Shown one piece after another: positions 1 through 64,000 of a stretch of 64,000 nt of DNA; the stretch's first letter is position 1; every line of letters begins with the position of its first letter. A program made the translations under genes and the position numbers. The notes below the pieces were generated by a model. It saw only the letters and a list, made by a program, of their open reading frames with translations, was not told where the DNA came from and did no database searches. This DNA is from Rhizophagus irregularis. Its lineage: Eukaryota; Glomeromycota; Glomeromycetes; Glomerales; Glomeraceae. The stretch is taken from positions 62,001 to 126,000 of the forward strand of contig NC_089446.1 of assembly GCF_026210795.1 (NCBI RefSeq). The letters are read 5' to 3'.

Positions 1-548
1 ATTACAGTATCAAAATAAATTATGGCATTACAGCATTTATGATTTACGGCATTTTATTATGATTTACGGAATAATTTATAACATATGTCAAAATGCTGAA
101 TTGTCATAATTAGAAAATTCTGACAGCACCTATACCTATTAATTCAAATGAAAATTGTAAAAGGGAAGATATTTTATTAGGCGATGGAGAAGATATATTA
201 CTTAAAGAGTTTCATAGAAAAAATCTTGAATTAGAACTTAAAGAAAAAGGAAATTATGTTAAGAAAACGTGAAGTTAAAGTATGAGTAACTGAGGCTAAA
301 GCATGATTAATAGAAACTAAAGCTGAATTAGAATTAGAAAATCAAAAAAATTGTTAAAAAGTATTATTGTTTTTTGTTAAACTTATAATAATACATTCAT
401 AATAAAGAAATATAAATTGCATTTATATAATCACAAAAAAAAATTCAAAATCGTCAATTTTTTAATAAAAATTTTCTATTGGCTAAGATATTCAATAATA
501 AATTAATAATGTATGGTCACATGAAGCTTTATTTTTTATATATACATA
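1..548. other. AT-rich intergenic sequence
   Basis: No gene is supported here. Around 180-350 a plus-strand stretch reads as a short, charged, coiled-coil-like fragment (many Glu and Lys codons) but is broken by stops, so at most it is a trace of a decayed gene. Confidence 0.4.
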
Positions 549-1015
549 CAGTCGTATCAGAAAGTATCGCCTGATTCAAATTTTATAGTAAAACATATAA
601 AAAATTGAAAAATTCAAGCTATATACATATTCAACTTTCTTTTAATAGTCATTTCTAAATTTTATATCATTTTAAAGCCAATACCATATTCTTTGAAATA
701 TTGATGTTTGAATTTTGGAAAAGTTAAAATGCAAGAGCTATTTTATTTATAAAGTAAAAAAGTTTTTTTTTATATATTTTAGATCCAAAAAATAAAATTT
801 ATATATAAAATGAGCTGCATATATATTTATATTTCTTTTATTAATTATTTCTAAATTTTATATCACCATAAAGCCAATATAATATTCTTTAAAATAACAA
901 TATTTGAATTTTGGGAAGGTTAAAATGCAAGAGCTGTTTTAATCTTAAAACTCAATATTCATTTTTTATATGTAATTTACTATAGTAAATAGGGCGATAT
1001 TTTCTGATGTGACTG
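549..1015. repeat. Short inverted-repeat element with internal duplication
   Basis: The left end reads CAGTCGTATCAGAAAGTATC and the right end, reversed, CAGTCACATCAGAAAATATC, a good terminal inverted repeat. The inside is a direct duplication of about 190 bp (roughly 590-760 and 785-945) sharing the phrases ctaaattttatatca and gttaaaatgcaagagct. It encodes nothing. The left flank is TA but the right flank is CA, so a TA duplication is only suggested. It is probably a non-autonomous Tc1/mariner-like element. Confidence 0.55.
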
Positions 1016-1449
1016 CACATTTTTTCTATATTATAATTTAATAAAAAAGTATGAAAAGTATACTATATAGTACCATACATAACCTACCATATATATATAC
1101 ATGGGATCCCATAATCCATACCATACTTGTTTTCGTTATCCCCTATACATCACCCTATAGTATACATCACTCCACTCTACAGTATGATAAAAATGACCAT
1201 ATATATCAAACATTGATCGCTATACAGATATACATAGGTCTCTATACATAACATATTTTTGTCATACCCATTTTGAAAAGACCTTTCACACACTATATGC
1301 AAACATTCAAATAAAATAAAACACATGATTTTAGGCAAACCAAATTTACTAAAATTTGCTAAGAAAAAAAATTTATTAATACATATGAAAATAAATACAA
1401 AGCTTGGGACTAGTCCATGATACACAATGAATTTTTATGCTATTATACA
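1016..1449. other. Intergenic, no gene
   Basis: The stretch has a run of near-repeats of ccata/tatac (about 1060-1250). I see no coding signal and no RNA gene in it. Confidence 0.4.
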
Positions 1450-1457
1450 TGTGAAGC

Positions 1458-1757
1458 AGAACTCTGGATATCTCTTATAGAACTTACAACTGACTTTTTG
1501 CCAAAAAAAATCCAATTTGCTCTTTTTTTATTTTCCATTTTTTGCGATTATCTCAGTATCCAGTAATTCGATTCATGCAGATTTTTTTTATTTTGCAGAA
1601 ATTTCACCCGAGGTAGCCTACAAAACAAAAAAAGTTTGTACAAATTGGACCACTGGATGCTGAGATAATCGCAAAAAACTGATTTATTTTTTTGTGAAAT
1701 TTAGGTTAATCTGTGAAAAAGTTACCACTGAGTTGTATATGTAATGTCCAGGGTTCT
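1458..1757. mobile_element. MITE-A copy 1, hAT type with hairpin core
   Basis: A 300-bp element flanked by 8-bp direct repeats TGTGAAGC (1450-1457) and TGTGAAGT (1758-1765). The ends read AGAACTCTGGATAT and, reversed, AGAACCCTGGACAT. The two halves are largely inverted copies: gattatctcagtatccagt pairs with actggatgctgagataatc. No coding capacity. The 8-bp duplication points to mobilisation by a hAT transposase. Confidence 0.75.
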
Positions 1758-2539
1758 TGTGAAGTGCCTTATGCAGTGTTGGGCAATTGGACAATTTGAT
1801 GTTTTGGATATCTGCCAAAATCCTATCCAAAACCTGTCCAAAACTAAAACCTTTTTTCATTGGACAAGTTTTAGACAGATCACGTGATTATTAAATTAAT
1901 TCAGGCTAAAATTATAACTAATTCTGGTAAATATTATATAAAATAAATGTTAATTACAAATTTATATTAGCATTACTAAATTTTAAGCCATTATTTAATA
2001 ATTATTTATTAATAATATTATATTATTGAATGAAAAAAAATTATAATAAACTAATTACATATTTAATTAATTAAATTTTGAAGATACAGATATAAATTTT
2101 GGCCTTTTCAATTCTCTAATAAAAAGATCTCGTAAGTTTCACTTTGCATCAGTATTAATAGCAGGATGGATATATGAATTTAATAGATCATTATCACTAC
2201 AATTTAATGATTCCTCTGTAACATTCAGATTTTGTGCTCTTTCTTCTTCCATTAATAACTCATTCCATTCATTCAGATGTTCAGTCCAATCTTGTTCAGT
2301 TGTTACTTATTATGTAATTGGATGTTTCTTGTAAGTCCTCAAGTATTCTTTCAGTTTCATTTTGTTCTGTATTACCAGTTTCTTGTTCACCTAATTCAAT
2401 AATTGGTAACGCAATATTTACCTTTATTTTTTCAGATTCACATTTCCTTTTTTTTTCATTTTCAGTCTGATGAATATCTGCTCGAAGTTAAGCCATAGCT
2501 ACAACTCTTTCATGCTAAATAAATAAAAAAAATAATTAG

Positions 2540-3202
2540 TAAATATCAATAATATATAAAAAATAAAATAATATTGCTTTTAATTTGTTTCTTCAAGAAG
2601 CGTGCAAAAATTCCATAGATGAGAATAATCGTTTTACAGAGGCTGAGTTTACACAAATACTGAAAATTTTTGTTGCTATAAATCCTAATTTCTTGCACAT
2701 TGTAGAACAATAATACCAATATGCTAAAACATCATCACCAAATTGCTCATATGTTTCATTATTAAAAAGTGGTTTTTTAACTTGATAAAATTCAAATTGT
2801 GCAAGTAGTTTTGTTGGCTTTTCAGATGTCTAAGCTTTATAATAATAATCAAGCCAAGTTCCTATTGTTACAAAATTGATTGTTTCTAAGTCAGGCTTAA
2901 ATTTGTCAAGGCGATATTTGGGATGAAGTACAAGAGAAAGTAGTAGTATAAATTGTTTCCAGTCATTCCAACGTTTTTTAAGACGTGAAATTATGCCTTC
3001 AGATAAGAATCGATCTGTATTTTGCTCCCAAAATTTAATAAAATATTCAAAAGATAAAGCAACATCATATAATCGAGCCTTATTTATTTGCAATTTATCA
3101 AGTGCTCTACAGTAAGGTTTCATCAATGTTGCAAGTTGTAAAATATAGGACCAAAATAAATCACCCATAATTATTTGGCAGATATCAGTTGGAAGGTATA
3201 AT
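2540..3202 (-). pseudogene. hAT transposase, C-terminal part (fragment)
   Basis: The minus strand from 3216 to 2830 is an open frame whose interior (PYCRALDKLQINKARLYDVA and on to LHPKYRLDKF) matches the linker before a hAT dimerisation domain. After a stop the reading continues at about 2780-2600 with EQFGDDVLAYW and then KIFSICVNSASVKRLFSSM, the hATC dimerisation motif (A/S-x-ER-x-FS type, here KRLFS). The most 5' 14 codons of the open frame belong to the inserted MITE-A. A further frame fragment rich in Glu lies at 2480-2230. The gene cannot give a functional product. Confidence 0.75.
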
Positions 3203-3497
3203 AGGATTCCAGACATCTTTTATAGAATTCACAACTGACTTTTTGCCAAAAAAAACCCAATTTGCTCTTTTTTTATTTTCCATTTTTTGCGATTATCTCA
3301 GTATTCAGTAATCTGATTTATACAGATTTTTTTTATTTTATAGAGCTCAATGAGAGCTACAAAACAAAAAAAAGTTCGTACAAATTAAACCACTGGATGC
3401 TGAGATAATCGCAAAAAACTGATTTTTTTTTTTGTAAAATTTAGGTCAATCTGCGAAAAAGGTGCCACTGAGTTGTATATGTAATGTCCGGGGTCCT
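3203..3497. mobile_element. MITE-A copy 2 inside the hAT gene
   Basis: A 295-bp copy of the element at 1458-1757, same orientation, about 90% alike by eye. It has an exact 8-bp target duplication GGTATAAT at 3195-3202 and 3498-3505. The ends read AGGATTCCAGACAT and, reversed, AGGACCCCGGACAT. It interrupts the old hAT transposase between its middle and C-terminal segments, so it arrived after that gene. Confidence 0.85.
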
Positions 3498-3779
3498 GGT
3501 ATAATTCAGTAGATCTTGATGAAGTTTCTTTAGGAAGCTCATAAGTCATAACAAGTAACTAAATTCTATTAAAGAATAATAAATTAGTATTTAATTTTTT
3601 AATATTTAAAATTAATAAATTTCACTTACCCTCATTATAAAAAGAAATAATTAATATATTATAATACATATTTGTATAATTAGAAATAATTACAACACTA
3701 TATAATAATTATAATACTAGTAGTAATTATAATACTATATAATGATCATAATATTGTGTTGTAATTAAATGTCTGTTTA

Positions 3780-4080
3780 GTTCGAATTAAACTTAAATAA
3801 CATTCATAATAAGAATTCCATCTTGTATCGCTGGGTCTTATTATTGCATAATATTTTGAGTAAAGTTCTCATTGAATATTTCATAATTTTCCAATAAAAT
3901 ATACATTATTAGGATGATTAAAATAATTAAACAATTTTACAGCATTAGTAAATGCATTTTTCAAAATACTAGATTCTTTAAAAATCTCTCTAACAGCTAA
4001 ATTGCATTGATGTGTAAAGCATGGCAAAAATACATATTGAGGGTATTTGAGATGAAGCTGTCATCTAAATAAAATAAAAA
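3780..4080 (-). pseudogene. hAT transposase, middle catalytic part (fragment)
   Basis: Reading the minus strand from about 4075 down gives FLPCFTHQCNLAVREIFKES, the conserved C-x-H-x-x-NL block of hAT transposases. It is followed by NAFTNAVKLFNYFNHPNN and, after two stops, RPSDTRWNSYYECYLSL, the R-x-x-TRW-S block. These belong between the fragments at 8397-9330 and 2540-3202. Stops and small shifts make it inactive. Confidence 0.7.
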
Positions 4081-4160
4081 TTCATTAAATAAATTAAAAA
4101 AAAAATAAATAAATTAATATATAATAAATACACAATCATCTTAAGCATATGCCGCAGAAT

Positions 4161-4404
4161 TAAGGTTGCTTGTCGAAACCTAAAGATTTAGGTAAGATGG
4201 CATTTCGCCGAAAAGCGAAATTCTGCTGAAACTATATTAAAGTTATATTAAAAAACTGGCAAAACTTTGGAGAAAGGCGAAACTGCCAAAACTTATTATA
4301 AATGCCGAAACTGTCAAAACTCTGCCGAAACTATAATAAATCTATAGTAAAATTTTGACGAAACTAATTATAGGATTTTGAAGAGATTTAGACAAGCAAC
4401 CTTA
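4161..4404. mobile_element. MITE-C copy 1
   Basis: A 244-bp element with ends TAAGGTTGCTTGTCGAAACC and, reversed, TAAGGTTGCTTGTCTAAATC. It is flanked by CGCAGAAT (4153-4160) and CGCAGAAC (4405-4412), a 7/8 match to an 8-bp hAT-type duplication. The inside is built from short words such as gccgaaactat and gccaaaact. It sits exactly in the left target duplication of the larger element that starts at 4413. Confidence 0.8.
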
Positions 4405-4611
4405 CGCAGAACAGTATAGCGGACATGCTTTTATCTAGAGCTTTGCAATCTGACCCGACAGATCAGATGACCTGACAGGTTAACCCAAAATATTCAGGTC
4501 AGGTCATCAAATTCTTTGACCTGACACGGTCAGGATCGTGCTGAACAAGGTGCCGACCTGACCTGTTGACCCAATATATATTTGGATGGGTCAAATAAAT
4601 TAAATAACGCT

Positions 4612-4756
4612 TAAGGTTGCTGGAGAAACTAGAGGGTTTTAGCAAGTTGTCGAAATGCCAAAATGGTGAAACTTTGCCGAAACTATATGAAAACTATAGT
4701 AAAATCTTGGAGAAACTAATCGTAAAATTTTGGAGAGGTTTAAGCAGGCAACCTTA
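4612..4756. mobile_element. MITE-C copy 2 (short form)
   Basis: A 145-bp deletion form of MITE-C with ends TAAGGTTGCTGGAGAAACTA and, reversed, TAAGGTTGCCTGCTTAAACC. Its flanks ATAACGCT and ATAATGCC agree at 6 of 8 positions, as expected for an aged 8-bp duplication. The minisatellite begins directly at its right border. Confidence 0.65.
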
Positions 4757-5757
4757 ATAATGCCGAAACTTATAATGATTCTAGCGTTTTTACATGTACA
4801 ATTGAAAAAAATGCCGAAACTATCAGTTTCAGCATTTTTACATGTAAAAATAAAAAGAAAATGCTGGAACTAATTATTCTGGCATTTTTACATGTAAAAT
4901 TGAAAAAAAAATGACAAAACTATCTGTTTCAGCATTTTTACATGTAAAATCAAAAAGAAAAATGCCAAAACTAATTATTCTAGCATTTTTACATGTAAAA
5001 TCAAAAGAAAAATGCCAGAACTAATAATTCCAGTACTTTTACATGTAAAATAAAAAAAAATGCTGAAACTATCAGTTTTAGCATTTTTACATGTAAAATC
5101 AAAAGGAAGAACGCCAGAACAAATTATTCTGGTATTTTTACATGTAAAATAAAAAAAAAAACTGCCAAAACTATCTGTTTCAGCATTTTTACATGTAAAA
5201 TCAAAAGAAAAATGCCAGAACTATTAGTTTCAGCGTTTTTATATGTAAAATCAAATGAAAAATGTCGGAACTAATGATTCTGGCATTTTTACATGTAAAA
5301 TTGAAAAAAATGCTGAAACTATCAGTTTTGGCATTTTTACATGTAAAATCAAAAAGAAAAATGCCAAAACTAATAATTCTGGCATTTTTACATGTAAAAT
5401 CAAAAAGAAAAATGCCAGAACTAATGATTCTAGCGTTTTTACATGTAAAATCGAAAAAAAATGCCAAAACTATCAATTTTGGTGTTTTTACATGTAAAAT
5501 CAAAAAGAAAAACGCTAGAACTAATGATTCTAGTGGTTTTACATGTAAAATTAAAAAAAAATGCCAAAACTATCAGTTTCAGCATTTTTACATGTAAAAT
5601 CGAAAAAAAAGTGCCAAAACTATCAGTTTCAGCATTTTTACATGTAAAATTAAAAAGAAAAATGCCAGAACTAATGATTCTGGCGTTTTTACATGTAAAA
5701 TCAAAAGGAAAAATGCCGAAACAAATAGTTTTAGCATTTTATATATAAAAACAAAAA
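4757..5757. repeat. Minisatellite, ~20 units of ~50 bp, each a double hairpin
   Basis: About 20 tandem units, each ending in the palindrome ttttacatgtaaaa. Between palindromes lies a stem-loop such as gccagaactaatgattctggc or gctgaaactatcagttttggc. Two loop types (actatcagt and actaatgat) alternate irregularly. Many units show matched changes on both arms of the stem (gccaaaac with ttttggc, gccagaac with ttctggc, gctagaac with ttctagt). The open frames across it only read the repeat and are not genes. Confidence 0.9.
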
Positions 5758-6761
5758 GTAAAAAATGTTATAAAACGTTTTTTACAATATTTAATAATAA
5801 AACTTCAGGTAACCCAAGTTACCCAAAGTGACCCAAATACTTTCGGGTCAAATGGATCGGATCGGATCAGAACAGTTTACCCGACCCGACCTGACCTGAA
5901 AAAAAATTTTGGTTCAGGTTAACCAGGTAATCTGACTTGACCCAACCTGTGCAGAGCTCTACTTTTATCACTTTGCCAATCATTTTGTTGATCATATAAT
6001 ATATCATGTCACATTAATTTTTGAAGCTACGGTTAAAACCATAAAATGCTTGTTTTTAGCAGTATAATTTATGAAAAACATATTACAAAAGTTTTATGGC
6101 AAAAAAAATTATATTGTCAAAGTTATTAAACTAAAATTTTCAATAATTAGATATTTGCTGATATTTGCCGATCATCTGCTAATTTGACTTTGAAGCTTCA
6201 GGCAAAGCCACAGATTTACGGGCAAAACTTAAAATTTTCAAAATATATTATTTAGGTATTCAAGAATCAATAGCCAAAATAATCATGTAGAATTTTAGGT
6301 AATCAAAAAGTTATCATTGAGCAAATGTTTATGAATATTATTAAAATACACATATAGACAAAATTTGGCAAAATTTTATGAACTATTTAAAGGGATTTTT
6401 TTTGATAAAATTTAATATGCAGTAAATTTAAATGAATGTTAAGCTGTTTGTAAAATTATTATTATGTAGGATTTTAAACCAAAGTACTTTTAGCAAAGTG
6501 ATAAAATTGAATAAATGATCAACAAATGATCAAAAAATTGTGATAAAGTAAAGATGTCCCTATACTCCGCAGAACTCATATGGGCTGATTTGTTTACCTT
6601 TAATTAAAATATTAATTTTATTACATTTTTATTATACAAAATACTATATAATATACAGTAAATTGGCAATAAGTATTAAAAAATTTTTATTTAATGTTAT
6701 TATACTATAGCTTAGTAAATATTTCTTTTAAATTAATATAATTCTTAGCACTTACTATATA

Positions 6762-6920
6762 TGGGGATAAGCACAGCAAAACAAGGGGATAGCCTCAAAA
6801 AAAAATTTCTTAAGTTTATATGATAATTATGTTCCAATTTATCCAAAAATTACAGTTGTAATGAAATCTTAAAAAAAAATTTTTAGATCCTATCCCCTTG
6901 TTTTGCTGTGCGTGTCCCCA
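6762..6920. mobile_element. 159-bp TA-flanked MITE
   Basis: The arms TGGGGATAAGCACAGCAAAA and, reversed, TGGGGACACGCACAGCAAAA continue together through caaggggatag (about 31 bp, three mismatches). TA lies on each side. The related copy at 10380-11290 lacks this block at the matching place (near 10558), so it is a real later insertion. It is probably a Tc1/mariner-type derivative. Confidence 0.8.
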
Positions 6921-7456
6921 TATGTTAAAAATTTATATCTCAACTTAAAACGTAAATATCTCCAGATCCAGTGATCCAATCGGCAAGCTCTTTTTTCGTT
7001 CATATAGACCAAATCAAGGGCTTTCCAAAGAGCCTAAATTTATACAAAATAGATCAGTGGATCCCAAGATATTTGCATTTAAACATGTTAAAAAGTTTGT
7101 ACCTCAACTTTAAACGTAAATATCTCTGAATCTAATAATTCAATCGGTGAGCTCTTTTTTCGCCTATAAAGTCCAGAATAAGGGCTTTCCAACGAGCCTA
7201 AAATTATAGAAAACGGATCAGTGAATCTTGATATATTTGCGTTTAAAGATGGTAATACAAACTCTGACATAAAATAATTATTTTTATTATTTAAAAATAT
7301 CTATTATGATACCATCTTTTATATAATATTTTTATTATACTTTTATAAACATTTATAGCTACTAAGGCTATATAAATTTTTATTTTACTTTATATTTTAT
7401 TAAAATATACTTACTTTTAATAATATATGTTAAAAATTCCATATATATGAGAAATG

Positions 7457-8151
7457 AGATCATTCCTTATCTGATAATATTTACATAAGGCTATTTGGTT
7501 AGAAAGAAAAATATATAGACAGTTTGTCTATCGAATTTATTTTTAGTTTCACATCATTCCATATTTGATATTTACATATGGCAAATTTTATTTGAAAGAA
7601 AAATATATAGACTTCCCCAGTAGTTTTATCAAATTATTTAGAAAAATTTTTTCGTTTATTTCATCATTCTGTATTTGATAGTATGTACATACAGCTTTTT
7701 TAATAAAGAAAGAATCATACATGCACGTTATTTATAACATGTAGATAAAGAAAGAAAAGCGGTGCGGTATTAGCGGTAAAGATAAAAAAGCTAAGTCACA
7801 TAGTAATCGCACTGAAGTGGGTGTTAAAAATGTTGGCTGTAAGATGTTAGAAAGTAATTGGAATAAATAGAATGATTTGGCATTCAATCGAGGCGGTCAT
7901 TGGGCAAATTTTTAGGTAGATCATGACAGTCACCTTTGAATTTGAGGTCGCATCATGGTTTTTAACAATGATGTGATCGTTTAGGTAACAGGTCGACTTG
8001 TTCTTTTTGAAAAGTAGTCTTGTTTCATAATGCTTAATTCTTATATGTATTTGTTTATCTTATATTTTGTAAGTTTATATATGTAAGTAAGCGTGATTAT
8101 AATAGGACATGATCGCATCTATAATAAAGTTTTAAAAAAAAAAAAAAAAAA
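7457..8151 (+). mobile_element. Polyadenylated retro-inserted sequence (SINE or RNA retrocopy)
   Basis: A 695-bp block ends in a run of about 18 A (8134-8151), just after ataataaag. It is flanked by the 12-bp direct repeat ATATGAGAAATG (7445-7456 and 8152-8163). The related element at 11089-11101 shows the empty site with one copy of that word. Its 5' third is three diverged tandem units of about 100 bp, each starting catcattcc/catcattct. No long frame is present. These are marks of target-primed reverse transcription by a LINE machinery acting on an RNA. Confidence 0.75.
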
Positions 8152-8396
8152 ATATGAGAAATGGGTTTTTTTATTAGTGAAATGGGGTTTTCACAGCTTT
8201 TTAATGGGATTTTTTATAGCTCTTTTACATTTAATAATTTAAGTTTCGCAAATGTAAATTTTTGTTCAACTTATTATTTAATCAAATGATCATTAATCAG
8301 ATGATTCTTTGGTATTACAAAACAATTTTGAGTAATAAAAATTGTGAAAATCAATCAATAACTTTTTTTAATGCAGAGTAAACAAATCAGCCCATA

Positions 8397-9330
8397 TGTA
8401 TCACTCACAAGTGTGGCTACTTTAATTGATTGTTCCTTTAAATCATTTAATATTTCTTTCTATTTTTGGTATAACATCAATTGCACGTCCTCTTTGATCA
8501 CTTATATCTACTGCTTTCCATATCAAAGTTTCACCAGAAGGTAATATAATCATAATTCCAAGTAATTCTTGATTTACAATATTTTTCCAACCATTGAATG
8601 AAAGAGTAATACCAGCTTGTTTATGTACCTGGTTTAACTTTTCTTTACGTAATTGTTTAATACTTTTAATAGCTTGATCTAATATTGGACCAGCTAGTTG
8701 CTTTCGATCTGGCAACTTTAACTTCAGATTTAACCAATGAAAAAGAGCATGTGTTGAAGGATTATTAACCCATTGAAATGACTAGCCATTAGATACTGTC
8801 ATCCTAATTAAAAGATCATGGAATTTAGGAGTTTTAGATTTATTGAGATCACATACAGCAAATTTGGATATTGATGATTGATAATAAGATTCAGATGACC
8901 GGTGACTTAAATTAAATGATGAGGATGTAGAATTTGTACGAAAACTTAAAATAGATGCACTATCATCTGTAAATACAATCAAACAATTAATTAATAAATA
9001 TATTTTTTAAAAATCTTAAAAAAAAAATACATATGCTTACCATCAATATGTATATGTTTAGCTGGTAGCATTTCTTTATCAACATCATAATTTCCAAGTA
9101 TTTCCTCTGCTTCTTCTTTATATTTATTCCAAAATGTTTACAATTCGTTAAATGCTTTTTAATTCTCTCTTTTCTATTTACTATAGGTTTGGCATTATCT
9201 TTTAAACCTTAGCACAATAATTGCAAATACATTGACAGTCTTTATCTCCTGAATTAGTTTTTTTCAAAATTGTTACATATGTAGAAAGAATATGTCTAAA
9301 TCAGCCTCCACGTGACATAAGTTAAAATAT
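8397..9330 (-). pseudogene. hAT transposase, N-terminal part (fragment)
   Basis: Near 9240-9140 the minus strand encodes a BED-type zinc finger (CNYC, then RIKKHLTNC). This is followed at 8982-8782 by a Ser-rich linker and at 8715-8443 by KSIKQLRKEKLNQ, then ITLSFNGWKNIVNQELLGIM, the D-x-W-T-type strand of hAT RNase H folds. The first catalytic Asp position reads Asn here (SFNGW where SxDGW is usual). The frame passes into DQRGRAIDVI and ALVSDT before the TA-flanked insertion at 8394. Several shifts; inactive. Confidence 0.7.
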
Positions 9331-9594
9331 TATTAAATTTAAACTTTAAAGTATAAATGTAGTAAAGTTATAACTTATAAACAGAGTATAAAAAAAAAAT
9401 ATTACAAAGTTATGAATAAAAATAAAAAAAAAGATAATCTTGAAATGATCTACATATAATTTCTTAATCTTACTAAATATGGGTTTTGAACAGTTTTGAC
9501 AGTTTTGGACTGTTCAAAATCCATAGAACTTTTGAACAGTTTAGGACAGTCCAAAACTGTCCAATTCAAAAAACCAATTAGATAAGTCTAAAAC

Positions 9595-9820
9595 AGAACC
9601 CCACTTACTTATAAAATAAGTCACTCCCAGGTTTAAGGTAAAAATCATATATAAAATTCTTTGCAGATCCTACTATAAAAGGAAATTTTATGTTACATTG
9701 TTATGATTTTTTTCCTTTTTAGCTAATTAACCAATAGAATTTAAGAAAAAAGTAAGGTAAAAACTATTAGTAAAGGGCCAATTTTCTACAGTAACTTTTA
9801 TTATAAGTAAGCGGGATCCT
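9595..9820. mobile_element. MITE-B copy 1
   Basis: A block of about 220 bp with ends CCCACTTACTTATAAAATAA and, reversed, CCCGCTTACTTATAATAAAA. The inside includes ggtaaaaatcatatataaaat and ttaaccaatagaatttaag. Copies of the same block lie at 18457-18897 (two in tandem) and, in reverse and more diverged, at 42558-42955. No gene. Exact borders and target duplication are not clear. Confidence 0.65.
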
Positions 9821-10316
9821 TTCAAAACCCAATACTGGCCTTATGGCTGATTATTTCTTAATATATTATTTTACTATCAGAAGAGTTATCAATTTCTATC
9901 CTATCCTTTCAACAAGCCAACAATCACCTCCATAACTTTTTTTACCACCATCATTCAGTAAAGTTGACTTTTGTATAATAGATTCTTTCTGATGTATAGT
10001 ATATCTGTATCTGGATTGTAAGATTGGAGGCTAACAAACTGGAAGTAAAGAGATTAAAGTTAGCTAGTAGCTTGGTATTTTTGCATAAAAAAATGTATAA
10101 ATAATATTATATGAGTTCTCTTACTAGTTGAAATTGCTTAAGAGTACTCAGAAAGTATATAGAAAATTCATGTGACTGAAATTTTTCTGATAAAATAAAT
10201 TAATGATTAGCAGATAGTTATATATTACATTAAAGAAAAATTCAATAGCAAGGTAGATTAAATAAAATTTTTTTTGATTTAAGTTATGTATCAATAACAA
10301 CATTGATATTTATTAT
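9821..10316. other. Intergenic, no gene
   Basis: AT-rich sequence with no supported open frame, RNA gene or repeat boundary. Confidence 0.4.
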
Positions 10317-10379
10317 CATAAATAATCCTATTGATTTGAGCGACCAGTTCTTTAATATTATAAAATTTTAGCTTATCTA

Positions 10380-11290
10380 GGCTAATTTGTTTACCTTTAA
10401 TTAAAATATTGATTTTATTACATTTTTATTATACAAAATACTATATAATATACAGTAAATTGGGAATGAGTATTAAAAAATTTTTATTTAATGTTATTAT
10501 ACTATAATTTGGTAAATATTTCTTTTAAATTAATATAATTCTTAGCACTTACTATATACTGTATGTTAAAAATTTGTAACTCAACTTTAAACATAAATAT
10601 CTCCAGATCCAATGATTTAATTGGTAAGCTCTTTTTTCATTTATATAGACCAGATTAAAGGCTTTCTAAAGAGCCTAAATTTATAAAAAATGGATTAGTG
10701 GATCCCAAGATATTTGCATTTAAATATGTTAAAAAATTCGTACCTCAACTTTAAATGTAAATATCTTCAGATTTAATGATTCAATCAGCGAACTCTTTTT
10801 TGCCTATAACGTTTAAAATAAGGGCTTTCCAATAAGCCTAAAATTATAGAAAACAGATTGATCAGTGAATCTTGATATATTTGCATTTAAAGATGGTAAT
10901 ACAAACTCTGACATAAAATAATTATTTTTATTGTTTGAAAATAACTATTATGATACTATCTTTTATATGATATTTTTATTATACTTTTATAAACATTTAT
11001 AGCTATTAAAACTATATAAATTTTTATTTTACTTTATATTTTATTAAAATATACTTACTTTTTAATAATATATATTAAAAATTCCATATATATGAGAAAT
11101 GGGTTTTTTTACAGCTCTTTTACATTTAATAATTTAAGTTTCGCAAATGTAAATTTTTGTTCAACTTATTATTTAGTCAAGTGATCATTAATCAGATGAT
11201 TTTTTGGTATTACAAAACAATTTTGAATAATAAAAATTGTGAAAATCAATTCAATAACTCTTTTTAATGCAGAGTAAATAAATCAGCCCA
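10380..11290. mobile_element. TA-flanked non-autonomous element, short copy
   Basis: A 911-bp copy of the element at 6581-8394 without its nested insertions. The right end cagccca is followed by TA; the left end GGCTAATTTGTTTACC is slightly altered. It serves as the empty-site reference that proves the two insertions in the long copy. Confidence 0.75.
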
Positions 11291-11645
11291 TATGTTCTAA
11301 TAATAATTCTATTGATTTGAACAACCAGTTCTTTAATATTATAAAATTTTAGCTTCTAGTAACAATCCTATTGATTTAGCGACCAGTTCTTTGTATACAT
11401 GAAACTGAAATTGGTTAATTTTGACCTCCGAAATGGTCGAAATGGTCGAAATAATTTCGACTTGACCCCTCCAAAAGTCGAAATGGTCAAAATTACATCA
11501 TAATCATATGATTTTATAGTAAACAATAATTTTAAAATTCAAAGTTAACGAACTCCGCATCCAGTGATTCGATTTTTATGATCTTTACACGGTTGGATTC
11601 AGCTCATCGAGAGGATTCCAATGATATGTATTTCATATTTGTAGC

Positions 11646-14600
11646 TAGGGATGGTATCGGTTTAAGTGAAACCGGTTTAGCTGCAGTTTGAAACCGAACT
11701 GATATGAGGCGGTTTGAACATTTCAAACCGCGGTTTGATTCGACTGGTTCAAACTGTGGCTCAACTTGTGGTTCAAACCATGATTCAAGCTGAATTAGCT
11801 TTTGATCAGAGTTTCGGTATTAAACATAAAACATGTGACTGATCTACCAATCGTTTCATTGAGATGATAAATTGATAATCTAATTTTTTTTTTAAAAAAA
11901 AAAATCCTTTTTTGTACGGGGTTTTTTATAGAATTTTTTTATTTTTTTTAAAAAAGTTATTTTCGGTTTTATTACCAAAACATTTATTTCTTATCACTTT
12001 AAAATAGTTATTTTCGGTTTTATTGCCAAAACTTTTATTTCTTATTACTTTTAAAAAATCGTTTTTTCTATTATTTAATCTTTTTTATTATTTAAAAAAA
12101 AATCGTTCTTTTTTATTTTTGTAAGTACGAACTTCGAAGGTAGGAAGAGGGAACAGCCAACAGGGGTTTGCTTTTTATATATATAAGAACGTTTACTAAC
12201 GTTCTTTAACTTTTTTTATGTAGATTTCAGACTGAAACCTGAAATTGGAGACGGGTAAGTAGGGAGAGAGAATAGTGTTTGCTCTTTATATGTAAGAACG
12301 TTTATTAACGTTCTTTAACTTTCAATTTTGGAGATAATTAAGTGTTCTAAAAGGGTAAAGGTTTTTTTTTTTATATAAGTTTTTGTAAATTCCAAAATAG
12401 AATCTTTTAAGGAATAATTTCTTGTAGAAGTAGATCACAATATATATATTACATGATCGCAGAATCTATAATATTGTAGAATCAATAAATTAATTACATT
12501 GTCTTCCTTGTAATTATTTAGTTCCTTAAAAAAAAATAATAATAATCAAATTCCTTTTTAGTTGAATTTAAGGACTTGTTTTTTTTAAAAAAAAATGATA
12601 AAATGCGTTTTTTTAATAAAATAAAATAAAATAACAATTTGAAGGAACGTTTTGTTAAAAAAAATTAAAAAAAATTAATTTTTTTTTTAATAGATAGTAT
12701 ATGATATATGATTGATATCAAAAATGATCAGAGCCTAACTGAATAAAGTAAAACTCCGAACTGTTTTTTTAATAAAAAAATGTTTCGGCATTTTTTTATA
12801 CAAAAAATTTCGGGTCAGTTCGGAGCTCTATAATAAATCTTTCTTTCCTATTTTTTATCCAACTTTCCGATGGATTCTTTGAATTTTTGTAAGTTTATAA
12901 TTAGAGAATCTTTAATTTTTACTTTTTTAATTACAATATAACTATATAAGGCACGTTGATCAAGGAGTTAATAATAATTAAATTTCTACTTTCCGATTTT
13001 CGTTCTTCCTGACCCCTTTTTTTTGAAAATTGCAAAAATGTCTAGTGAATATACTTTTGATGATACAGCTATTAGTGATATTAGTGATCAATCAGTTATA
13101 GACATTACCGATGACAGAAATCAAAAATCTAATGGAGGATCAATTAGAAATAATAAAACTTCATCTTCATCCGAGATAAATGAATTTTTTATCAGGACAA
13201 AGGACTCTCAAAAATGTCGAATATGTGCAACTGTATATAGTAGTTCTACTTCAACTGGAACTTTGAAGAAACATTTAGAAAAGAAGCATCCAACTGAATA
13301 CCAACGTAAATTTACTCAAACAACCTTAAATTTTCAACGTACACATCCATATAGTCGTAAAGAAAATTTTGAAAAAAGTAAAAATTTAATTGATTGGATA
13401 GTAACAAGTTTGCAGCCATTTTCCGTAGTAGAGGAGGATTATTTCATTGAAATAATCGAAAAATTTGATCCACGTTATCGTATACCAAATCGTAAATATA
13501 TTAAAAAGCATGTAATTAATAGATTTGAAAATCGGCGTAAAATATTAAAGTATGACATTGAAAAAATTAAAAGTGGAATATCTTTAACTACTGACATGTG
13601 GACGTCTGACAATAGTCATACTGCATTTCTTGGAGTAACCTGTCATTACATTGATGATAATTGGACACTTAGACATTTTTTACTTGATATTATACCATTT
13701 CACGAATCACACACTGGTAAAAATATGGCACAAACTTTAACAAATTTATTATCAGAATTGAATCTATCCTCTAAAGCATTTGCAATTACAACAGATAATG
13801 CTGCAGCAATGCTTGTGTGTGAAAGAAAAATGAAAAATGAATTGAAAAATACATTTAATAATATTAATTTTTCTCATTTTCGGTGTGGTGCACATATTCT
13901 CAATCTTGCTGTGCAACATGGGTTGCAGGTACATGATGCGTCTGTTGACAAAGTTAGAAAATTTATGATTAAGGTTCGCAATTCTAATAAACTTTTAGAA
14001 GATTTACAGCGCATATTTAAGTCTCAATCTATTGAATTTCTATCGCTACAACTTGATATTAATACACGCTGGAATTTAACATTTTTAATGATTAATAAAA
14101 TGATTCAAATAAAAGTTTAAGCAAATATGCTTATAGCACAACATTCAAATGAATTTACAAATATTCATTTTGATGATAATGATTGGGAAAATTTAAACGT
14201 AAGTTGGATTAAATGTAATTATTAATAAATAAGTATTAATTATTTAAAAATTTTTTTTTTATTCCTAGGAACTTATATCTGTTTTGTCACCTTTTTACTC
14301 TGCTACTTTGACACTTTCTTCATCTATATATCCAACAATTGGAGATCTCCGCCTGACTTTTTGGACTTTAATCTAACATTTACAATATGAAATTTCGGTT
14401 AATCAGACACAATATTTATTAGCAGATTCTATACTTCAAAAATTAAATGAATATTGGGAGATCATTGATAATACAACAATCGTAGCAACAATATTGGATC
14501 CACGTACTAAATGCTCCACTTTTACATTAGAAGAAAATACAAGAGCGATTGAAATTATTAAAAGAAAAATAAATAATTATGCTCAAAATAATAATGATAA

Positions 14601-15323
14601 TGTTGTAAATATAGCACAACAATGTAGATTGCCTCAATCACAAACGTTTAATAGACTTGATACCCATGCTTACTTAAAAAGTCTAGTAGATAAATTTCGT
14701 CCAACAACACAATCCGTTTCAAGTAATGAATTAGAAAGATATTTATCTTTGCCCCAAGATGATAATTGTGATTCTTTAATATGGTGGAATTCTTATAAAA
14801 AAAATTTTCCAATTCTTTCAGCCATGGCTAAAGATCACCTTGCTATTCAAGCAACTTCAGTATCCTGTGAACAAGCATTTTCTATTGCTGGTTTAACTAT
14901 TTCCAAGGTGCGAAATCGTTTAAATCCAGAAACAGCTTGTGCCTTATTATGTTTAAAAAGTTGGATTACTGAAAAAATTGGCGAAGATAATAATGAGGAT
15001 GATCAACCTGATAGCGATGATGATGGTGATGATGGTGAGAAAGAAAATGAAACAAATGAATAGGTTTAAATTTTAAGTGAAAAATTTTATTTTTGATGTT
15101 AACAAATTATGAAATAAATAAAATAAAATAATTGTGAATGCTATTACTAATTGTTATATAATAATATAAATTATAAATGATATAATAATTTAATGATTAA
15201 ATATATAAACTGCAGTTTGAACTGTGGTTTGCACTAAATAATAAACCGTGGACGGTTCAGTTTGCTGTCTAAACTGCTGGTTTATAAACTGAACTGAGCC
15301 GAACCGAACTGATACCATCCCTA
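11646..15323 (+). mobile_element. hAT transposon, nearly complete
   Basis: The ends are TAGGGATGGTATCGGTTTAA and, reversed, TAGGGATGGTATCAGTTCGG, with an exact 8-bp duplication TTTGTAGC at 11638-11645 and 15324-15331. Both ends carry clusters of aaaccg/gtttgaac words. It has one transposase gene (13038-15063) with a long non-coding leader that contains repeated aacgttcttt words. Length 3.68 kb is normal for a full hAT. Intact termini plus few mutations indicate a recent insertion. Confidence 0.9.
13038..15063 (+). pseudogene. hAT transposase with one intron and two stop codons
   Basis: This gene cuts and pastes the surrounding element by a DDE reaction. The N-terminus has a BED zinc finger (CRIC, then HLEKKH; residues about 57-82 from the ATG at 13038). 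The RNase H core shows TTDMWTS and TTDNAAAM with the catalytic Asp residues, then CGAHILNLAV. The C-terminus has ATSVSCEQAFSIAG (catalytic Glu) and the hATC dimer region ending KSWI, then an acidic tail. A 70-bp intron at 14199-14268 (gtaag...cctag) restores phase. Two in-frame TAA codons, at 14118-14120 and 14374-14376, would end translation early. The rest is open, so the damage is slight; a sequencing error is possible at either. Confidence 0.85.
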
Positions 15324-16022
15324 TTTGTAGCATTGATATTGACGGAGTTATTCACGTTTAAAATTTGGTATTAAATAGTCTTATAATTTTTATAGTAAAC
15401 AATAATTTTAAAATTCAAAGTTAACGAACTCCGCATCCAGTGATTCAATTTTTATGATCTTTACGCGGTTGGATTCAGCTCATCGAGAGGAATCCAATGA
15501 TATGTATTTCATATTTGTAGCATTAATATTGACGGAGTTATTCACGTATAAAATTTGGTATTAAATAGTCTTATAATTTTTATAGTAAACAATAATTTTA
15601 AAATTCAAAGTTAATGAACTCCGCATCCAGTGATTCGATTTTTATGATCTTTACGCGGTTAGATTCAGCTCATCGAGAGGACTCCAATGATATGTATATC
15701 ATATCTGTAGAATCAATATTGAAGGAGTTATTCACGTTTAAAATTTTATATTAAATTATAATTATAAAAATCACATGACTATGATGTAATTTCGACCATT
15801 TCGACTTTAATTTCGACTTTTGACCTTCCCAAGTCGAAATATTTCTACTTTTGGGCTTTAATTTTGACTTCATGTATAGTTCTTTGATATTATAATATTT
15901 TAACTTCTAGTAACAATCCTATTGATTTGAGTGACCAGTTCTTTAATATTTAAAATTTAGCTTTTAGTAATAATCCTGTTAATTCAAGTGACCAGTTCTT
16001 TGATATTATAAAACTTAGCTTC

Positions 16023-16990
16023 TAGTAATACTAATTAAAGTAATAACTTGTCACGCAGAATTCTCTTTGGCAAGTCATCTGTTCTCATAAATTTAAGAAC
16101 ATATTTAAACAACTTACTATTTTGATCAATGAAAATATTCCCATCACGATCAAAATTATTGCAAGATTCTAAAGAACCCAAATAATACTAATATAACTCA
16201 CAAGTAAACTTTAAGTACTGAAGTAAAAATACATTTTATGACATAACTCTATCAATATTAAAGCTATAAATTCGATTTTACTATCATTAGAATCCTCTCA
16301 CTGAGATGAATCCAATGATATAAATTTTATTAAAATTGAATTACTAGTTGTATTAAAAACAGGGGTATATAGGATAACAAAATTTGAAAATATCCCTATA
16401 ATACGCAACTTTTGAAGAATTTTAATATAAACTCTACGTAAACTCAAATGTAAGTTGTATCAGTATTGTTCAGAGTTCTGATTTTGAAAAGAAATTCATT
16501 TTTTTTAAGTATTTTTTTTTGTGGTAGTGTAAAGTATACCATCAGTATTAAGAGTTATAATAAGATTATTTTCTTCTTAATGTAAAGTTAAAGCTTCATC
16601 TTAGTAATGCAATAAATAAAGTCAATTTACTGTAAATCGGTTGAATTATTGATATAAAAACAAATTATATTACCTCAATTTTGTATATGATATATTTATT
16701 GCTTCCAACCATTTTGGAGGGTAAAAAATGAATTTTTGTTTCATCAGAAAAAGCAAATTTTTGCCATTGAACGAATTGGTAAAAAATTCTTAGATTTAAA
16801 GTATGCATGTCTGTACAGATTATTTAGTATCTTGAGGATGTAAGATATATCAACTAAAAATTTGTTTAAAATAAAATCTTTATTGTTTTGCTACTTTTGC
16901 CAGTTAGTTGACTTCCTATAAACACAGAATTGCTTAAAGGGCAACAAGAAGTTATCTTTCATTTCTTGTGATTTAAATATAAGATAAAAA
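16023..16990. other. Intergenic, no gene
   Basis: One copy of the dispersed dyad (gaatcctctcactgagatgaatccaatgat, about 16290-16320) is recognisable. Otherwise I see no coding sequence. Confidence 0.4.
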
Positions 16991-17019
16991 AAGTCTAAGT
17001 ATAAGAAACATAATTATGA

Positions 17020-17165
17020 CGCAAAAATGTAAAGCATGAGCATATACATATGAGTATAAGCGTAAGCAATAAGCAATGAGCATGAGTGTATGCAATGAGC
17101 AATAAGCAATAAGCAGTGAGCAATGAATATGAACAATAAGCATAAGCAATAAGCAATAAATGTGA
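17020..17165. repeat. AGCAATA-type simple repeat
   Basis: Irregular tandem copies of agcaata/agcaatg/agcataag over about 145 bp. The open frame on the minus strand here (Leu-Ile-Ala-Tyr-Cys repeats) is only a translation of the repeat. Confidence 0.7.
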
Positions 17166-18456
17166 CTCTCAGAATCCATTTGTTTGTTACAAAGGAAAGT
17201 ATATAACCGATTCCTCCTCCAGAATCAGTAGATCTTCAACATAGTAACTTCTTTCAAGGTTTTCTAAAAAAGATTTGTAACATAAAAACATTTCTTCATT
17301 TACTTCCTTCCATAATATATTCTGTATGAATAGGAACTTGAGGGAGAAGACTTTTTTGAATTAAAAAGAAAGACAAAACAATCCACTATTTCAAAAAAAA
17401 AAAATTTTAATTTTTGAAAGGAAAAGATAGGAATTATGATAATTTTTCATATTATTAATTATAAATAACAATATAATGATGTAATATGTGTAATATGTGT
17501 AAGGAAATATATCACTATACACCACATAGGTGTTCATACATATAATCAAAGTTATAATTTATATCAAAAATATTAAAAGTCTGAAAGAATCCTTGATGCT
17601 AGTATTTCTAACAATAAATATAGTAGCACCTTCCTCTCAGATGTAATTATTAATATTTTTTTTTATATTAGGTAACAGAACCATTGGTAATTCATTTTTT
17701 GTTAGTGTGTCTAAACTTTGAAGCATCAATTGACTACAAAAAATAAATACAATATTTTTTATTTTACTTGTATCAAAATTTATCATTTCATGTACATAAA
17801 TAAAAATAAAAGTAAAACACATGCAAATATAACAACTTGGTCAATCACATAACATTGTGATAGGATATGGCTCATACAGGACAAAGGTTGTATTACTATT
17901 ATTGCAACATAGTATGTCTTCAGTTACACTTTAAACAAATGATAAGAAATATTCAATGTTATGTGGCAAATGCAAATGCAAAACACTTTATTATTAATAT
18001 AGAGGTAAAAAATAAATACAAAGTTCAGGACTACATCCATGATGTATGACGTTTATACTAATATTAGTAATATATATGATTATTATAATTCTCATTTTTT
18101 TTTTCACTAACCAATGCCTTATCCTTTAAACAAACTCATAACAGAATAAATCAGAACCTTTCTTATATTAATGATAGCTATATTCTAAACCTTTACTTAA
18201 ACTGATCTTTTCTCTTTTATAAAATCAAATATCTCTATATTTTTTTAAGCATGATTTATAATCATATGGATAGGAATAACTGATGGTTCTTAGTAATTCC
18301 ATTAATAATTTTCCACAACTTTTCATGTTTATCAAAGACTGGGAAATCTGAATTCTTGTAACTACTTATATGTAAATTATGTTGAGAACAAATTCAAATC
18401 AAAAAAATAAAAAGCTAGTTACTTACAAGTCATCTTAGCAAATAAAGCTCTAATAG

Positions 18457-18897
18457 GACCTCGCTTACTTATAAGATAGGTCACCCCAGGCTTAAGGTAA
18501 AAATTATATATAAAATTCTTTGCAGATCCTACTATAAAAAGAAATTTTATGTTATATTGTTATGATTTTTTTCCTTTTTAACCAATTAACCAATAGAATT
18601 TAAGAAAAAAGTAAGGTAAAAACTATTAGTAAAGGGCAAATTTTTTACAGTAATCTTTATTATAAGTAAGTGGAGTTTACTTACTTATAAGATAGGTCAC
18701 CCCCAGGCCTAAGGTAAAAATCATATATATAATTTTTTGCAGATTTTACTATAAAAGAAAATTTTATGTTACATTGTTATGATTTTTTTCCTTTTTAGCT
18801 AATTAACCAATAGAATTTAAGAAAAAAGTAAGGTAAAAACTATTAGTAAAGAGCCAATTTTCTATGGTGACCTTTATTATAAGTAAGCGAAGTCCTG
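18457..18897. mobile_element. MITE-B copies 2 and 3 in tandem
   Basis: Two copies of the ~220-bp MITE-B lie head to tail, meeting at about 18668-18680 (gtaagtggagtttacttact). Each has the start cttacttataagataggtca and the end ttattataagtaag. The outer ends (AGGACCTCGCTTACTTATAA and, reversed, AGGACTTCGCTTACTTATAA) form a clean inverted repeat. The pair may have moved as one unit into the decayed gene. The same tandem arrangement recurs at 42558-42955. Confidence 0.7.
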
Positions 18898-20475
18898 TTC
18901 TGCTCTAACATATTCAAAATATCACCTTTGAGCATTCTCCAAACATCTTATATTTCCCTTTTAGTAAGATATGATCCCCTACTAACCTTCAAAATCTCAT
19001 GCTTAGTATTTTTATTGTTATCTACCAAATGCTTGATATTAATAAAGAATTATTTAGAACATGGCAAATAATATCAGTAATAGAAAAATAATATGCATTT
19101 CCAATATTTTTTGATGTTGAAAGTGTTTTCTTGCTAGAGATGTACTAATTGGAAAGTCACAACTAAGTGGAATGTTGCTAATATACTTGCGATTATCAAT
19201 AACTTCACAAAAAGCATAGTCAAGCCAAATTTTATTTCCATTGTCTCCATAAATATCATAGTGATAATACTCAGTAATCTTAGCATAGGTGCTGATCTTA
19301 TTATCAAAAAATTGTTAATATTAAAATAATATCAAAAATTTTATTAAACATTTATTTTGTCAGTATCAGCACTTCCTAGTTGAATTACTGCATTTTAAAT
19401 TCATTAACTCTATGTTGTGCTGTAATAAGTATAAAGCTTTTTCTGGTTCATCATTTTTTCTAAACAGTACCTTTAATGTGCATACATACTTGACTTAAGA
19501 GTTTTATAATATTTGTGATAAACAAATTTAACACATTCATAATCATATATACAGGATATATGTCGAATTTGGTAGGTAAATTAATTGGCGTCCCTTTAAG
19601 TTGATCGATCTAAACCATTAAAGAAGCCTCTCCATTAATCATTTGTGGCCTTATGCAAGATAAAGATGGTACCTTTTCTCCCAAAAAGTGTCTGACACAT
19701 CATCAAACTGATTAAAAAGATTAGTATTCTTAACTCTAGAAACTTTACGATTACAAAGCATTATTATTGCATTATTTATAAACAGTTTTTCTTTTAGATG
19801 TTCTACCATAATATGTTAGATAATAAATTTTTAGTTAAAATACAAATTGATATTCAAATTTGATAATCATACAAACTTGCTATATTTAAATAGTTAAATT
19901 CTTCAAATAAGTTTGCATTTTTTTTCAACTTCAACTTTACTGCAGAATCTTTATGGCGTTACTTTTAGTTTTTGAGATAATATCTTCTTTGCTTTTTTAC
20001 AGATCTGAGTTACAGGATATTTATATTCTCTGAGTCTATTCTCAGTACCAAGAATATTATACTTAATCAACCATTTTTCAAGATTTTCTAGGTAAAAAAC
20101 TCTCTTTTTCATTGTTTTCATTATTAACAAAGAATACAAAGAGAGTATTAGCATTATAATCGGCTACCTACATTGGATAAAGACTTTTATGCCAGAATAT
20201 ATTCTTTATCTATTTGTAATATATTATTTATTCAATAATTTTCGCATAATACAGATCTTTAAATCCAGGTTGAACACAAGTTGGAATTATATAGTTACTT
20301 GCGTCTTCATCTAAATATAACTTATGTTAAAATATAACTATGTCTTAGTAGAAATACGTGAAAGTCATTAAAAATAGTGAATCAACAATAATATTCGTAA
20401 ATTCTTCTTCTGAAAGATTCTTGTCATTTTAATAATCACCAATTTTTTCTTCAAGCTTTTTATACCTATTGTGCT

Positions 20476-20720
20476 TAAGGTTGCTTGCCTAAACCTCTCC
20501 AAAATTCTACGATTAGTTTCTCCAAGATTTTACTATAGTTTTATTATAGTTTCGGCAAAGTTTTGGCAGTTTCAGCATTTATAATAAGTTTCATCAGGTT
20601 TCGTCTTTCTCCAAAGTTTTGCCAACTTTTTAATAAGACTTTCATATAATTTCAGCAAAGTTTCGCTATTTCAGCATTTCGCCAACTTGTCAAAACCCCC
20701 TAGTTTTTCCAGCAACCTTA
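20476..20720. mobile_element. MITE-C copy 3, exact 8-bp duplication
   Basis: A 245-bp element with ends TAAGGTTGCTTGCCTAAACC and, reversed, TAAGGTTGCTGGAAAAACTA. The target duplication ATTGTGCT is perfect at 20468-20475 and 20721-20728. It sits in the decayed Crinkler-like gene, and the coding reading on both sides can be followed across it. Confidence 0.9.
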
Positions 20721-20990
20721 ATTGTGCTATCATTTTTCAGAGAGAATTCGTTGTCATCACAAATATGTACTATCCAAAACTAAGTTACTGGCCATAATCC
20801 TGAAAATTTTATCATTTTTCTTCTGTACTTCATCAAAAATTTTATTTTTAAAGGAATCGACAGTTTCACTGGTGTTAATATCAATATTAAAATTGCTTCA
20901 GAGATAGTAAGTGAGTTTAATTTCCATGTGTTTTTGCAAAAAAATATTACAAAAAGCACAGAATTTATTAATATACAAATCATATGACAA

Positions 20991-23160
20991 ATTTACTGAC
21001 TTTCCTAATGTAACCTGAAAAAAATGTCACAAAATAGCCAGTATTATGCAACTTGACTGAAATTAAGTATGGCGTACATGTGACGAATAAAGTATGATGA
21101 ATAAGTTTTTACCTAGAAAATGAAAATGCAGTGGAGTGTGACAGTTGTGACAAAAAAAAGTCATGTGATTTTTTGTGACATTTTTTTTAGGTTATGCTGA
21201 GAAAATCCAAATTTACTAGCATAGGTAAAAATCCATTAATTATTGGCTAATTTTCATGTGATAATCAACACTAATTAGCCAATAATTTTGCTCTTATATT
21301 ACCAATAAATTTAGTATCGCTTAGTTAAAATATTACATATAATTTAATAATACAAATTTCTTTTAATCTGTAAAAAACAATTTTTTTAAAATTTTATTAC
21401 TTATGTAATTATATAACAACCTATATAATTCAGCAAATAACCTATAATCCTATATAATAACTTATATAATAATCTACAATAATTATAAATGTACAAAAAA
21501 ATACTTGTAAAACTACTATTACATTTATTCTATATGAAAAAAAATCATTATTGTACAGTTCTTTCATTCTATTAAAAGAAAAATTCTAATTTACTTCAAT
21601 TCTTAAAGTCTGGCAATTTTTTTCATCCATAAAAAAGAATTTTTTTTTTTCAAATTGGATAATGATCTAGATTATAGATTGCATCTCACCCAATTCAGAG
21701 TGACACAAATTGCAGGAAAAGAAGTTAATCAGCAATATTATATTGTTTAACCGATTGCTGCCCGATTGCTAACTATTTGACTTATCAATTTACCGACTAC
21801 GAACTGGACTTTAGAATTATGTAAGGAGGGAGAGATAACATATTTTTTTTAAGAGAAACATTTTAATGCTTTTTTTTTTCTTTTTTTTAGGTTTTTGGAT
21901 GAATAATACAACCTGGAAATAATTTTTTTCTCAATATTTACAATTAAAAAATTTGTAAATTGGAATGCCATTTATCTTTATTAAATAAATATTTTTTTAA
22001 GCCAATCAGTCACTAATTGGCTATTCATTTGGTAGCTGATTTTTATATTAAAGAATAAATAAAAATCCTAAATTCTTAAAAACTATCAGATATTGCAAAC
22101 CAATCAGTAACCAATCGGTTATATCAAATTGGTGACTAATTGGTGACTAATTGTCAATAATAAACTTAATATACTGTATAGTACTATCTAAGAAATCCTC
22201 CTATCTGCGTACCCTATTATAATATATCCGAGTATAATATGTGGTTAAAAAATCTTAATTCTGATAAGAACTCAGCTTAGAAATTCTGGATGAAACTGAA
22301 ATATTTAGTCATTAGATTAAACCGAAATAGTTTAGACATTTAAAATTAAAAGACGAAATGCTGAAATTCAATATTCCATAGTATTTTCATGGATTTTTTA
22401 TAGATTTCCATGGATTTTTAATTATAATAATTACTTATAAAAAAAAAATAATAAATTTATATTAAAATATAATATTTTTTAAAGGAATTTATAAAACTAT
22501 TATATATATAATATAATTTCATATATTTTTATAATAAAACTATAATTTTATATAATTAAAATTTAAACTTAAAAATTATTACTATATAGTTTAGTTAATA
22601 ACGAAACCAAAACTAGTTGGTGATGAAACTGAAATTTTTAGTAAAAAGAGTTTAACCAAATATCACTAAATTTCAGCTAATTCTGACCAATTTTTCCATA
22701 TTTCATCCCTGAGTATAATTCAATTTTTAAGTTGGTGAAATTGATATATACCCAGGGTATTTTAGGCAGTGCTATACGGTATTTATCAAAACAAACTTAA
22801 AAGTTCAGATTAAGTATAATTTAACTTGCTTTATAAAACTATAATGCTAATTTTTTAACTTTAATACGTAAATTAAATATTGTAAACAAATCGGCAACCA
22901 ATCAGTTACTAATCAGTCATATGACCAATTGGTGACTGATTGGCAATCTATGCCTGGTTGGTGATTGATAAGTAACAGATTAAAAGAATCGGTCACTAAT
23001 AAGTAACCAATCAATCAATAATCAGTCATATGACCGATTGGTGACTGATTTTTCATATTTTGACCTGTGCAGATAACCTTAGTTATAGTTATACAATATT
23101 TATTTATAGTTATATTTATTTCTAGTTAGTTATATTTAGATTAATTATATTTATAATTTA
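20991..23160. other. Intergenic repeats, no gene
   Basis: No gene. At 22080-22150 and 22870-23060 there are many direct and inverted copies of aatcagt/ccaatcggt, with a near-palindromic block aatcagtcatatgaccgatt present twice. They look like the subterminal part of another non-autonomous element whose ends I could not fix. Confidence 0.4.
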
Positions 23161-23269
23161 GTTATTATTAGTTTAGTTATAAATAATTTATCATTGTATC
23201 AATAAAACTATTGTATCAACAAAATGATTATATCAATGATAATTCATTATATAAATAAGAAATAATTAC

Positions 23270-23435
23270 AATCAACTTTGTTATAACGAACCTTAGGTTC
23301 CAAATCTCAACTTTGTTATAGAGCTATAGTAAAGATTTTAAGAGATTTGATTGGTTAATTCATTATAGCAAGGGGAAATTTATTATAGTTTTCTGAAAAA
23401 TTCACTATATCAAGGGTTTGCTATATCAAGGTTTG
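23270..23435. repeat. pogo/Tc1-like terminal fragment
   Basis: Read on the minus strand from 23433, the sequence starts CAGTCAAACCTTGATATAGC and repeats ctatatc/gttatagcgaa words inward. This is the style of pogo-type (Tc1/mariner) ends. No partner end or transposase lies nearby; a matching style of end is at 56612. Probably a remnant. Confidence 0.45.
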
Positions 23436-23487
23436 ACTGTATTACTCAAAAGATAGATGTAATCAAATAGAACTAAATAGAAGGATT

Positions 23488-23608
23488 GGGTTCCAAATGT
23501 CAAAATTCTGAAAATCCTGAACCAGGCAGCATTATACTTAATGCTGGCCAATTTTTTAGGATTTCGTATCATTCAGAATTTTGACATTTGGGATTTTATA
23601 CAGATCCC
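23488..23608. mobile_element. 121-bp MITE with 9-bp flanking repeat
   Basis: The ends GGGTTCCAAATGTCAAAATT and, reversed, GGGATCTGTATAAAATCCCA share an inner arm caaatgtcaaaattctgaa. It is flanked by exact AGAAGGATT (23479-23487 and 23609-23617). Non-coding hairpin. Confidence 0.7.
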
Positions 23609-23619
23609 AGAAGGATTAC

Positions 23620-24654
23620 ATTATATAAGTCATAATAAGTCATAGTATTAGAATTTTATAGAAAGTTGTAGAATATTATAGTTTAATAAAACATTAAAAT
23701 GTATAAAAAGGTTGGATTTTAACTTTAGTCAACAGCCTTTTTGCTCAGCTTTTACGCTCAAGAATAATTAGTCATTAATAAAGAATTATCATTGTAGTTT
23801 TACTGTAAAAAATGATTAATAATTAATAATTCAATTATAAAAATATTAAAGTCCAGAAAATGAAATAAAGGGAAATTATTCTAATTTAATTTGTGATCTG
23901 CCAGTGAACCATAAAATTTGACTATTAAAAGGCAGTGATAAGTTCATATATATTTTTATCAATAATTTAGAATCTGCGATTCTGGAGAAAAAATATGGGA
24001 TAACTTGCCTTCTATTGATCATAGAGACATAAAATCATTACCATTAAATGCGTCTTGATGAGATGAATCCGATGAACCAAATTTTATTTTCCTACGACTA
24101 CTAGATGATGAGTTATCTTTAAAATTTTAAAATACTAAATTTTTCTTTTTTTCAAATTCAAATTTTCAGCTCTTATGAAAGTGTCTTTTGGTGCTTAAAA
24201 TTTTTACCAGTCTTTTATTATTAAGATAGCCAAATGGCATATTTTTATGTCTATAATATTAGTTTTCATATAATATTTTAGTAATTTGTACCTTGCATTG
24301 GCAGAACTGTAGATTCCGCACTATTAGTAAATATATATATAACTTTCACCAGAATTTAATAGCCAAGTTTTATACTGTTCACTGGCAGATCACGAATTAA
24401 TTATTTAATTTAAAGGAAATTATCGAAGTTTGAAAGTTAAATTTATAAAAGAAATTAAAGTCTAAATCAAGCGTAATAAAATGAAATAAATGTTATTAAA
24501 AGAATTATGTGTTTATCTGCAGGTGGCAAATGTGAATAATAATGCCTAACAGTATGTAATTCAAAGGACATTCAATCATTTTTATACCTAAAATTGATAA
24601 TAAAGAGTATTAAAAAATTATGAAGAAAAAAGAGTAATAAATATCATTATAATA
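23620..24654. other. Intergenic, no gene
   Basis: One copy of the dispersed dyad is at 24040-24075 (accattaaatgcgtcttgatgagatgaatcc). The word gatctgccagtgaac near 23895 is mirrored as gttcactggcagatc near 24378, suggesting the two ends of a further ~490-bp inverted-repeat element. No open frame is supported. Confidence 0.4.
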
Positions 24655-25093
24655 AGGGGAGTGACATATCACGTCATTATAGTATTACAATAAAGCTGAC
24701 CCCTCCCCCCTTCATGAAATTTATTGTCACGTGATCTATTAAATAATATACATTTAACCAATTACTATCATCAATTTGATATCATTCCAAATCTTTTTTT
24801 TCTTTACTAATTAATGTCAATACAAAATGTAACACTCAACTTTTATGTAAAAATTTTTTTAATCAACGTCAATACAAAATGTAACACTCAACCTTTTAAT
24901 ATGTAAAAATTTTTTAATTTCATAATGTAAAAGTTATTTTTGAATATTTAGATGAAAATAACGGAAAAATTTCTTATCAATATACCACAAAAAAAATTTA
25001 TAGTTTTGATACACATGGTACCCCTTGATTTGTGAAAGTTTGATCATTAAAATTTTCACGTCTGTGAAAAATTTTTACATCTGAGACTTCAAC

Positions 25094-27648
25094 ATGCAGG
25101 CTTTTCTGACTACACCAAAATATAATAAATTTTACGTTTATAAGACTCCTACAAACCAATACCAAAGGTTCTGTAATGCTTTTGGATATCATCGTATGGT
25201 GAATACAAGTAGAGATGCAATCCGAAATCCAAAAATTTGGATTATCCGCCAATCCATCCGATCTGAACGGATAATGGATGCATCCAGATGGATTAAGGAT
25301 ATCTGTTTTAATCTGAAACAGCATCCAATGATCGTACAGAGATGCACAATAGTTCATTCGAATCGTCGTAGTGAGACGATTTGAATGAGCTATTGTGCAT
25401 CTCTGTATGATCGTTGGATGCCGAGATACCCAAAAATTTGAAGTTAATCCAGATTATCCAAATTTAATCCTATGATAATCCGGATTGATCCGTGCAGATC
25501 ATGGATTGTAAAATTTCATCCGGATCGCATTTCTAAATACAAGAAACCCTACATATCCAAAAGTTAGTTTATGTGCAGAATGTAATAATGTATGGAAAGA
25601 AATTCGACATAAACCTAAAGATATTGAAAGTAAAATCAGAGAATACTTGGCAACTCCAATTCCAATCCAAGGTTTTATGCGAATTAATCAATCACGGCCC
25701 AGTACATCTCAAAATCCAAAGTCTGCTCAAACCAACCAAGTCCTTCAAAGGCCTATTGAAGAGATTATTGTAGCTGACTCTGTTCCGCCTCCTAATGCTG
25801 CTGCGCGAGAAAAGCCGTGGAAACCATTAATACAACCAATACGAAGCTTGCTAAACTTCAACGAATTTATAATTCTACTAATGACTTGGAGATTCAGAAT
25901 AATTTGTTGGAGCATATGGCAACTCTCAAGCAAGTTCTGCATGATGAGGATAACAAAATTAAGAAGTTGAAGCGTCAAGCAGGATATCAACAAAAAAGTA
26001 GAGCAAAAAAAGCAAGACTCTTACAAGAGCACAAAGAAGTGATACTATATGATTCACCTGATCGTCCGCCTTTTTTAACTCAATATCCCAATTTAATTGA
26101 GCATATACATGAATGCATTGAGTTTGGAGCTGCAGATAAAAAAAGAAAAAAAGAAATTATTAAAGTTCGAACCATTCGTCATCTTCGAGAGGATCTTAAT
26201 TCCAATTATAACGAATATCTCTCTCGCACCACCCTCAACAATTACTTGCTACCATCTCGGTCAAATACTAAAGCAGCAAAGTTACATCACCATCCGGCTA
26301 TTGTTGCAAATGCTTCAGTTTCACAAAGTGAAAGAAACGAGCATATTGATGAACATTATTGTCTTATATCTGTGAAAGGAGCAAAATAGTTTGCAGCATT
26401 ATTTTCAACACATTCTGTTATTATTTCACAGGACGATAAAGCCAAGGTTCCTCTTGGTATTCCTACAGTCGGAAGAACATTTCAAACTTTACAAAGTTTT
26501 CAAGAGCCAGTTACACTACCTGATCATGATTTTCCGATCAGTATGCAGCAAAAACTCATCCCATCGGTTTACTTACTAATTAACCCAAGTGATACAAACG
26601 ATACTTTTCGTAATGGTCAACTTTCAATTTTCATACGTCCACAATATCAAGTTGGCACAAGCTCAGCCACTCATATAATTGATCTTAATTCGCTAACTCA
26701 AGACAGTCGTTTTGATGAAATATTGAAAATTGACAGCCATATAAAACCAATTTGGATTATTTTAGTTGATGGAGGTCCAGATGAAAATCCCCGTCATATG
26801 AAAAATATATACCAGTATTGTAGAATGTTCCACGCTTTTGACCTTGATTACCTTTCTATTCGGACGCACACACCCGGTCAATCATCGTATAACCCTATTG
26901 AGCATATAGTATGGTAACGCTCTCTCAAAAACTTGCCGGCATAACATTACCAATCAACAAATATGGTTCTCACCTTAATTCTCAAGGCCAGGTTAATGAT
27001 TCAGAACTTGCAATGAAGAATTTTTGCTATGCTGGTGAGGCATTGTGTGCTCTCTGGGAACATGATCCTATTTTCGGGAAACCAGTCACCGTGCAATACA
27101 CTGATCAAAAAAGTTCCCCATTCGATGATATTATATTTCCTGGATCTGAAAAAGAAGGTACTAACGAGTCAGTTGTACCTTGGAAATGGTTAGAAAACCA
27201 CACTAGAATGTGTCAATATTCACTTGATATTAAGAAATGCGAGAACGCCTCTTGTTATTCACCTAAGCGTAATGAAGAGGCAGCCATTCTTCTTGCAGAA
27301 AATGATGGGTTTCTCCCACCTGTAACAAAAAGAAAAGATGGGCATTTTTTAAACCCGATTCATATATTAGAATACTGTGACAAGCTCAAGATACATGGAT
27401 ATGACGCCCACTGTCCTTCAATTAATGCAAATACTTATGATCGTCTCTGTTGTTCTGAATGTAATGCATACTTCCCAACACTTTCTATTGTTGCTTAACA
27501 TAAGAAAAATTATCATCCAAAACGACGAGGACGACCAGCCAGAAAAAAGAATCCTACCAATTCCATTGACGATTTTTCAGTTGTGCCTGTGTGTGACGTT
27601 CGAGTTTTAATAATTAATGACCAGGAAATACAATCAGAGGGCGAATAA
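25094..27648 (+). pseudogene. DDE transposase, interrupted and mutated
   Basis: Product of the outer transposon. The coding reading begins MQAFLTTPKYNKFYVYK and is cut at 25209 by a 326-bp MITE. Across the MITE the frame resumes with YPKVSLCAECNNVW. A coiled, basic middle (TKLAKLQRIYNSTNDL to RQAGYQQKSRAKKARLL) is followed by the catalytic core: QDDKAKVPLGIP (first Asp), ILVDGGPDENPRH (second Asp) and SYNPIEH (Glu). A C-terminal finger has CSECNA, then HKKNYH. Faults are a frameshift near 25815, TAG at 26387-26389, a frameshift near 26912 and TAA at 27496-27498 inside the finger. I recognise the family by its DGGPDENPR/NP-x-E core but do not assign it to a named superfamily. Confidence 0.75.
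25210..25535. mobile_element. MITE-D with 47-bp-arm central hairpin
   Basis: The ends are TAGAGATGCAATCCG and, reversed, TAGAAATGCGATCCG, with an exact duplication AATACAAG at 25202-25209 and 25536-25543. The centre (25320-25424) is a long hairpin: gcatccaatgatcgtacaga pairs with its complement around gatcgttggatgc, with loop gtagtga and a handful of mismatches over about 47 bp. It lies inside the transposase coding sequence; the frame on the left joins the frame on the right once one copy of the duplication is discounted. Confidence 0.9.
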
Positions 27649-28104
27649 AGAAGTTGGGTTCTTCGTAATATGTTCTTTCGCGTAAATATTGACAGCTTTG
27701 AATTTAGAATTAAACTGGGTAAAGGTTTCTAGAAAGGTGGGAATATTTTGTTTTATTGTATTTTATTGTATAAAAACACTTTTTAACGTTCTTATTTGCT
27801 TTTTTTTGTAGGTACGGATTTTAACTTTGGAATTGGCAGGTAAGAGGGACTATTGAAAGATAATTTTTCACAGCTTTTTTTTTTTGAATATAAAGCTTAT
27901 GCAACATAGTTAAAACAAAGAACAATACCGTATTTTGCGGGCCACAGTACCCCTATGCACAGTACCCTACAAAAAAGAACTCCCATTTTCTACCGATTTT
28001 ATTATTTAAAATAATTTAATAAATACCTAGGTATTACTCATGATAAATACCCAATTATTATATAAGTTTTATACATATCTACTAATAATAAAAACTCACA
28101 CAAT
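27649..28104. other. 3' tail of the outer transposon and junction zone
   Basis: No gene. 27770-27850 has splice-like words (tttttttgtaggtacgg, ggcaggtaagag). The 17-bp word TAAAACAAAGAACAATA at 27911-27927 recurs at 40271-40287 on the other side of the Polinton-like element. It runs directly into TACCGTATTTTGCGGG (27926 on), which is mirrored by cccgttatacggta at 40244-40257. Confidence 0.6.
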
Positions 28105-28543
28105 AGTAGTATGAAAACCCCAATTCTGGCTCACCCCCACCATATAATCTAAAATACTACCACTTTATATAATCTAGTTACCACCATCATATAATATAAT
28201 TACCACCATATAATCCACCTACCACTTTTACTATAATTTAACTACCACTTTATATAATCTAGTTACCACCATCATATAATTTTAATTACCACCATATAAT
28301 CCACCTACCACTTTTCATATAATCTAGTTACCATCATATAGTTTTATTACCACCATACAATTCTATTACCACCACACAATCTGAAAAAATTAACCGAACA
28401 AGAAATAGGATTTTAAAGCCAACGGAGCCAAAAAAGGTAAGGAAATATTAACCCATCCAGGAAACCAGCCATGGAGTCAATAGAGCGGAATAGCAAGGCA
28501 AGCAATTACCCTTATACCGAGAAAAAATGTAATTGAATAAAAG
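28105..28543. repeat. Left terminal inverted repeat
   Basis: Near-perfect inverted match to 39743-40182. The central part is a tandem of taccaccatataat-type words in several spacings. The inner end carries the leader motif GAAAAAATGTAATTGAATAA that precedes the first gene, so each terminal repeat supplies a promoter-like segment to the gene next to it. Confidence 0.9.
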
Positions 28544-28567
28544 ATTCATATATAAAAGGTTTACAAG
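28521..28567 (+). promoter_or_regulatory. Shared leader motif, copy 1
   Basis: GAAAAAATGTAATTGAATAA followed by aagattcatatataaaaggtttacaag directly before the ATG at 28568. The same string with the same spacing precedes the polymerase ATG at 39052; both contain a TATAAAA-like box about 12 bp before the start codon. Confidence 0.65.
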
Positions 28568-29240
28568 ATGTCACAATACAGACCATCACTAAGACGTGTA
28601 CTAGGTCAGTTTGAACTCAACATAGAAGAATGGGTAAAGGAAATAATGTGGTATTTAGATATAGCATATTTAAAAGCTTTAGATTCCGAATTTAGCAAAG
28701 AAAGTATGTTAGTATCTGGATTAGAAGAGCTAGTAGAAATATTTGATGAGATGTTAGAAGGTGATGATATATGGATACATCCATCACTTTTATCGCGAAT
28801 AAGATATTCTATTCTACCAGATGAGATGGCAATATATGAAAGATTTTCAGATATCATTAAGAACTTCTCAGAGGATAAAGAATTAGCATATGCATTATTA
28901 GACTTAGTAGAAATATTATCAAAAAAGAAACCTACAACATTCAACATTATAGATTACAATATACAAAGAATATTCACAAATCCTAATGATGAATATAGAA
29001 ATGAATTCAGCATCTACCATATTAAAGGAGATGAAGATATGGATGAAGACACAGATGAAGGACATAGATGAAGTAGAGCAGAATGAATTCAATGAATACT
29101 ATCAGAATCTTGCACCGACCACCGAGAGTCAGCTAGATAGGCTAAAAAATGAGTTGGCTATAACTCTATGTGACGAATGTCTTATGCCAACAAGAAGTCA
29201 GGAATGCGATTGCTGGATTTTACAAATAGAGGGTTTTTAG
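28568..29240 (+). pseudogene. Unknown acidic protein with C-terminal Cys cluster, frameshifted
   Basis: First gene inside the left terminal repeat; I do not recognise it. The first frame (28568-29071, 167 codons) is mostly helical and acidic (VSGLEELVEIFDEMLEGDD) and ends in an Asp/Glu run. In the next frame, from about 29055, the acidic run goes on as DIDEVEQNEFNEYYQN, to a C-terminal cluster LCDECLMP then ECDCW (possible zinc site, four Cys). The smooth acidic join suggests one protein of about 223 residues broken by a single-base shift near 29060-29070. It has the shared leader motif. The two frames could instead be separate genes. Confidence 0.55.
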
Positions 29241-29261
29241 TTCTCAGTGAAACCATTTTTT

Positions 29262-30052
29262 TTACCTCTCACAATCTGGAATAGGTGCATCACAAATAAA
29301 ATCCCCAAAATCATTCGGATTAGAAAACAACTTCTGTAAGAACTTATAAACCATATCGGCATCCAATTCAGTCTTAGTGCCAAATATATTAACCTTACCA
29401 GATTTAGGCCAGATATGTACCCGAATCTTTGAAGTAAAGATTATAGCAATTTTAGAATGAATATCACCTGCATCATTCTTAATATACTTTATCGGAAAGG
29501 GAAGAATCTCACGAATACCATCTATAGATTCTAAAGCATATGCTAAGGTAGAAAGATTAATAAACTTATCACCCCAATATTAATCACAAATTTATAATTG
29601 CGTAGGAGAGCCTTATTTCCACCCACAAGTTCTACAGAAGAAAATTCAGGTAGGGAACATTCAGAAAGGTAACGTAAGAAGATAGCAACAGGATCAAAAG
29701 ACCCGAAAACTTGTATACTACCAGATTTAGGAAAATAACGAATAGTATGTACAGTATCAGCTAAGATGATAACAAACTCAATGCATGCATTAAAAGTGCT
29801 ACCATCCCCTGTACGTCGCCGTCTATTTAATGGATTGTCAGGTGTACTTCGTCTGCATCGCCTCTCACCTTTTGGTTTAGACAAGTACTGTTCATAACCC
29901 TCAAAAGCTTTATGAATAAAGTTGCTATTAATGGCAATAACATCCTTAGTAGGTTCAAGCTTATGACCAAGCACGGTGTAATCAAGCCCTTCAACATTGA
30001 TCTTAAATTCAGTAACAGTAAGAGATGGAGTAAGTTCACTAAAAGTAAGCAT
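29262..30052 (-). pseudogene. Two-repeat protein, TBP-like spacing, frameshifted
   Basis: The first frame (30052-29543) gives 169 codons. The reading continues in a second frame from about 29580 to the TAA at 29262, about 264 residues in all. The two halves carry the same block: IRYFPKSGSIQVFGSF in the first and VHIWPKSGKVNIFGTK in the second, each preceded by a hydrophobic strand and followed by a helix. In TATA-binding proteins each half has a strand ending F-x-SGK, then a strand ending TGA and a long helix, so the two-fold plan is similar. A TBP-like DNA-binding role in transcribing the element is my inference, not established. It starts back to back with the F-box gene. Confidence 0.45.
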
Positions 30053-30103
30053 GTCTGGTTTTTTCTATTGATAGAAAAGAAATGTTCAAATTATTTTATC
30101 CTA

Positions 30104-30126
30104 AGAAAAAATCTAATTAAATAAAA
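30104..30126 (+). promoter_or_regulatory. Shared leader motif, divergent copy
   Basis: agaaaaaatctaattaaata matches the leader GAAAAAATGTAATTGAATAA at all but two or three positions. It lies 31 bp before the F-box ATG, in the 104-bp gap between divergent genes, so it could serve either side. Confidence 0.45.
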
Positions 30127-30156
30127 CTTCTTCATCAATATCTCATATGAGATACC

Positions 30157-30669
30157 ATGACAAACAATAGCTTACCTTTCGAACTTTTAGAAAAGATATT
30201 CAAAACTTCATATGAAGGTACTTACTCCCGTTGGCATTATCTTTGCAATTATGCATTAGTGTGTCGAAAATGGGCTGTAGTAGCAAACTCTCTCCTATGG
30301 GGTGAAACAGACCTTTATAACCTCTATAATATTAAGGAGTTCCAAATGTACAAACATCTCACAAAACCAGGGACAGTATGTGGAAAATATATCAGAAAGC
30401 TTAATATGGATGGAGTATTATTATGGCCTATCTGTATTGTAAAAATGCTACAAGCTTGCCCCAATATCCAGGAACTTAGCATAATAGATTATCAATACTA
30501 TGGTGGAAAAGGTGACGTTAGAGATTTGCTAAGTGAAATCCTGCATATATTACCAAACCTTCAAAAGCTAGATATCAGATATAGTCGATATTTTAAAAAT
30601 AGAAATGCCATTGAAAAACTCATAGAAACCCGTAAAGACCTAGAAATCAGAGTAACATGGCAAATGTAA
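30157..30669 (+). CDS. F-box/LRR-like protein, possible captured host gene
   Basis: An intact 170-residue frame. Residues 5-45 form an F-box: LPFELLEKIF, then LCNYALVCRKW and the closing LLW. F-box segments bind Skp1 and bring targets to an SCF ubiquitin ligase. Residues 80-165 are leucine-rich repeat-like (MLQACPNIQELSIIDY, ILPNLQKLDIRYSRY). F-box/LRR families are very large in arbuscular mycorrhizal fungi, where members are usually longer, so this may be a shortened copy picked up by the element. It is one of the few genes in the element without a break. A near-copy of the leader motif lies upstream. Confidence 0.7.
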   Translation: MTNNSLPFELLEKIFKTSYEGTYSRWHYLCNYALVCRKWAVVANSLLWGETDLYNLYNIKEFQMYKHLTKPGTVCGKYIRKLNMDGVLLWPICIVKMLQACPNIQELSIIDYQYYGGKGDVRDLLSEILHILPNLQKLDIRYSRYFKNRNAIEKLIETRKDLEIRVTWQM

Positions 30670-30905
30670 TATTTGTAAAGGCTAATCACTGCCAAAAAAT
30701 TTGGGCACTACCCTGTTACTGCCCGTCACTGCCGAAAAAATTTGGGCACTACCCGTCACTGCTGAAAAAATTTGGGCACTGCCCTGTCACTGCCCGCCAC
30801 TGCCCATCATCGCTGCAGAAGTTTGGGAAACACATGGATTTTTCCTAGCAAGATGACGCTTTAACTTAGAGGGAAAGTCAAAACTTGCTCCACATAGATG
30901 ACAGG
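30670..30905. repeat. Small tandem repeat between F-box and protease genes
   Basis: 30670-30830 holds three to four units of about 45 bp with tttgggcactaccc and tcactgcc words. It is GC-richer than its surroundings. The open frame over it is a repeat translation. Confidence 0.6.
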
Positions 30906-33900
30906 TTAATCTTCCTCGAGAGTGTGAATTTTTTTTAAGTCGATAGTATCCATCTGCAAGGAAGTCACGTTAGTTTTCCGTTTATGTAGAGAAATTGGAA
31001 TGGTAATTTTTTTACGTGATGATAGAGGGATGGTCAGTTGCCGATTTTGGAAATCTAGAATGACATTAGCACGATCAATCCAAGGTACACCCAGTAATAA
31101 AAAGTCCTTATCACTCTTAACAACCATGAAGTCATCTTCAATTTTTTTAGAGTTCTCCCCATCATACACAAGAATACCAAGACCATATACTGTCCCAATA
31201 GTATCAGATTTTGTCGCAACACCACTAAGGTCAGGAGCATTACTTCTATCAACGTCAAGATTTAGGCGCTTTACAATATTGTTAGATATCAGAGAACTAT
31301 CAGAACCAGTATCGAAAATTGTCGTAGGAATAACTAAAGATTTTTCACTCTCAGGTGCGACTACTTTGGTCTTAATAGTGACTACATCACTAGCAGACTT
31401 GCGGTTAACAATTCCAATACCTGCTATAGAAGACCATAAGTCATTATTACATATAACATCATCATTTTTACGGATTAAATTTGCAGCCATACTATTAGTT
31501 ACAACCGAAATCATAGGATGAAGGATAGATGTGAAAAGGTCCTTAACATTATCCCAAACTTTTTCACGTGTTTTTATTGAGGGTTCTCCTTTAAGCTGAC
31601 TGAGTACTGGTTCTTTATAATTAATGAATTCAGCATTCAGAGCATTGTAAGCAGATATAACAGTCTCTTTTGGTACAGCATTAACGAAGGATTGAACCAG
31701 AAGCTTTAAGAGTTGTATAAAAACCTCAAAGATAATACGCTGCCTTTCAAGTTGTGATTTTTTCTTATCAGTAGGCTTTTTATCTATACGTTTCCTTTCT
31801 GTAGGCTTTTTTTTTAATCCATAGCAGGCATGTCCAGAGTCTGAATCACTATCAGAGGATTCAGAGGAGTCAGAGGCGTCAGAAGAGTTAGAGGAATCAG
31901 AGGAGTCATGTGCATAATTTGTTTTCCTCTTTCCCTTCTTAGATTTTGGACAGGAACTCTTAGTATGACCAGATTTTCCACAACTTGAGCATTCTTTGAT
32001 TTCTTTGGTTTGCGTGTACCTGAACTTATACCAAATACCTGATTACCACGGTAAATATGGTCAGATGGTAAATTTTTATTAAGTTCTGTATCAATAAATA
32101 TTTCAAGATCACTAAGGGTTACTTTACTTATATCGATATCTCTTGGAAGACCTAATTTATATGCTTAAAGCAAGTAATCTCTGAAATGATGTATCATTTT
32201 GAGGACTTGAAAATGGACTAGAAGATGGTACTGGTACTGCAGATGATCTAGCCGTAGTCATAGGAATTTTAGAATTTATAAGATTCTCAATATCCGCTAA
32301 AGTTGGACCCTGGTATGTAACTATAGGAGTAGGTGGCATATCTGTCCTGTATTTCTCAACTTCTTCCAATTTATTCAGAATAGATGCAACTGAATTTTCT
32401 AAACCAATACGTCGCGCATCCAACTTATTTTCACTGGAAAGACCATTTAAGAACTGTTGCCGTACTAATTCATTCTGATTTACCTCTGGAAGAGTTGGAT
32501 ATGCAAGTCTAACCATTCTTCATAATTTAGAATAGAATCGGCTTACAGTATCACTACCTGAACAATAGCATTAAATGCAAGCTTGACTTTTCAGATGTTA
32601 TAGTAGGGAAGTAATGCTTAAAACGATATATTAATCGTCCAATACGTATTCCAGATCACAATTGTACCTCCATTATTAGCATTAGGATTATTAACAGCTA
32701 TACAGTAGGACGACCTCGACTATCAACCAATCTTCATCCCATACAGTATGATCAGGTATAAAATTAGCACCAGTAATAGTATTAACTGCAGCTGCTTGTC
32801 CATGTAATACATTAGCCCCTCCACGAAATTGATTTGCCGCTACAGCCTGTATAGCGCCATTATTCAAAGCATTAAAAGCAGCAAGATTGGCCACACCAGT
32901 ATTATCCAGAAGATTTACACATTCCCAATTTTTTCCTTTGATATGTGTTTCATACCAATCTCTAGCATCATCTTCAAATAAAGTTTCAAAGATCCCATGA
33001 ATCCTAACACGAGTCCTAGCATTAGCAGCAGGATCAAGTCCAGCAGACTCACACCATTGCCTGAATTCTTGAAGCCAAAGTTCTGGATCTTCACCAGATG
33101 TCTCCTCTAAATTTTTTAGGTGCATATCCTGCCATTATAGGTTGTTGTATTACCGGAGGGTTATTTTGTAATGCTAGAATCTGTTGATTCAAATTATTGA
33201 CCTGATTTTGCAAATTTTGGCCATGATTGCGACAGTTTAAAAATTGCCCTCTCCATGCTCGAGCTTGCTGAATGATACCATTAGCCCGCCTTCTACTTCG
33301 CTCTGTTTCAGTATTATAGCGCTGTAATAATCTATGAGCATTTCTTCTACTCTCATCACGTTCTCTCTGGACATTAGCTAGTTGGATTTGACTGTTAGCA
33401 AATTGAGCCTGGATGTTAGCCAATTGGATCTGAAGTATTTTGTGTAAGAAGCTTCCAATGTTGGCGATGACGCACTTCATTTGCATATGCATCCTCATAA
33501 GTACGTCTTGTTCTCAGTATAGTAGCACGTGTATTATTAAGTTCTTGTCTAAGATATTCTTCACGGTTATGTGCATCATCTAACAAACCTTCAAGTCTAT
33601 CCTCCATATTATCTTGATCTTCTATAATATTTCGCAACTCATTAGCATATCGGATAATGGCATCAAGACTATCATTTGCAGTGTTAAATAAATGATTTAT
33701 ATGAGGGTGTGCTGCTATAGTTGTACGATCAAGGTGAATACGAATACCAGCTACACTATTTGCTATAGTTGTCCGATTATTTAAGATTTCTGTAATAGGG
33801 TCAGGGGAGGAATTGCTGCCATGTTTTTCCGTTGTCTATTAGCAAGTTCTTTTATTCGATCTTTAAGTTGAATATTTAGAGTATCAACTTCAATCAGCTG

Positions 33901-34113
33901 ACGTTCTAATGCTTGAAGCCCTTCCTCCTTTAGTGATGCCGTTTCTAATGCTTTCTTAAGCTTTGCACGCAACTCAGCATTTTTTTGCCTAAGTTCTTCT
34001 ATCTCAGATTCATGACCCTCGATTACACCATACAGGTATTTTATATATTGCTCTTGTGATTGCAATGTATGTGCAAGCTTTGTAATCTGTGTCTTTAACG
34101 ATGTATCTTCCAT
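30906..34113 (-). pseudogene. Coiled coil-Gag-CCHC-retropepsin polyprotein, frameshifted
   Basis: One minus-strand reading of about 1,070 codons starting at ATG 34113. Its parts are: a coiled coil (34113-33781, QKNAELRAKLKKALE); more helix (33637-33091, NLQNQVNNLNQQI); a Gag capsid-type block (33125-32691, GEDPELWLQEFRQWC, then DDARDWYETHIKG); the second Gag half (32516-32157, NELVRQQFLNGLS); a CCHC knuckle near 31995-31955 (CSSCGKSGHTKSSC); an Asp/Ser run; and a retropepsin (31514-30906) with FDTGSDSSLI and the closing LLGVPWID. Retropepsins mature Gag shells in LTR elements. The pieces lie in shifted frames with about six to eight single-base breaks. Its 5' end overlaps the oppositely directed integrase by 13 bp. 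No LTR or reverse transcriptase is near. Confidence 0.75.
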
Positions 34114-35159
34114 TGCCAGTTCCACAGATTTTTATAGACCCCAATTTTAATAAACAAATCGAACAAAATTATATCCTTCAACAAATCTATTACCATCCAT
34201 GTGGATATTATCGTACTCCTGAAAAACTTTGGGCTAAAGTGCAAGCTGAGGGCCATGATTTTAACATATCTGATATTACAGAGTGGTTGCATAAACAGGC
34301 TATATGGCAAATACACTCACCTGTACCCAAGTATGTTCCACAGGTTTCTTTTAATAAGATCACACGACCAAATATGTATCATCAAGCGGATATCTTATAT
34401 ATGCCCTATGATACTGTAGATAGAAAGCTGTATAAATACTGTTTGAATATTGTAGATGTTGCCAGCCGATATAAAGCTTCAGTACCTCTAGAAGATCGCA
34501 GCTCTGCACGTGTTGCTAAGGCATTTAAAAAGATTTATAGTAAAGCAGACTGCCCGCTTATTTGGCCAAGAGTTTTACAAGTAAATGGGGGATCAGAATT
34601 TAAGGATGAAGTTATCCGATTAATGGATGAAAAAGGTGTACGTATTCGGGTGGGTACTACTCATAAGAGTCAGGCTATTGTTGAACGGTATAATCGAACT
34701 TTAGCAGAAAGGCTATTTAAAATACAGGATGCAAAAGAACTCCTTACAGAAGGTGTGAATACTGCCTGGGTTAAGAACCTTCCTGATATCGTGAATGAGT
34801 TAAACAATTCTAATACTCGATTGCTGGGTATGTCTCCAGTTGAGGCAATCCAGAAAGATCAAGTGTATGCACTACCTTCAAAGATTCGGAATGATAGACC
34901 TGTAGGTGCAGAAGAAATACGTTTACCGGCAGATTCTCTTGTGAGATACTTACTTGATAGCTCAGATTACCGAGGTAGGAGACGTGCAACTGATCCAATA
35001 TGGTCTACTAAAGTTTATACAATTGAATCTTCCACAGTTGTTGATGGGCAGCCGGTTATATATAGGTTATCTGATGGACCTAAAAAAATATTTACTCGAG
35101 AAGAATTATTAGTTGTGCCATCTGATACTATGCTGCCTCCTACTCATATATTATATTAA
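34101..35159 (+). CDS. Polinton-type integrase, middle catalytic Asp changed to Asn
   Basis: The ATG at 34101 is preferred to the GTG at 34089, giving 352 residues. It is a retroviral-type (rve) integrase that would insert the element's linear DNA. With positions counted from 34089, the core has Asp101 (HQADILYMPYD), then VLQVNGGSEF where Asp is expected but Asn166 stands, and Glu199 (SQAIVERYNRTL); the gap of 32 is close to the usual 35. Residues 30-80 hold a helical N-terminal part with HPCGYYRTPEKLW in place of a full HHCC finger. The C-terminus (about 250-350) has the basic beta-rich tail of Maverick integrases. Loss of one metal-binding Asp should abolish catalysis. The frame itself is intact. 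Confidence 0.85.
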   Translation: MYLPLPVPQIFIDPNFNKQIEQNYILQQIYYHPCGYYRTPEKLWAKVQAEGHDFNISDITEWLHKQAIWQIHSPVPKYVPQVSFNKITRPNMYHQADILYMPYDTVDRKLYKYCLNIVDVASRYKASVPLEDRSSARVAKAFKKIYSKADCPLIWPRVLQVNGGSEFKDEVIRLMDEKGVRIRVGTTHKSQAIVERYNRTLAERLFKIQDAKELLTEGVNTAWVKNLPDIVNELNNSNTRLLGMSPVEAIQKDQVYALPSKIRNDRPVGAEEIRLPADSLVRYLLDSSDYRGRRRATDPIWSTKVYTIESSTVVDGQPVIYRLSDGPKKIFTREELLVVPSDTMLPPTHILY

Positions 35160-38100
35160 TTTTCAAGTTGTGGTATCCTATAGTCACCATGTGCATACAT
35201 TGTGATATTATCTTGTGCAATCCATTTTTTATCATCCATAGGAGATAACCCAACCTTCGACATTTCTATAACATTTATGGCATGTCTGTCAGATCGGATT
35301 GCTCTAAAGGTAACTGTATCATTATGTTTAGGATCGAAGAGTGCCTTATTATACCGCTCGTGGTGGAATTCTTTTTTAACTACCTTTGAGGGAACACCCT
35401 TAGCCTTACGGATACCATGTTTTGGATTAGTAGTTTCATCTCCTACCTTAAGAATGGAATATATTTTGGGACGAAGGCCAATAAATTCTGCTATAACTGC
35501 TCCATTACATTCATCCTTAAATTTTCCTGGGATTTTCATGTTTATGTCAGCCTTGTCACCTAATGCTTCTCGTACAGGGTGATCCTTAGGATAATCACTA
35601 AAGTCGAATTGGTCTGCCATATCTATAAGGTCTGCATTAATATCCTCAGTTTGGATTTGTACGAGGAGTGAGTCTGTGTCTGTATAACATAACTGGATTT
35701 TTTCACCATAACGTACCTTAAGAGTATCATAGTAGAATTGATACATACAGAGCTTTGAGAGGTCAAGTACACTCATACCCACATATGTTGGACGGTTAAG
35801 CATTACCTCCACTTTTCGTCGGTGGATTGCAACAAGATTTTCTGAGAATATTTTACGACCTTTAAATGCAGGATCTGAGGTAAGCTTTTTATATTTCTTG
35901 GGATGGGTTTGGGGTTGTACTACTGAGACACGTACACGTTTCCTGAGATTTTCCATAGTTTTACCAAATACACTATTATTCATGAGTTTATAGAAGTCCT
36001 TCTCAAAATCGTTTTTAGTCTTAGCACGTTCGGCGGTGTTAAATTCTATGTATGGTTTCATCCATGGAGCCTGCTTGAATTTTATAGCTTCATAGACCTT
36101 CTTGATTACTAAGCCTTGGCTAACATAATACTGGAGATTTCTGTAATGAACTACATATTCATCCTTATCGAATAGGTTGGGAATGAGCTTATCCGTGGGT
36201 GTGTATCGTTGTCCTGAGCGTGCTATTATTTCCTGCTGCTTTTTACTAAACCATTCCTTCTTAACCTTCATTCGTTCTGGTGCAAGGGGGTAATCTGTAT
36301 GTTGTGAATGAAGGGCTTGGGGGTACTCCAGTTTGACTTTGAGAATATATCCCTCAGAAGAATCGTCTGGTATTTCGTTATTTTCTATTTGCCTTTGAAT
36401 GTTAGATAACTCGTTCTCCTCCTTTACCCAGTGAAAGTTACCTGTAGGTAAGTATTGCAACATGGCCCATCCATATAGGTTATTTGCATCTAAGTATAGG
36501 ATAGATGACTTGGGCTTTTCTGCGGTCCATTTACCTTCTCCCATATCTGGGTTATTTGCACGAGCATATCGTTTACTTACCATAGAGATTCCACCACGTA
36601 ATCCTTCGTTCTACCATCATGTACATATCCTGGTCAGTTATAAGATCCAATCTTCGCCCTGTCATGAAGAATAGTGCATCCCATGCAAAGCCTGGTGTTG
36701 AATAATACCAGAGAGGATCTAACCCATATTTTTTCAAGGCCATTTCTCGGAAATTCTGAAATATATCGGCTAGTAGAAGGACGTCAGTTTTGAGATAAAT
36801 GTCATGATAATCTTGCATTGTTTTACATCCTGCTTTTTCCCATACATACTGTGCATATTCGTATTCTTTATCACTAATGTGGGTTTCATTAAGTTTGCTA
36901 TAGAATGCTCCTTTAGGTGGTAAACTAGTTTTCTCGAACTTTTTCCAGTCATCCATGTATTCATACGGGTAGACACCTTTCTTAAGATAAATCTCGAGTA
37001 ATTCAGGTGGTATTTGACTTCGTGTTATTTTAAAGTTTTCGGGATGTGCAAAGCATCTACCTGCATCAATTCGCCATAAGTGTTGTGGATTACTACATTC
37101 TTGTGCTCTACATTTTTCTGCGCCTAGGTTGGATGCTAATTTGTCGAGACTTGATTTCATGAATTGTAAGCTGTCTATAAATCGGAGGGAACCTAACTTG
37201 AATGCCATATACTTTTCCATGTTATAAGGGATAGGATCAATATCATCCTCACATTCCATTGCACCAATTCCTTGCATAATTATATGTCCATCATATCCTG
37301 ATAAATTGTGAAAGATTACTGGGATATGCATTTCACGAGGTTTTATGGATAAGTCAAGATTACATCCTCTATGTGCTGCACCTCGATACCTTCCTGTAAT
37401 ATGGCAGTGGTCTCTTACTTTATTTCCATCTAAGGGGTTATGACATATCCAGCAGTTTATTGCATTATCATAACTTGCTTGCTCTTGGGTTGTTAACGGC
37501 ATCATTTCCATTGGGTTTCTGAATTCATTACGGATTGCTTCAGCCTCATTTAGCATTTCGATTACAAATTTTTGTGCTGCATTTTCTCCTGTAAATATCT
37601 TCTGTGATTCACTTACACCATCATATCTTACCTTAATATACGAGTATGAGCAGGGGATTTGCTCTTGTACTTTCTTGGTTTTCTTATCTTTGTCTTCATC
37701 TGTGGGTGGTATGTCCATTACTAGGGCTTCAAAGTCTGCAACAAAGTAATATGGGACTTGCATGCGGCGTTTCCAGTTTTTGAATTCATATATATCATTT
37801 CCTTTCTTTACTGATGGCATTCGGTCTGCTTGTGGGGTTTTCTTTAATCCTCGACATATTGCTACATGTTTGTCATGAATTTCTTGTTGATGCGTGAAGT
37901 GGGAGATACACCATCGGCAGACAAATGTTGCATGTCCATCTTTTGTACGTTTATTTACTAAACGGCTCATATTCTTAATCCAGCAATAGTGCTGCTTTTC
38001 CCCGTTACTGATAAGTACTAAATCTATTATTTTACGGCTCTCTGCATCATCCCTATCGGTAACATATATTGGACATAGGCGGTGGTCACGCCATTCACAG

Positions 38101-39052
38101 ATGCAGAGGGCAATAGTTGAGTTCTGTCGCTCAAATCTTCTTAGAATTACCTCATCAGCTTGTACTGGAAATTCGATACCTTCAAAGTTTAACTCATTTA
38201 CATACTCCTTATACTTGGAAATTCTTTCTGCGTTCTTTTCTACTGGATGTAATGCTGCTAGGATTGCCCACTGGAAGCATTTGTCATCATCATTAGCTGG
38301 ATTTACTACTCCCTTTTTCGTGGCAAGATCTTTTGGGAGTGGTATATGTCCTGCTCCTGTGGGTGGTTGGAATTGCGAGATTTCTATAAATATTTTTTCT
38401 ACACGATAGAATTCCCAACCTGATCCGTAATTTACATAGTCTTCTACTTTCTGCATGATTCTTGCTAATGCAAAGTTAAATGTACCATTAATATCTGTTG
38501 ATGGTAGGATTGGCATATTGCGAGTTTTAAATGGTATGTTATATCTGTAGATATACTCTACTCCATCATCTTCACTAAAGTTACCATCTCTGAATAATCC
38601 TCAAGGTAAGAATCTAAACGTCTTATTGTGGCAAATATTCCAATTCTTACTTTTATTGATCCCAATCGATTTCTTTCATCCCGAAGAATATTCTGGATTG
38701 TTTGACTGTGTGCTGTAAGAAATGAAGCATAGTCATGCTCTCCAGGTGTTCCTATAGCAATATCAGCCGTAAAGTTTGAGTCTGTTAACTCCTTTCCTAT
38801 ACGTACCTGATCACGACGTTCAAAGACTACCTCATAATGTGGGTCTGGGTCAATTTGCATCATGCGGGTTATCTCTTCATTGGTTACCGCCGCTTGTGCT
38901 TCACGGATTTGGCAGATCTCATCCTCATATTCCTGCAATTTTGCATTTGAGCGGGGATATGGGATGGACTTGACAGGTACCTGCTTGAGTTCAGCTAGAA
39001 CTGATCGGATGACTTGTCTGTGTTGGGCACTTCTTGCTTGATGTGTTGACAT
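35156..39052 (-). pseudogene. Protein-primed-type family B DNA polymerase, two frameshifts
   Basis: Replicative polymerase of the element, about 1,290 codons in three frames: 39052-38558, then 38516-36573, then 36583-35156. The second piece has KCFQWAILAALH (the N-terminal block common in Polinton polymerases), a CCHC finger (C200, C203, H217, C221), exonuclease I (FVADFEAL), an endonuclease VII-like CWIC then DHCH then C385, exonuclease II (NLSGYDG) and III (YLKTDVLLLAD). The third has motif A (YLDANNLYG), B (KLMNNSVFGKT) and C (YTDTDS). Shifts lie near 38580-38592 and, inside the conserved GLRGGIS block, near 36600-36612. All active-site residues are present, so decay is recent or the shifts are errors. 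Shared leader upstream. Confidence 0.9.
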
Positions 39053-39098
39053 CTTGTAAACTTTTTATACTCCTCTTTTATTCAATTACATTTTTTCT
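39053..39098 (-). promoter_or_regulatory. Shared leader motif, polymerase copy
   Basis: Read on the minus strand: agaaaaaatgtaattgaata, then aaagaggagtataaaaagtttacaag and the ATG at 39052. It matches the leader of the gene at 28568 over about 46 bp, including the tataaaa box and the final gtttacaag. Confidence 0.7.
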
Positions 39099-39250
39099 GA
39101 AAATAAAATTAATTGTTCGCCTACCCTATGAGGAAAAAAAGAGGGAGACAGATTAGATGTCTTCCTAAACTATTCCTCACCATCTGAGTCATCGTCATCT
39201 GAGTCACCGAACACATCCTCGTCCCGATGTATTCTCTATCCTTAAGTAAC
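39099..39250 (-). other. Gap with acidic coding tail
   Basis: Downstream of the stop at 39251, in the same frame, lies a run reading DEDVFGDSDDDDSDGEE before a TAG (about 39225-39169), after two more stops. It may be the lost acidic C-terminus of the neighbouring gene. Confidence 0.35.
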
Positions 39251-39703
39251 TTATAGTTGTAAGTTACAACGGCGAATAGCTTCTTTTACTATAATATGCT
39301 CTACTGCGGCATTTGTTCTCTCTTTACAAGCCTTTTGATATGCCTCCCATTCAAGTTCACGGAGGTCACAATTTCTATTACCCTCCTCCTCTGATCGACC
39401 AAGAGCATCATTTGCTTTTTCCTTCTTTTCTACTGCCCTGTCATATGCCTCCTCGGCTTTCTCATTGCCGCTTCCAAGAGCCATTTCTAGTTTAGCTTCA
39501 GCTCTCCAGATTGGGCTGACTTCTAGAAGATGCGTCCCGAAATTTCTACTTGGAATGTATTCCAGGATATGGCCCACAAGTTCGGGGATTACTGATACTG
39601 CGTACGGGGTTTGGTGGCTTTTTAGGATTTCCCTATTGATAGCCGTAAGATCGGAGACTGTGCAGCCGAAGATTATTGCTAACTTTTCTGCGGTATATAC
39701 CAT
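39251..39703 (-). CDS. Unknown 150-residue protein next to right terminal repeat
   Basis: I do not recognise it. Residues 1-70 are mixed hydrophobic (MVYTAEKLAIIFGCTVSDL, then IPELVGHILEYIP). Residues 70-150 are a charged helix (EKAEEAYDRAVEKKEKAND) typical of a coiled coil. It is the first gene inside the right terminal repeat, in mirror position to the gene at 28568, and has the leader word agaaaaatgtaattgaataa at 39765-39743, about 40 bp before its ATG. The start is the first ATG after that leader. It could be a structural or DNA-binding accessory protein; no motif decides this. Confidence 0.6.
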   Translation of the reverse strand: MVYTAEKLAIIFGCTVSDLTAINREILKSHQTPYAVSVIPELVGHILEYIPSRNFGTHLLEVSPIWRAEAKLEMALGSGNEKAEEAYDRAVEKKEKANDALGRSEEEGNRNCDLRELEWEAYQKACKERTNAAVEHIIVKEAIRRCNLQL

Positions 39704-39742
39704 GTTATGTACTATTTATCTGTATAGTTACTTGGTACCTAC

Positions 39743-40182
39743 CTTTTATTCAATTACATTTTTCTGGTATAAGGGAAATTGCTTGCCTTGCTATTCCGCT
39801 CTATTGACTCCATGGCTGGTTTATGGATGGGTTAATATTCCTTACCTTTTTTGGCTCCGTTGGCTTTGAAATCCTATTTCTTGTTCGGTTAATTTTTTCA
39901 GATTGTGTGGTGGTAATAGAATTGTATGGTGGTAATAAAACTATATGATGGTAAGCTAGATTATATGAAAAGTGGTAGGTGGATTATATGGTGGTAATTA
40001 AAATTATATGATGGTGGTAAGCTAGATTATATAAAGTGGTAGTTAAATTATAGTAAAAGTGGTAGGTGGATTATATGGTGGTAATTATATTATATGATGG
40101 TGGTAAGCTAGATTATATAAAGTGGTAGTATTTTAGATTATATGGTGGGGGTGAGCCAGAATTGGGGTTTTCAAATACTACT
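39743..40182. repeat. Right terminal inverted repeat
   Basis: Inverted copy of 28105-28543 with a few small gaps and substitutions. It has the same inner leader word at 39743-39765 and the same taccaccatataat tandem in reverse. Confidence 0.9.
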
Positions 40183-40480
40183 ACGAATGGTGGAGGTATA
40201 AGGTCAAAGCCTCTGAAATCTGTATCATCCAGTACTGTAGCTCCCGTTATACGGTATTTTTTATGTTCAGTAAAACAAAGAACAATATATACAATACGTT
40301 ACACTATTAATAAAACAAAGAAATCACATGAAAAAAATTTTATTGGCAAATGATTATTTTAATTTCAGCTAAAATTACGCTAATTCTATTGGCTATAATC
40401 AATATCACGTGATATGTCAGATATTCGTGAATCCCCTCCCCTATAATAATCACGTCATATGTGTCACTCCCCTAATAGAC
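40183..40480. other. Right junction zone and outer transposon end
   Basis: Contains cccgttatacggta (40244-40257), mirrored on the left at 27926-27942, the second copy of TAAAACAAAGAACAATA (40271-40287) and the right terminus of the outer DDE transposon (to 40477). No gene. Confidence 0.6.
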
Positions 40481-41810
40481 CTTTGTGTTTTTTACAAGTT
40501 TCTTTAGTAAGGTCTATATAATTAATATAAATACCATTTTTATTATATTGTATAGACATATTTTTCAATTCATCATAATGATTTTTACAAATTCTTTTTT
40601 TTACTAATGCATAATCTCAAATGCTTAAGCACTTTGAAAAAGTTTTTTAGCATTTTTATACTTATTGGAAGATAATAAAAGCATTTTAAAAATTAAATGT
40701 AAAGTTATTTTTAAAAAAAATAAGAAGAGTAATTTTTATTAAAATTAATAAAGAAAATTTCAAAGTTTATATGGAGTATTTGAACACAGGTCATGCATTT
40801 TTTGTGAGTTTGGAGTTTGTATTTTGGGGGACTATAAATATTATAAATATATTGAGTTAATCACGCAATCACGTGACATTACAATAAAATATAATAACAC
40901 CAATATCACACCTTTTTACTTTTTCTATATAATATATGTATTTTTGACTACTCTGCAATTTTACTTAAGGCATCAAAAAAGGGTTTTGAATGCCATTTTT
41001 GACTTATATATGAAAAACTATCTTTGCCGATTATTTTCTAAATTTTTTTAAGAGCGATTGCCAAAATCAATTATTCATAGGTAAAGTTAAAACTGACATT
41101 CAAAAGCACCTTTAATGCCTTATGTAAACTTGTAGAGCAGGCAAAAGTACTAATTTTGAAGTTTATACTATTAGTCAAAGTAGCAATAATCACATGACCC
41201 AGGTTCAAACACCCTGTATATAAATAGAAATTGCCATTAATAAAATATAAAAGTTTGAAAAAAAAGTAAGTTTATATGACATCATATTTTGTCATATTTT
41301 AAATAAATAGTGCAGTTAACTGATTGCACTAATCATGTAATTTGAACTCAATAAAATATTAATTATTAAAAGTTATTTTAAATATACTTATTGTTCACTT
41401 AAGTTATAATTAATATTTATTTTTAAGATAAAATATAGAAAATAGTTTTAAAGTTATATTTTTATTAATCATATGATTTGTATTATTAATTTAATTTGTT
41501 TGTTTTGTTACTAATATTTTATTTTAATAAGAATGATCTGATATGATAATACTTTTACAGTAAGAATTATAAGCTTTAGTGATCAAAAATATGTATAGTA
41601 TAAAGTTTTTTATAGTATATAGTGAATATATAAGGTTTTATATCAGAACTTTTTAAAAATGGAAAACTTTAATGAAGTCATGTGATCAAAAATAATTGAT
41701 ATGATAATTAATATATAAAAATTACCAAAAAAGAAAGATGTAACATATCACAGGTATAAAAAAAAATATATTCCTTTAAAAAATGTAAAATATTTATAGC
41801 TAGTGTTCTG
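40481..41810. other. Intergenic, no gene
   Basis: AT-rich. The short open frames have no family signature and a composition like the surrounding non-coding DNA. Confidence 0.4.
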
Positions 41811-42422
41811 CACAGATTGAATTGAATTGAATCAGTTCAAATTTAAATTTGATTTAGTCGAATCAAATTTAAAAATTTTAAATTCAAATTCAAATCAAAT
41901 TATTCAAATCTAATTCAAAATTCAATTCAATTTAATTTAATTTAAATTTAATCTGATTCGAATCAAATAAAGTTTGATAAATTTGAGATTTAAGTCAATT
42001 TAGTTTGATTTGATTTGAGATTTGATTTGATTTAATTTAATGATTTAATTTGATTTAACAATTTGATTTGATTTTATGATTTGATTTAATTTGACAATTT
42101 GGCAATTTGATAATTTGATAATTTGATAATTTGATAATAATTTGATTTAATTTGACAATTTGATGATTTAATTCAGATTTAGTCTCATTCAGACAATTCA
42201 GATTTGATTTAGTTTAATTTGAATTTGATCAAATCAGGTAGATTTGATTTGAATTTGATTTGAAATCAAATCAAATTTTATTTTTTTGATTCAGATTCAG
42301 ACTCAAATCAGAATTTGAGATTTGAATTCAATTCACAAATCAAAAATTATCAAATCAAATCAACCCAAATCCAAATCGAATCTGAATCAATTTGATTTGA
42401 TTGAATCGTTTGCAAAATACTA
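41811..42422. repeat. GATTTGA/AATTCAA-rich element with hAT-like ends
   Basis: The ends are TAGTGTTCTGCACAGATTGA and, reversed, TAGTATTTTGCAAACGATTC, resembling the TAGAGCTTTGCA ends of the element at 4436-5961. The body is almost wholly degenerate 5-6-bp words (gatttga, aattcaa, aatttgat) in both orientations and can fold on itself over most of its length. No clean target duplication was found. Confidence 0.6.
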
Positions 42423-42557
42423 TATTTACCTGAAATTTTAATAATAAAAAAAGGGGTTTTTATTTTTATAATTTAAAAAAAAAGTTTATTAAAATTAAAT
42501 TATTAGATACTAAAAAAATTGCAAAAAATAATTTGAATTTTAGCAAAAAAGGTGATT

Positions 42558-42955
42558 TGGCAGGATCTGCTTATTTTTAATAAGGTTTCTAAGTAAATTT
42601 CAAATTTACTAGTAATTTTACCAGTGATCTATTGGTTAATTGATTTAAAAAGTAAAAAATTATAATAACTTATTATAATATTTTCTTTTTTAAGTGTAAT
42701 TTATCTAGTAGAATCTTTAAAAATTCTCAATTATAATAGGTTTCCAGTAACTTATTTTATAAGTAAGTGTTATCAGAATCTCATTTACTACTAATAGATA
42801 TCATTATAGAAAATTTTATAAAACCTTACCTTAAGATTTGCTTAAATTCTATTGGTTAATTAACTTAATCAACTAAAAGGAAAAAATTAACATAAAATTT
42901 TCTTTTATAGTAGGATTTTCAACAAATTTTAAGTGGGGTCCTGTAGGATCTTAAT
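42558..42955. repeat. Diverged MITE-B pair, reverse orientation
   Basis: Two overlapping reverse copies of MITE-B. The diagnostic phrases are cttaaattctattggttaat (42842-42861), ttttataagtaagtg (42758-42772) and ttataggtttcc-type ends. It is more diverged than the copies at 9595 and 18457, but has the same head-to-tail pairing. Confidence 0.55.
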
Positions 42956-45900
42956 TTGGCCAAAAGTAATTGTAAAAAATAATGTTTATAATAGAAATAA
43001 AAATAAAAATAAAACAAATTTACTAATTTATTATAATAAATACTAGCTCTTTGCATATATAAAAAGGTATTATAAAATTTAATATATAATATTTATCGGA
43101 TAATTAAACTACAATATAACGAACAAATGACATACTCGAATAATTATTTTTGCATTTATAATAGAGTTAATTTTGTCCGGCAAAATTTATTTAAAAATAA
43201 GGAATCTGCAATTTAAGCTGATGATAATCTTTTATTTTGACTATTGTAATACATAAAAGTATTGGCCGTTATTACCTAAGAGATATAATTTTATATTACT
43301 GAAAATGATTTACCACTAAACACTTTATTATATGTTATGTATTTTAGATCATCTGGAGTAGGTACAAATAATTGGATTAAAAGCTTCCATAATACTTAAT
43401 GGATGTGGGAGCGGGATGCATTTATTTTGACAATGTTTATCACGAAGTAATCACATGCGTCAGTTATGTCCGCCCATATGTTATACCAACGCTATGGCGC
43501 AAATAGTATACGTGAATGTACGCAATACAAACACGTTTTACCTTGAAATTAATAAATTGTGATACGCTACATCCTTAAGTTGCGGTTGTTTATAAGATAA
43601 TCTTTTCATCAAATGATAAGTCACACGACACTTTTAAGATTATTCCAGTAATCTCATAGTTGGCAATTTTTTTAAAATTGATCATATGCTATCATTACAA
43701 TATAGGAAAATTAAAAAAAAGTTACTAATCGTGCAACATTGAGTATAAGTAATTTACAATCAGTTATTAACAAATGAATTATGTATGTAACATAATTAAT
43801 TTGGTCGTTTCATTGATAAAAAAAAATGTACGTAAAACATTGCACAATACAACCAATGTCAACCTTAATAAAAGAAACGCGTCTACTAATACGATACGGG
43901 TTAACTTTTAAGCGTAATTTTCACCATAATTAACGCGAAAATTCACAATGAAAAGTTGAAATTTCATACAAGGGACTCATCAGGGAAAAATTTAACATTG
44001 AAATAAACAACACCGAAAAAGTGCAGGGTTTTACTCACACAATGAAGACACTTGTAAAATATGAGCATAGAACGAGGGATAAAAAAAAAAAAGAAGTTTT
44101 TTGTATGATAATTCGTAATAATTGTGCTTTATGGTTTTCAAATATCATAATATACAATATAATAATAAAATCAACTTAAAAGAAAGTTATATGCGCACGC
44201 GTCTTTCGTATAAACAAAAAACAATCAATATTTTCTTAAATGTGATGTTTTCGAGATTAAATATTAAATAAAGTGGCTCTCTGCTGCCTTTTTTTTTTAT
44301 ATGAGTGGCTTATAATATATAAATTCTTGGGAAAATAATAAATTTCCGAAATGCAATTAAATTGACTTATTAAACGATTAAAAATTACAAATTAAGAAAT
44401 CGGTTATTAGCTTGGGATTAGAAAATTTGTCTAATTCGGGATAGAAAAAAAAAAGGAGAGAGAAAGAAATGGATTTTAAAAGACGATTGATTGTTCTTTT
44501 TAATATATATAATATTATATATAGTTAAATATTTCATTGTCATTATGTCATCCTATGTCATCACAAAAAATTATCAAGATTGTGGCAAAAAAAAACTTTC
44601 ATAGTCATGCAAAACAATCATAGAACTCGCCGTTTTTTCCCGTTGTCCGAAAAAAAGAGATTTTTTTTTAACAACAAAAGAAAAAAGAATCAAAAGATCG
44701 GTATTATTTCCGCTAATCAATTATTAACATCGTCATAAATTATTCGATTTAAACGAAAATCAATTTAATTAGATTTAATAAAAAACATAAAATTAAAAGG
44801 ATAGGTATTTAAAAAAAAAATGAAAATAATAATAATAATAATAATATTAGAAATATTTCGCATAATTTTTTAGCCCGCCATTTTTTCAATGGGTGAATAT
44901 GAATTATACCAAAAATAAGAATTTCATAGTAAAAATCTTAACTTATTATGGCATAATGGCACAGTAAGAAATTTCGTATTAGTAATCCAATTTCAGTAAT
45001 AATAATTTTAATGATTATACAAAATGTATAACAAAAAAGTTTTGTATGAAATTATATGGATGTGAAACGAAAATAATTAAGAAAAAATTTATATTTAAAG
45101 AAATTTCATACTTTCATACAAAAAAAAAAAAAAGATTTCATATATAAATGATTTCAAAAAAAAAAAGTTTATTTTTCTAAACGTTGTTTTTTTACTTATA
45201 ATCGCGTATTTTTCATTTTAACGAATGGTATATTTATAAAATTGTCGAAAAATCGACCTTTTTGATTCAATTTTTATTAATAAATTAAATACTTTCTAAT
45301 AATACTTACTCTCGCGCTCTAATAAAGATTAAACGCGTTTCTTTTATTATACTCGAAATTATATATCCCCCTGTTAGAAACTCTTTTACACTCCCCTGTG
45401 TATAATATCTCCCATGTAGAATGGTAATATGGTATAATGTTCCGCATGTCCTAGGACTTGAATAATAAAGGAAATTTTAAAAGAGAAAATTTAATTATTT
45501 AATTATTTAATTATTTTAAGAAAATTATAAATTTAATAATAACAACAATAATAATTATCAATTAAGGTAATTTCATATACGTATGCAAGTAAGTACATAT
45601 TAATTTATATAAATTTATTACATCTATATCTTTGTATTGGAAAATTCACGATTTTTTGTTAATTCTGATTTAAAATCTTTTTTTCTTGGCGGTAAAAAAA
45701 AAACAAACAATTAGTAAATCAATTCCAAACAAAATTCATACAAGTATTTTTTATACATTTTAAATAATAAATGTATATGAAAACGAAACATTAAAAGAGA
45801 AATAATAATAAAAATAATAAAAAATAATAAGTCACTTAAAATTTGATAAACAAAACACAACATGAATAAGTTAAATAAGGAAAAGAACATATGGTAATAC

Positions 45901-48900
45901 GGAGAATATATTACATCAAATATCATCCAATTATAATCTAATAGAAAGCGAGGTATTGTTCCAATCAAAAATTCTGCGCACAATGCACGATATAAATACC
46001 TGTTATGATCAATTATTTAGAATACATATATCAATCAAATCAAATAAATCATTATTATGCATCATAATCAATCAAATCATTTGCATTTTTTTTGACGCTA
46101 AAAAGTAATAAGCATTATTTGTTACTATTAAGGCTGGGCTTAGGTAGGGGATGGTGATATTTCAATTTTGATTCTTTCGGTTCTTAATTTCGATAAAGTT
46201 TTTTTTTTAAATAAACGGTAAATAATATTTACGCCATTTGTGGAAGACAAGTCAAACATAATTTAATTAAACCTTATCGTTATTATCGTTCATTATATGA
46301 ATAAAAAAAAAAGGGTTTATATTGCTGGTTTATTTTGGAATATTCTAAAAGATTTCTTTGACCAACGATTTTTGATCCCAAAATTTTATGATATGGATGA
46401 TAAAAAGAAAGTTTTATTATTGAAAAAAGGAGAACAATCGGAAATATAACAACAAACAATAACCGATTTGAGTCTTATATCTCCTGAAATTTTATCTTTG
46501 TATTCCTTTAAATCCGTTTGTGTTCAATATTCACTTACAGTATATCATAAGTAGCGTGATTAAAAAGAAAAGGAAACGCCATATAACAATGCGCAATAAT
46601 CAATATGTAAAACGCATGATTCGTACATTAGTCGATCTATTTAAATATACCATTTTAAGAATTTATTATAATAAATTATCTCTCATTATCGTTAGTTTTA
46701 AATGTATATTAACGTAAAGCGCATATGATGATAAATTGATAAATTATTATTTGATGAAAAGTTTAATCTAACGGATTAATTCAAAATTCTTTATCCCTTT
46801 CATGTATATTCATGCCCGTTTATTTTTTTTTTGTTCTTTTTTAAAAAATTTTTTTTTTATAATTGTTTTTCAAAAAAAAAAATTTATTTAATATTTCTAG
46901 AATTTCGTATGATTGTTTCTTTGTCTGCAAGTATGAAAATTTTTTTACAAATTTTAACAACAAAAGATAAAAAAAATTATTACTTTTTTTGGATATTTTA
47001 ATTGAAAATGATTAAAATGGAAAATATAGATGATTTTGATGAGGAAATGATTTACTCGCAGTTATTAGAATCAAAACTTTAATTTCTTTTAATCAAAAAT
47101 AATCAAATAATAAAAATGGTAAGGTAGAAGATTAATATACTTAATATAATTTTCTTTTGATTACCAAAAAAATCAAAATGAATGGAAAAAAGTTGATCAT
47201 TAACACATGTTCTATTAATTTTGGGCTATGCGCTAACTGATAATCACTTGACTTTAAAATTAAAAATAGCAAATCGCGTAATATTTTATCATGCGGTATT
47301 AGTTAGACGAAAGGTATAATTTGTTAAATTCAAATTATGAAAATTATTTGTTATAAATTGTTTCTTTTAAAATGTTCTTTTAAATATAAACATAATGTTA
47401 TAATCTGCTTTGTTCTGTAAATAACAATTTAAATAATGTGAAATAATGTGATAATTTTAATTAAATTAAAAATTTAATTAAACAAGGTTGCACGACTTGA
47501 GATTGGTTATTTAAGTAAAAGAAGTATTTATTTTTGGAAATTTATTAATTACTTTAATTAGTAATGAATTATACCAAGTTACCAACCGTAAATTATTATT
47601 GACAAAGAAAGTAATTTGATCAATTTGATATTTTACCAGGTAAACCGGTAATATTTATTTCAGTACTATTAATATAACTATTAAAGTCATAATATTCATA
47701 ATATTCATAATATTTTAATTCGTAAATATTAGTTACGTATAAATTATAAATTTTTTATATGTAAATCATCTCCTCTTTTGAGTAAAGAAAAACCGGTTTT
47801 CTATTTTTTTTTTTCATCTCGGTCTTTACCTTAAACTTCAAATTGCTAGAACACCACTGATCGTCTATTCTTACGTTATTGTATCACGATACACTTTTTA
47901 CCGTAGAACCGAATCGGCCGCTTTTAGGGTTCTCCGCATTGTTCTTTTTTGATTCTTTTGTGGCTTGAACTTTTAATGTGATAAAATTGAATTTAAAATA
48001 ATTTCCCTTACCATTATAATAGTCATTATTTAGGTACAAACTTTAAAAAAAATTCGATTGGGAAAAATATGAAAAAAAAAAAAATTTCTTTTTTAACAAT
48101 ACTAACTATATATTGATTATTATTATGTAAGTTTATGCGCTAAATTAAAAAAAGAATATCAGCAAAAGAACTAAAAACAACTATCGATAACCCAGTTACT
48201 ATACGTAAATGCATACATGGTTGGTACTGTACATACATACTTTATAAAATACGATTTTATCAGATGTGTGAAAATATGTGATATTATATTGTACCCTTTT
48301 AACGTTTTACCTTTTTTTTTTTTCTAACGAGAAAATCTTTTTTAAATTACAAAATATAAAATATACCCTTTTTTTATTGATTAACCATTAATGGTAGTTG
48401 TCTTTTTCGGTCTGCGCCACGTAACATGTAAACATAAATATTATATAAATAAACCTCTGATTTTTTATAGTGGATCTAAAAATTATTTCTTTTCGTCCAT
48501 AAAAAAAAAATTTTTTTTTTTTTTCCTTAAAAAAATATTTTTTTTAAAAAAATAAAACCTGAATAATATCTTGTGTATTTTGTCAAAAAAAATCTTATAT
48601 ATTAATATTAATCATATATTTCTTTTATAAAGCTCATACCTTTGATAGACACGCTTTAAAAAAACATCCATTTCTTTCTTAAAAAAATTCTCTTAAAAAA
48701 ATTTCTTTCAATAATAATAAATTTATAAATAATAATAATAATTTTTTTTTTTAGTAAAAAGTAAAATATCAACGATATCAATCGTATCAATAATTTTACT
48801 TTGGTTACTTTAGTTACATACATTCAAGTTATATTCATCTTATTCATCCATTTACCCTTTTTTTTTAAAAAAAAAAAATTTTTTCAAATACAATTACAAA

Positions 48901-49488
48901 TAATTTCTTTCTTTCTTTAAGGTATGTATTCGGATTGATTTTTTGTTGTGAATCATATATCAATTATATCATGTAATGTAATGTACACTTTTCTCTTTCT
49001 ATAACCAATGAAATATTTTTTTTTTTCTTTCTCCCAATTTTTTTTATGTCAATGATTCCATAAGGGATTCTCATGTTAAAACTATAATATTAAATTGATT
49101 AACTATTGATTCCCTTAATTCCGTTAATCGACCAATTATTTTTACACGTTTTTATATAATATACATTTACTTTTCTGATATTGATTTTCTTTTTTTGATA
49201 TGATTGATATATATAATAACCTTTTTTAACTCTTTTTTTTACTGATTGATATGATTGATATAATAACCTTTTTTAATAATCATTTATAAATTTTTAACTT
49301 TTTATTACGCTAGTACTAAAAAAAAAAAATTTTTTTTTACTATATATATATGTATATATCACAGCACTTTTTTTTTTCATTACCGGAAATTAAAGGGAAA
49401 TAACGGGAAAGTCGGAAAATAACGGAAATTACGGAATTTCGAAAATCACGTCTATCCTTTAACTTTCTCTAAAAACACCTTATTAATA
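42956..49488. other. Long gene-free AT-rich region
   Basis: 6.5 kb without a supported gene, tRNA or recognisable transposon end. It is richer in single-copy-looking sequence and CG dinucleotides (e.g. 44190-44215) than the transposon regions, with many A or T runs. The last kilobase has pyrimidine tracts and a TATA-like stretch (about 49340-49360) before the gene at 49489, so it probably includes that gene's promoter and leader. Small exons of spliced genes could be hidden. Confidence 0.4.
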
Positions 49489-50844
49489 ATGCCAAACAAA
49501 TCACAAACAAATAATAATACTCTCATTATACAAAATCGTTCTCAACAATCTTCAAATTTCTCAAATTTTACACAATGGATAAAAGGTACAATACTGAGAA
49601 AATCAAAACCTGTTACCACCCCAACCCCTCCTATCATTGATAGATCAAATAAAAAATCAAATTCTACAAGAAAGACTCCATCAAAAAGACCTTTTAACTC
49701 TAATAAAAGACGAAGATCACGAAAGCTCAATCGTCGATCAGTACCAGGAGGACCAGAATCAGGATCAAGATCATATTCCAATTTCAATAATTCCAATAAT
49801 TCCAATAATTCCAATTCCAATTCCAATTCCGATTCCGATTCCGATTCCGATTCATATGAAAATAATAAAGATGAATATTTTATAATTATTAACGATAATG
49901 ACTTTGATAGTTGTTCGGATAATAATAATGATAATAATAATAATATGATAATACCTAACGTAAATTCTGATACGTGCGAATTATCTACTTCAAATTGTAA
50001 AGATCAACAACGTTCAAGATCTTCTTCTTTTGATGATAATGATTACTTGGAAAATACTCGTATAATTAAAGGTTCAGTCGAACATTTCGCTTATATTCGT
50101 ACTTTAAGAAAATTACGTAGGGATAGACAACGTCCAATGAATCAAGCTGTCTTATTAAATAATATTTTAGAAAATATTTCTATTCCTTCATTATTATCTG
50201 ATGAAATACGTAAAGAATTAACTCATTTTAAATCAAGAGTTTATGAATTAAATAGATTAAAAAGAAATAGTATCTTTAATATAAATGATACAAATGGTGG
50301 ATCTCTTTTTAATAATTCAATTTCATCTTTATGTCCTACATCATTGATGAATAAAAGGTTATCAGCAATAATTGCTGAAGTACAACCTGTTTCCCCAATT
50401 ACAACGAAATATCGACCTTCTTATGCTTCTTCAAAAGTAGTAACAGTATTTGATGAATTTTCAAATCAATTGATCGTGAAAGATTTACCTGTGGCAAGAA
50501 GAAAAAGAAGATTAAGTGATTTATCAAATATTCTTGTTCGATCAGGTTCATCATCTTCAACAACTTCAACAAATTCTTCCCAATCTTCTTTGGTAACTTT
50601 AACTGATGATGCCGAACAATTAAAATATTCAACTTTAACAAAAGAACCAGAATCTTATATACCAAATCATATTATTATAAGAAAAGATGGTGATGATGAT
50701 GGTGAAGGTTGTTATGAAGATGATGTACCTTTATTTGTTCTCAAAGAACAATTTAAATATTCTGGGAGAGGTTATGGTTTCATGAAGAATAATTTACTTT
50801 CTCTTGAAGGAAATGGACCTCCTTGTGTGACTTTGACCGTGTAA
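49489..50844 (+). CDS. Intact host-like protein of unknown function, largely disordered
   Basis: A single-exon 451-residue frame with no break, the only clearly healthy non-mobile gene here. Residues 1-170 are low-complexity: Asn/Ser-rich, with a strongly basic patch KRRRSRKLNRRS (about 73-84, possible nuclear signal) and an Asn-Ser then Asp-Ser run coded by hexamers (aattcc, gattcc; about 49795-49855). Residues 195-265 are a predicted helical segment (IRTLRKLRRDRQRPMNQAVL to ELTHFKSRVYELNRLKRNS). A second conserved-looking stretch VVTVFDEFSNQLIVKDLPVA, RRKRRLSDLSN lies at about 310-350, followed by a Ser-rich run and an acidic patch. I do not recognise a domain; a fungal regulatory or scaffold protein is possible. 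Confidence 0.8.
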   Translation: MPNKSQTNNNTLIIQNRSQQSSNFSNFTQWIKGTILRKSKPVTTPTPPIIDRSNKKSNSTRKTPSKRPFNSNKRRRSRKLNRRSVPGGPESGSRSYSNFNNSNNSNNSNSNSNSDSDSDSDSYENNKDEYFIIINDNDFDSCSDNNNDNNNNMIIPNVNSDTCELSTSNCKDQQRSRSSSFDDNDYLENTRIIKGSVEHFAYIRTLRKLRRDRQRPMNQAVLLNNILENISIPSLLSDEIRKELTHFKSRVYELNRLKRNSIFNINDTNGGSLFNNSISSLCPTSLMNKRLSAIIAEVQPVSPITTKYRPSYASSKVVTVFDEFSNQLIVKDLPVARRKRRLSDLSNILVRSGSSSSTTSTNSSQSSLVTLTDDAEQLKYSTLTKEPESYIPNHIIIRKDGDDDGEGCYEDDVPLFVLKEQFKYSGRGYGFMKNNLLSLEGNGPPCVTLTV

Positions 50845-50882
50845 TGAATGACTGGCCGTTTTACTTAATGATTTTAAGGTTG

Positions 50883-50888
50883 AATAAA
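50883..50888 (+). terminator. Polyadenylation signal AATAAA
   Basis: AATAAA lies 39 bp after the stop codon of the gene at 49489-50844, in an AT-rich 3' flank. A plausible 3'-end signal; the hexamer is common by chance in such DNA. Confidence 0.4.
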
Positions 50889-52259
50889 ATGGATACTGTA
50901 CCATATATATATAATTCTTTTTGAAAAGTTACTTTTATTATACTATTATTTATTATGTTATTATTATTGTACATAGTATACTTTATGTGAACTTGGAAAA
51001 TTTGTAGATGTAGATTTTTGATATATGGTGAAAATGAACAATTTTGTTATTTTGGATTTTTCACGTAACGAGAAATTTTTTTACAACAATGCCTAAAGTA
51101 ACGAAATTAGTGACACTTGGGTCACCAAAAAAAACCAAGGGTATCAATTATGAATATATAAATATTTTTTTTAAAAAAAAATCATTAAAAATTAAAACCA
51201 AAAAAAAAAAAGAAAAAATAAGATTTTTTTTTGTTATTTATTGTAAATAGTTTTTTGAATTTTTTTTTTCCCTTTTTTTAAAAAATAATAATAATAATAA
51301 TAAATTTTTATTGAAATTATTTATTATTTCATTAATTAAGAAAATATTTTTTTAACTAAGAAAAAAAAAATGACTCGTTCCAAAATTTTTTTAAAGTTAA
51401 TTAATGACATGCAAAATAATTTGAGTGCATGCATACCATAAATTCTCGAAAAAAAAAAAAATAGTATATTTATAAATAAATAAATAATTTGATAATTTAA
51501 TTAACGACTTTAACTTTTTTTAAATTAGTTGGTAATTTAAGGTTTATGTACTACATTAAACACCAATTTGGTCGACGAGAAAAAACGTGCAATTTGAAAA
51601 AGAGATTAAAGAGATTTCTGTAACATAGATTTCGTAACATAAAATAGATTTTTGTAACATAGATTATGTAAAATAGATTTTGTAAAATAGATTTATTTGT
51701 AAGAGATTTTATAAATAAAAAAGAGATTTGCAAAAAAAAAACTAGAATATTTTTTTAAAAAAATAGAATTATTTATAAAAAGAGAATTGTTAAAAAGATA
51801 GAATTGTTATAAAAGAGAATTGTTCGAAAAAAGAAAATTGTTTGACTTTTATGAACATGTGAAAAATTCTCACATCACATCATTTTGAAAGAAGGCAGAT
51901 TTTTAGGATTTGGGACGTTTATAGTAATAATAGACACGAATTGTTTATTAAAGTTCGCGTATTATTACGTTTTATTTACTGTATTTATTATTATTTTCTT
52001 TTTTCTTTTTTTTTTTGATTTTCAGCTTTGTCAGGTTTGTACTTGTAATTAAAATTAAAAATAAGCACGCGAGATAAATCTGGAAAACTAAATATGTTTA
52101 GTAGTAATATTAATGATTATTATGTAAATATTTTAACAAAATCTCGCTTTAAAATAATGTGATAATGCGATAAAATGCGATAACTTGTCCCAAATTCGGA
52201 CTAAATGTAATTATTGATTTTTTTGTTAATATGTCAAAGCGTTTGCATTTTTATTATCC

Positions 52260-52298
<39 letters not shown>

Positions 52299-55200
52299 TA
52301 TTATAATTTTATTATTATTTTTTAATTGTTATTGAAATTGCTATGTTATTATGTTTTATTTTATCATTTTATTTTTTTTTTGTTGTTGTTATTCATCAAT
52401 ATCATCATTATTTATTCTTTTCCATTCTTTTCCAACATGGTTCATTATTTTTGCGCCTGGGGAAATATAGTACCCAGGGGTACTTTACAATATACATTCT
52501 AACAAGGAAATTATACTTGCTATACATGGGTGTACCATATGATATAACAATTACAATTAATCGTGAATGTAATAAATAAAAAGGAATAACTACCTAATTT
52601 GTCTAAATGGAATTATCTTTTTTATCAGTGATTTTGATTCCAGACCATAAATAGATAAAATTTCAAAAATAAATATTTTTTTTCGCTCAAAATAGAAAGA
52701 AAACAAATATAATTTTATACATATTTATTTATATATTTTTTTTTGTTTGATGATATGTTGATTTAAAAAGGCGAAACTGCAACACGACATTTAAATCGGG
52801 TACAGATATCACAGATAGTTGAAAAATGTTGTTGAAAATTGTTGTTTACTAGTAAATGTTGTATCAATGTATCAGTAGTGTTGTTGTTTACCGGTAAATG
52901 TTGTATCATGTATTGAATGTTGTATCATGTTCTCCAACTTTATTATTCAATTATTGGATACATCCTTTTTTGGAACTATTCCCCATGTTAGCAAAGTTAT
53001 TTATATAAAAATTCTTTATCTTTTTTTTTTTTTTTATTTTTATTTGCTTATAAGAAGGAATAATATTAAAAACTATTAAAACGAAATTAGAAATTATAAA
53101 TACAAGTTTTATATATATAAATTTGTATTTTTTTTTCATTTTTTTTCCTTTGTTTGTTTGGGCAAAGTGTTCGTTTTACGACAAGTTTCGTTTACATAAT
53201 TTCAAATTTTTCGACAAGTTCTAGTTTTGCGTAAAATTCAAGTTTTAGTTTTCGTAACATTCAAAATTTTTCATCGCTTACATAAAAAATTTTTAGATTA
53301 AAAAAATTTAATTGCCTGATTTTTTTGAGATTATGTAATAAGAATGATAAATCATTATCACATTATGACATATAATTGAAAAATAAAATTCAGATTTATA
53401 GATTTATTTTATTTATTTATTTATTTAATTTGCACGAGAAAATTAAAAAATGAAAAAAAAAATCTAAATTAAGGATTTTTTACCAAAAAAAGGATTAAAA
53501 AAAAAAAAATTTTTCTTTATAAAAAATATGTACAGTGAAAGCATAATGCGTGTGAAGTTTCTTTTTAAAAAGAAAAAAATAAAATAAAATTGTATTCACT
53601 CGGTTACACGAAACTGATCGATATTGTAAAAAATTTTTTTTTTTTTTTTTTTTGTTGATTATCTCACTAATACTATTAAAAAAAACCAAATTAAGTTTTG
53701 AAAGTGACAATTATACTTTACTGTATATTAAAGTACATTATTATTTTTTTTTTTTTAAAGTTGTTACGTTATATGGAATTTTATATATTAAAAGTGCCAA
53801 AATTTTTTATTACGAATTACTGGTTCGTCCGTAATCTTCCGAAACGATAAAATAATGTTGAACTTGTACAGTATTGTTTTGGTGATATAAAGGAAGAATT
53901 TTCTGGAAAGATGATTATTGACTTTTTTTCTTTATCAATATTTAACCCGTGATTTACAATACTTTAAAATGGCGAAATTTGATCTACGATTGCATTTTCC
54001 ATACTAAGCTTTCGAACTTTTTTCCTTCAGCTTAAAAATTATAATCATTACGAACTCCGTAAATAAATTAGCAAGAATTAATTGGAACTTGTTGAAAGGG
54101 GTATATAATATATAGTACTTTAAAGGCTTAGTCCCTCGGAAATAATTTCATGCCATATAATTATTTTACCTTACGTAACTTCTTTTCTATTTAAATTTTC
54201 CTTACGTGGTCGTGAAAATCAAAAATAAGCTTAATGGTATAATCATGCTTCTGTGATATACAGTATCGATATGTTAATATTTAGGACTTTTATTTCTTTA
54301 CGTGCCAATATATATATACTGCCAATAGAACAAAATGTAGAATAGGTGTCCAAAAAAAAATCTTTTTTTTTTTTTTCAAGGTTCTCAGAATGTGAAACAG
54401 TGAAAGGCGTTGTCACATTGTGACAATTTACTAAATACTAATATTCTAATCCTAGACTCTGTTGCCAAACGTAACTCTACTGTCAAACATTAGAGGGGTA
54501 CATTTTGTGTAGGAGTGAGTGCGTAGAATGCAAATTCTCATATTAATAACTCTATATATATTAAAAATTTCTTTCATTGTTTAAAATTTATAAATAATAA
54601 TTTCTATATACCTAAAAATAATTATTATTTATTATTTTCCAATTGCAAAGAATAATCATATGGGAATATTAATTATTTAATTCGTAAACTGATTTGGTTA
54701 CAATCGTGATTATTTTATCCACATGGCATTGTTTTGTTACAGATTTCTGAGATTTCTGCAAATAATTGAAATAATTGGATAATTTATTATCATCTAATAA
54801 TTGAAAATGTAATAATAAAGTTTATTGCTTGTAATCTCTACAGATTACATACAGGAATACATTAATTAAAAAATTCCAGTGATATTATCAAAAGTTAAAT
54901 TCAAAATGAATGATACTTTATATATTATAAATGCAATCAAAGTTAAAGATAGCAATTAAAAGTTAAAAATAGCATATATACCTTTTTTTTAATATGGGTG
55001 TTTTTCATATATAAGTAACCTTAGACTTATTTATTATTTAATATAAGTAAATATATAAGATGTTACTTTAATGTGTTGAATATATACTTTCTGGAATACA
55101 ACCTACTATAATATCTTACATTCTTTCAAATTATCATCATATTTTTCTTTAATCTGTAGCTTTTTTCCAGTTTTATTAACAGTTCAGTAAAAATTATATT

Positions 55201-56610
55201 ATCAAGTTTAAATATTCTTTTAGAAATTTTGGCTATAATTAAGAATTTTTTGATAAATATATATATAAAAAAAAAATAATAATAATAAATTTTATTTTAA
55301 TAAAAACTTTACAAGTAACAGATTATATTTTTATTTTAACTTATTTGGCTAGATCTTAAGCCTTAAATTGCATATTAAATAAACTAATATGTTTGAAATT
55401 CCTAAAAAACTGTTTTTATTATGTATTATATATTTTGTCTCATATTATGATGATTTTAACTAGAATTATAACTACTTTGATCAGAATTAAGTTTAAAATA
55501 ATGGTTGTTTAATTTTTATAATAGTATAATAACTTTTAATATAATAAATTTATTTTATACCAAATTTTTTTAAATATACAAATATTTAACTAATCAAATA
55601 TATCATTTTATTATATAAATAAAATAACCAATTAAATTTTTTTATAACTATTCCTTAAACTATTTTGCAGCCAAATTTGCCTGCAATTTTATTTTTTAAT
55701 TAAAGATACTTTTAAATATCTTAAAATATTTTATTACATAAACCAATATTTTTGTAATAAATTTTATAGTATTTTCTAAGTAAAAATTGAAAAAAAAGTT
55801 CAATTTGATTAATGATTTTTTTAAAAGTAAATGATCGACAAATTATAACAAATAGCTAGTAACTAAATTTTTCAAATTGAAATATCTTTTTATCCATTAA
55901 CTCTAGAAATATAAAATTACCACCATTTGATATGTCTTAATAAAAAGAATCTGATTATTCTAATAGAAATAAATTTGTCCTTTTACAAATATTATGTGAC
56001 AGGATAACTTATAAAACCTAAAAATTTATAAATTAATATAACTTTTATTTATCAATTTTAGAGTTATGATTTTATTACCATTAAATACGCCTTAATAAGA
56101 GAAATTCTATAATTACTAGATCTTAAGATATTTTAAAAATTCAAAAATTTTTAAAATCCTTACAGTTTAAGGGATAGCTTAATGAATTATTATTTGTTAT
56201 ATTAAATTAAAAATAAAATATTAAAAAATTATTTTTACTAAAAATAATAATTTTATTGGCAAAAATTTATTTTATATAATATATAAAATTTAAAAGATAT
56301 TAAATATATTAATAATTTGCAAGATTTAAATAAAAATAATATAATTTTTTAAAACTAATTTTTTTTTTAAAAAAAAAATTATTATTTAGTTAATATTTTT
56401 TTAAACTAATCTTAATATTATTTATTGAGTTTTACTAATAAAAATTTATTTTCTAAGTTAAATAATCTGGATTAAATCATCCCCTTTAAATTTATATTTT
56501 ACATCAATATTTTTTTTTTTAAAAAAAAAAATTATTTGTGTTATTATTTATTTTATATAATGACTAAGTTTTTTTATATTTTTGACAATATCTCTTATTT
56601 TTTATTATAC
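50889..56610. other. Gene-free AT-rich region with microsatellites
   Basis: No gene supported. Landmarks are an irregular 18-20-bp repeat (tagattttgtaacatagatt) at 51605-51700, a (TTA)n tract at 52259-52300, three copies of aaatgttgtatcatgta-like words at 52850-52935, and several A or T runs over 10 bp. A dyad copy (accattaaatacgccttaataagagaaattct) is at 56080-56112 and a weaker one at 55920-55955. Confidence 0.4.
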
Positions 56611-56611
56611 A

Positions 56612-56800
56612 GTCAACTTCCTCTATAGTCACTCCTGTTATAGTCACATTCTACTATATAGTCACACCAGTTGAATGTTCAAAACACTTTATTATTAAAA
56701 TCTATCCTATATAGTCACAATCTATCTATAATCACTATCACATCTATCCTCAAAAATCTTATATTAAAAAGAACCATTTATAATCACAGTTATATAAAGA
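56612..56800. repeat. pogo-like terminal fragment
   Basis: Starts TACAGTCAACTTCCTCTATA and goes on with repeated tatagtcac words (about five copies to 56790), the pattern of pogo-type element ends with subterminal repeats. No transposase follows and the other end is not seen. Confidence 0.5.
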
Positions 56801-56809
56801 ATATATTAA

Positions 56810-57545
56810 ATAACTTGGCATCTAATAATCGTACAAAGATGTATCATAGCTTGTTAGAATCGTCTCACTGAGACAAATCGAATGGTGGTAATTTTATCCT
56901 TTTCCTTTGCAAGTGTTTACGGCCAGACCACCCATTGCCTCTTATGAGACTAATCTCGGGTCTGTGTCCTATCATCTTCAATGGAGTTTTATCCTTTTCC
57001 GATCACTGGCTGACGAGTTATTCAACAAAATGTTAAACATCGGCATTATAATATTTCTTGATTTACGTTTACTGCGCCATTTAACATTTTGCTAGATTTC
57101 TCGGTACCTAGTGATTGTAAAAAGACGATTTATAGCTCGTTGGAATCGTCTCATCGAGACGAATCGAATGGTGGTAAGCTCATCTCTCTGTGATCAATAT
57201 TGACGGAGTTATTACTTAAAAACCATTTAATATTTTTTAATTTCGGAAATTGATCTAGTGATTGGATTTCGATGTATCTTATACCATTAGATTCGTCTCA
57301 TCAAGACGAATCGAATGGTAGTAAGATCGTCTTTCTAGGATCAATATTGGCAGAGTTATTACACAAAAACCATTAATATTTTTTTAATTTCGGAAATTAA
57401 TCTAGTGATTGGATTTCGACGTATTTTATACCATTAGAACCGTCTCATCAAGACGAATCGAATGGCGGTAAGATCATCTCTCTACGATTAATATTGACGA
57501 AGTTACGATACAATAAAGTTTTAAGTATAATTCTGGCTAAAATTA
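56810..57545. repeat. Tandem ~140-bp modules with a conserved dyad
   Basis: Four modules, each starting with an imperfect dyad such as gaatcgtctcatcgagacga, then atcgaatggtggtaagatc, ctctgtgatcaatattgacg and gagttatt (about 56850, 57145, 57290, 57440). The last three are separated by cggaaattgatctagtgatt. The same dyad occurs singly at many places in the window. Non-coding. Confidence 0.75.
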
Positions 57546-57555
57546 TATTAATTTT

Positions 57556-58751
57556 TGGCCGGTGAGATCCCCCAATTCCCTCTGTCATCAATTTACAGAG
57601 TTGCCACATCGAACGGGCATTCCCATGGTCGAACGAACGAATAAACGAACGAACGAACAAGCAGTCAAACGAACAAACACGTGATCAAAACACAATTATC
57701 GAACAACAACATCAGCAAACAATATGCAACAACATTCTTGGTTCACAAAATAAATAGCGTTAGTAATATAAAACGTTGAACGGTATAAAATAAAATTAAC
57801 TTCTCTGAATTTTCCTCAAATTATATCCACTTTTACCTTTAATTTCAAACTTCGATAGCTCTCGCTACGAATTATCACTTTTCAAAACATATATTTAATT
57901 CTTCTTAAATTTTCATTAATTAAAATTAATTAATCAAACATTAATTAAAGTTTAGGGCGAACCTATTACCTTTAATTAATATTAAACTTCATTAATAATT
58001 AAAAAATAAAACTTATATTTTATTGAGTTCTGTGGATGCGAACTATGGAATTACCTTGAATTCCGTTCTCTATTTATACAATTTTTATACTACTTTCTAT
58101 TCTATCTATATACTATCTTTTATATTATCTTTGAACTATCTTTCTAATATACTATCTATATTTTAAATACGCTATCTTTTAATATGCTATCGTTTAATAT
58201 GCTATCTTTTAATATGCTATGCTATCTTTTTATATATGTTCTTTTTAATATGTTATCTTTTATGTTCCATCTTTATACTATCTTTTTATATTATCTTTTA
58301 TATTATTTTGTGTTTTTAAATCTTTCTGACATTATTCTATATGTTCTTTCAATTCATTTTATGTGTTTTGCTTATAATCTATCTTTTGTGGCTTATAATT
58401 ATTCTTTCTAATCGTTCTTATTGTTAAAGATTGCTAAGCCGCAATTGATCGACTCTAATTATCCTATTGGTTCTTTGTTAACTACTTGATGAATATTACA
58501 TTATGTAGATCATTACTCTTCCTAAATGTTTATCAACATTATAGATATCGCTTAGTTTATATATTACTAAAATATTGAGTTTATAAAAATTATGGGATTC
58601 CCATTACTCCTCCTAAATGTTTATCCTTTTCGGCTAATTATTTATCCATCTACGCCAATCCATAATTAATTTGTTCGTTCTTAACATTTGGCAATTACGT
58701 TTGGTAGTTGAATTTTATCATCTTTTCATGCTTGATATTTGACCGTTTACA
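57556..58751 (-). repeat. 3' LTR (left border tentative)
   Basis: On the element's strand it starts TGTAAACGGTCAAATATC just after the polypurine tract. It contains caataaaata (about 58020) as a possible poly(A) signal and a cgaacgaacgaa repeat (57633-57660). The inner border at 58751 is well supported; the outer border at 57556 (tggccggtgag, the complement of a CA end) is a guess because the other LTR is not in the window. Confidence 0.55.
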
Positions 58752-58754
58752 TTA

Positions 58755-58768
58755 TCCCCCTCTTCACT
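58755..58768 (-). other. Polypurine tract
   Basis: AGTGAAGAGGGGGA on the element's strand, three bases before the LTR's TG. It primes plus-strand DNA synthesis in LTR elements. Its place, between the integrase end and the LTR, is as expected. Confidence 0.75.
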
Positions 58769-58827
58769 ATTTGTGACCTCACAAATAATTTTAATAGAAT
58801 CGAACTCGTGTCTTATCCATAATGGTT

Positions 58828-60051
58828 TTAATCGAATCGAACTCGGGTCTTATCGAATACCTCTTTTCCTTTAATTACTATTTTTGGTGTAAATCTCCCT
58901 CGATCACAAAATTTCTTTAACCATTCTCCATTTTGCGGAGTCTTTAGTATTCTTCCATCCAATTCTTTGAGTTTATATGCCCCATTTCCAAATTCTTCGT
59001 GAATTAAATATGGTCCTTTCCATTTGTTCTGTAATTTTCCAGACCATTGTTTTTCTCTTCACGCTTCGTATAATAATACTTTTTCTCCTATTTCAAATTT
59101 AGGTTTCCTAATTCCTCTTTTGTCATGTTGTTGTTTTTGTTTTTCTTGAGCTTCTTCCACGTTCTCTTTCATTTTTCTTCTTATTACTGGTAGCTCCTCA
59201 ATTAGTATTTTTACTCTATCAGCTAATGTTATCTTGTTTTCATCTTTGTCTAATGGTAATTTCGCTCTCCTTCCGTACGTTGCATAAAAAGGTTTAATTC
59301 TTGTTGACGATTGCTTCTTTGTTCTGTATGCAAATAATACGGATGGTATATGTTTATCCCAGTTTTCTTCCCCTAATTTGGCTAATCCTTCGCATAAAGT
59401 TTTATTGAATCTTTCGACCAAACCATTTGTTTGTGGCCTATATGGTGTACTTAATCTATGATTTATCCCACATCTTTCTACTAATTCTTCCATCATTTTA
59501 TTGTTAAAGTGAGTCCCTCTATCGCTAATTATTTTCTTTGGACATCCAAGTCTACAAATTATGTCTCTCCAAATAAATTCTACCACTTCTTTTGCTGTAG
59601 CTTCTTTTAGCTATGCACTCGGCCATTTTGTAAAATAATCCATTGCTACTACAATATACTTATTTCCCTTTTCTGTCTCTTTTAATGGTCCAACTATATC
59701 TATTCCAATCATCTCGAATGGTTCATTTATCTTTATTGGCATTAATTCGTTCTTTCCTCTTGGTTTTCCTCTCATTTGACAATTCCAACACGTTTTTACA
59801 TATTCTTCTACATCTTCTTTCATATTTTTCCACCAATAATTTTCTTTTATTCTATCTAATGTCGCTTCTACTCCAAAATGTCCTGATAATTCGTTATCAT
59901 GCATCATGTACATCAATCCTTCGTATTCATAATCCCTGATTACTCTAAATTTGTTTTGTCCTTTTACTCTATATAGAATTCCCTCTTTCAATTCATATTT
60001 ATTCTCCTTTTCGATATTGTCAATTATTCTCTTGTAATTATCTTCTTCCAT
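58828..60051 (-). pseudogene. Ty3-type integrase with two in-frame stops
   Basis: Inserts the element's cDNA. It begins at ATG 60051. The HHCC finger is His51, His58, Cys88, Cys91. The core shows IGIDIVGPL (Asp118), then in the next frame piece IISDRGTHF (Asp) and GLVERFNKTL (Glu), 35 residues apart: an intact DD35E. A GPY/F-type C-terminal part follows (KWKGPYLIHEEFGNGAYKL) and ends at the TAA at 58828. Breaks are an in-frame TAG at 59611-59609, right after KWPSA, and a TGA at 59061-59059. The region between the pol stop and this ATG is open in another frame, so the gene may once have been joined to pol. Confidence 0.85.
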
Positions 60052-60111
60052 AATATCTCTTTAATTGATTTTGCTTCTAAATTCGTTATTTTCGTTATGT
60101 GTTCTGTATTT

Positions 60112-62193
60112 TTAGTTCTGTGTTCTTCTCCATTTCTCCACCTCTTTAAATACTTTTCTCCAACTACTATTGTCATTTTTAACTTTTACTCGACTGTATC
60201 TTTTAGTATCTTTGTACACGCCCTGATTTTCTTCAAACATTCTAACCATGTCCAAATATTCATCCTTCTTTAATGTTGGATATGACGATTTTTCCGTTTT
60301 CTTTGTTTCTCTTCCAATGTAATTTTTCCAACATACATCACTATCCTTTTCTAAAAATATCACTATTGATTTGTCTATTGTTTCTTTCAGTCTGAATATT
60401 TCTTTTTCCATCTCATGATTTCCATGTGGAGTAATTAATCCTCTGTCAAAACTTTTCGTCTTTTGATAATAATATTCACAATATGGTGATTTGTCTAAAA
60501 TTATTATATCTGTATCTTCGTCATATTCTAGCATTCTTCTGTTTATTTGTTCCACTACTTCTTTTCTGAATTTCCATTCTGTCTCCATCTTTGATTCATA
60601 AAATTCATCTTTATCTTTTCTTCTTCTCTTATAAGTGTTGAATCTTACTTTTAATCTTTGCTTTTCCCATTCTTCAATTAAATTTTGTACTATACTTGTC
60701 TTTCCTAATCCGTCTACTCCGTCGATTATTACTATTTCTGGTTGATCCTCTACTATCTTTAATAACCTACTTAATGCGTCAGCGTTCGTATTTTCTTTTC
60801 CTGATCTATGTATTACTTCAAAATTATATTGCTGTAATTCCATTACCCATCTTGCTCTTTTTCCTTTCGGTAACTTTGCATTCATTAATCCTTTTAATGC
60901 ACTGTGATCTGTTATTATTTTAAATTTTCTATCGATCAAATATTTATGAAAATGTTGAACTCCCCAAACTATTCCTAAACATTCCAATTCTGTTATTGGA
61001 TAATTCTCTTCTGCTGGTAATAAACTTCTACTTGCATATGCTATTACTACTTCTTTTCCTTTTTCATCTTTTTGACTTAATACTGCACCTAATCCTTTTC
61101 CTGATGCATCTGTTATTAATAAAAATTCTTTCTTCCAATCTGGATGTCGCAATATTGGATATTGTATTAACTTTTCTTTTAATTTTTCAAACGCTTCTTG
61201 TTGCTCTCTTCCCCAAATGAAAGGTATTCCCTTCTTTCTTAAATCACTTATTGGTCTTGCTATCTTTGAAAAATTCTTCACGAATTTTCTGTAATATGAA
61301 CAAAGTCCTAAAAATGATCTTACTTCTTTCACCGTTGTTGGTGCCTTCATTTCTTTTATCTTTTCTATCTTTTTATCGTCTGGCCTTAATCCATCATTTC
61401 CTACTATATGTCCTAAAAATTCTATATTTCTTTCCAAAAATCTACATTTCTTTAATTTTATTATTAAATTATTCTCCTGTAACTTCTTTAATACTTTTTC
61501 CACATGTTCCATATGGTCTTCTAAATTTTCTGAATATATCATAATATCGTCAATATATACTACTACAAAATCGTTTATGTATTCTTCTAATATTTCATCC
61601 ATTAATCTTTGAAATGTTGCTGGTGCGTTCGTTAAACCGAATGGCATTACATTATACTCAAATAATCCCTTTGAACATACAAATGCTGTTTTTTCTTTGT
61701 CTTCTTCTTTCATTTCTACTTGATTAAATCCTGCTGCTAAATCTATGCTTGAAAACCATTTTGCTTTTCTATATTTGTCTAACAATTCATCCATTCTTGG
61801 TAAAGGAAAACTATCCATTATAGTTATCTTGTTTAACTTTCTGTAATCAATACAGAATCTATATTTTCCCGTTTTCTTTCCTGCTAATGTAACCGGTGAA
61901 CTCCACGGACTTTTTGATCTTCTTATCTTTCCTTGTCTTAATAATTTATCTACTTCTTCGCTTATAAATTTTGCCTTTTCGTCTGTTTCCTTGTATCTTC
62001 TTTGTTTTATCGGTTCTACTCCATCTTTTATTTTTATCTCATGTTGCGCCGCTTTTGTTCTCCCTTCTATTTCTTTGTCATATTCCAAAATATCTTGGTA
62101 TTCTAATAATAATTTTACCATATTTTCCCAAATTGGTTCTTCTACTTTCCCTATACTTAATTTTTGCATAAATTTTTCACTTGGTTCGAGCAT
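60112..62193 (-). CDS. pol: Reverse transcriptase-RNase H-thymidylate kinase-like fusion
   Basis: One unbroken 693-codon frame. Reverse transcriptase: residues about 60-250, with FSSIDLAAGF (Asp151) and YIDD (213-216). RNase H: 355-476, with Asp362, Glu404, Asp429 and Asp472 (NTNADALSRL). Then, with no stop or junction repeat, residues 485-693 form a P-loop nucleotide kinase: IVIIDGVDGLGKTS (492-500 is the P-loop), ILDKSPYCEYYYQ (567-579, where thymidylate kinases have DRY-S-AYQ), a Lys/Arg-rich lid with NYIGRETKKTEKSSYP (624-639), and a closing helix. About 209 residues is the normal length of a thymidylate kinase, so the whole domain seems present. It would phosphorylate dTMP or a deoxynucleoside next to the polymerase. 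The substrate and activity are inferred; DK instead of DR is unusual. Confidence 0.9.
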   Translation of the reverse strand: MLEPSEKFMQKLSIGKVEEPIWENMVKLLLEYQDILEYDKEIEGRTKAAQHEIKIKDGVEPIKQRRYKETDEKAKFISEEVDKLLRQGKIRRSKSPWSSPVTLAGKKTGKYRFCIDYRKLNKITIMDSFPLPRMDELLDKYRKAKWFSSIDLAAGFNQVEMKEEDKEKTAFVCSKGLFEYNVMPFGLTNAPATFQRLMDEILEEYINDFVVVYIDDIMIYSENLEDHMEHVEKVLKKLQENNLIIKLKKCRFLERNIEFLGHIVGNDGLRPDDKKIEKIKEMKAPTTVKEVRSFLGLCSYYRKFVKNFSKIARPISDLRKKGIPFIWGREQQEAFEKLKEKLIQYPILRHPDWKKEFLLITDASGKGLGAVLSQKDEKGKEVVIAYASRSLLPAEENYPITELECLGIVWGVQHFHKYLIDRKFKIITDHSALKGLMNAKLPKGKRARWVMELQQYNFEVIHRSGKENTNADALSRLLKIVEDQPEIVIIDGVDGLGKTSIVQNLIEEWEKQRLKVRFNTYKRRRKDKDEFYESKMETEWKFRKEVVEQINRRMLEYDEDTDIIILDKSPYCEYYYQKTKSFDRGLITPHGNHEMEKEIFRLKETIDKSIVIFLEKDSDVCWKNYIGRETKKTEKSSYPTLKKDEYLDMVRMFEENQGVYKDTKRYSRVKVKNDNSSWRKVFKEVEKWRRTQN

Positions 62194-62228
62194 CTTTTCC
62201 GTCTCTCTCTCTTCAGAGCCAAGACTCT

Positions 62229-62732
62229 CTATTTAAAATTCTGGTGCATTTTGAATACCTCTCCCTCATCGTTACTTTCATATTCTTCATCGTCCTCACT
62301 CTCTTCGCTTTCATATATTGCTTCTCTTTCATATCCTACTGGGATCGTTATTATTTCTCCCTGTTCTTCCATCCTTAAGGTATGATCTTCAAAATTTATT
62401 TTTGCATTATACAACTTCCATATGTCATTTCCCAAAATTAGATCCTCTTCTTCTGAATCGATTACTTCGACTTCTTTTAGTATTTTTAATTCATCTTTGT
62501 ATCTTAAAGTTATATTTGCCTTTCCTAACGCTGCTATCTTTTGCCCATTTGCTATTGTACATCTAAATTTACTTTTTCCAAATATAGGTATATTCAATCT
62601 TCTTCTTAATTTATCTGTTATCACACTTACTGCTGCTCCGGTATCTATTATTACGCTCACTAATTGATCTTCAACTTCTAATTCTGTTCTCATTGCTGTA
62701 GTTTTCTTCTCTTCATTTTTCATAGTTCCCAC
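62229..62732 (-). CDS. Retropepsin-type protease
   Basis: Aspartic protease that would cut the Gag and Pol polyproteins. The active site VIIDTGAAVSVI has Asp30 (from the GTG at 62732, used only to mark the frame; the first ATG is at 62723). The closing motif is DLILGNDIW, and the C-terminal third is acidic. Its frame is the same as Gag's, separated by one TGA and four codons, and no good start codon context is seen. It is therefore probably made by stop readthrough as Gag-Pro. The pol frame begins 35 bases after its TAG and is -1 relative to it. Confidence 0.85.
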   Translation of the reverse strand: MGTMKNEEKKTTAMRTELEVEDQLVSVIIDTGAAVSVITDKLRRRLNIPIFGKSKFRCTIANGQKIAALGKANITLRYKDELKILKEVEVIDSEEEDLILGNDIWKLYNAKINFEDHTLRMEEQGEIITIPVGYEREAIYESEESEDDEEYESNDEGEVFKMHQNFK

Positions 62733-62738
62733 CGAGTG

Positions 62739-62744
62739 TAGTCA
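62739..62744 (-). promoter_or_regulatory. Candidate readthrough stop TGA-CTA between Gag and protease
   Basis: On the element's strand: AAA AAT TGA CTA CAC. TGA followed by CTA is the best known leaky stop context in eukaryotes and several viruses. Both neighbouring frames are in phase, so reading the TGA as an amino acid gives a continuous Gag-Pro. Confidence 0.6.
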
Positions 62745-64000
62745 ATTTTTTTCGTTTATACTTCTTGGTCTATATGTTGCTTCTCTCAATTGTTTATGAT
62801 ACTTAGGATTCCCATTTATTAATTGTCCATATGTTATATTCGCTCTACAATTTTTCACATCCCCTACAATATCATAAGGTGGTATTCCGTCAGTTAATCT
62901 TGGTCCATACTCCCTGGGCTTCATTGGTCCTCCTGCTTCTCTCCATTTTCTTAGTCCTTCCGTTGGGTCATAATAAGCTTGCCTTTTATTACTCCATCTC
63001 ATTCCTTTTGGTCCTATTGGTCTATCCCCATTTTGTTCAGTTCGTTCGGGTATATAATTTGGTGCTGTCATACCAGTTGGTATTTCTCTATCATCCATTT
63101 TATTTCCTGCTTCTCTTAATTCTTCCTGTAAATTTCCCTCTTCATTATTATTTTTATATCCCACTATTGGACTCGTCCTTCTTGATTGTCTTCTTCCTTT
63201 TACTGCGTCATCCTTTACGTATAACTCATTATGATAATTTAATTCTCTATCTTCATAATCATCGTAATAGCCTTGTGCATAATATACTTCGTTATATTGT
63301 GGATCCTCGTATCCATATTCATCATAATAATATTCTTCTTGATCATCATATTCATCCATCATATTTACTCTCGCATTCCTTCCTTCGGGACAATTATTCT
63401 TGTAATGCCCCATTCTATTACATCCGAAACACGTTGGTACCCTATTCTGGTTTGATTGATAACTATTCCTATTACCATTATTTAATCTCCTTCCCATATT
63501 TGGTTGATACCTATCCCTATTATCGTTGTTTAATCTTCTCTCTATATTTGCTACCATTCTTTCTAATTTACTAATTTTCGCCTTCTCTTTAAACATTTCA
63601 GCTAATTCGTCCTCATAATTTTCGTTCAATGGTTTTGCGAACATATTTTGTCTATTGTCATCTTTTCCGATATCTATTTTCGTACTAATTGGTGTTCCTA
63701 TTGCTTTTCTTAAAAATTCGTCTTTTGCACCTTCTTCTCTTACTGCTATTTCTATCGCCCCATTTAAGTTCGCTGGATTCTGTCTTCTAACTTGATATCC
63801 TATTGTTGGTTCTAATCCTTCGATGTAAAAATCTACTTGATATTCATCTGCTAATGCATGTCCTCTAGTTGCTATTCTTAATATTTGTCTAAATCTCCTT
63901 GTATATTCTTCAACGCTTTCATCTGTTCCTTGTCGAGTTTTTCTTAATTCTAGCATTTTCTTTCTTCTAACATCCTCTCTGGTAAATCTTCTTTTTATTC
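62742..64000 (-). CDS. gag: Gag, 5' end beyond the window
   Basis: Forms the particle shell and binds the RNA. The frame is open to the window edge (before the first ATG at 63956 it reads RRFTREDVRRKK), so the start is outside. From 63956: capsid C-terminal-like block ESVEEYTRRFRQILRIATRG and DFYIEGLEP (residues 13-50), an Arg/Asn-rich linker, one CCHC knuckle CFGCNRMGHYKNNC (Cys176, Cys179, His184, Cys189), an acidic Tyr/Asp/Glu-rich part (200-245) and a Pro/Gly-rich tail. The stop is TGA at 62744-62742. Confidence 0.88.
   Translation of the reverse strand, partial: IKRRFTREDVRRKKMLELRKTRQGTDESVEEYTRRFRQILRIATRGHALADEYQVDFYIEGLEPTIGYQVRRQNPANLNGAIEIAVREEGAKDEFLRKAIGTPISTKIDIGKDDNRQNMFAKPLNENYEDELAEMFKEKAKISKLERMVANIERRLNNDNRDRYQPNMGRRLNNGNRNSYQSNQNRVPTCFGCNRMGHYKNNCPEGRNARVNMMDEYDDQEEYYYDEYGYEDPQYNEVYYAQGYYDDYEDRELNYHNELYVKDDAVKGRRQSRRTSPIVGYKNNNEEGNLQEELREAGNKMDDREIPTGMTAPNYIPERTEQNGDRPIGPKGMRWSNKRQAYYDPTEGLRKWREAGGPMKPREYGPRLTDGIPPYDIVGDVKNCRANITYGQLINGNPKYHKQLREATYRPRSINEKN

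Follow-up and report, generated by a model that had tools for sequence, protein, structure and literature searches.

A Ty3/Gypsy LTR retrotransposon of Rhizophagus irregularis encodes a thymidylate-kinase-like domain fused in frame to its reverse transcriptase (RT) and RNase H. The element was studied in a window of 64,000 nucleotides (contig NC_089446.1, positions 62,001 to 126,000), and coordinates below refer to this whole stretch. In elements of Rhizophagus and its relatives the domain is encoded between RNase H and integrase. The reading we favour, and consider probable, is that it constitutes an accessory pol module in a clade of these elements, a nucleoside monophosphate kinase of thymidylate-kinase type that would be packaged and would support cDNA synthesis.

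The kinase forms the C-terminal part of a 706-codon frame running from stop to stop (60112-62232, minus strand). Pfam profiles placed RT (PF00078, 4e-45) and RNase H (PF17917, 1.2e-37) at 60763..62232 (−), and profiles, fold and motifs placed the kinase at 60115..60741 (−), a P-loop domain of about 209 residues that follows RNase H in the same reading frame with no intervening stop. This confirmed the in-frame fusion to the RT-RNase H of a Ty3 element that the first-pass annotation had described. The motif NADALSRL occupies residues 483-490 of the frame (470-477 if counted from the first methionine, residue 14), and the P-loop GVDGLGKT occupies residues 505-512 (60697..60720, −). After strand 2 comes FNTYKRRR (60619..60642, −), with KRRR at residues 535-538, which hhalign set opposite the REPG region of E. 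coli Tmk. Residues 580-590, DKSPYCEYYYQ (60463..60495, −), were aligned by hhalign with DRHDLSTQAYQ of the same enzyme. The basic segment NYIGRETKK (60298..60324, −) may serve as the lid.

The surrounding element is 11.6 kb long, bounded by LTRs, and is a Ty3/Gypsy LTR retrotransposon complete in outline, with gag, protease, RT, RNase H and integrase in the Ty3/Gypsy order. LTR pair comparison identified a 3′ LTR of 1189 bp with TG...CA ends (57563..58751, −) and a 5′ LTR beyond the window (67966-69154 in window coordinates, equal to 3966-5154 of locus L066). The two LTRs are identical at 1188 of 1189 bases, and this single mismatch suggests a young insertion. CCGG adjoins the outer ends of both as a 4-bp target duplication. 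A purine-rich tract adjoins the 3′ LTR (58752..58765, −; read directly), and a putative primer binding site beginning with TGG lies 2 bases inside the 5′ LTR; an Rfam search of L066 1-5300 gave no match. The gag frame (62745..64000, −; extending past the window to 66347) matched the Retrotrans_gag profile and contains a weak CCHC knuckle, and an aspartyl protease frame lies at 62232..62741 (−; PF13975, 6.8e-09).

Integrase forms a separate frame downstream of the kinase and carries two in-frame stops in the window copy. One separates the N-terminal part with its H2C2 zinc finger (59614..60060, −; PF17921, 4.4e-22) from the rve core (59062..59610, −; PF00665 at 3.9e-07, just under its cut-off, and PF13683 at 1.1e-06). 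The other follows the core, and the frame continues to 58831. The presence of two stops at 58831-60060 despite near-identical LTRs would fit either later damage or the spread of young copies in trans. Elsewhere in the window, at 34086-38600, frames resembling a B-family DNA polymerase and an rve-type integrase lie close together in a Maverick/Polinton-like arrangement, as judged by eye.

Assignment of the domain to a kinase family depends on which sequences are considered. With the 706-residue protein of the window as query, Thymidylate_kin (PF02223) scored 18.5 bits against the 27 bits required by Pfam (the gathering score of both PF02223 and PF01712). With the window domain alone, ATPase_2, AAA_14, NACHT and other profiles outranked it, all weakly. 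Judged on its sequence, the window copy is by itself not clearly a thymidylate kinase, and the name is used here because of matches across the family. Thymidylate_kin matched 26 of 38 family members. Among members scored singly, P0040 (32.7 bits), P0076 (30.2) and P0010 (28.9) exceeded the gathering score; P0024 (26.6), P0070 (25.5), P0124 (25.4), P0090 (21.9), P0082 (19.1), P0081 (18.6) and P0086 (16.8) fell below it, and P0041 had no listed match. PHROG, family-wide Pfam and hhalign comparisons all pointed to thymidylate kinase, while NCBIfam was less clear. The longest and strongest match was PHROG_761, thymidylate kinase.

The P-loop motif GxDxxGK[TS] is intact in 59 of 60 loci examined from families A and D (defined below) and in 82 of the 92 complete P-loops among 124 homologous proteins collected; two of the ten misfits, P0098 and P0109, look like fragments or misaligned sequences. 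In a chosen 38-row alignment (the window copy and 37 of 66 proteins), from which several altered P-loops were left out, the motif is present in 34/34. At the acceptor site, where thymidylate kinases have DR, all 60 loci have DK. The lysine is present in 103 of 104 proteins having that column, which hhalign set opposite DRH of E. coli Tmk. Since DK replaces DR, we call the domain thymidylate-kinase-like and not a proven member of PF02223. Its predicted structure (pLDDT 89) matches the thymidylate-kinase fold, with deoxynucleoside kinases scoring level. The profile and fold matches to thymidylate and deoxynucleoside kinases support the interpretation of the first-pass annotation, which the absence of any match to nucleotide kinases would have refuted.

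A search of the genome (146.7 Mb, 32 contigs) with the kinase domain gave at least 151 matches, some copies giving two, so the fusion is beyond chance and is no single chimera. By identity the matches fall roughly into at least four families, with a few intermediates. Family A comprises 56 of the matches listed, each at least 93% identical along 224 residues or more; in 53 of these the kinase is free of stops, and 41 have a frame of at least 699 residues. Identity to the window kinase is about 82-85% in family B, 57-65% in family C and 52-56% in family D. Homologues were also found in environmental sequences and in named organisms, all of the Glomerales: R. irregularis, which gave the best named protein match (96%), R. 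clarus, R. diaphanus and Glomus cerebriforme. The copy number, the families and the selection described below settle the earlier question of a lone chimeric copy in favour of a maintained domain. An assembly chimera or artefact is rejected on the genome matches together with the 30/30 loci in each of families A and D.

Gene layout differs between these two families. In family A, the kinase shares the RNase H frame in 30/30 loci and a stop then precedes integrase, whose frame reaches at least 400 residues in 16 of the 30 within the DNA examined. In family D, the RT-RNase H frame ends and a new frame spans kinase and integrase in 30/30 loci, with the H2C2 motif visible in 27; this frame begins MGPKIIIICGVDG in L034 and in P0086, which like P0076 is a kinase-integrase protein. 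P0081 of R. clarus is a single predicted protein with RNase H, kinase and integrase H2C2. Fused to RNase H in family A, to integrase in family D and to both in P0081, the kinase always lies where RNase H meets integrase in these families and proteins, while the ORF boundary shifts. Within family D, about 230 bp between the RNase H stop and the kinase of L034 are absent from L035, and AAAAATGG occurs at each joint, a pattern like that of a deletion between direct repeats. The distances between RNase H motifs suggest that most family D loci resemble L034.

Pooled dN/dS of the kinase was 0.053 for family A and 0.138 for family D (29 copies each), the loci (30 per family, with L030 and L065 excluded) being the best matches to the kinase query, a choice that favours intact kinases. 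RT-RNase H was not used in choosing loci, and its dN/dS was similar: 0.042 in 18 open family A copies, 11 of 29 with stops being excluded. For integrase the value was 0.090 in 20 open family D copies, with 9 of 29 excluded. The kinase is consequently under purifying selection about as strict as that on the core enzymes, somewhat less so in family D.

The domain also appears to have moved between families. Family B (L032, L068) is closer to family C than to family A in RT (76.9% vs 67.6%) and integrase (81.5% vs about 58%), and its linker upstream of the P-loop is of type C. From the P-loop onward, its kinase is 90, 98, 85 and 63% identical to family A in successive 50-column windows, against 57, 76, 62 and 42% to family C. 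By these identities family B seems to be a mosaic in which the kinase module was swapped in frame, and the frame is still open.

Not every Ty3 element of the genome carries the kinase, as its kinase-free sisters L071 and L074 demonstrate. For 91 of the 150 integrase H2C2 hits listed, a kinase match lay on the same strand no more than 3 kb upstream, and for the other 59 there was none; the pairing used 146 kinase places from the 151 matches listed, skipping second fragments of a place, and family D integrases are absent among these 150 hits. A profile search found no kinase in L071, L072 or L073. In L074, 97.5% like L071, RNase H is followed by a short ORF and then integrase, with no kinase. 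Trees separated families A-E from L072 and L073 with full support; the branches that decide between gain and loss of the kinase, given the place of kinase-free family E among families A-D, had bootstrap values of 34-51. An ORF of about 50 residues precedes integrase both in L033 (about 3843-3985, −), after the family C kinase, and in L074 (961-1230), after the family E RNase H. The two ORFs are alike, and the 3′ end overlaps the integrase ATG, as in termination-reinitiation. In L032 (family B), a different ORF of about 118 residues occupies this site.

Two proteins from JGI data, P0090 and P0124, bear on the origin of the module. They are distant members of the same kinase family, and the linker that leads into their P-loop can be aligned with its counterpart in kinases such as P0015 and P0073. 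They differ from the element pol in having a NUDIX domain ahead of the kinase (2.4e-5 and 1.8e-8, both above cut-off) and no RT or integrase in the protein. Together, the NUDIX domain and the aligned linker suggest that the elements acquired the rear portion of a NUDIX-kinase gene, or that the transfer ran in the opposite direction. The element kinase and such a fusion gene may also have a common ancestor, and P0090 and P0124 could themselves be element-borne. In the R. irregularis genome, none of 105 matches to P0090 covered the NUDIX half. The single match starting at residue 114 (contig C17, locus L070) is an element with kinase and integrase. In that locus (G000:C17:2806000-2811500), the kinase and an open integrase frame stand beside an ORF rich in cysteine, and the 5.5 kb contain no RT match; it is perhaps a non-autonomous or rearranged element retaining kinase and integrase. 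As possible host donors, Thymidylate_kin matches were listed on C24 and C13 and a dNK match on C28; one of the four Thymidylate_kin matches, C6:4454486, is next to an element kinase. When three family members were compared by tblastn with a phage collection, the outcome was either weak local matches (20 records with a best E of 0.02; a single record at E 0.3) or nothing, and scans of viral_contigs for a phage or giant-virus donor yielded no relative.

Other functions of the domain were weighed against the favoured one. A deoxynucleoside kinase acting in nucleoside salvage, and not on monophosphates, is the most credible of these, although we think it unlikely. The predicted structure scores level with dCK, dGK and the Giardia and Mycoplasma dAK structures as well as with thymidylate kinases, the viral profile library is mixed, and the acceptor-site D-K is followed by S, as in the ERS motif that the dNK family carries. 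However, the P-loop GVDGxGK is of thymidylate-kinase type and differs from the dNK form, and at the position that hhalign assigns to the REPG arginine of Tmk the domain has the basic KRRR, where dNK has glutamate. Profiles favour thymidylate kinase as well: dNK (PF01712) gave no match to the window copy at E ≤ 1 and reached E ≤ 1e-3 in 5 of 38 members (best 1.2e-4), below the gathering score in P0124 (18.6 bits) and P0070 (17), against 26 of 38 for Thymidylate_kin. Rather less credence goes to another substrate, such as nucleic-acid ends, a modified nucleotide or RNA, for example in processing of primer or cDNA ends. KTI12 matched 18 of 38 members, above cut-off in P0024, P0010 and P0040, some of the weak phage hits are annotated as polynucleotide kinase, and PHROG_505 (polynucleotide kinase) matched P0090 at 0.0016 and P0124 at 0.00026; yet the KTI12 matches span only about 85 residues from the P-loop, and PHROG_761 outranks the others in length and strength.

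A non-catalytic fold that helps RT or integrase as a spacer or a binding module would accommodate the different fusion partners of families A (RT) and D (integrase), along with the altered P-loops of some collected proteins. We regard it as improbable, given that 59-60 of 60 loci retain the residues of the P-loop and the acceptor site and that dN/dS is low. Gene debris or an assembly chimera has almost nothing to recommend it beyond the existence of kinase-free sister elements: dozens of open copies on many contigs, in other species and in environmental sequences, and the strong purifying selection already contradict it.

The element kinase resembles Tmk/CDC8 (PF02223, PHROG_761) in its profile match over most of the domain, its P-loop GxDGxGK and its predicted fold. 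It differs in having DK for DR and in its fusion to RNase H or integrase within a retrotransposon, and shares 9-17% sequence identity with solved thymidylate kinases. To our knowledge, dUTPase is the only pol-encoded nucleotide-metabolism enzyme known in LTR elements, in agreement with the dUTPase papers. Its fold differs from the kinase fold, and it hydrolyses dUTP, whereas the element kinase is predicted to carry out ATP-dependent phosphorylation. Both are accessory enzymes of nucleotide metabolism in or near pol whose position varies by family. dUTPase is described in retroviruses and in LTR retrotransposons (PosPlaTy3 and other fungal elements, bdelloid Juno, Vesta and TelKA, planarian Burro), at various places in pol, and is assumed to permit viral replication in non-dividing cells (PMC2864245, PMC5408684, PMC6431247); certain vertebrate retroviruses encode it between RT and IN (PMC5408684). 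Orchid Gypsy elements carry an AlkB m6A demethylase ORF (PMC9289625), likewise a captured enzyme fixed in a Gypsy lineage; that enzyme demethylates RNA and is encoded by an extra ORF. Gypsy elements with accessory enzymes are thus already known; for a nucleotide kinase in a retrotransposon, no description was found in the open-access literature searched.

We infer catalysis, with dTMP as substrate, from the analysis as a whole. Elements of the window family would make the kinase as the C-terminal end of their RT-RNase H protein, those of family D as the N-terminal end of their integrase protein. Because it is part of pol, we propose that it enters the virus-like particle with RT and integrase. 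There it would turn dTMP, or a dNMP close to it, into the diphosphate, from which host NDP kinase would make the dNTP for RT. Such a local supply would aid cDNA synthesis when host pools are low, as is thought for retroviral and retrotransposon dUTPase.

Reverse transcription is known to be limited by the supply of nucleotides. We give an even chance to the broader proposition that these elements carry in pol their own co-packaged, nucleotide-making kinase as a second answer, independent of dUTPase, to the problem of dTTP supply and quality, selected in the coenocytic, slowly dividing hyphae of arbuscular mycorrhizal fungi and exchanged between element families as a module. The finding also affects annotation, as element kinases carry inconsistent names in source databases (thymidylate kinase, hypothetical protein and, once, phosphodiesterase). 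A strongly selected kinase encoded between RNase H and integrase would offer a further route of nucleotide supply besides dUTPase, and it raises the testable question of whether an element may boost its own local supply of dNTPs.
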